Source: an uncultured Acidovorax sp.
GTDB taxonomy: Bacteria > Pseudomonadota > Gammaproteobacteria > Burkholderiales > Burkholderiaceae_C
Assembly: GCA_913774955.1 (NCBI GenBank)
Contig: CAJYKV010000026.1
Span: 1 to 33,251, forward strand
Reading direction: 5' to 3'
DNA length: 33,251 nt
Shown: positions 1 through 33,251 of the stretch, in pieces
How positions within the stretch are numbered: the first letter of the stretch is position 1
How the letters are laid out: the number at the start of each line of letters is the position of its first letter
Made by a program: the position numbers and the translations under genes
The notes under the pieces: generated by a model
Databases searched by the model: none
What the model was told of the DNA's origin: nothing
What the model saw: the letters and a program-made list of their open reading frames with translations, nothing else

Positions 1-871
1 GGTCGGCGTTGCCGGTGGCGATCTCGGAGGCGCCGGTGGCGATGGATTCGCTGGAGTGGCGGACTTCGGAGACGACTTGTGCGAGGTTGGCGCGCATGGA
101 GCCCATGGCGGCGAGGACGGAGGAGGAGTCGCCGGGGCGCAGGTCGACGTGGACGGCGAGGTTGCCGCGGGCGACTTCCTGGGCGATCTGGGCGGCGTAG
201 GCGGGCTCGCCGCCGAGCTGGCCCTTCACGCGGCGCGTGATGGCCCACGCCACCAGGGCGCCCAGGGCCGCCGACAGCAGCGCGAGCACCAGGATGAGCG
301 AGGCAGCGCTGCTGGCTTCCCGCTTCGCTTCCGTGCTCGTGTCCGCCATCAGCCGTTGCTGATAGGCGCTCAGCTCATCCAGCAGATCGAAGTACTGGCG
401 CTGCAGCGGGCGCACGTCCTGGAGAAGCGCTTGCCGTGCGCCTGTGGTGTCGTTCTGCTGCGCGAGTTCGGCCGCCTTGTTCACCGATGCCGAGTAGGGC
501 GTACGGATCTGCAGGAGCTTTTCCAGCAGCGCGCGCCCGTTCGGCGTGCGGATGCTCTGCTCCAGTTGGCCGAATATCTCGGTATTGCGCGCCACGGCAC
601 GGTCGATGCGGCGACGTTCCTCCGCGACCTGCTGCGCGTCGTCCATCAGCGCCATGTTGCGCAGGGCACGCGCCACGATGTTCACGTTGTCCCGGACTTC
701 CTGCACGAGGATCACCTTGCTGATGCGGTCCGTGGTGAGCGTTTCGATGTCGTCGCTGACCGAGCCCAGCCGCAGCCGGCCGATGCCGGCCTGCAGCAGG
801 CCCAGCAGGATGACCAGGGTGAAGCCCAGGCCGAGCAGGGTGCCCAGCCGGATGTGTCGAAGAAAATTCAT
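1..871 (-). CDS. Methyl-accepting chemotaxis protein, N-terminal part (runs off window start)
   Basis: The minus strand is open from the ATG at 871 to the window edge (290 codons, no stop). The translation begins MNFLRHIRLGTLLGLGF, a short basic stretch followed by a transmembrane helix. A roughly 160-residue periplasmic helical region follows, with a four-helix-bundle ligand-binding pattern containing VARALRNMALMDD. A second membrane helix (SLILVLALLSAALGALVAW) and a HAMP segment (ITRRVKGQLGGEP to about VDLRPGDSSSVLAAM) come next. The sequence ends at the start of the cytoplasmic signalling hairpin (SSESIATGASEIATGNAD). This order is that of Tsr/Tar-like receptors common in Comamonadaceae. 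It senses an unknown periplasmic ligand and controls CheA through CheW. The methylation helices and hairpin tip lie outside the window. It is divergent from the Lrp-type regulator, with an AT-rich region between them. Confidence 0.93.
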   Translation of the reverse strand, partial: MNFLRHIRLGTLLGLGFTLVILLGLLQAGIGRLRLGSVSDDIETLTTDRISKVILVQEVRDNVNIVARALRNMALMDDAQQVAEERRRIDRAVARNTEIFGQLEQSIRTPNGRALLEKLLQIRTPYSASVNKAAELAQQNDTTGARQALLQDVRPLQRQYFDLLDELSAYQQRLMADTSTEAKREASSAASLILVLALLSAALGALVAWAITRRVKGQLGGEPAYAAQIAQEVARGNLAVHVDLRPGDSSSVLAAMGSMRANLAQVVSEVRHSSESIATGASEIATGNAD

Positions 872-922
872 GGGTACTTCCGTTGATGGGCGAAGTGGCC
901 TCCACCGCGGTTTGAAGTAACC

Positions 923-966
923 AATTGTTCGACGATTGCGAAAATATTTGTCAAATTGTTCGCAAT
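923..966. promoter_or_regulatory. AT-rich intergenic region with inverted and direct repeats
   Basis: In a GC-rich setting this stretch between the divergent receptor and Lrp genes is AT-rich. It holds an inverted repeat, attgcgaa (935-942) and ttcgcaat (959-966), and a direct repeat of aattgttcg at 923-931 and 954-962. Such repeats between divergent genes often bind a regulator; Lrp/AsnC proteins commonly bind imperfect AT-rich repeats near their own genes. The assignment to the neighbouring regulator is inference. Confidence 0.4.
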
Positions 967-1141
967 TTCCCCATTTTTGGTGTGGATTGGCGAAGTTATC
1001 TGACAAATACGGTGCGATCAAGAAGCATTTCGCTGCAGGAAGTTCGTTATGCGGTGCCCGCGGCAACGCGGACGGACCTTCGGGCGAGGCCCGACCGATG
1101 GCGAGAATGGGGACTCCCTCTCCCATGCCGCCAGAACGACC

Positions 1142-1711
1142 ATGTGCGCCTCCAGAACCCGCAAGCCGCCGGATGCCGCGCCGGCGCCTGCTGCCCACCC
1201 TGCCGCAGCTCCTCCTGCCCATGCCGCCTCCGCCGCCGTGCCGGAAGCGGGCATCGATCGCACCGACCGCGCGATCCTGCGCACGCTGCAACGCGACGCT
1301 TCCCTCTCCAACGTGGCGCTCGCGGCGAAGGTGCACCTGAGTCCGCCGGCCTGCCTGCGCCGGGTGGAGCGCCTGAAGCGGCTGGGCCTGATCGACCGCA
1401 CGGTCGCGCTGCTGCACCCGCGTGCGGTGGGCGCCGGCATGCTGGTGATGATCGGCGTGGTGCTCGACCGTTCCACGCCCGAATCGTTCGCCGCGTTCGA
1501 GGAGGCCGTCGCACGGATCTCCGGCTGCATGGAATGCCACCTCGTGACCGGCGAGTTCGACTATTTCATGCTCGTGCGCACCCGCGACAGCGACAGCTTC
1601 AACCGCCTGCACGCGGAACAGCTGCTCTACCTGCCGGGCGTGCGGCAGGTGCGCTCGTTCATGGCGCTGCGCAACGTGGTGTCCACCACGGAGCTGCCGC
1701 TGGCCATCTGA
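1142..1711 (+). CDS. Lrp/AsnC family transcriptional regulator
   Basis: This is a 189-residue protein with the two expected parts. The winged helix-turn-helix begins at IDRTDRAILRTLQRDA and includes LSNVALAAKVHLSPPACLRR. The C-terminal RAM/AsnC effector domain includes CMECHLVTGEFDYFMLVR and ends near VRSFMALRNVVSTTELPLAI. Family members are about 150-165 residues; here an extra 30-35 residue Ala/Pro-rich N-terminus (PPDAAPAPAAHPAAAPP) precedes the DNA-binding domain. I chose the ATG at 1142. No convincing Shine-Dalgarno sequence is visible, and the frame is open further upstream to 1049, so the start is uncertain. Lrp proteins bind amino acids or related metabolites and act as dimers or octamers. 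The effector and targets cannot be read from the sequence. Confidence 0.9.
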   Translation: MCASRTRKPPDAAPAPAAHPAAAPPAHAASAAVPEAGIDRTDRAILRTLQRDASLSNVALAAKVHLSPPACLRRVERLKRLGLIDRTVALLHPRAVGAGMLVMIGVVLDRSTPESFAAFEEAVARISGCMECHLVTGEFDYFMLVRTRDSDSFNRLHAEQLLYLPGVRQVRSFMALRNVVSTTELPLAI

Positions 1712-1733
1712 GGGGCTGCCCCTCCAAGCGCCG

Positions 1734-3344
1734 TCAGGGCTGGCGGATCATGTGCGGATAGATCAGGCCGTAGCGGCCGGCCAGGCCCGGCGCGACGTTG
1801 GGATTGGTCAGCTTGGTGAACGCGGCGCCGATCACGGGCAGCCCGGAGGGATCGCTGACCTGCAGCGTGGCCCAGCCGGCCTGGAAGCCGTTGCGCAGCG
1901 GGGAGCGCGCCACCGAGGTGGACAGCGGCGAGACGCCGTTGAACGCCGCCACCGACACCGCGCCGCACAGCCGCGGCACCAGGGCCAGCGGCGAGGGGAT
2001 CGCCGCGCCGTTGGTGGATACCGTGGCATCGCGCGAGAACACCAGGAACGACCAGCTGCCGTTGGCGCTGCACACCTGGTTGCCGGACACGGTGGTGTTG
2101 TCCGAATGGAAGAACTGGTCGCCCGTGCCGGCCGGCGGCACCACCGAGAACGTGCGCGCGCCGGCCGCGTAATCCATCGCCACGCTGTAGCGCTTGGTGG
2201 GCATGGCGAACACCCAGTCGGTCTGCGCGGAGATCGAGGCCTCCAGCGCGTACTGGTTGCGCACCTCGCGCGCGTTCAGCAGCTCCGACAGCTCCGTGGC
2301 CGTGCGGCGGGCATTGGCCTCCGAGGCGGGCAGGTGGTAGGGCGTGGAGAGATCGGGCAGGTCGTACGACCGGGCGGTGACCACCGCGGCCGTGGTCGGC
2401 ACGCTGGTGACGCCGTCGATGTCCTTCTGGCGCACGGCGAAGCCGGCCGACACCAGCAGCGGATCGGCCGTGAAGCGCTCGGGCTGGACGACCACCTGGT
2501 CGGTGGGCGGGAACAGCACGTAGTTGCCGCGCCCCGGCTGGCCGGCCGCGTTCACGGCCTGCAGCGTGGTCATGGGGGACGAGAAGGTGGTCGCGCCGGG
2601 CACGTCGATGACGTACCAGGTGCCGCCCACGCCGCCCGACGGCGTGGCGAAACCGCGGGCGGCGGCCGTGGCCTCGTCACCGGCGTCCTGCTGCAGCGCG
2701 GCGTCGATGGCCGAGCCCGTACAGGGCGCCACGTCCGCCGTCTGCCGGATCGCCGTGAAGAGCGCCGAGCGCTCCTGGCCGCTCGCGCCGTACACCGCCG
2801 CGGAGGGAATGTCGGCGGCGACGATGGCCTCGATCGTGCCCTCGCGGGTCTGGTTGGCCCGGTCGGCCGCACCCAGGGCGGGATCGAGCCGGTCGGTGCC
2901 GAAGGGTTGCGGCACGCCGGCCGCGAGCTGGGGCGCGGTGCAGGAGCCGTCCGCGGTGGCGATCTGCGCACGGCCGTCGGCCCCGGCGGTGATCGCGCCG
3001 GTCCACATGTCGCCGGGGGACAGCAGCAGCGTCATCGAAAGCAGGCTGTCGCCGTTGGCGGCGCCGCGCACGCGCAGCTTGATCGCCTTGCCGTTGGCGA
3101 GGTCGGTGTTCACCAGGTGCAGCACGGTCATCTGGCCCTGCTGCGCGGTGAAGTAGGGCACCAGCAGCACGTGGCCGAGCTGGTTGGGGGCGGGCTGCAG
3201 CCCGACCGCGTCCGTCGCGCCCAGCTGGGTGCTGGAGGGGGCGCCGCCGGTGCCGGGCACCACGCCGGCCAGGGCCGGTGCGGCGAATCCGCAGCCGCAG
3301 AGCAGTAGCGCGCCTGCGGCGCGGGCGAAGTTCGGGGCGGGCAT
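1734..3344 (-). CDS. Secreted protein of unknown function, tandem paralogue B
   Basis: A 536-residue protein. The start at 3344 is fixed by a strong AGGAGG five bases upstream. An upstream in-frame ATG at 3425 would add 27 residues before the signal peptide and is unlikely. The N-terminus is a signal peptide (ARAAGALLLCGCGFAAPALA) with a signal peptidase I site ALA|G. The mature protein has no obvious membrane segment and is rich in Thr, Ser, Ala and Gly. It shares long blocks with the gene immediately upstream (3453-5078): GHVLL.PYFTAQ.GQMTVLHLVNTD, LLSPGDMWT.AITAG, IDVPGATTFSS, GNYVLFP.TDQ, CGAVSV and a C-terminal YGL.YPH..RP. Two genes in the same direction 108 bases apart with this pattern indicate a tandem duplication. 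I do not recognise the family. It is exported to the periplasm or beyond. Confidence 0.85.
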   Translation of the reverse strand: MPAPNFARAAGALLLCGCGFAAPALAGVVPGTGGAPSSTQLGATDAVGLQPAPNQLGHVLLVPYFTAQQGQMTVLHLVNTDLANGKAIKLRVRGAANGDSLLSMTLLLSPGDMWTGAITAGADGRAQIATADGSCTAPQLAAGVPQPFGTDRLDPALGAADRANQTREGTIEAIVAADIPSAAVYGASGQERSALFTAIRQTADVAPCTGSAIDAALQQDAGDEATAAARGFATPSGGVGGTWYVIDVPGATTFSSPMTTLQAVNAAGQPGRGNYVLFPPTDQVVVQPERFTADPLLVSAGFAVRQKDIDGVTSVPTTAAVVTARSYDLPDLSTPYHLPASEANARRTATELSELLNAREVRNQYALEASISAQTDWVFAMPTKRYSVAMDYAAGARTFSVVPPAGTGDQFFHSDNTTVSGNQVCSANGSWSFLVFSRDATVSTNGAAIPSPLALVPRLCGAVSVAAFNGVSPLSTSVARSPLRNGFQAGWATLQVSDPSGLPVIGAAFTKLTNPNVAPGLAGRYGLIYPHMIRQP

Positions 3345-3452
3345 GGGCTCCTCCTGGGGTCTTGTGCGTTCGGAAGGCCGGAGCCTAACCGATGGCATCG
3401 GACTTGACCATGGCGGCCCATGCATTGCGGCACGGGGTGAACGGAGGCCGCG

Positions 3453-5078
3453 TCAGGGACGGGTGATGGCGTGCGGATACAGCAGGCCGTAGCTGGCGGC
3501 CATGCCGGGCGCGACCGACGGATTGACGAGCTTCGTGAAGGCATCGCCGATGACCGGCATTCCTGCAGTATCCAGGAACCTCAGTCCCACCCAGCCCGCG
3601 GTGGCCGTGAGTGCGGGTACCGGACCGGCATTGGCCGCGATGGGGTGCAGCACACTCGCATACGTATCTGCCATCGCCTGCTGCGCGAACATGACGGAGA
3701 CCGCGCCGCACAAATCCGTGGAAGGCGGAACGGTGATGAACGGGCGAGATCCCACCAGTTGCGATCGGGAATGGGTGTAGAAGAAGGCATTGCCGAACCA
3801 GCACACCTCGCCTCCGTTGGAACGGGTGTTGCCGGAGTGGAAGTACTGCGGGCCTTCACCGGCCGGCGGTACCGCCGAGAAGATGGCCTGGCCCGTGGTG
3901 TAGTCCACCGCTGCGCTGTAGCGCAGCGTGGGGGTGGCCACCACCCAGTCCGTGCGTGCGGAAATCGATGGATCGAGGGAGAACTGGTTGGAGACCTCGC
4001 GCGCGGCCAGCACCCGGGACACTTCCGCCGCCGTGCGGGCGGCATTGACCGGCGAGGCGGGCCCCCGGTAGGGTGTGGAAAGATCGGGCAGATCGTAGGC
4101 GCGGGCCTGCAGCACGGCCGCGGTGGTGGGCTGTGTCAGCACGCCGTCGCTGCTTTTCTGGCGGCCGGCCAGTCCGGCCGAAACCAGCAACGGATCGGCC
4201 GTGTAGCGCTCGGGCTGGGCGATCGCCTGGTCCGTGGCGGGGAACAGCACGTAGTTGCCGCGCGCGGGCTGACCTGCCTGGTTGACGGCCTCCAGCGCGG
4301 TCATGCCGGATGAGAACGTGGTGGCGCCGGGCACGTCGATGATGTACCAGGTGCCGCTGATGCCGCCCGACGGCGTGGCAAAGCCTTGGGCAGCCGCGCT
4401 GGATTCGTCGCCGATGTCCTGCAGCAGGGCCGCATCGATCGCCGTGTCGTCGCACCGGGGGCCGGCGCTGGCGGGAGACAGCGCCTTCTGCAACGGGGAA
4501 TAGTCCGCGCCGGTACTGCCATAGCTTTTGCCTGAGGGAATGTCTGCCGCGAGGATCGCCTCGACGGCTCCCTCGCGCGTTTCGCTGGCGAGACCCTGGA
4601 AGATGTTGGGTCGCAGGCGGTCGAACTGCAGTGGCTGCGGAACGCCGGGGGCGAGCCGGGGCACGGTGCAGGATCCGTCCGCCGTCGTGAGCTGCCCACG
4701 GCCGTCGGGCCCGGCCGTGATGGCGGCGGTCCACATGTCGCCGGGCGACAGCAGCACGGTCATGGAAAGCACGCTGTCGCCATTGACGGAGCCCCGCAGG
4801 CGCAGCTTGATGGCCTTGCCGTTGTCGCGGTCCGTGTTGACGAGGTGCAGCACTGTCATCTGTCCGCTCTGGGCCGTGAAGTAGGGGGTGAGCAGCACGT
4901 GGCCCCGGTGGCTCGTCGAGCGTTGCAGGGCCACGGCATCCGTGGCGCCGAGTTGGGTGGCAGAAGGTGCGGCACCGGTGCCGGGAATGACCCCGGCCAG
5001 GGCGGAGGCGGCGAAGCCGCAGAGCAGTGCGCCAGCGGCGGCGCGGGGAACGAACGGCAGCAGCGGAAGGGCAGGCAT
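3453..5078 (-). CDS. Secreted protein of unknown function, tandem paralogue A
   Basis: A 541-residue protein starting at ATG 5078, preceded by a GGAGAAGAG ribosome site. It has a signal peptide (RAAAGALLCGFAASALA|G) and then a mature region collinear with the downstream paralogue. The first mature residues are nearly identical (GVIPGTGAAPSATQLGATDA against GVVPGTGGAPSSTQLGATDA). The C-terminal fifth is the most diverged: here it has CWFGNAFFYTHSRS, where the partner has CSANGSWSFLVFSRD. The paired cysteines in this part are conserved between the copies, which suggests a periplasmic disulfide. The leader regions of both genes share a TTAG(G/C)CT...ACCCC(A)GGAG pattern, so the duplication may include the 5' region. 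No known domain is recognised. Divergent from the YiaA/B-type gene. Confidence 0.86.
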   Translation of the reverse strand: MPALPLLPFVPRAAAGALLCGFAASALAGVIPGTGAAPSATQLGATDAVALQRSTSHRGHVLLTPYFTAQSGQMTVLHLVNTDRDNGKAIKLRLRGSVNGDSVLSMTVLLSPGDMWTAAITAGPDGRGQLTTADGSCTVPRLAPGVPQPLQFDRLRPNIFQGLASETREGAVEAILAADIPSGKSYGSTGADYSPLQKALSPASAGPRCDDTAIDAALLQDIGDESSAAAQGFATPSGGISGTWYIIDVPGATTFSSGMTALEAVNQAGQPARGNYVLFPATDQAIAQPERYTADPLLVSAGLAGRQKSSDGVLTQPTTAAVLQARAYDLPDLSTPYRGPASPVNAARTAAEVSRVLAAREVSNQFSLDPSISARTDWVVATPTLRYSAAVDYTTGQAIFSAVPPAGEGPQYFHSGNTRSNGGEVCWFGNAFFYTHSRSQLVGSRPFITVPPSTDLCGAVSVMFAQQAMADTYASVLHPIAANAGPVPALTATAGWVGLRFLDTAGMPVIGDAFTKLVNPSVAPGMAASYGLLYPHAITRP

Positions 5079-5170
5079 GGGTCTCTTCTCCGGGGTCGAT
5101 GTCTTTTCGAGCCGCGCAGGCTAAACGATGGAATCCACTCGAGCAAGCCGGGGTCGGATGGGAGATTCCG

Positions 5171-5194
5171 CAAAAAAGTATCGTGTGGCGATAC
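5171..5194 (-). terminator. Possible terminator or attenuator hairpin, minus strand
   Basis: On the minus strand gtatcg-ccaca-cgatac (5194-5178) forms a perfect 6-bp stem and is followed directly by six T residues (5177-5172). This is the layout of an intrinsic terminator. It lies about 100 bases upstream of the minus-strand gene at 3453-5078. The gene to its right is on the plus strand, so there is no minus-strand gene for it to end. It could block antisense readthrough or attenuate the paralogue leader. The stem is short. Confidence 0.35.
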
Positions 5195-5255
5195 CGGGCG
5201 TCCGAGCCGCAGGCACTGCGCCGGTTCATGGAAGCGCCGTGCCGGGGCACTGCCC

Positions 5256-5861
5256 ATGATGCCGCCCATGTTCCACCACGGGCCGCACGCCCCCGCTTCC
5301 ATGCCGCGTCCTTCGCCTTCCCCGTCGTTTTCCTCTCCCCTCGTCCAACGTGACACGTCCGCCTGGCAACTGCAGGTCTGGGTGTCGTTCGGCATCGCCG
5401 CGTCGTGCTGCGCGGTGGGGCTGGCCTGGCTGCCGGGGGAGCGGCTGGAGCAGATCTTCATGGTGATGGGCTACGTCTTCTGCCTCTCGGCCGTGTTCAT
5501 GCTCGCCAAGTTCGTGCGCGACAACCAGGCCGCCACGCGGCGCGGGGCGGGCGATACGCCGCTCTTCAAGCTGGTGGTCTGGGGCGGCTTCGCCGTGGCG
5601 GTGGGGCTGACCGGATGGGGCCTGCTGGACATGGAAATCTCGCCCCCCTACAAGGCCTTCCTGGGCGTGAGCTGGCTCTATCTGCTGACCACCGCGTTCA
5701 CGCTGGCGAAGATGCTGCGCGACCGCCACGAGGCCGATCTGGCCGAGGCCCGGCTGGCGGGCCGCCGCGATGCGGTGCAGGCCGCCGGCATCGGGGCTTC
5801 CGCGGCCGCTCCGCAAGAGGTCCCGGCGACCGAAGGGCGCGCGGACCGCGCCGTGAACTGA
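5256..5861 (+). CDS. YiaA/YiaB-type inner membrane protein
   Basis: About 201 residues. Two copies of a two-helix unit are visible. The first is VSFGIAASCCAVGLAWLP with MGYVFCLSAVFMLAKFVRD. The second is WGGFAVAVGLTGWGLLDM with FLGVSWLYLLTTAFTLAKMLRD. The repeating small-residue helix, then a helix ending in (A)K.(V/L)RD, is the signature of the YiaAB two-helix domain found in E. coli YiaA and YiaB, which are inner membrane proteins of unknown function. The C-terminal 50 residues are Ala-rich and soluble. Three ATGs (5256, 5259, 5268) are possible starts, and none has a clear ribosome site. It ends 12 bases before the next gene, so it probably leads an operon with the exported protein and the DUF2145 gene. 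Confidence 0.8.
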   Translation: MMPPMFHHGPHAPASMPRPSPSPSFSSPLVQRDTSAWQLQVWVSFGIAASCCAVGLAWLPGERLEQIFMVMGYVFCLSAVFMLAKFVRDNQAATRRGAGDTPLFKLVVWGGFAVAVGLTGWGLLDMEISPPYKAFLGVSWLYLLTTAFTLAKMLRDRHEADLAEARLAGRRDAVQAAGIGASAAAPQEVPATEGRADRAVN

Positions 5862-5873
5862 ATCCGGGAGGCC

Positions 5874-6389
5874 ATGGCCATGTCGCGTTTTCTATACCGC
5901 AGGCTTTTACCTTTGGTCACCGCTGGCCGACCCCGGTGGGGGTGGAGCGCCCGGGTGGCGGGCGTGGCGCTCTCCGGTGCCATCGCTTTCGCAGCGGCGG
6001 CACCGGCACGGGCGCAGAGTGAAGCGTCCCTCACGCTCTCGATGCTGCCGGTGGCGTCGGTCGTCGGCACGGCTTCCGTGGGCTCCACGGCGGTCGGCGC
6101 GGCGGTCGCGCTGCCCGCGGCGCTTTCGGTGGCCGGCGCGGTGCTCACCGTGCGTGCCGTGGAGGCCTCGGCGGCCGGCACGGTCTACGTGCTGGAGCGC
6201 GCCTCGGACGGCGCGCGCGTGAGCGTGGAAGTCACGGGCCGCGCCGCCTCGGGGATCGCCGCGGGCGTGGGCACCGTCGTCGCGTGCAGCGTCATCGGCA
6301 CGGGTGTGATCCTGTCGGCCGCCGGCGAGGTCCTGGCCTTCGTGCCCAACGCCCTGGGTCGTGCGCTGCTGCACGACGAGCGGCTGTGA
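5874..6389 (+). CDS. Small exported Ala/Val/Gly-rich hydrophobic protein
   Basis: A 171-residue protein with a good ribosome site (GGGAGG just before the ATG at 5874). The N-terminus is basic (MSRFLYRRLL) and followed by a signal peptide, VALSGAIAFAAAAPARAQ, with a likely cleavage after ARA or AQ. The mature part has two long small-residue hydrophobic stretches. The first is about residues 50-95 (SMLPVASVVGTASVGSTAVG...), the second about 125-155 (ASGIAAGVGTVVACSVIGTG). A short beta-like segment separates them (GTVYVLERASDGARVSVEV). I do not recognise the family. Its stop overlaps the GTG start of the DUF2145 gene (GTGA at 6386-6389), which points to translational coupling and a shared role. 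Confidence 0.75.
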   Translation: MAMSRFLYRRLLPLVTAGRPRWGWSARVAGVALSGAIAFAAAAPARAQSEASLTLSMLPVASVVGTASVGSTAVGAAVALPAALSVAGAVLTVRAVEASAAGTVYVLERASDGARVSVEVTGRAASGIAAGVGTVVACSVIGTGVILSAAGEVLAFVPNALGRALLHDERL

Positions 6390-7216
6390 AGGGCGCTGCC
6401 CTGGCCGTGGCAGGGATGGCCCTGGCCGCCGGGCTCGCGGCCGGCCCGGCCCATGCGGGGCGCTCGTGCGAGGCGCGCCGGCCCACGCCGCAGGTCATCG
6501 AGCGCGGCATGCAGCTGGCCGAGCGCACCGCGCGGGCGCTCGATGCGGAGCACCAACGCTCCGGCGCCCGCGTCGTTCTGCTGGCCCGCGCGGGCCAGGA
6601 CCTGTCGAAGTACGGCGTGCACTATTCGCACATGGGCTGGGCCTACCGCACGCCCGAGGGCCACTGGCGCGTGGCGCACAAGCTCAATGCCTGCGGCACC
6701 GCCGAGGGCCACGTCCATCGCCAGGGCCTGGGGCAGTTCTTCCTGGACGACCTCTGGCGCCACGAAGCCGCATGGCTGGTGCCGTCGCCCGAGGCGCAGG
6801 CGCGGCTGGCCGCGGTGCTGGCCGACCGGCCGCGCACGCTGGCGATGCACCAGCCCGCCTACAGCATGGTGGGCTATGCCTGGGGCACGCGCTATCAGCA
6901 GTCCAACCAGTGGGCGCTGGAGACGCTGGCCGCGGCGATGGAGCCCGCCGCCGTGCGCACGCGGGGCGCCGCGCAGGCCTGGCTGCGTGACCGGGGCTAT
7001 GCGCCGGCCGTGCTGCGCGTCGGCCCGCTCACGCGGCTGGGCGCACGGGCCACGGCGGCGAACGTGGCCTTCGATGACCATCCCGACCGCGACCGGTACG
7101 CCGGCCGCATCGCCACGGTGACGGTGGATTCCGCCTTCGGCTGGATCGAGCGGGCCGGGCTGGCCGGCGCGCCGGTCACGCTGTCGCTGGACGGCGGCGC
7201 GCGAACGGGCCCATAG
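6386..7216 (+). CDS. DUF2145 family exported protein
   Basis: A 276-residue product. I place the start at the GTG at 6386, which overlaps the previous stop in GTGA. The encoded N-terminus is then a clean signal peptide (KGAALAVAGMALAAGLAAGPAHA|G). The mature protein contains the conserved-looking blocks VVLLARAGQDLSKYGVHYSH, MGWAYR, WRVAHKLNACG, FFLDDL and YQQSNQWALETLA. I recognise this as the DUF2145 family of uncharacterised proteobacterial exported proteins. The order His-containing block (YSHMGW) followed much later by an SNQW block recalls circularly permuted papain-like (NlpC/P60) folds. No catalytic Cys is present at the second block, so enzymatic activity is doubtful; this fold idea is a weak inference. 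Confidence 0.82.
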   Translation: MKGAALAVAGMALAAGLAAGPAHAGRSCEARRPTPQVIERGMQLAERTARALDAEHQRSGARVVLLARAGQDLSKYGVHYSHMGWAYRTPEGHWRVAHKLNACGTAEGHVHRQGLGQFFLDDLWRHEAAWLVPSPEAQARLAAVLADRPRTLAMHQPAYSMVGYAWGTRYQQSNQWALETLAAAMEPAAVRTRGAAQAWLRDRGYAPAVLRVGPLTRLGARATAANVAFDDHPDRDRYAGRIATVTVDSAFGWIERAGLAGAPVTLSLDGGARTGP

Positions 7217-7222
7217 TCGCTG

Positions 7223-7256
7223 CGGGACCGGGGCGCTGACGGCCCCGTGCGTCCCG
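7223..7256. other. GC-rich hairpin between DUF2145 and zinc-ribbon genes
   Basis: cgggac (7223-7228) pairs with gtcccg (7251-7256), enclosing an inner ggggc/gcccc stem. It lies 7 bases after the DUF2145 stop. No T tract follows, so it is not a standard intrinsic terminator. It could separate expression of the following gene or stabilise the 3' end of the upstream message. Confidence 0.35.
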
Positions 7257-7293
7257 TTGCAGAAAACAAAGAAAGAAGAAAAGGAGTTCCATC

Positions 7294-8358
7294 ATGGCGA
7301 AATCCCTGCGCCTGTCCGAGAAATGGTTCCGCCGCGGCCTGTGGCTGGTGGCGGTGGTGTTCGCGAGCTTCCTGATCGGGCTCGGCGGCACGCTGGTGGG
7401 CGATCTGCCGCGCGTGGAGGCGCCGCTGCAGCTCGACGATTACCTCGACCGCCCCGCGGCGCTGGCGCTGCGCACCGAGGTGGAGTCATCGGAGGGGGCC
7501 GAGCGGCGCGCCCAGGCGGCGCTGGAGCAGGCGCGGCTGCAGCGCAGCAAGGCGCGCAGCGAAAGCCAGACCGCCCGCGAGAGCTTCGACAACTGGATCG
7601 CGACGCGCAGCGCCACTCAGCAGTCCGAGCACAACCCCGAGGTGGTGCAGCGCACCCAGGCGCTGGACGCGCTCAAGGCGCGCGAGCGCGAGACGCAGCA
7701 GGCGGTGGAAGCCCAGCAGCAGGCAGCGCTCGATGCGCGGCAGGCGGCGGACGCCGCACGCGAGCGGCTGCAGCAGATGGAAGCAGGGGGCTACGAGCGG
7801 ATGCGGGTGGCGCAGCGCAAGCTGGAACTGCGCGTCTTCCTGTACCGGCTGGCGCTCACGCTGCCGCTCTTGGTGGTCGCGGGCTGGCTGTTCGCGAAGA
7901 AGCGCCAGAGTACCTGGTGGCCCTTCGTCTGGGGCTTCATCTTCTTCGCGGTGTTCGTGTTCTTCGTCGAGCTGGTGCCCTACCTGCCGAGCTACGGCGG
8001 CTACGTGCGCTATGCCGTCGGCATCGTGGCGACGGTGCTGGTGGGCCGCTACGCCATTCTCGCGCTCAACCGCTACCTGGAGCGGCAGCGCCAGGCGGAG
8101 GCGCTTCCCGATGCCCAGCGGCGCGAGGAGCTGAGCTACGACGTCGCCCTCGCGCGGCTGTCCAAGGGCGTGTGCCCCGGCTGCGAACGGCCCGTGGACC
8201 TGAAGAACGAGGCGATCGATTTTTGCCCGCACTGCGGCATCTGCCTTTTCGACCGCTGCGGAAACTGCCGCACGCGCAAGAGCGCGTTCGCGCGGTTCTG
8301 CCATGCCTGCGGCACGGGCAGCACGGCGGCGGCAGGACCCGCCGCCGGGCGGCCGTAG
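7294..8358 (+). CDS. Membrane protein with coiled coil and C-terminal zinc ribbon
   Basis: A 354-residue protein with a strong AAGGAG site before the ATG at 7294. Layout: a transmembrane helix at about residues 13-35 (LWLVAVVFASFLIGLGGTLV); a long Glu/Gln/Arg/Ala-rich coiled coil at about 60-170; three further membrane helices at about 184-202, 208-231 and 240-258; and a cysteine-rich C-terminus at about 294-336. That C-terminus has CPGC, CPHCGIC, CGNC and CHACG, nine cysteines in a double zinc-ribbon spacing. By topology the coiled coil would be periplasmic and the zinc ribbons cytoplasmic. Zinc ribbons of this type usually mediate protein or nucleic-acid contacts. No named family is recognised. 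It follows the DUF2145 gene after 77 bases. Confidence 0.8.
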   Translation: MAKSLRLSEKWFRRGLWLVAVVFASFLIGLGGTLVGDLPRVEAPLQLDDYLDRPAALALRTEVESSEGAERRAQAALEQARLQRSKARSESQTARESFDNWIATRSATQQSEHNPEVVQRTQALDALKARERETQQAVEAQQQAALDARQAADAARERLQQMEAGGYERMRVAQRKLELRVFLYRLALTLPLLVVAGWLFAKKRQSTWWPFVWGFIFFAVFVFFVELVPYLPSYGGYVRYAVGIVATVLVGRYAILALNRYLERQRQAEALPDAQRREELSYDVALARLSKGVCPGCERPVDLKNEAIDFCPHCGICLFDRCGNCRTRKSAFARFCHACGTGSTAAAGPAAGRP

Positions 8359-8508
8359 GCAGGGCCTGGAAGGCGCGCAGGAGAACGGCGCAAGTGATAA
8401 AAATAAAAGCGGAAATTAGGGATTTCTAAGATGGACGCAAGCAAAAATTGATGTTTTCTTGAATAATGAAAAAAATTGCATCATTTCTTGTCGATCCCAG
8501 AGACCTCC
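8359..8508. promoter_or_regulatory. AT-rich leader before the chemotaxis operon
   Basis: About 110 bases (8395-8500) are strongly AT-rich against a very GC-rich background, as expected for a promoter region of the receptor/CheW pair. I could not identify convincing -35/-10 elements or a flagellar sigma-28 site by eye. Confidence 0.4.
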
Positions 8509-10638
8509 ATGTCCCAACCGCCTGCCGCTGTTCCCACCGACCTGTCCGTCGCATTCGCCCAAGCCGTCCGGTCATCGCAAGCCTTCATCGAACTGGATGG
8601 CCGCGGCCATGTGGTGGCGGTGCACCCCGCCGTGCTGGAAATGACCCAGCATGCCGAGGCGGACGTCATGGGCCACCACTACCGGAGCTGCTTCCCGCGT
8701 GCGGCGGAATGGCTGGACGCCTGCTTCGCGGCCGACGCCGCGCAAACGGTGCAGGCCGCCACCGGCCGCCATTTCGGCAGTTGGAAACGCGACTGCGTGA
8801 CCCGCACCCAGGCCTTCCTGCTGCGTGGCGAGGACGGCGCGGTGAGGCAGGCCATGCTGCTGCTGGAGGACGTGTCGGAGCAGCGGGCCGCCCTGCGGGA
8901 GTACCAGGGCCACATCAACGCGATCGACCGCGCCATGGCCATCATCGAGTTCGACCTGAAGGGCCATGTCCTGAAGGCCAACCAGAACTTCCTCGACACC
9001 TTCGGCTACGCCGCCGAGGAGATCCTCGGGGTGCACCACCGCATCTTCTGCGATGCCGAGCATGTGCGAAGCCTGGACTACCGGGAGTTCTGGGAGCGCC
9101 TGGCCGCGGGTGAATTCCAGAGCAACGAGTACCGCCGCATCCGCAAGAACGGACAGGATGTGTGGATCCAGGCGTCCTACAACCCCGTCCTCGACGAGGA
9201 CGGCCGACCGGTGAAAGTGGTCAAGTACGCCACCGACATCACCGAGGCCAAACAGCGCAATACCGAGAACGCGGGCCGGGTGGAAGCCATCAGCCGTTCC
9301 ACGGCGGTGGTCGAGTTCTCGGTAGACGGCACGGTGCTGACAGCCAACGCGCTGTTCCTCAAGACGATGGGCTACACGATGGAGCAGGTGCAGGGCCGGC
9401 ACCACCGCATTTTCTGCCTGCCCGAACATGCCGACAGCCCGGGCTACCGCGACTTCTGGCGCAAACTGGGCGATGGCGAGTTCGAGGCCGGCGTGTACCG
9501 CCGCATCACGCGCGACGGGCGCGAGGTCTGGCTGCAGGCGTCGTACAACCCGATTTTCGACGGCGAGGGCCGCCAGGTGAAGGTCGTCAAATACGCCACC
9601 GACATCACCGTCGAGAAGATGCGCAACGCCGAATACGAGGGCAAGGTCAACGCCATGTCCCGTGCGCAGGCCGTCATCGAGTTCGACCTGGAAGGCAACG
9701 TGCTGCATGCCAACGGCAACTTCCTCGGCGCGCTGGGCTACACCCTGCGCGAGATCGTGGGGCAGCACCACAAGATGTTCTGCGAGCCCGACTTCGTGCG
9801 CTCGTCCGAGTACCGCGATTTCTGGGCGAAGCTCAGTCGCGGCGAGTTCTACTCGGGCCTGTACAAGCGCATCAGCAAGCACGGCTACCCGGTGTGGATC
9901 CAGGCGACCTACAACCCGATCATCGGGCCCGACGGCAACCCGGTGAAGATCATCAAGTACGCCATCGACGTGAGCGAGCAGGTGGAGCGCGAGCAACTGG
10001 TGCGCAGCCGGGTGGGCGAGATGGGCCACTCGATCCAGCAGCTGACCGAGACCATCGGCGAGATCTCGCGCACCACCCGCCACTCCACCGAGCTGGCCGC
10101 CGTCACGCAGGCCGAGGCGCGGCGCGGCAGCCAGACGCTGCAGCGCTCCGTGGAGGCCACCAAGGCCATCCAGGAGTCGTCCGACGACATCAACGCCATC
10201 GTGCAGGTGATCGGCGACATCGCCAACCAGACGAACCTGCTGGCCTTCAACGCCGCCATCGAGGCCGCGCGGGCCGGCTCGCACGGCCTGGGCTTCTCGG
10301 TCGTCGCGGACGAGGTGCGCAAGCTGGCCGAGAAGTCGTCGCAGGCGACGCGCGAGATCACCAAGCTGATCGCCGAATCGGTGGCGCGCGTGCGCCAGGG
10401 CGGCGACATCTCCTCCCAGGCGGCGGAGAATTTCGAACGCATCGTGCAGGGCGTGGAGCAGACGACCGCGTCCATCGCCGGCATCCACACCGCAACCGAG
10501 GCGCAGACCGCTGCCACGCGCAATGTCGCCCAACTGCTGGAAGAGCTGACACGGGTGTCGATGCGCATCCGCACGGATGCTTCGGACCGGGCGGCGCCTG
10601 CAGCACCCGCGGCACCTGTGGCGCAGGTGGGCGCATGA
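8509..10638 (+). CDS. Soluble multi-PAS methyl-accepting chemotaxis protein (BdlA-like)
   Basis: A 709-residue protein with no membrane helix. I chose the ATG at 8509. A TTG upstream in frame is possible but not needed. Four PAS units follow each other: a diverged one at about residues 20-130, then three close copies that repeat every 122 residues. Each of the three contains a (V/I)(I/V)EF core, an HH(R/K)(I/M)FC motif, W(I/L)QA(S/T)YNP and a C-terminal VK(V/I)(V/I)KYA(T/I)D(I/V) element. The C-terminal third is an MCP signalling domain whose hairpin tip reads [20 protein letters not shown], the CheA/CheW contact site. There is no HAMP domain and no C-terminal methyltransferase-docking pentapeptide. 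The order resembles Pseudomonas BdlA and soluble Aer-like receptors that sense redox or metabolic state. The TGA overlaps the ATG of the CheW-type gene, so both are made together. Confidence 0.92.
8932..9975 (+). repeat. Three in-gene PAS repeats with an exact 366-base period
   Basis: The coding equivalents of (V/I)(I/V)EF begin at 8941, 9307 and 9673, exactly 366 bases (122 codons) apart. Each unit carries HHRIFC or HHKMFC and ends in KYATDI or KYAIDV. The first, diverged PAS core begins 357 bases before the first copy. This is internal gene amplification without any insertion or deletion between copies. Confidence 0.85.
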
Positions 10639-12242
10639 CGGCCGGCGCGACGGTGCTGCATTTCGGCATCGTCCGCGCTGCGGGGCAGGAGATCGCCATC
10701 GCGTCCAGCGAACTGGTCGAGGCCGTGGACATGCCCCCGCAGCTGCTTCCGCTGCCCGAGCCGTCACCGCTGATGGCGGGCATGTTCCTGCTGCGCGGGC
10801 GGCTGGTGCCGGTGCTGGATCTGCAGCGGCTCATGGCCCCTGCCGCCACGCCCGGGGCCGACTTCCCCGGGGAGGGCGCTGCGGCGGCGTCCCCGGCCAC
10901 ATCCGCGCCCCCGTCCATCTCCGCCTCCACACCCCAGCCCTCACCCGCCGTCCGGGCGGGCCGGTGCCGCCAGGTGGCCGTGGTGGCGCATGGCGGCCGG
11001 CGCCTGGGCATCGGCGTGGACAGCATCGCCGGCGTGCTGCGCGTGCCGCCGTCGGCCCTCACCGCGCTGGGCGGCGCGCCGGAGGCGCTGTTCGGCCATT
11101 GGGTGGTCACGCAGGACCCGGAGGCCCGCGCCCTGCCGGTGCTGCAGGTGCCCGTCCTGCTGGAGCACACGCCGGGCGTGGTGCCCACGGTGCAGCCTGC
11201 CGAGGCCGTGCCGGGCGACACGGCCGTGCAGGCCGCGGCAGCCCATCGGCACACCCTCGCATCGCTGGAAGGACAGGTGCTGGCCTTCGACTTCGCCGAC
11301 GTGCCCGACATCCTGCCGATGCCCGCCATGCGCGCCTTCTTCGCCGCGAGCGGTCCGTTGCGCGGGCTCGTGCCATGGCGGGGCCATGAAGTCGCGGTGG
11401 TCGATCTGCAGCGGCTGCTGGGCACGGAGCACCGCGGGCCAGCCACGGCGCCGGCCCTGCTGCCGGGGGCGTCGAAACCCTTGCTGATGGTGCTGCAGCG
11501 CGGAGACCGGCGCATCGGCGTGCAGGTGGACGCGCTGCTGGGCATGGACATGGCGGCGCCCGACGCCACGGTGCCTCTGGGCGCCGGGGCCAGCCTGCAT
11601 CCGGAATGCTATGCCGGCGCCCTGCGCACGTCGGCGCACGGCATCGCAGCGGTGCTGCGGGTGGAGGGACTGCTGGCGCATCCGCTCGTCGCCGCCTTCC
11701 TCGACAGCCAGCCGCCGGTCGTCGGCGGCGCGCAGGCGGTGGCGGACACGGCGCGCGGCGACGGCGTCCGCACCACGTTCCTCGTCTACCGGGCCGGAGG
11801 CGATTGCGCCACGCCGCTCGCCGAGGTGGAGGAAATCCTCGACTACGCCGCGCCCGTCGTGCGCATCGACGGCGTGGGCAACGGCATGTGCGGAATGATC
11901 GAGCGCCGCGGCCGGCCGCTGGAAGTCTTCTGCCTGCGCAGCCTGCTGGGCAGCACCGCGGCCGAACCCACGGCGCAGTCGCGGGTGCTGGTGGTGCGGC
12001 AGGGCGAGCGGCTGCGCGGCTTCCTCGTGGACAGCCTGGTGTCGCTGGTTTCCGCCGATGCGTCCGCGCTGATCGGCCGCGAGGCCGCCTTGCCCGCCGG
12101 TGCCGCACGGCGTGGTGGCAGCGGCCTGGGGCGCATGCTCACGGTGGGCAAGGGCGCCGAGGCCGTCACCTGCCGCCACGTGGGCCTGGGCGCGCTCATG
12201 GCGCCGCACTCGCCGGCGGCTCCGGGCAGTCTCACCCTGTAA
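10635..12242 (+). CDS. Triple CheW-domain chemotaxis scaffold protein
   Basis: A 535-residue protein whose ATG overlaps the stop of the receptor gene (ATGA at 10635-10638). Three CheW-like domains can be traced. Domain 1 is about residues 5-175, with [38 protein letters not shown] and [18 protein letters not shown], interrupted by a Pro/Ser/Ala linker at about 72-105. Domain 2 is about 215-385, with [37 protein letters not shown] and [15 protein letters not shown]. Domain 3 is about 395-525, with [39 protein letters not shown] and [16 protein letters not shown]. Ordinary CheW has one domain and bridges receptor and CheA. Three in one chain could cross-link receptor and kinase rings or titrate them. 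No kinase or receiver domain is present. Confidence 0.88.
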
Positions 12243-12370
12243 CCCGGGCCGGGACAGGAGGCGCTTTTCTCCTACACCTGCGGGGGGCGCATGTTTTCCA
12301 GACTGGAGGACTGTGCCCGCCCCTGGTGGCGGGCGACGTTGAACCCACCGATCGCATCGCAGGAGAACCC

Positions 12371-13249
12371 ATGCCGCTCGACCCCCGCACCGCCGGCCCC
12401 CGTCCGCCCTTCAACGACCAGCAGCCGCTCACGCCGCCCGGCGCCGAGACCGACATGCACCCGCAGCCCGACTACGGCGCCACGTCGTACAAAGGATCGG
12501 GCAAGCTCCAGGGGCGCCGCGCCGTCATCACGGGCGGCGACAGCGGCATCGGCCGCGCGGTGGCGCTGGCCTTCGCGCGCGAGGGCGCGGACGTGCTCAT
12601 CGCCTACCTGCCCGAGGAAGAGGCGGACGCCCGCAAGACCCTCGACATCGTCACTGCCGAAGGCCGCCGCGCGGTCGGCGTGCCGGGCGACATCCGCGAG
12701 GAGGCGCAATGCAACGCGATCATCGACCGCGCGCTGAAGGATCTGGGCGGCATCGACATCCTCGTCAACAACGCCGCCTACCAGATGGCGCACGAGAGCA
12801 TCGACGAGATCTCAGCCGAGGAGTTCGACCGCACCTTCCGCACCAACGTGTACGCCACGTTCTACCTGAGCAAGGCCGCCTCCAAGCACATGCCGCCGGG
12901 CAGCGCGATCATCAACACCGTCTCGGTGAACGCGGACAAGCCCAACAAGACGCTGCTGGCGTATGCCTCCACCAAGGGCGCGCTGCAGAACTTCACGGGC
13001 GGCCTCGCGCAACTGCTGGCCGACAAGGGCATCCGCGTGAACTGCGTGGCCCCGGGCCCGATCTGGACGCCGCTGATCCCGTCCACGATGCCGATCGAGC
13101 GCGCCCGCGAATTCGGCAAGCAGGTGCCGCTGCAGCGCCCCGGCCAGCCCGCCGAGGTGGCGCCGGCTTACGTGATGCTCGCGTCCGACCAGGCGAGCTT
13201 CATCTCGGGCGCGACGGTGGCGGTGACGGGCGGCGTGCCGATCATCTGA
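12371..13249 (+). CDS. SDR family oxidoreductase (YghA / general stress protein 39 type)
   Basis: A 292-residue NAD(P)-dependent short-chain dehydrogenase. AGGAG lies just before the ATG at 12371. The first 45 residues are a Pro-rich extension (PFNDQQPLTPPGAETDMHP) typical of the YghA/YdaD group, whose length is about 290. The cofactor motif TGGDSGIG is at about residues 53-60, DILVNNAA follows, the catalytic Ser is in NTVSVNADKPNKT, and the YASTK active site has Tyr198 and Lys202. PGPIWTPLIP and SFISGATVAVTGG complete the fold. Family members reduce aldehydes or ketones and are often stress-induced; the substrate is unknown. It is a single gene, with 128 bases separating it from the CheW gene. 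Confidence 0.93.
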   Translation: MPLDPRTAGPRPPFNDQQPLTPPGAETDMHPQPDYGATSYKGSGKLQGRRAVITGGDSGIGRAVALAFAREGADVLIAYLPEEEADARKTLDIVTAEGRRAVGVPGDIREEAQCNAIIDRALKDLGGIDILVNNAAYQMAHESIDEISAEEFDRTFRTNVYATFYLSKAASKHMPPGSAIINTVSVNADKPNKTLLAYASTKGALQNFTGGLAQLLADKGIRVNCVAPGPIWTPLIPSTMPIERAREFGKQVPLQRPGQPAEVAPAYVMLASDQASFISGATVAVTGGVPII

Positions 13250-13252
13250 CGA

Positions 13253-13277
13253 GCCGGGGCGTGATTCACGCCCCGGC
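13253..13277. terminator. Strong inverted repeat between convergent SDR and GST genes
   Basis: gccggggcgtga and tcacgccccggc form a perfect 12-base inverted repeat around a single base, 4 bases after the SDR stop and 25 bases from the GST stop. It is placed as a bidirectional terminator for two convergent genes. It has no T tract on either side, so termination efficiency is uncertain. Confidence 0.55.
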
Positions 13278-13301
13278 CCGGGGCGGATCGGCCGTCGAGC
13301 C

Positions 13302-13988
13302 TCAACTCATCACCACCGGGCCGCCCTGCGCGATCGCGCGCTGGTACGCCGGGCGCGCGTTGATGCGGTCGCGGTACGCCTTGAGGGCGGTGAATTCGAC
13401 CGCGCCGCTGGCGCGCGAGATCGCCGCCTCCACCGCGAAGCTCATCTGGAAGTCGGCGATGGTGATCGCATCGCCCGCGAACCATGGATGGCGCGTGAGG
13501 TGGTCTTCCATGAAGGCGAGGGCCGTGAGCAGGTTCGGGTCCACCAGCTTCTTCTGCGCCTTGCCGCAGATCGCGTAGGCCACCGGCCGCGCGAAGAACG
13601 GCATCGGCTGCAGCGGAAGGGTTTTGAAGACCAGCTTCATCACCAGCCAGTTCATGAGCGAGCCTTCGGCGTAGTGCATCCAGAAGCGGCACTGCCGGTG
13701 CTCGGGCGTGCCCGCCTGGGGGACGAGGTGGGCCAGCTCGCCCGTGGCCTGCGCGCCGTAGCGCTCGGCGATGTGCTCGATGATCGCGCCGGATTCGGCG
13801 ATCACCTCGCCCCCGTCCTCGATCACCGGCGATTTGCCGAGCGGGTGGATGCGCTTGAGCTCGGGCGGCGCGAGGCGGGTGCGCGGATCGCGCTGGTAGC
13901 GTTTGAGATCGTAGGCCACGCCCAGCTCTTCGAGGAGCCAGAGCACGCGCTGCGAGCGGGAGGTTTCGAGGTGGTGGACGGTCAGCAT
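13302..13988 (-). CDS. Glutathione S-transferase family protein
   Basis: A 228-residue protein. The N-terminal thioredoxin-like domain starts MLTVHHLETSRSQRVLWLLE, with the Ser/Arg of SRSQR at the usual glutathione-activating position. It continues with HPLGKSPVIEDGG (the cis-Pro and gamma-glutamyl contact region) and ESGAIIEHI. The all-helical C-terminal domain has the N-capping box in ITIADFQMSFA. Bacterial GSTs with this N-terminus act in detoxification or peroxide reduction; the substrate is unknown. I chose ATG 13988 because the fold starts there. ATG 13997 would add three residues, and neither has a clear ribosome site. It is followed by no other minus-strand gene and is convergent with the SDR. 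Confidence 0.9.
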   Translation of the reverse strand: MLTVHHLETSRSQRVLWLLEELGVAYDLKRYQRDPRTRLAPPELKRIHPLGKSPVIEDGGEVIAESGAIIEHIAERYGAQATGELAHLVPQAGTPEHRQCRFWMHYAEGSLMNWLVMKLVFKTLPLQPMPFFARPVAYAICGKAQKKLVDPNLLTALAFMEDHLTRHPWFAGDAITIADFQMSFAVEAAISRASGAVEFTALKAYRDRINARPAYQRAIAQGGPVVMS

Positions 13989-14065
13989 GGGCCGCATGGT
14001 AGGCGCTGCCCCGGCCGGGCGGCGTAGGCCGCCGCCCCACGCCCTGCCGCGCCGGCGGCCTTGTG

Positions 14066-16509
<2,444 letters not shown>

Positions 16510-16541
16510 AAAAAAAGGCCGGGGCATGCGCTCCCGGCCTT
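16510..16541 (-). terminator. Rho-independent terminator of the rep-lipoprotein-pldA operon
   Basis: On the minus strand ggccgggag (16539-16531) and ccccggcc (16524-16517) form a GC-rich stem around a 6-base loop, directly followed by seven T residues (16516-16510). It lies about 36 bases after the pldA stop codon. Confidence 0.85.
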
Positions 16542-16576
16542 CGCGTGCTGCGCGGGCGTGGGGCCCGCAGCGGCGA

Positions 16577-17806
16577 TCAGAAATCCACGAGGCTCAGGCC
16601 CACGCTGAACACCGTGCGCTTGCGGTTGTAGTCGGTGATCGTGTCGCCGTAGCCGCTGAAGAGCGAAGTGTGGAACCGCAGGTTGCTCTTCGCGCCGCCC
16701 AGGTCGTTGCCGACCGCGCGCATCCATTCCAGGCGCACGGAGCCGCGCTGGGTGGAGCCGAACGAGTTGCGCGCCGTGAGCGACAGGTTGTTGTCGCGGT
16801 CGTAGTTCCAGCCGACCTGCACCTCGCCGCGGCCCATGTACTCGACGATGTCCGGATTGTCGTCGTCGCCCGCGCTTTCCTTCAGGCGCTTCCAGACGCG
16901 CGCGTTCACCGTCCAGCGGTTGTCGAGTTCCATGCCGGTCATCAGGTAGGCGCGGTTCCAACTGCGCGAGAGCGGCAGGTTCTGGCCGTTGGACTGGTGC
17001 ACCAGCCCGATGCCGCTGTAGCGCCAGCGCCAGCCGAAGGGCAGCTTGGCGTCGGTGGGGTAGACGTACATCACTTCCGGCTCGTGGTCGGTGGCGCGGA
17101 ACGGGCGCGAGATGTCCGGGCTGAAGAGCTGCCAGTACGACTGCTGCGTGTACCCGACCCAGAGCGAATCCTTGAGCGTCGGGTGGCCCTGCGTGAGCAG
17201 GCCCTGCGCGAGCTTGGTGCGCACCGAGAGCTGGATGCGGGTTTCGGTGGTGCGGTAGTCGACGGCGGTGGCCGCGGTGTGGTCGGCCGCGGGCGAGGAG
17301 GGCCGGCGGTTCACCGTGTCGGAGGCCACGACCGAGATCGAGATCGGCCGGTAGCCGCGGAACCGGAAGGTGCCGCAGTCGCTGCCCGATTCCAGCTCCC
17401 AGAAGCGCGAGAGCGTGCTGTACTGCTCGTCGCGGCAGCCTTCCACCTGGGCGACGTCGATCACGCGCGTGGCCGGCAGCGTGGTGTCCACGGGCGTGGG
17501 CGGCGCGTTGTCGCCCGCCTGCGCGGCGGACGCCGTGGCCGGCTGGGATTTGCCGGTGGCCGGTGCGGGCGCCGCGGCGGTGGCGGGCCCCTGGCGCCAG
17601 GCCTGCTGGCCCGCCCACTGGTCGAAGCAGGCCAGGCGTGCCTCGCCGCTCGCCATCGCGGTGCAGCGCTGCCAGGCCGCGCCCGCGGCGCCGGAGGCCG
17701 GTGCCGGGGACTGCTGCTGGGCGAAGGCGGCGCCCGCGGGCGCGCAGAGCGCGATCGCCAGCGCGCCGAGGCGCACCGGGCCGGCCGGGCGGGGCGGGCG
17801 CGTCAT
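16577..17806 (-). CDS. pldA: Outer membrane phospholipase A1 (OMPLA)
   Basis: A 409-residue outer-membrane beta-barrel enzyme that hydrolyses acyl chains of phospholipids misplaced in the outer leaflet. The signal peptide (RLGALAIALCAPAGAAFA|QQQ) is followed by a linker region of about 90 residues rich in Ala/Pro/Gln. The catalytic triad is clear: His270 and Ser272 in GLVHQSNGQN and Asn284 in SRSWNR, with the same spacing as E. coli H142/S144/N156; the SRS segment is the calcium site. YTQQSYWQLF and GYGDTITDYNRKRTVFSVGL are barrel strands, and the C-terminal Phe fits Bam-dependent assembly. E. coli PldA is about 289 residues, so the N-terminal extension accounts for the extra length. The ATG overlaps the stop of the lipoprotein gene upstream. 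Confidence 0.95.
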   Translation of the reverse strand: MTRPPRPAGPVRLGALAIALCAPAGAAFAQQQSPAPASGAAGAAWQRCTAMASGEARLACFDQWAGQQAWRQGPATAAAPAPATGKSQPATASAAQAGDNAPPTPVDTTLPATRVIDVAQVEGCRDEQYSTLSRFWELESGSDCGTFRFRGYRPISISVVASDTVNRRPSSPAADHTAATAVDYRTTETRIQLSVRTKLAQGLLTQGHPTLKDSLWVGYTQQSYWQLFSPDISRPFRATDHEPEVMYVYPTDAKLPFGWRWRYSGIGLVHQSNGQNLPLSRSWNRAYLMTGMELDNRWTVNARVWKRLKESAGDDDNPDIVEYMGRGEVQVGWNYDRDNNLSLTARNSFGSTQRGSVRLEWMRAVGNDLGGAKSNLRFHTSLFSGYGDTITDYNRKRTVFSVGLSLVDF

Positions 17807-18312
17807 GGCGTGCCCGCCTGCTTGCGCAGCACGAACGGAAGGGGTCGGTTGTCTTGTGCGTTGGTCCATGTTCCGCGGATCTCCTTGCCGCAACTGCCGT
17901 CCACCACCCGGCCGATCCAGGTGGCGCTGATGTTCTTGCCGTTCAGCGATTCCTCGAGCGTGAGGTCGCCGTCGTCCACGTCGCCCGCGGCCTGGGCCGT
18001 GGTGCCGTCGCGCTCCACCGTGCCGCGCACGCTCTGCGCGAGTTCCGGGTGGGGCCGCAGCACCACACGCGCGGTGCCGCCGCCTTCCAGTTCCGCGCTC
18101 CAGGCGCCGATCAATTGGCGGTGCGTGGTGTCTTCCGCGTCCGGGCAGCCGGGGTTGGACGGGCGCGGGCTGGCTGCTGCGGCCGATGCGGCGGCGGGGC
18201 GGTTCTGCGCGGGCGCGCAGGCGGCGGTGGCGATGCAGGCCGCCAGCGCCGCCGCCCAGCGGGCAGGGCGGCGCCCGGGGGCTGCGCGTCGGGAATCGTT
18301 CTCGGGCGTCAT
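17803..18312 (-). CDS. Small lipoprotein of unknown function
   Basis: A 169-residue protein. The N-terminus is basic (SRRAAPGRRPARW) and leads to a lipobox LAAC with lipidated Cys26. Cys32 in TAAC fits less well. A low-complexity Ala/Ser/Pro linker is followed by a beta-rich domain (QLIGAWSAELEGGGTARVVL, GDLTLEESLNGKNISATWIG, IRGTWTNAQDNRPLPFVLRK). This resembles a small lipocalin-like barrel, but I cannot name the family. Its start overlaps the rep stop (ATGA) and its stop overlaps the pldA start (ATGA). It is therefore made in step with OMPLA and may work at the same membrane. Confidence 0.82.
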   Translation of the reverse strand: MTPENDSRRAAPGRRPARWAAALAACIATAACAPAQNRPAAASAAAASPRPSNPGCPDAEDTTHRQLIGAWSAELEGGGTARVVLRPHPELAQSVRGTVERDGTTAQAAGDVDDGDLTLEESLNGKNISATWIGRVVDGSCGKEIRGTWTNAQDNRPLPFVLRKQAGTP

Positions 18313-20375
18313 GGGTTGGGAGCGGGCTGTGCCTTGCGGGCGGCGAATTCGGCGCGCAGCGCGCGCAGCTTCTCGCGCGGGTCTTCGCGGGCGGTGTTCT
18401 TGTCCAGGCCCATCTCGGCGATGAAGCGGCTGGGCTGGGCGGCGACCATCTCTCGGCCCTTCTTGCGACGCTTCGTCCAGCTCACCGCCAGGCTGCGCTG
18501 CGCGCGGGTGATGCCCACGTACATCAGGCGGCGCTCTTCCTGCAGTCGCTGCAGGGTGTCTTCGCTCACCTTCTGCTGGCGGCCCTCGTCGTCGTCGAGC
18601 TTGAAGGGCAGCATGCCCTCGGTCACGCCCACCAGCATCACGTGCGGCCATTCCAGGCCCTTGGAGGCGTGCAGGGTGGAGAGGACGACCAGGTCCTCGT
18701 CCTTCTCCCGCTCGCTGATGGTGGACAGCAGCGCGATGGTCTGCGCCACTTCCAGCAGGCTCTTGGTTTCCTTCGCCACCACGGCGCCAGCGGTGTCCTC
18801 GATCTGCCCGCCCGCGCGCTGGCTCATCCAGTCGCAGAATTCGAGCACGTTGGTCCAGCGCGCGCCGGCCACGGTCTCGCTGTCCTCGCTGTCGTAGAGG
18901 TACTGCTCGTAGCCGATCTCCTTCAGCCAGTCGGTCATGAAGGCGCGTGCATCCTCGGCGCCATGGGTGTGCCGCGCCTTGTATTCCAGGTAGTTGATGT
19001 AGCGGCCGAACTCCATCACGCTCTCGTGCGCCTTGCGCGGCAGCATGGCTTCGAGCATGTGGTTGAACAGCGCGCCGAACATGCTCACCTTGTGCTGCGT
19101 CGAGAACTCGCCGAGCTTGGCGAGCGTGGTGTGGCCGATGCCGCGCTTCGGCGTGGTGATGGCGCGCAGGAAGGCCGGGTCGTCGTCGTTGTTGATCCAC
19201 AGGCGGAACCAGGCGCAGAGGTCCTTGATCTCGGCACGGTCGAAGAAGCTGGTGCCGCCCGAGACCTTGTAGGGCACGTTCGCCTTGCGCAGGGCTTTTT
19301 CGAACGGCTTGGCCTGGTGGTTGGCGCGGTAGAGGATAGCGAAGCTCTTCCAGGCCGGCTGCGGGTTGAGCGTGGCGCGCAGGCTCTGGATGCGGGCCAC
19401 GGCGCGCTCGGCCTCGTGCTCCTCGTTGTCGGCGTCCACCACGCGCACCGGCTCGCCCTCGCCCAGTTCGGAGAACAGCGTCTTCGGGTAGAGCTTCGGG
19501 TTGGGCTGGATGACGTTGTTGGCCGCGCGCAGGATGGCGCTGGTGGAGCGGTAGTTCTGCTCCAGCTTGATGACCTTGAGCTGCGGGTAGTCGACCGGCA
19601 GCTTCTTGAGGTTGTCCAGCGTGGCGCCGCGCCAGCCGTAGATCGACTGGTCGTCGTCGCCCACGGCGGTGAAGCGGCCGCGCTCGCCCACCAGCAGCTT
19701 GAGCAGCTCGTACTGCGTGGCGTTGGTGTCCTGGTATTCATCGACCAGTACGTGGCCCAGCGCCTTCTGCCACTTGGCGCGCACCTCGGGGAAGTCGCGC
19801 AGGAGGCGCAGCGGCATGCCGATCAGGTCGTCGAAGTCCACGCTCTGGTAGGCCGTCAGGCGCTCCTCGTAGCGCTGCATGATCACGGCGATGCTGCGCT
19901 CGTTGTCGTCCCTGGCCTGGGCCAGGGCCTGGGCGCTGTCGAGGCCGGCGTTCTTCCAGGCGCTGATGGTCCACTGCCACTGGCGCGCGGTGGCGATGTC
20001 GGCGGTGCCGCCGGCCGCGTCCTTGATGATGCCGGTCACGTCGTCGGCGTCGAGGATGCTGAACTGGGGTTTCAGGCCGAGCACGGCGCCGTCTTCGCGC
20101 ACCATGCGCACGCCCAGGGCGTGGAAGGTGCAGACCAACACGTCCTTGGCCGCGCGGCCGATCAGGTGCTGCGCGCGCTCGCGCATTTCCGCGGCGGCCT
20201 TGTTCGTGAAGGTGATGGCGGCGATGCGGCGCGGCTCCAGGCCGGTCTCGATCAGCCGGCCGATCTTCATCGTGATCACGCGCGTCTTGCCCGAACCGGC
20301 GCCTGCCAGCACGAGGCAGGGCCCCTCCGTGTAGTGGACGGCCTGGAGCTGGGCGAGGTTGAGACCGGCGGACAT
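18309..20375 (-). CDS. rep: ATP-dependent DNA helicase Rep
   Basis: A 688-residue superfamily 1A helicase that unwinds DNA 3' to 5' and clears proteins ahead of replication forks. All motifs are present in order: LAGAGSGKTRVIT (Walker A), ITFTNKAAAEM, VDEYQDTNATQYELL (Walker B), VGDDDQSIYGWRGA, LEQNYRS, VSGGTSFFDRAEIKDL, TLHASKGLEWP and EERRLMYVGITRAQ. The length and the segments GPCLVLAGAGSGKT, FSELGEGEPV and NEEHEAERAV match E. coli Rep (673 residues) better than UvrD. The start ATG 20375 gives MSAGLNLAQLQAV, the standard N-terminus. It heads an operon with the lipoprotein and pldA. Confidence 0.96.
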   Translation of the reverse strand: MSAGLNLAQLQAVHYTEGPCLVLAGAGSGKTRVITMKIGRLIETGLEPRRIAAITFTNKAAAEMRERAQHLIGRAAKDVLVCTFHALGVRMVREDGAVLGLKPQFSILDADDVTGIIKDAAGGTADIATARQWQWTISAWKNAGLDSAQALAQARDDNERSIAVIMQRYEERLTAYQSVDFDDLIGMPLRLLRDFPEVRAKWQKALGHVLVDEYQDTNATQYELLKLLVGERGRFTAVGDDDQSIYGWRGATLDNLKKLPVDYPQLKVIKLEQNYRSTSAILRAANNVIQPNPKLYPKTLFSELGEGEPVRVVDADNEEHEAERAVARIQSLRATLNPQPAWKSFAILYRANHQAKPFEKALRKANVPYKVSGGTSFFDRAEIKDLCAWFRLWINNDDDPAFLRAITTPKRGIGHTTLAKLGEFSTQHKVSMFGALFNHMLEAMLPRKAHESVMEFGRYINYLEYKARHTHGAEDARAFMTDWLKEIGYEQYLYDSEDSETVAGARWTNVLEFCDWMSQRAGGQIEDTAGAVVAKETKSLLEVAQTIALLSTISEREKDEDLVVLSTLHASKGLEWPHVMLVGVTEGMLPFKLDDDEGRQQKVSEDTLQRLQEERRLMYVGITRAQRSLAVSWTKRRKKGREMVAAQPSRFIAEMGLDKNTAREDPREKLRALRAEFAARKAQPAPNP

Positions 20376-20600
20376 GCGGCGAGCGGAACGGAAAAAAAGG
20401 GGGCGCGAAGGGGCGGGCAGGGGAGCGCGTTCCTCCAGCGGACGGCAAAAAGCGGCCCGGGCCGGGGAAGGCGGGTGCCGATGATAACGGGCGGTCCGGA
20501 AACCCGGCCGGCGATGCGGCAGCGTCCTACAGCCGGGTCGCCGCGGCGCCACGGACCCGGAGCCCCGCGGCTGCGCCATCCCGGGCTGCGAGAATGCCGC

Positions 20601-21587
20601 GTGCTCTCCGTCCTGGCCGTCACCTTTCCGTTCTTCGCCCTGGTGCTGTGCGGCTACCTCGCCACGCGGGCCGGGCTGCTGCCGCTGGCGGCCATCCCGG
20701 GGCTCAACACCTTCGTGCTGTTCTTCGCGCTGCCGTGCATGCTGTTCCGCTTCGGTGCGCGCACGCCCATCGCCGAGCTGCTGGACCCGGTCGCCGCGGG
20801 CGTGTACCTGGCCTGCGGGCTGCTGCTGGTGGCCGCGTCGATCGCGCTCACGCGCCGGCGCCTGGGCTGGAACGACGCGGCCTTCGGCGCGCTGGCGACG
20901 GCGTTCCCCAACACCGGGTTCATGGGCGTGCCGCTGCTCGTGTCGCTGCTCGGGCCGGCCGCCGCGGGGCCGGTCATCCTCACGATGCTGCTGGACATGG
21001 TGGTCACGACCGCGGTCTGCGTGGGGCTGTCGCGGCTGGATGGCGGCTCGGAGCCCGGCGCCGCCGCGGACGGCGGGCGCGCGCGGGCCGCGCGGGCGGC
21101 GTTCGGGCGGGCGCTGCGCGGCATGGCCTCCAATCCCATGCCCTGGTCGATCGCGCTGGGCGCGCTGGCGTCGGGCCTGCACGTCGCCCTTCCCGCGCCG
21201 CTCGACCGCACCGTCGGCCTGCTGGCCGACGCCGCCGCGCCGGTGGCGCTCTTCGCGATCGGTGCGGTGCTGGCGCGCGCCGGCATGTCGGCGCATCCGC
21301 ACGAGGCGCTGCGCCCGCGCGACGGCCTGGGCGCGGCGCTCGCCAAGCTGGTGGCGCACCCGCTGCTCGTCTGGGGTGCCGGCCATGGCGCGATCGCGGC
21401 GGGCCTGCCGCTGGCGGCACCCGCGCACACCGCGCTGGTGCTGGCGGCGGCGCTGCCGGCCGCGAGCAACGTTTCGCTGCTGGCGGAGCGCTTCGGCGCG
21501 CACACGGGGCGCATCGCGCGCACCATTTTGCTGTCCACGGCGCTGGCGTTCCTGAGCTTCTCGGCCGCGGTGGCCCTGCTGGCCTGA
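20601..21587 (+). CDS. AEC family (auxin efflux carrier-like) transporter
   Basis: About 328 residues with ten predicted membrane helices, split into two five-helix halves by a basic cytoplasmic loop near residues 155-175 (DGGRARAARAAFGRAL). Visible family features: FFALVLCGYLATRAGLL, NTFVLFFALPCMLFRF, AFPNTGFMGVPLLVSLLG (the conserved N.GF.G.P motif), PVALFAIGAVLARAG and AALPAASNVSLLAERFG. Such permeases export organic acids such as malonate or malate, or auxin-like compounds; the substrate is not visible. I chose the GTG at 20601, since no in-frame ATG precedes the first helix. Divergent from rep; the 225 bases between hold no other gene. Confidence 0.9.
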   Translation: MLSVLAVTFPFFALVLCGYLATRAGLLPLAAIPGLNTFVLFFALPCMLFRFGARTPIAELLDPVAAGVYLACGLLLVAASIALTRRRLGWNDAAFGALATAFPNTGFMGVPLLVSLLGPAAAGPVILTMLLDMVVTTAVCVGLSRLDGGSEPGAAADGGRARAARAAFGRALRGMASNPMPWSIALGALASGLHVALPAPLDRTVGLLADAAAPVALFAIGAVLARAGMSAHPHEALRPRDGLGAALAKLVAHPLLVWGAGHGAIAAGLPLAAPAHTALVLAAALPAASNVSLLAERFGAHTGRIARTILLSTALAFLSFSAAVALLA

Positions 21588-21630
21588 GCGATTGCGCGCC
21601 GCGCAGCCGCTCCCGGCGGCCTGCCGGCAC

Positions 21631-21655
21631 TTCGCAGGCCCGGCAGCCGCTTCGC
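21631..21655 (+). promoter_or_regulatory. Perfect PIP box (HrpX/HrpB-type plant-inducible promoter)
   Basis: TTCGC (21631-21635), exactly 15 bases, then TTCGC (21651-21655). This matches the consensus TTCGB-N15-TTCGB bound by AraC-type HrpX/HrpB activators of type III secretion genes in Xanthomonas, Ralstonia and Acidovorax. It lies 91 bases upstream of the chaperone-like gene on the same strand. A matching -10 (YANNNT at 30-32 bases) is not obvious. Confidence 0.8.
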
Positions 21656-21746
21656 GGAGGTCACCGCGGCGTTACGTGACTTCCTGAAAGTGCCGCCATG
21701 CACTGCAGGTCCGTGGTGCCGATGACTGCCTTTCTGGAGCCGTGCC

Positions 21747-22253
21747 ATGACCCCGACTTCCCCCCCTGTTCCCCTCCCCCCACGCCCGCCCGGCGCCACA
21801 AGCGCCTTCCTCGCGCAGGTCGGCCTGCAGCTCGGCATGCCCGCGGACGTGCTGCAGGCGCTGGAGGCCGGCGAGCCGTTCAGCGGCCCTTCGGGCCTGC
21901 TGTGCCGTGTCCACACGGGCATCGCCGGCGGCCGCTGCATCGGCCATCCCGAGGTACTGCTGCCGCTGGCGGCGGCCGAACTCGGAGGGCCGGACGTGCC
22001 GCGGCTGCTGGGCGTGCAGGAGCAGTTGCTGCACGGCGAGGGATGGCTGCTGGGGCTGATGGCCGGCGGCGGGCTGCTGGCCTTGCGGCCGCTGCAGGGC
22101 CAGCACGACGCCGTGCAGGTGGCGGCGGATCTGGACCGCGGCCAGGTCCTGGCGCGCGCCGCGCTGGAGGTGCTGGTGCCCGCCGAAGGCACCGATCCGG
22201 AGGCGGGTGGCCCGGACGGCCGGAGCCTGGCCGGCGCCGGGGCAGCGCCATGA
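21747..22253 (+). CDS. Probable type III secretion chaperone (CesT-like)
   Basis: A 168-residue small protein with GGAG upstream of the ATG at 21747. After a Pro-rich start (TSPPVPLPPRPPG) comes a core of about 120 residues. It starts with a helix (AFLAQVGLQLGMPADVLQAL) and continues with strand-like segments (GLLCRVHTGIAGGRC, EVLLPLAAAEL). A helical part follows (LGVQEQLLHGEGWLLGLMAG), then GGGLLALRPLQG and a last helix (DLDRGQVLARAALEVLV). This order, the acidic character and the size match class I effector chaperones. The identification rests on pattern and context, not on a strong motif. It sits behind a PIP box, and its stop overlaps the start of the large downstream protein (ATGA), the usual arrangement of chaperone and cognate effector. 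Confidence 0.72.
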   Translation: MTPTSPPVPLPPRPPGATSAFLAQVGLQLGMPADVLQALEAGEPFSGPSGLLCRVHTGIAGGRCIGHPEVLLPLAAAELGGPDVPRLLGVQEQLLHGEGWLLGLMAGGGLLALRPLQGQHDAVQVAADLDRGQVLARAALEVLVPAEGTDPEAGGPDGRSLAGAGAAP

Positions 22254-24598
22254 CCCCGGGCCCGGGCCAGGCGCTGCTGCGCGGCCCTGAACGGTCGGAC
22301 CGCTTCCCGGCCGCGCAGGACGGTGCGCGCCGCCCGGAGCCGGCCGGCGCGAGGGCTTCCGCGACGATCCCTGCTGCCTCGCAGGAGCTCGCACGCCTCG
22401 CGGCGTCGGGCCGGCGATCGCGCACCGGCGCCCTGGACGGCGCGGCGTCGCAGCGCCGCGCGCCGTTGCCGCCCGCGGCGCGGGACGAGGCCGGGCGCGC
22501 ATCCACCGCGTCCTCCTTCCACTCCGCCGCCGCCGCGCTGTCCGATGCCCCGGCACCGGCGCGTGGCGCCAGCGTGCGCCGTCTGTCGGCGGAGTCGGCT
22601 TTCTACTCGGCGCGCATGGAACTGCCGGAGTCCGGCGGTTACGACCCGGGCCCGCCCGCGCGTTCCGGCCGGAACGGTTTCGTGCGGAGCGCGTTCCCGG
22701 GCGGCGGCGCGCTGGAGCGCAGCGATTCCTCGTCGTCGTCCGACCTCGACACGGTGGAGCCCCGCGGCGTGGCCCGCGAAGAAGCGGCGCAAGGCAGCCA
22801 CGGCGCACACCCGGGCGCGGCGGCGGACCTGTTCCGCCAGCAGCTCGCGGCGCACCTGGCCGCCATGCCGCTGGCCCATGACGTGCAGGGCCGCGCCGAG
22901 GTGCAGGCGCAGATGGAGGCCGAATACGTCGCATGGGCCGGGGAGCGCCTGCTGGAGCGGCAGCGGGCCTACGGCGAGGCGGGCGGCTACCGCTTCGGCG
23001 AATCCATGGACGCCGTCGGCCTGCCACGCGCTTCCATCGCGATCGCCTACGAATGCCTCAAGGGGTTCCTGATCTCCGCCACCCGCACGCCCCCGGGCGG
23101 CGCGATCGCGGTCCTGCAGGGCACCCGGGACAGCGAGCGCGCATCCAGGATCCGGCCGGCCGCGCTGGGGGGACTGGTGGCGGGAGGCGCCAACTACGTG
23201 GTCGAATCGATCCTGATCCCCGCGATGGACCGGCGCGCGCGCGTGGCCAACATGCCGGCCTTCAAGGCCGTGGACCCGAAGGTGCTCATCCCCGATCCCG
23301 CGCCGGTGCAGCTGGAGGTGACGGCCGAGGGCGCCAAGCGCTTCTGGCGGCCCGCGCGGGATTCGGAGGTGGGGCACCGGGCCGTGACCGAAAGCGTGGA
23401 CCGCCCGACCCGCAACGCCTTGCGCGGCGTGGCGCACGATAGCCGCAAACTGGCCGAAACGCGCCAGAAGCTCATGGACGGCAAGGCCGAGGCCACATTG
23501 CTCAAGCCGGTGCTCACGGCCAGCGCGAACGCGTTGCGGCGCTGGGCGAGCGATGCCGCGACGCTGGCCTCGCCGGGCAAGGCCCTGGGCCTGGGCGCCG
23601 TGGCGTCGGGCACGGCGTCCGCGGTGAACAAGGCGGTGCTGGAGACGACCAAGGCGCTGCCGCGCTCCGGCCAGGTCGAGGTGCCCGATCTGCTCGGGGG
23701 CACGCAGCGCGTGAACCTGTTCCGCCTCGCGGTGCCCGACGAAGCCCAGGCCCCGCTGCGCTGGAGCGACGCGAGGCGGTTGCCCGGCTTCGCATGGGAC
23801 GTCGCGCGGGAGGCAGCGCCGCTGCTGGGCGAGGCCGCGCGCACCGGCGCCGGGGCCTTTCATGCGGCGCGCGACTTCTTCGTGCGCAGCGTGGGCGGCA
23901 ACGTACTGATCGGCGCGGTGGCCGCTTCGGCCGGCCTGCAGTTCGCGTCGATCGTGCGCGGGCGCTACGGCGTGCCGGACAGCAGCGAGACGACCGCCTC
24001 CACCGGCAGCGTGATGCAGCAGGCGGGGCAGAGCTTTTTCAGCGAACTGGGCTGGAGCGGCTGGAAGGCGCTCATGGGCGACATCAGCGGTGAACTGGCC
24101 GCCCGCCTGGACCGCCGCCGCGACCAGACGCAGGAGCGCCTCTGGCGCGAGGCCCGCGCCGAAATGCGCGGCCTCGACGAGGACCTGCATCGGGCGCTGA
24201 GCCCGTCGCTGCGCGCCTTCGCCTCGCCCGTGCTGCCGCCGCGCGGAGCCGCTCCCCGCCCGGCCGAAGCGCTGCACGACCCGGAGGGCGGCCGGGCCCC
24301 GCGCATCCGGATGCCGGACCTGCGCCTGCGCCAGGCCACCGAAGCGGCACGCGCCAGCGTCGAAGAGCTGCTGGAGCTCAGCCCGCAGGGCATCATCCAG
24401 AAAGCCACGGTGGCACGTGCCGCGGGCCGGCTGCGCCGGCTGACCGCCCGCTACCCCCAGGCCACCCTGGCCGCCGAAGGCCTGGACGTGCCGCGGCTGC
24501 AGCGCATGTGCGCGCGGCTGGAGCGCGTCGAGCGGCTGCTCGAACAGCGCGAGGCGCTGGTCGCCTGGCGGGAAGGCCCGCGGCCGCACGCCGATTGA
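22250..24598 (+). CDS. Candidate type III secreted effector, 782 residues
   Basis: It starts at ATG 22250, overlapping the chaperone stop. There is no Sec signal. The first 180 residues are disordered-looking, rich in Ser, Ala, Pro and Arg (ASSFHSAAAALSDAP, a Ser-Asp run SDSSSSSDLD near 158-168), as in secretion and chaperone-binding regions of effectors. A structured, mostly helical body follows. It has small-residue hydrophobic segments at about 263-275 (IAIAYECLKGFLI), 303-320 (GGLVAGGANYVVES), 443-463 (GLGAVASGTASAVNKAVL) and 550-569 (GNVLIGAVAASAGLQFASIV), which could be membrane-interacting. The C-terminus is charged and helical (RLERVERLLEQREALV). I recognise no catalytic motif and cannot assign it to a named Hop/Xop/Rip family. 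Its base composition equals the surrounding genome, unlike recently acquired low-GC effectors. Confidence 0.72.
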   Translation: MTPGPGQALLRGPERSDRFPAAQDGARRPEPAGARASATIPAASQELARLAASGRRSRTGALDGAASQRRAPLPPAARDEAGRASTASSFHSAAAALSDAPAPARGASVRRLSAESAFYSARMELPESGGYDPGPPARSGRNGFVRSAFPGGGALERSDSSSSSDLDTVEPRGVAREEAAQGSHGAHPGAAADLFRQQLAAHLAAMPLAHDVQGRAEVQAQMEAEYVAWAGERLLERQRAYGEAGGYRFGESMDAVGLPRASIAIAYECLKGFLISATRTPPGGAIAVLQGTRDSERASRIRPAALGGLVAGGANYVVESILIPAMDRRARVANMPAFKAVDPKVLIPDPAPVQLEVTAEGAKRFWRPARDSEVGHRAVTESVDRPTRNALRGVAHDSRKLAETRQKLMDGKAEATLLKPVLTASANALRRWASDAATLASPGKALGLGAVASGTASAVNKAVLETTKALPRSGQVEVPDLLGGTQRVNLFRLAVPDEAQAPLRWSDARRLPGFAWDVAREAAPLLGEAARTGAGAFHAARDFFVRSVGGNVLIGAVAASAGLQFASIVRGRYGVPDSSETTASTGSVMQQAGQSFFSELGWSGWKALMGDISGELAARLDRRRDQTQERLWREARAEMRGLDEDLHRALSPSLRAFASPVLPPRGAAPRPAEALHDPEGGRAPRIRMPDLRLRQATEAARASVEELLELSPQGIIQKATVARAAGRLRRLTARYPQATLAAEGLDVPRLQRMCARLERVERLLEQREALVAWREGPRPHAD

Positions 24599-24636
24599 TC
24601 CGCATCCACCACCGGAGCGATCGCCGCGCCGGCGGC

Positions 24637-26820
24637 TCAGATCGCCAGCGGATCCACATCCACCAGCCAGCGCACCAGCCCGCGGTGGGCCGGGTCCGAC
24701 CGGCAGGCGTGCAGCACCGGCTGCCATGCCGCGAGGAAGCGCTGCAGCGCCGCGCGGCTCGGGCTCTCCAGCAGCATCTGCGCGCGCTCCACGTCGGCCA
24801 CGCGCTGGATCGCCAGTGGCACGGGCGGGAAGACGGTCACGTGCTCCAGCCCCGGCAGTCCGGCCTCCCGCGCCGCCTCGGCGCACGCGTTCAGAAACCC
24901 CTGCGCCACCTCCTGCGTGCGCGCGTCGGCACGCACCAGCGCCTGGTAGGCGAAGGGCGGCATCCCGGCCTCGGCACGATCGGCGAGCTGCCGGCCCGCG
25001 AAAGCCGGGTAATCGTGCCGGCGCAGCGCCGCATACACGGCATGGTCCGCATGGTAGGTCTGCACCCACATTTCGCAGGGGCTGCCCTGGGCCGCCACGT
25101 AGGCCGCGTCCCGGCCCGCGCGGCCGGCCGCCTGCATCAGCAGCGCGAACAGCCGCTCGGGCGCCCGGAAATCGCTGGAAAACAGGGCGCCATCGGGCTG
25201 CACCGCCGCCACCAGCGTGATCCGCCGGAAGTCGTGCCCCTTGGCCACCATCTGCGTGCCCACCAGCACGTCCACCTCGCCCGCGTGCACCTGGGCGAGC
25301 TGTTCCTCCAGAGCGCCCTTGGCCCTGGTGGTGTCGGCGTCGATGCGGGCCACGCGCGCCGCGCGGCGCTCCGGCGTGATGACGTTGCGCAGCAGTTGGG
25401 CGAGCTGTTCCTCGAGCTGTTCGGTGCCGCGGCCGATGGGGGCGATGTCCGGGTTGCCGCAACCCGGGCAGGCATAGGGCACGCGCTGCGCGAAGCCGCA
25501 GTGGTGGCAGCGCAGCGTGCGGTCGATCTTGTGGAACACCTGGTGGGCGCTGCAGTGCGGGCAGTCGCTCTTCCAGCCGCATTCGGTGCAGTGCAGCACC
25601 GGGGCGAAGCCGCGGCGGTTGAGCAGCACCAGGCATTGTTCGCCGCGCTCCACGCGTTCGGTGATCGCGGCCACGAGCGGCGGCGAGAACACCGCGCCGC
25701 GCGGCTGCTGCGCCATGTCCACCAGCCGCACGCGCGGCAGCGCACCCGCGCCGATGCGGCTGGGCATGTGCAGCCGCAGGTAGCGCCCGCCCGGGTCGCC
25801 CTCCGCGGGTGGGCGGCTCGCGTGCCAGCTCTCCAGCGACGGCGTGGCCGATCCGAGGATCACCTTCGCGCCCTGCTCGCGCCCGCGCCAGACGGCCAGG
25901 TCGCGCGCCGAATAGCGCGCACCCTCCTGCTGCTTGTAGCTCGCGTCGTGCTCCTCGTCCACCACGATCAGCGCCAGGCCCGGCAGGCTCGCGAACACCG
26001 CCATGCGCGTGCCGAGCACGATGCGCGCCTGGCCGGAATGCGCGGCCAGCCAGCTTTTCAGCCGCTGCGGATTCGTCATGCCGCTGTGCAGCGAGACGAC
26101 GCTGTCCGCGCCGTAGACCGGTGCGAAGCGCGCGAGGAAGCGCGCCTCCAGCTGCGGCGTGAGGTTGATCTCCGGCACCATCACCAGCGCCTGCGCGGCG
26201 GGGTCGGCGGCCAGGGCCTGTTGTACGCAGCGCAGGTACACCTCGGTCTTGCCGCTGCCCGTGCTGCCGTAGAGCAGGAACGGGCCGGGCTCGGCCGCGA
26301 TGCGCTCCGTTGCTGCCTGCTGTTCGGGGCTCAGGTCGTGGGGTTCGCTCGCGTAGGGCGGCGTGGCCTCGCCGGCCATGGAGGCCACTGCCACGGGCGC
26401 GCGCTTCAGCCGCCGCGCGAGCTGCACCGGGGTGAGATCGCGCAACTGCGGCGGCAGCGCGGCCAGTGCCACCTCACCCACCGCGCGCTGGTAGTAGCGG
26501 GCCGCGAACGCCACCAGGCGGCGCCAGGACGCGTCCAGCGGCGCCACGCCCTCCAGCACGCCCGCGACGGGCCGCACGGCCGCGCCTGAGGGCAGCGGAA
26601 CGGCTTCCAGGGGCGCATCCCACACCACCCCCAGCACTTCGCGCGATCCCAGCGGCACCCGCACCAGGGTGCCCGGCGCGATCGCCACCGGACTCGCATA
26701 GCTCAGCGGTTCGCCCACAGCGCTGTGCGTGGGCGTCTGCACCGCCACCGACACGATCACGGGATCGACGACGTGGGCGGGCAGCGAAGGGGGGGGCGAA
26801 GGGGTCGCGGAGGAGGGCAC
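24637..26820 (-). CDS. priA: Primosomal protein N' (replication restart helicase PriA)
   Basis: About 727 residues (E. coli 732). PriA reloads the replisome at collapsed forks. Visible order: the 3'-OH binding domain (VSVAVQTPTHSAVGEPLSY, PGTLVRVPLGSREVLGVVW); the helicase core with Walker A GSTGSGKTEVYLR; VDEEHDASYKQ (DEEH motif); LGSATPSLESW; zinc-binding cysteines in CTECGWKSDCPHC and CHHCGFAQRVPYACPGCG; VLVGTQMVAKGHDF; and QAAGRAGRD. The start is uncertain: GTG 26820 is used here, GTG 26760 is nearer the conserved domain, and ATGs at 26928, 26958 and 26979 would push the gene into the DnaA-box region with non-conserved sequence. None has a clear ribosome site. It converges on the effector gene with 38 bases between. 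Confidence 0.95.
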   Translation of the reverse strand: MPSSATPSPPPSLPAHVVDPVIVSVAVQTPTHSAVGEPLSYASPVAIAPGTLVRVPLGSREVLGVVWDAPLEAVPLPSGAAVRPVAGVLEGVAPLDASWRRLVAFAARYYQRAVGEVALAALPPQLRDLTPVQLARRLKRAPVAVASMAGEATPPYASEPHDLSPEQQAATERIAAEPGPFLLYGSTGSGKTEVYLRCVQQALAADPAAQALVMVPEINLTPQLEARFLARFAPVYGADSVVSLHSGMTNPQRLKSWLAAHSGQARIVLGTRMAVFASLPGLALIVVDEEHDASYKQQEGARYSARDLAVWRGREQGAKVILGSATPSLESWHASRPPAEGDPGGRYLRLHMPSRIGAGALPRVRLVDMAQQPRGAVFSPPLVAAITERVERGEQCLVLLNRRGFAPVLHCTECGWKSDCPHCSAHQVFHKIDRTLRCHHCGFAQRVPYACPGCGNPDIAPIGRGTEQLEEQLAQLLRNVITPERRAARVARIDADTTRAKGALEEQLAQVHAGEVDVLVGTQMVAKGHDFRRITLVAAVQPDGALFSSDFRAPERLFALLMQAAGRAGRDAAYVAAQGSPCEMWVQTYHADHAVYAALRRHDYPAFAGRQLADRAEAGMPPFAYQALVRADARTQEVAQGFLNACAEAAREAGLPGLEHVTVFPPVPLAIQRVADVERAQMLLESPSRAALQRFLAAWQPVLHACRSDPAHRGLVRWLVDVDPLAI

Positions 26821-26998
26821 GGTGCGAGTATCGGCGGCAGTGCCGGAGTCTGCCCCAAGCGGGTGGAGACTGCCGGTATCGCCCCGGAAGGCGTTTTTCC
26901 GCGAATCTGTGGATAACTTTGTGGGCATCCGTGGACAGGCAGGGGGCAGGCGGTGCATGACTGCGGCGGTCGACGCCATCGCGCCGCTGGGTCGTTTC

Positions 26999-27055
26999 AG
27001 AAAAAGTCTTTGAAATTCAATGACTTTGATTGAATGACCTCATGTTCTTCTGTGA
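26999..27055. other. AT-rich stretch with inverted repeat inside the DnaA-box cluster
   Basis: A run of roughly 55 bases rich in A and T (aaaaagtctttgaaattc and onward), unusual in this genome, between the first and second perfect DnaA boxes. It contains the perfect inverted repeat attcaa (27015-27020) and ttgaat (27030-27035) with a 9-base spacer. It could be a DNA unwinding element or a repressor site. Confidence 0.45.
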
Positions 27056-27337
27056 GCGGGCGCCTGTGGATTGTTACAGGTCTGGACGCCTCGGAGTGTG
27101 CATAAGTCCACTTGTCAAGAGTTCCGCGGGGCCTTGGAATGTGCTAGGTGGCCCCTGGAATTGCCGCTCCGCCTGCGATTCGCTCGGCAAGTGCTTGATT
27201 TCTCGGGCTTTTTGGGGAAATCCCGAAATTCTGTGGATAACTTTGTTGATATCCGCTGTGGACACCGCGCAGGTCCTTGATGGCATTGGGTTCTGCGGCA
27301 ATGCCCGGAATTTCGGCACCCCTTGCATGCCTATGTG

Positions 27338-27350
27338 AATCAACGACTTG
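27338..27350 (+). promoter_or_regulatory. IHF-binding consensus site
   Basis: AATCAACGACTTG matches WATCAA-N4-TTR at every defined position. It lies between the third and fourth perfect DnaA boxes and overlaps a one-mismatch box. Combined IHF and DnaA sites are typical of oriC, datA and DARS loci. Confidence 0.6.
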
Positions 27351-27508
27351 GCGCTGTCCCGTAAAAATCTTCGAAACACCGGCGACGGCGCCTGGGCTGC
27401 TGAATGCTGCATTGCAGCGCGCGGCGCGGTGTGCATAAGTGCGACCCGACCGTATGGGCGGGTGCTGTCGGGCCTCGGCCCGCCGTGCGGCGGGTCCGGC
27501 GCCCGGCG

Positions 27509-28621
27509 TCACCCCCCGCGCAGCGTTCGCGAGTAGGTGTGCACGGCTTCCACCAGCGCGGCCACGTGCTCCGGCGGCGTGTACTGGCTGATGCCGTGAC
27601 CCAGGTTGAAGATGTGCGTCGGGCCGGTGGTGCCGCGGTCGGTGTGCGGGGTGCCGAAGGCGTCCAGCACGGCGCGTGCCTGCGCGGCAACGGTCTCCGG
27701 CGGGGCGAACAGCACGTTCGGGTCGATGTTGCCCTGCAGCGCCTTGCCCGGGCCGCCCACGGCGCCGCCTACCAGGGCGCGGGCGCGTGCCAGGTTGGCC
27801 GTCCAGTCCAGGCCCAGCACCTCGCAATCGAGGCCGTTCATGTCCTCCAGCCAGAGCGCGCCGCCCTTGGTGAACACGATGCGCGGCACGTCGGTGCCGT
27901 CCACCCCGGTGCGCTTCAGCTGCGCCAGCACGCGCCGGGTATAGGCCAGGCTGAACTCCTGGAATGCGCCGTCCGCCAGCACGCCGCCCCAGCTGTCGAA
28001 CACCATCACCGCCTGCGCGCCCGCGTCGATCTGCGCATTCAAATAGGCCGCCACGGCATCGGCATTGATCGCCAGGATGCGGTGCATCAGGTCCGGGCGG
28101 GAATACATCAGCGTCTTCACCAGCCGGTAGTCGTCGCTGCCCTTGCCCTCCACCATGTAGCAGGCCAGCGTCCAGGGGCTGCCGGAGAACCCGATCAGCG
28201 GCACCCGGCCGCCGAGCGCACGGCGGATGGAGGTCACCGCATCGAACACGTAGCGCAGCTTCTCCATGTCGGGCACGGCCAGCTCGGCCACCGCGGCCTC
28301 GTCGCGCACCACCCGGGCGAAGCGCGGGCCCTCGCCTTCGGCGAACGACAGGCCCAGGCCCATCGCGTCCGGCACCGTCAGGATGTCGGAGAACAGGATC
28401 GCCGCGTCCAGCGGAAACCGTTCCAGGGGCTGCAGCGTCACCTCGGTGGCGTAGTCCACGTTCGTCGCCAGCCCCATGAAACTGCCCGCCCGCGCGCGCG
28501 TCGCCTTGTACTCCGGCAGGTAGCGGCCGGCCTGGCGCATCAGCCACAGGGGCGTGTAGTCGGTGGCCTGGCGGCGGCAGGCGCGCAGGAAGGTGTCGTT
28601 CTGGAGCGGGGCGAAGGTCAT
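27509..28621 (-). CDS. hemE: Uroporphyrinogen decarboxylase
   Basis: A 370-residue enzyme of the usual length that decarboxylates the four acetate side chains of uroporphyrinogen III to give coproporphyrinogen III in haem synthesis. Signatures: [15 protein letters not shown] (the N-terminal active-site motif with two conserved Arg), [16 protein letters not shown] (catalytic Asp), [17 protein letters not shown] (second signature), [23 protein letters not shown], and [14 protein letters not shown] at the end. The ATG at 28621 gives [18 protein letters not shown], the standard start. Upstream (downstream on the plus map) is the MarR gene in the same direction with a 63-base gap. The long gene-free region with DnaA boxes follows its stop. 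Confidence 0.97.
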
Positions 28622-28684
28622 CGGGCCATTGTCGCAGGCGCGTCCGGCGCGGGGCCTCGGCGCGTGCCGCTGTCTTGCCCCAGG

Positions 28685-29314
28685 TCAAGACGCCCGAGGG
28701 CCGCCCGCGGGCTCCCGGTGGCGTGCGCCCCCGCTGCGCGGGGGGAACGGCGGGGCTTCCGGCGAGTGCCGCTCCAGCCGCGCGGCCTCCTCCTGCAGCA
28801 GCGCGAGCCCGCGCGCCAGTTGCTCCAGGTGATCCGCCTCCAGGCTGCGCGCCAGTTGCTGGTTGATGGCCCGCACCTGCGGCCACAGCGCGGCATGCAG
28901 CCGGGTGCCGGCCTCCGTCAGGTGCAGCGCCGAGGCCGGCTGGCCGGCGGGCGCGGCGCTCTTGCGCACCAGCCCCTTGGCCTGCAGCGAGGTCACGGCC
29001 CGCGACACCCGCGCGCGGTCCAGCTCCAGCCGCCGCGCCAGCACCGAGGGCGGCAGCCCCGGCTCCTGCGCCAGCCACATCAGCACGCCCCACTCGCGCC
29101 GCGTGATGCCGTGCGTGCGCTCGCACAGCCGCGTGATCAGCCGGCCCGACGACGCCGCGAGCTTCACCAGCCGGTAGAGCAACAGGTCACCAGGCTGTGT
29201 CGGCTCGGCCAGCGGATGGGGGCCGGCACCGGGCAGGGGCGTGGATGCGGGCACGGACACGGGGGCAGGGGCCGGGGCGGTGGCGCGGCCAGGCACGGTG
29301 CGGGACGCGGCCAT
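28685..29314 (-). CDS. MarR family transcriptional regulator
   Basis: A 209-residue protein with a GGAGATT ribosome site before the ATG at 29314. After an Ala/Pro-rich extension of about 35 residues comes the winged-helix core. It has a dimerisation helix (DLLLYRLVKLAASSGRLITR), THGITRREWGVLMWLAQEPG, the recognition part PPSVLARRLELDRARVSRAV, LQAKGLVRKSA as the wing, and LTEAGTRLHAALWPQ. The C-terminus has a helical dimer part and a disordered Pro-rich tail (EAPPFPPRSGG). MarR proteins usually repress a divergent operon and are released by an aromatic or organic ligand. Here the divergent Bug/sulfatase genes are the natural targets; this is inference from position. Confidence 0.92.
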   Translation of the reverse strand: MAASRTVPGRATAPAPAPVSVPASTPLPGAGPHPLAEPTQPGDLLLYRLVKLAASSGRLITRLCERTHGITRREWGVLMWLAQEPGLPPSVLARRLELDRARVSRAVTSLQAKGLVRKSAAPAGQPASALHLTEAGTRLHAALWPQVRAINQQLARSLEADHLEQLARGLALLQEEAARLERHSPEAPPFPPRSGGARHREPAGGPRAS

Positions 29315-29335
29315 GCGGGAATCTCCTCATCGGGG

Positions 29336-29352
29336 TTGATTAAAACAATTGT
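29336..29352. promoter_or_regulatory. Candidate MarR operator between divergent genes
   Basis: ttgattaaaacaa (29336-29348) is a near-perfect 13-base palindrome (only one symmetric pair mismatched), and it overlaps the perfect palindrome acaattgt (29345-29352). It lies in the 87-base gap between the MarR gene and the Bug receptor gene and is AT-rich in a GC-rich region. Size and composition fit MarR-type operators; no binding is shown. Confidence 0.55.
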
Positions 29353-29401
29353 CGGGCCAGTGCGTACAGTGCGGCGCATCCCCCGCTGATGGAGCACTGC
29401 C

Positions 29402-30382
29402 ATGGCACGACGCCGCGAATTCCTCTTGAACACCCTGGCCCGCCCGGCCCTGCTGGGCACCGCCGCCTCCCTGGGCGCGGGCGCCGCGCTGGCGCAGGAA
29501 ACACCCCTGCGCATCGTCGTGGGCTACGCCGCCGGCGGATCGAGCGACCGCGTCGCCCGCATCGTGGCCGACCGGCTGCAGCACGAGCTGGGCACGCCCG
29601 TCATCGTCGAGAACAAGGTGGGCGCGGGCGGCCGCGTCTCCGCCCAGTACGTGAAGAACGCGCCCGCCAACCCGCCGCTGCTGCTGCTCGCGAACCCCGC
29701 GGTGATGGTCGTCTCGCCCCTGGTGGTGAGTGACCTCGGCTACCAGCCCGAGCAGGATTTCGTGCCCGTGAGCGAGGTGAACAACTACGTCTTCGGCGTG
29801 GCCGTGGGCGCTGCCGTGCCGGTGCGCGAACTGCAGCACCTGCTGGCCTGGATGCGCGCCAACCCGCGCTCGGCCAACATCGGCGTGCCCGCCACCGGCA
29901 GCCTGCCCCACTTCTTCGCGCTCATGCTGGGCCAGAAAGCCGGCGTGGCCGCCGAGGCCGTGGGCTACCGCGGATCGGCGCCGCTGCTCACCGACCTGAT
30001 CGGCGGGCAGATTCCCGTCGCCGTGGACACGCTCGACGCCCTGCAGCCCCAGTTCGAGGCCGGCAAGCTGCGCCTGCTGGCCGTCTCCAGCGAACAGCGC
30101 CTGCCGGACCTGCCCCAGGTGCCCACGCTGCGGCAGTCCGGCGTGGACCTGGCGGCCTCCGGCTGGAACACCCTGTTCGCGCCCCGCTCCATGCCCGCCG
30201 CGCAGGCGGACCGCTATGCCGCCGCCGTCCACAAGGCCATGCAGGACAAGGAAGTCATCAAGCAGTTCAAGGCCAACCACCTCGATCCGGTGGTGAGCAC
30301 GCCCGCGCAGACGCGCGAGAGCATCGCCGCCTACCGCAGGCAGTGGGAGCCCGTGATCCGCAACTCGGGCTACCGCCCATGA
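29402..30382 (+). CDS. Tripartite tricarboxylate transporter receptor, Bug family
   Basis: A 326-residue periplasmic solute-binding protein with GGAG before the ATG at 29402. It has a twin-arginine-like or Sec signal (MARRREFLLNTLARPALLG to AALAQ). Family blocks: PLRIVVGYAAGGSSDRVARI (first ligand loop), GTPVIVENKVGAGGRV, NPRSANIGVPATGSLPHFFA (second ligand loop), VGYRGSAPLLTDLIGGQIPV and LPQVPTLRQSG. Bug proteins are highly expanded in Burkholderiales and bind carboxylates, amino acids or aromatic acids. No TctA/TctB membrane subunits are next to it, as is common for these orphan receptors. Its stop overlaps the start of the sulfatase gene (ATGA), so ligand and sulfatase substrate may be related. 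Confidence 0.94.
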   Translation: MARRREFLLNTLARPALLGTAASLGAGAALAQETPLRIVVGYAAGGSSDRVARIVADRLQHELGTPVIVENKVGAGGRVSAQYVKNAPANPPLLLLANPAVMVVSPLVVSDLGYQPEQDFVPVSEVNNYVFGVAVGAAVPVRELQHLLAWMRANPRSANIGVPATGSLPHFFALMLGQKAGVAAEAVGYRGSAPLLTDLIGGQIPVAVDTLDALQPQFEAGKLRLLAVSSEQRLPDLPQVPTLRQSGVDLAASGWNTLFAPRSMPAAQADRYAAAVHKAMQDKEVIKQFKANHLDPVVSTPAQTRESIAAYRRQWEPVIRNSGYRP

Positions 30383-31755
30383 GCGACGTACCAATGGACG
30401 CCCCCGCAGACCGCGCCGTGCCGCGGCCCCACATCGTCTTCATCGTGGCCGACGACCTGGGCTACGCCGACCTGGGGTGCTACGGTGGCCGCGATGCCGC
30501 CTTCGGCCCCGTATCGCCCGTGCTGGACGCGCTCGCCGCCAACGGCCTGAAGCTCATCCAGGGCTATTCCAACTCGCCCGTCTGCTCGCCCACGCGCTTC
30601 GCGCTCATGACCGCGCGCTACCAGTACCGCCTGCGCGGCGCGGCCGAAGAACCGATCCGCACCGCCACCCGCGGCAACGACCGCCTGGGCCTGCCGCCCG
30701 TGCACCCCACGCTGCCCTCGCTGCTCAAGGACGCCGGCTACCGCACCGCCCTCATGGGCAAATGGCACCTGGGCTACCCGCCGCATTTCAGCCCCCTGAA
30801 ATCGGGATACGAAGAATTCTTCGGCCCCATGTCCGGCGGCGTGGACTACTTCACCCACTGCGGCGCCAACGGCACGCACGACCTCTGGTTCGGTGAAGAG
30901 GAAAAAGCCCAGGAGGGCTACCTGACCGACCTCATCACCGACCACGCGGTGGACTACATCGACCGCATGGCCACGGGCGCGAAAGAGCAGGGCACGCCCT
31001 TCTTCCTGAGCGTGCACTACACCGCCCCCCACTGGCCCTGGGAAACCCGCGACGACGAGGCCCTGGCGCACGAACTGCGCGAGAGCAAACAGGCCATCTA
31101 CCACCTGGCCGGCGGCAACGTCGAAACCTACCGCCGCATGGTCCACCACATGGACGAAGGCATCGGCCGCATCATGGACACGCTGCGCGCCCACGGCCTG
31201 GAGCGCGACACCCTCGTCGTCTTCACCAGCGACAACGGCGGCGAACGCTTCTCCGACAACTGGCCCCTGGTCGGCGGCAAGATGGACCTCACCGAAGGCG
31301 GCATCCGCGTGCCCTGGATCGCCCACTGGCCCGCCGCCATCGCCCCCGGCGGCACCAGCGCCCAGCCCTGCCTGACCATGGACTGGAGCGCCACGATGCT
31401 GGAACTGGGCGGTGCGCAGCCGCACCCCGACTTCCCGTGGGACGGCCAGACCCTCGCTCCCCTGCTGCAAAGTGCCACCTGGACCGCCGACCGCCCCCTG
31501 TTCTGGCGCATGAACCACCGCGGCCAGCGCGCCATGCGGCACGGCGACTGGAAATACCTGCGGGTGGATGGGGTGGATTACCTCTTCAACCTGTCGCAGG
31601 ACGAGCGTGAGCGCGCCAACCTGGCGCCGCTGCAGCTGGGAAGGCTGGCGGAGATGGTGCAGGCCTGGGAGGCGTGGGAGGCGACGATGCCGGCGATTCC
31701 GGGGGATGCGACGGTGAGCCTCTGCTACACGGAGAAGGATATGCCGGCGAGGTAA
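30379..31755 (+). CDS. Sulfatase (type I, formylglycine-dependent)
   Basis: A 458-residue arylsulfatase-family hydrolase whose ATG overlaps the Bug gene stop. The metal-binding start (HIVFIVADDLGYADLG), the Cys-type maturation motif C69-S-P-T-R73, GKWHLGYPP (Lys and His of the active site), HYTAPHWPWE and FTSDNGGE (Asp/Asn metal ligands) are all present. Cys69 must be oxidised to formylglycine by a generating enzyme that is not encoded in this window. No signal peptide is visible, so it appears to be cytoplasmic, unlike many arylsulfatases. It hydrolyses a sulfate ester of unknown nature, or possibly a phosphonate or phosphate ester. A MarR regulator diverges from the operon. Confidence 0.93.
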   Translation: MSDVPMDAPADRAVPRPHIVFIVADDLGYADLGCYGGRDAAFGPVSPVLDALAANGLKLIQGYSNSPVCSPTRFALMTARYQYRLRGAAEEPIRTATRGNDRLGLPPVHPTLPSLLKDAGYRTALMGKWHLGYPPHFSPLKSGYEEFFGPMSGGVDYFTHCGANGTHDLWFGEEEKAQEGYLTDLITDHAVDYIDRMATGAKEQGTPFFLSVHYTAPHWPWETRDDEALAHELRESKQAIYHLAGGNVETYRRMVHHMDEGIGRIMDTLRAHGLERDTLVVFTSDNGGERFSDNWPLVGGKMDLTEGGIRVPWIAHWPAAIAPGGTSAQPCLTMDWSATMLELGGAQPHPDFPWDGQTLAPLLQSATWTADRPLFWRMNHRGQRAMRHGDWKYLRVDGVDYLFNLSQDERERANLAPLQLGRLAEMVQAWEAWEATMPAIPGDATVSLCYTEKDMPAR

Positions 31756-32017
31756 TGGAGCGGCGGGTTGCCACATGCGCTGCGGGAGCGCGGGTGTGGC
31801 GGGCCTTGGTGGTTGCTGTAAAAGCAACGGCGTGTGCTGTTAATAAAATGCATAATTTTTATTAATACTGATGTGCCCTGCAGGGTGGAAAGGCATTGCA
31901 AAAACATTTGAAAACAATATTTCGTCGGTAACCTGTCGAGTTTTTCGGTCCGCCAACCTATCATCCGGCCCGTTCCAACTTGACCCTGCAGCAACGAGAG
32001 GGCTGCAGCCCATAACA
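31756..32017. promoter_or_regulatory. AT-rich region upstream of vgrG with a perfect inverted repeat
   Basis: A gene-free stretch of 262 bases. About 31820-31930 is AT-rich. ttaataaaa (31840-31848) and ttttattaa (31857-31865) form a perfect 9-base inverted repeat with an 8-base spacer, which suits a regulator or a nucleoid-silencing protein. ccctgcaggg (31876-31885) is a perfect 10-base palindrome just after it. No intrinsic terminator for the sulfatase operon is obvious. The vgrG promoter must lie here. Confidence 0.5.
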
Positions 32018-33251
32018 ATGACACGCCGCGTCACCATCCGGACGCCCCTGGGAGAGCAGCTGCAGTTCCGGCAGTTGCGGGGCAGCGAGGAGTTGAGCCA
32101 GCTTTTCTCCTTCGACATCGATTTGCGCTCGGAAAGCCGGGATATCGATCCCAAGGCACTGCTGGGTAAAACGGCGACGGTGGAGATCGAGACGCAGGGC
32201 GGCGGCAAGCGCTACCTGGATGGCCTGGTCACGCGCTTCGGCATGCAGGGCCAGGACCACCGGTTCTATTCGTACCACCTGCGCCTGCAGCCCTGGCTCT
32301 GGGTCGCCACGCGGCGCCAGGATTTCAAGATATTCCAGTTCAAGACCGTCCCGCAGATCGTGGAAGAGGTTTTGAGCCGCTACGGCTATCCGCTGCAGAT
32401 GAAGCTCACGCGGCCCTATCGCAGCTGGGATTACTGCGTGCAATACGGCGAGAGCGATTTCGACTTCGTCTCGCGATTACTGGAGCACGAAGGCGCGTAT
32501 TACTACTTCCAGCACGCGAGCGGGCAGCACACCCTGGTGATCGCCGACGACATCGTGGCCTGCCACGACCCGCTGCCCGGTGCCGCCACCATTCCCTTCT
32601 ACCCGCCAGAGAAGTCCGCCACGGCCGACCGCGAGAACATCCATGCCTGGAGCCTGGGCGAGGAAATCAAGCCCGGCAGGTACTACAACGACGACTATGA
32701 CTTCAAGAAGCCCCGGTCGGACCTCTCCAACATGCGCCAGCAGCCCCCGGGCCATGCGCACGATGCGTACGAGATCTACGAATGGCCGGGCGGCTACGTG
32801 CAGCACGGAGATGGCGAGCAGTACGCCCGCGTGCGCCTGCAGGAAGGATTGACGGGCCACAGCACCGTCCGGGGCGAATCGCGCCACCGCAGCCTTGCCC
32901 CGGGCTACACGTTCACCCTGGAAAACTACCCGCGCGGCGACCAGAACCGGCAGTACCTCATCACCGGGGTGACCTACCACCTGCACGAGAACCCGGGCAC
33001 CTCATCGATCAACAGCGCGAAGCCGGGCCAGGCGCTGCAGCACAACGAGGAAAACGGCTCGTTCCAGAAGTTCAGCCTCACGGCGCAGCCCACCAGCCTG
33101 CCGTATACCCCCGTGAGAAAAACTCCCAAGCCCCGCACGACCGGCCCGCAGACCGCCGTGGTGGTGGGCCCCGCCGGCGAAGAGATCTGGACGGATGAAT
33201 ACGGCCGCATCAAGGTGCAGTTCCACTGGGACCGGCTGGGCGCGATGGACG
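32018..33251 (+). CDS. vgrG: Type VI secretion system tip protein VgrG, N-terminal part (runs off window end)
   Basis: 411 codons are visible from ATG 32018 with no stop. The gp27-like base is recognisable from LGEQLQFRQLRGSEELSQLF, LLGKTATVEIE, YLDGLVTRFG, YSYHLRLQPWLWVATRRQDF and FQFKTVPQIVEEVLSRYG to the CVQYGESDFDFVSRLLEHEG block with YYYFQH. The gp5-like OB domain begins near the window end (EEIWTDEYGRIKVQFHWDRLG). VgrG trimers form the puncturing tip and carry effectors. No tss genes are in the window, so it may be an orphan vgrG island; cargo genes would lie just beyond the right edge. A weak GAGAGG lies far upstream of the ATG. Confidence 0.95.
   Translation, partial: MTRRVTIRTPLGEQLQFRQLRGSEELSQLFSFDIDLRSESRDIDPKALLGKTATVEIETQGGGKRYLDGLVTRFGMQGQDHRFYSYHLRLQPWLWVATRRQDFKIFQFKTVPQIVEEVLSRYGYPLQMKLTRPYRSWDYCVQYGESDFDFVSRLLEHEGAYYYFQHASGQHTLVIADDIVACHDPLPGAATIPFYPPEKSATADRENIHAWSLGEEIKPGRYYNDDYDFKKPRSDLSNMRQQPPGHAHDAYEIYEWPGGYVQHGDGEQYARVRLQEGLTGHSTVRGESRHRSLAPGYTFTLENYPRGDQNRQYLITGVTYHLHENPGTSSINSAKPGQALQHNEENGSFQKFSLTAQPTSLPYTPVRKTPKPRTTGPQTAVVVGPAGEEIWTDEYGRIKVQFHWDRLGAMD

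What the first reader, a model, noticed from the sequence alone, without database searches (positions are those of the whole stretch)
26908..27438. Four co-oriented perfect DnaA boxes plus an IHF site between hemE and priA
TTATNCACA occurs four times in 531 bases, all on one strand, with 17- and 12-base extended direct repeats, an AT-rich stretch and a perfect IHF consensus. In Caulobacter and other alphaproteobacteria oriC adjoins hemE, so an origin-like element beside hemE in a beta-proteobacterium is striking. It could be oriC, a second DnaA-dependent site (datA/DARS type), or an element that couples haem or restart genes to replication.
Basis: partly seen in the sequence, partly recalled or inferred. 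Interest (0 to 1): 0.85.

Follow-up and report, generated by a model that had tools for sequence, protein, structure and literature searches.

The report
DnaA-IHF replication control site near priA
The spot between the hemE and priA genes is probably not the chromosome's starting point for replication but an old, widely shared DNA switch resembling those that, in E. [quoted passage not shown]

Summary
Four perfect DnaA boxes (0.08 expected), 4 of only 21 in the genome, lie on the minus strand between hemE and priA with two perfect IHF sites. oriC is unlikely: a better candidate lies 29 kb from dnaA on another contig, and in a complete congener the site is 0.49 Mb from dnaA. The boxes form two copies of a module: strong box A, strong box B, a weak box 12 bp before B and, typically, an IHF site 109-111 bp before B. 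A scored version follows hemE in 50 of 60 genomes (34 of 36 in the family, 16 of 24 other families) and precedes priA in 14 of 29 non-beta genomes, mostly chosen among triad carriers. Many copies add a reverse box 14 bp after B, the geometry of the E. coli DARS cores; in the window it is degenerate, leaving a datA-like set. A sister copy sits at xseA-exbB. Best reading: a DnaA-activity control element working like datA/DARS2 through IHF looping; whether it inactivates or reactivates DnaA is undetermined. New variant of a known kind.

The parts
27430..27438 (-). Box A1, TTATGCACA, distal strong DnaA box of module 1
27338..27350 (-). IHF consensus CAAGTCGTTGATT (9/9), 110 bp before B1
27257..27265 (-). 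Extra weak box GTGTCCACA (2 mismatches), 25 bp before B1; conservation not tested
27244..27252 (-). Weak box III ATATCAACA (7/9), co-oriented, exactly 12 bp before B1
27232..27240 (-). Box B1, TTATCCACA, proximal strong box of module 1
27218..27226 (-). Position of reverse box I (B+14); degenerate here, 5 of 9
27188..27200 (-). Second IHF consensus AATCAAGCACTTG (9/9), 40 bp after B1; recurs at B+39 to B+41 in many Comamonadaceae
27097..27105 (-). Box A2, TTATGCACA, module 2
27065..27073 (-). Extra weak box CAATCCACA (2 mismatches), module 2; conservation not tested
26920..26928 (-). Weak box III of module 2, ATGCCCACA (6/9), 12 bp before B2
26908..26916 (-). Box B2, TTATCCACA, module 2; box I position 5 of 9; no IHF match of 8/9 or better in the scanned offsets
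27509..28621 (-). hemE (uroporphyrinogen decarboxylase), upstream neighbour
24637..26820 (-). priA (primosomal helicase), downstream neighbour; start inferred

Best explanation
The site is a non-coding DnaA-activity control element, working like E. coli datA/DARS2. DnaA binds strong boxes A and B; IHF bends the DNA at a fixed distance from B so that A-bound DnaA meets the DnaA pair on the weak box and B; the assembled oligomer changes the nucleotide state of DnaA and so helps time initiation at a distant oriC. Shown: the layout, its fixed spacings, its conservation and its duplication in this genus. Inferred: binding, looping and the effect on DnaA. In this genus box I, which DARS sites need, is degenerate; what remains (two co-oriented strong boxes around an IHF site plus a co-oriented weak box) and the origin-proximal place favour datA-like inactivation (about 0.4) over DARS-like reactivation (about 0.25).
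For: Layout score hits 50 of 60 genomes within about 1 kb after hemE, at 33.5-39.5; maximum of 1200 shuffles 28.5. Weak-box (-12), reverse-box (+14) and IHF (-110) peaks are the same in 78 elements outside the family and 74 inside it (inside, +14 is second to the mirror image of the -12 box). IHF of 8/9 or better at B-107..-112 in 134 of 152 elements against 1.1% at other offsets; where a single perfect IHF site exists (85 of 152), IHF-to-B is 109-111 bp in 80 of 85, while A-to-IHF falls in clusters 69-70, 76-80 and 87-89 in 82 of 85. The triad geometry equals E. coli DARS1 and DARS2 cores (12 and 14 bp); E. coli datA has weak-12-strong, IHF, strong, all co-oriented (PMC5742627 passages). Triad pattern in 266 of 369 genomes of the class, no reversed-control match in the rows shown. 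Element upstream of priA in 14 of 29 non-beta genomes (27 of the 30 genomes chosen carry a triad). In some families it sits away from hemE and priA. An IHF-alpha gene passes its cut-off (120.3 against 120.25); the IHF-beta candidate scores 116.8 against 119.95.
Against: No binding or activity data. The window copy lacks a good box I, so it fails a DARS-defining feature; in datA the weak box flanks the other strong box and the strong boxes are 162 bp apart, not 189-198. Module 2 has no good IHF site. Eight of 24 other families show no element within about 1 kb after hemE. Distance from dnaA is not constant across betas: 44% of the chromosome in G272. The recurring place upstream of priA, oriented towards it in the cases looked at, also fits a gene-regulatory role.
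Confidence: 0.62

Rival explanations
1. DnaA-dependent promoter control of priA (or a hemE-priA operon): DnaA and IHF bound upstream couple restart-helicase levels to the DnaA cycle.
For: Element upstream of and oriented towards priA in betas and in 14 of 29 other genomes (which scanned that strand only). In L015, L024 and L031 the boxes lie about 1.5 kb from hemE but still directly before priA; in G019 too the element stays with priA, about 1.5 kb from hemE.
Against: The same module occurs away from priA at xseA-exbB, and near fabF-pabC, proS-like and metG-like genes in some families (these gene names recalled from the translations). No sigma-70-like site in 26800-27560, although that scan is weak evidence. 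Gene control would not require the DARS 12/14 triad.
Confidence: 0.18
2. A plain DnaA titration cluster: strong boxes that soak up DnaA near the origin, without nucleotide-state chemistry.
For: Only 21 perfect boxes in the genome, 4 here; 0.41-0.49 Mb from dnaA in six congeners. Titration on the E. coli chromosome is argued in PMC12371093 (passages).
Against: Titration does not need an IHF site at a fixed 110 bp, a weak box at exactly 12 bp, or one fixed strand.
Confidence: 0.12
3. It is oriC or a second replication origin.
For: DnaA boxes, IHF sites, a 50-bp stretch of 70% AT.
Against: No trio-like motif. In G007 the samples on either side of the locus (4.90 and 5.05 Mb; locus 4.99) are both negative, though the profile is noisy: one positive sample at 4.6 Mb makes local sign changes between 4.1 and 4.9 Mb, and the dnaA region is blurred between 5.4 and 0.5 Mb. 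A better candidate lies 29 kb from dnaA. The element sits at quite different chromosome positions in other betas.
Confidence: 0.03
4. Chance, with no function.
For: Boxes are short motifs.
Against: 50 of 60 genomes, shuffles never reach the hit range; 95 of 300 genomes carry the two-box pattern against 1 of 300 for the reversed control.
Confidence: 0.01

Closest known systems
E. coli datA (DnaA-ATP hydrolysis, DDAH)
   Same: Two strong co-oriented boxes around one IHF site of the same orientation, and a weak co-oriented box 12 bp before a strong box; about 0.47 Mb from oriC by the map positions in PMC5742627 (passages).
   Different: Strong boxes 162 bp apart instead of 189-198; weak box beside the first strong box, not the second; reverse box 12 bp after box 3, where many relatives of this element have it at 14 bp; next to glyVXY/queG, not hemE-priA; duplicated here.
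E. coli DARS1 and DARS2 (DnaA-reactivating sequences)
   Same: Weak III - 12 bp - strong II - 14 bp - reverse I core geometry in many relatives of this element; DARS2 has an 8/9 IHF match 99 bp before box II in the same orientation.
   Different: In the window box I is degenerate; E. coli DARS2 shows no co-oriented box near -188; Fis sites not examined; different genomic place.
Chromosomal DnaA-box clusters of B. subtilis and Streptomyces called analogous to datA (named in PMC5742627, passages)
   Same: Clusters outside oriC said to restrain initiation.
   Different: Not compared at sequence level here.

Membership tests
datA | Two strong boxes, same orientation, around an IHF site | tested here: met
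   Module 1: A1, IHF 9/9, B1; not module 2
datA | Essential weak box co-oriented beside a strong box | tested here: met
   III 12 bp before B1, but at the opposite strong box from E. coli
datA | Genomic place between glyVXY and queG | tested here: not met
   hemE-priA; so not filed as a member
datA | Origin-proximal | tested here: inconclusive
   7.7-10% of the chromosome from dnaA in six congeners (G004, G006, G007, G009, G013, G016), far in some other families
datA | IHF-dependent hydrolysis of DnaA-bound ATP | not testable with these tools
   Needs biochemistry
DARS | Boxes III and II co-oriented, 12 bp apart | tested here: met
DARS | Box I head-to-head with II, 14 bp after it | tested here: not met
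   5 of 9 in both window modules; 7 of 9 or better in 44 of 78 elements outside the family and 12 of 74 within it
DARS | IHF site in the regulatory region (DARS2) | tested here: met
   9/9 at B-110, module 1
DARS | Fis sites (DARS2) | not tested
   No scan was made
DARS | ADP release from DnaA | not testable with these tools
   Needs biochemistry
oriC | DnaA-trio/unwinding element beside the boxes | tested here: not met
   No trio-like string in 26773-27508; an AT-rich 50 bp exists
oriC | Near dnaA | tested here: not met
   dnaA on another contig; 0.41-0.49 Mb away in six congeners
oriC | At the GC-skew switch | tested here: inconclusive
   17 samples of 20 kb from G007: both sides of the locus negative, but the profile is noisy

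The most novel reading that the evidence does not exclude
An ancestral DnaA-IHF control element (A - IHF - III - II - I) is shared by beta- and gammaproteobacteria, lies beside priA, and has a sister copy at xseA-exbB. In this genus the two have begun to split into an origin-proximal datA-like copy (strong A kept, box I decayed to 3-6 of 9, module duplicated) and an origin-distal DARS-like copy (A decayed to 7 of 9, box I 5-7 of 9). Both datA and DARS would be derivatives of one module, and the E. coli DnaA cycle a special case of an older scheme.
Probability: 0.3. Interest if true: 0.85.

Novelty: new variant of a known kind. Interest (0 to 1): 0.72.

Why it matters
Control of DnaA by datA and DARS has been worked out in E. 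coli. The passages seen say that DARS-like sequences exist in many proteobacteria (PMC10380432), that DARS2 spacing is conserved in E. coli-proximal beta- or gammaproteobacteria (PMC5742627), and that the DARS2 core is conserved among gammaproteobacteria related to E. coli (PMC4245941); none names this locus. A defined, scorable element at a fixed place in 16 of 24 other betaproteobacterial families sampled gives specific sites to delete, and a natural series with and without box I in which to ask what makes a site inactivate or reactivate DnaA.

Tried and rejected
oriC: judged unlikely (see rivals). Link to the Caulobacter hemE-oriC neighbourhood: rejected as coincidence. Known RNA: no Rfam match up to E = 1 in 26700-27700. 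Strict helical phasing: a periodicity test on 121 dereplicated A-B spacings did not single out 10.5 bp (R 0.60, against 0.63 at 9.5), so I claim only clusters about 8-11 bp apart. My first orientation of the loci was faulty for unoriented genome loci and was redone.

Limits of the counts. Nine loci (L120, L124, L137, L138, L202-L206) were dropped before the counts, all without hemE and priA nearby. Seven have 1-4 of 9 at the weak-box position; L137 has 7 of 9 there, and L205 is a re-fetch of L139 (xseA-type gene, 6 of 9). L139 and L140 were kept. L136 and L200 are one site counted twice, and some species may stand in both collections. The 152 elements were found by the two-box pattern or after hemE, so A and B are there by selection, and the finder favoured pairs with an IHF match and a weak box; box I was not used in that choice. 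The score was designed after on partly the same loci; its stretches were taken by hemE position, except that seven came from loci first fetched by pattern at the same place. The second-site search requires three letters of box I. One search scanned only the strand of priA.

Odds: the novel case went from 0.35 to 0.3 because one search shows that box I at the second site is only 5-7 of 9 in the genus. Literature: the listings (at most 20 titles each) showed nothing about such an element at hemE-priA; letter case is ignored, so 'datA' and 'hemE' also matched 'data' and 'heme'. Subscription journals are mostly missing, and the original DARS paper was not seen.

Full report
What is there. The window is one whole contig (C26, 33,251 bases) of a 4.78-Mb, 31-contig genome. 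Its HemE is 94-95% identical to those of two Paracidovorax species, the nearest named hits, so this is most likely that comamonad genus. Four perfect DnaA boxes lie on the minus strand between hemE and priA, against 0.08 expected, and make up 4 of 21 in the genome.

They form two modules. Read along the minus strand, each has a box A (TTATGCACA) and, 198 or 189 bp on, a box B (TTATCCACA). Module 1 has a 9/9 IHF consensus 110 bp before B1, a weak co-oriented box 12 bp before it, and a second 9/9 IHF site 40 bp after it. Module 2 keeps both strong boxes and a 6/9 weak box but no IHF match of 8/9 in the scanned offsets.

Conservation in the genus and family. All 17 genomes of the genus (own included) carry four boxes in the same order with A1-B1 197-199, B1-A2 135-136 and A2-B2 188-189. 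Among 86 loci with at least one module (named and unnamed sets together, overlaps possible) 37 have two modules and 49 one. L009 has six boxes. L015, L024 and L031 have about 1.5 kb inserted after hemE, with four boxes intact directly before priA.

Conservation beyond. The two-box pattern is in 95 of 300 genomes of the order; its reversed control in 1 of 300. Of 30 loci given by that search 24 have hemE and 23 of these also priA. I then fetched 60 stretches from listed matches (four of them re-fetches; not every remaining match was taken): 41 have both genes, one has priA only on a short contig, and 18 have neither. For a count taken by gene position I scored stretches of about 1 kb after hemE in 60 genomes (own and 59 relatives): 50 pass, 34 of 36 in the family and 16 of 24 other families; 1200 shuffles reach at most 28.5, the hits 33.5-39.5. 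Of the two family misses, G019 has the element about 1.5 kb from hemE beside priA; the other, G024, is a 65%-complete assembly.

Anatomy. Averaged over 78 elements outside the family, the best-matching co-oriented box position near B is B-12 and the best reverse one B+14; within the family (74) B-12 is best and B+14 second to the mirror of B-12. IHF peaks at B-110 in both. IHF of 8/9 or better lies at B-107..-112 in 134 of 152, against 1.1% in other positions between A and B. Among the 85 of 152 with a single perfect IHF site, IHF-to-B is 109-111 in 80, while A-to-IHF is 69-70, 76-80 or 87-89 in 82. The steps are about 8-11 bp; I do not claim strict 10.5-bp phasing, which the test did not single out. 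A fixed bend near B and a distal box moved by about a turn is what a loop would need (inference).

E. coli comparison. In MG1655 the DARS1 core reads weak-12-strong-14-reverse and DARS2 the same; datA reads weak-12-strong, IHF, strong at +162, reverse box 12 bp later. These are my readings of the sequence at the known loci; which boxes matter is from PMC5742627 (passages). Outside the family the reverse box I is bimodal: 44 of 78 at 7/9 or better, 31 of 78 at 4/9 or less. Within the family 12 of 74 reach 7/9. The window has 5/9 twice. PMC10380432 (passages) states that the head-to-head I-II pair is functionally essential for DARS, so I do not file the window copy as a DARS; it has datA's parts in another arrangement and place, so I do not file it as datA either.

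Class-wide. The triad pattern occurs in 266 of 369 genomes of the class, with no reversed-control match in the rows shown. Of the 23 non-beta loci shown oriented, 12 have both a co-oriented box of 8/9 or better at -186 to -192 and IHF of 8/9 or better at -108 to -112; 11 do not. Of 29 priA loci from non-beta genomes, 14 pass the element score upstream of priA, one of them weakly (L301, A 6/9 and IHF 5/9). I chose the 30 genomes by handle and 27 of them carry a triad (one gave no PriA match), so this is not a prevalence estimate.

Second copy. The window's genome has another triad at C27:97457-97480, with IHF 9/9 at -108, a weak A (7/9) at -185 and box I 6/9. In one search, 47 of 60 genomes carry the strict triad; of its 29 newly given loci 25 match both xseA and exbB (Pfam check of one xseA and one ExbB-type protein). 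In the genus 15 of 17 have it (G004 and G005 lack the strict pattern), with box I at 5, 6 or 7 of 9 in 2, 9 and 4 of these, against 3-6 of 9 at the hemE site of the 17; the contrast is modest and the search asked for part of box I. In five congeners with one-contig chromosomes it is 42-50% of the chromosome from dnaA (G006, G007, G009, G013, G016), while the hemE site is 0.41-0.49 Mb, 7.7-10%, from dnaA in these and G004. Outside the genus positions vary; G031 has its triad about 0.8 Mb from dnaA.

Origin. dnaA is on C15 at 92 kb, with a single perfect box in its upstream region. At C15:62.9-63.7 kb two repeats of DnaA boxes, GC cluster, TTACTACTA and an AT-rich stretch resemble the known unwinding arrangement (the trio idea is recalled, and mentioned in a PMC5742627 legend). 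The strict box-trio pattern is found in 5 of 22 genomes tried. Skew in 17 samples of G007 is noisy: all six samples at 0.5-2.7 Mb are positive and seven of eight at 3.1-5.4 Mb negative, the exception being 4.6 Mb; samples at 20, 100 and 250 kb are mixed. The site at 4.99 Mb lies between two negative samples.

Conclusion. Conservation, fixed spacing and shared parts with datA and DARS support a DnaA-activity control element. Whether it inactivates, reactivates or merely binds DnaA, or serves priA expression, needs experiment. What seems new is the place, the breadth, the distal A box with a fixed IHF slot, the duplication, and the paired second locus; the general kind is known.

Noticed in passing
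L003 2880-3720 (G000:C15:62.9-63.7 kb): Candidate oriC: two repeats of DnaA boxes, GC cluster, TTACTACTA trio-like motif and AT-rich stretch, 29 kb from dnaA rather than beside it.
   Followed up: partly
L254 (G000:C27:97457-97480): Second triad with perfect IHF site between xseA and exbB, in 15 of 17 genomes of the genus and roughly opposite dnaA in five congeners.
   Followed up: yes
L005 2321-2464 (G000:C1:54820-54963): Two TTATCCACA 135 bp apart in a repeated context, with what looks by eye like an IHF consensus (AATCAACCACTTG) between them; a further possible DnaA-IHF cluster.
   Followed up: no
L006 2422-2441 (G000:C7:476921-476940): Two perfect DnaA boxes 11 bp apart, on a contig other than that of dnaA.
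   Followed up: no
L183, L184, L185, L187, L188, L191-L193: In some families the module sits at other genes (fabF-pabC, proS-like, metG-like; names recalled from translations), so it can stand apart from hemE and priA.
   Followed up: partly
rows G402, G514, G374, G580: Some genomes of the class carry six to nine triads, more than the two DARS of E. coli.
   Followed up: no
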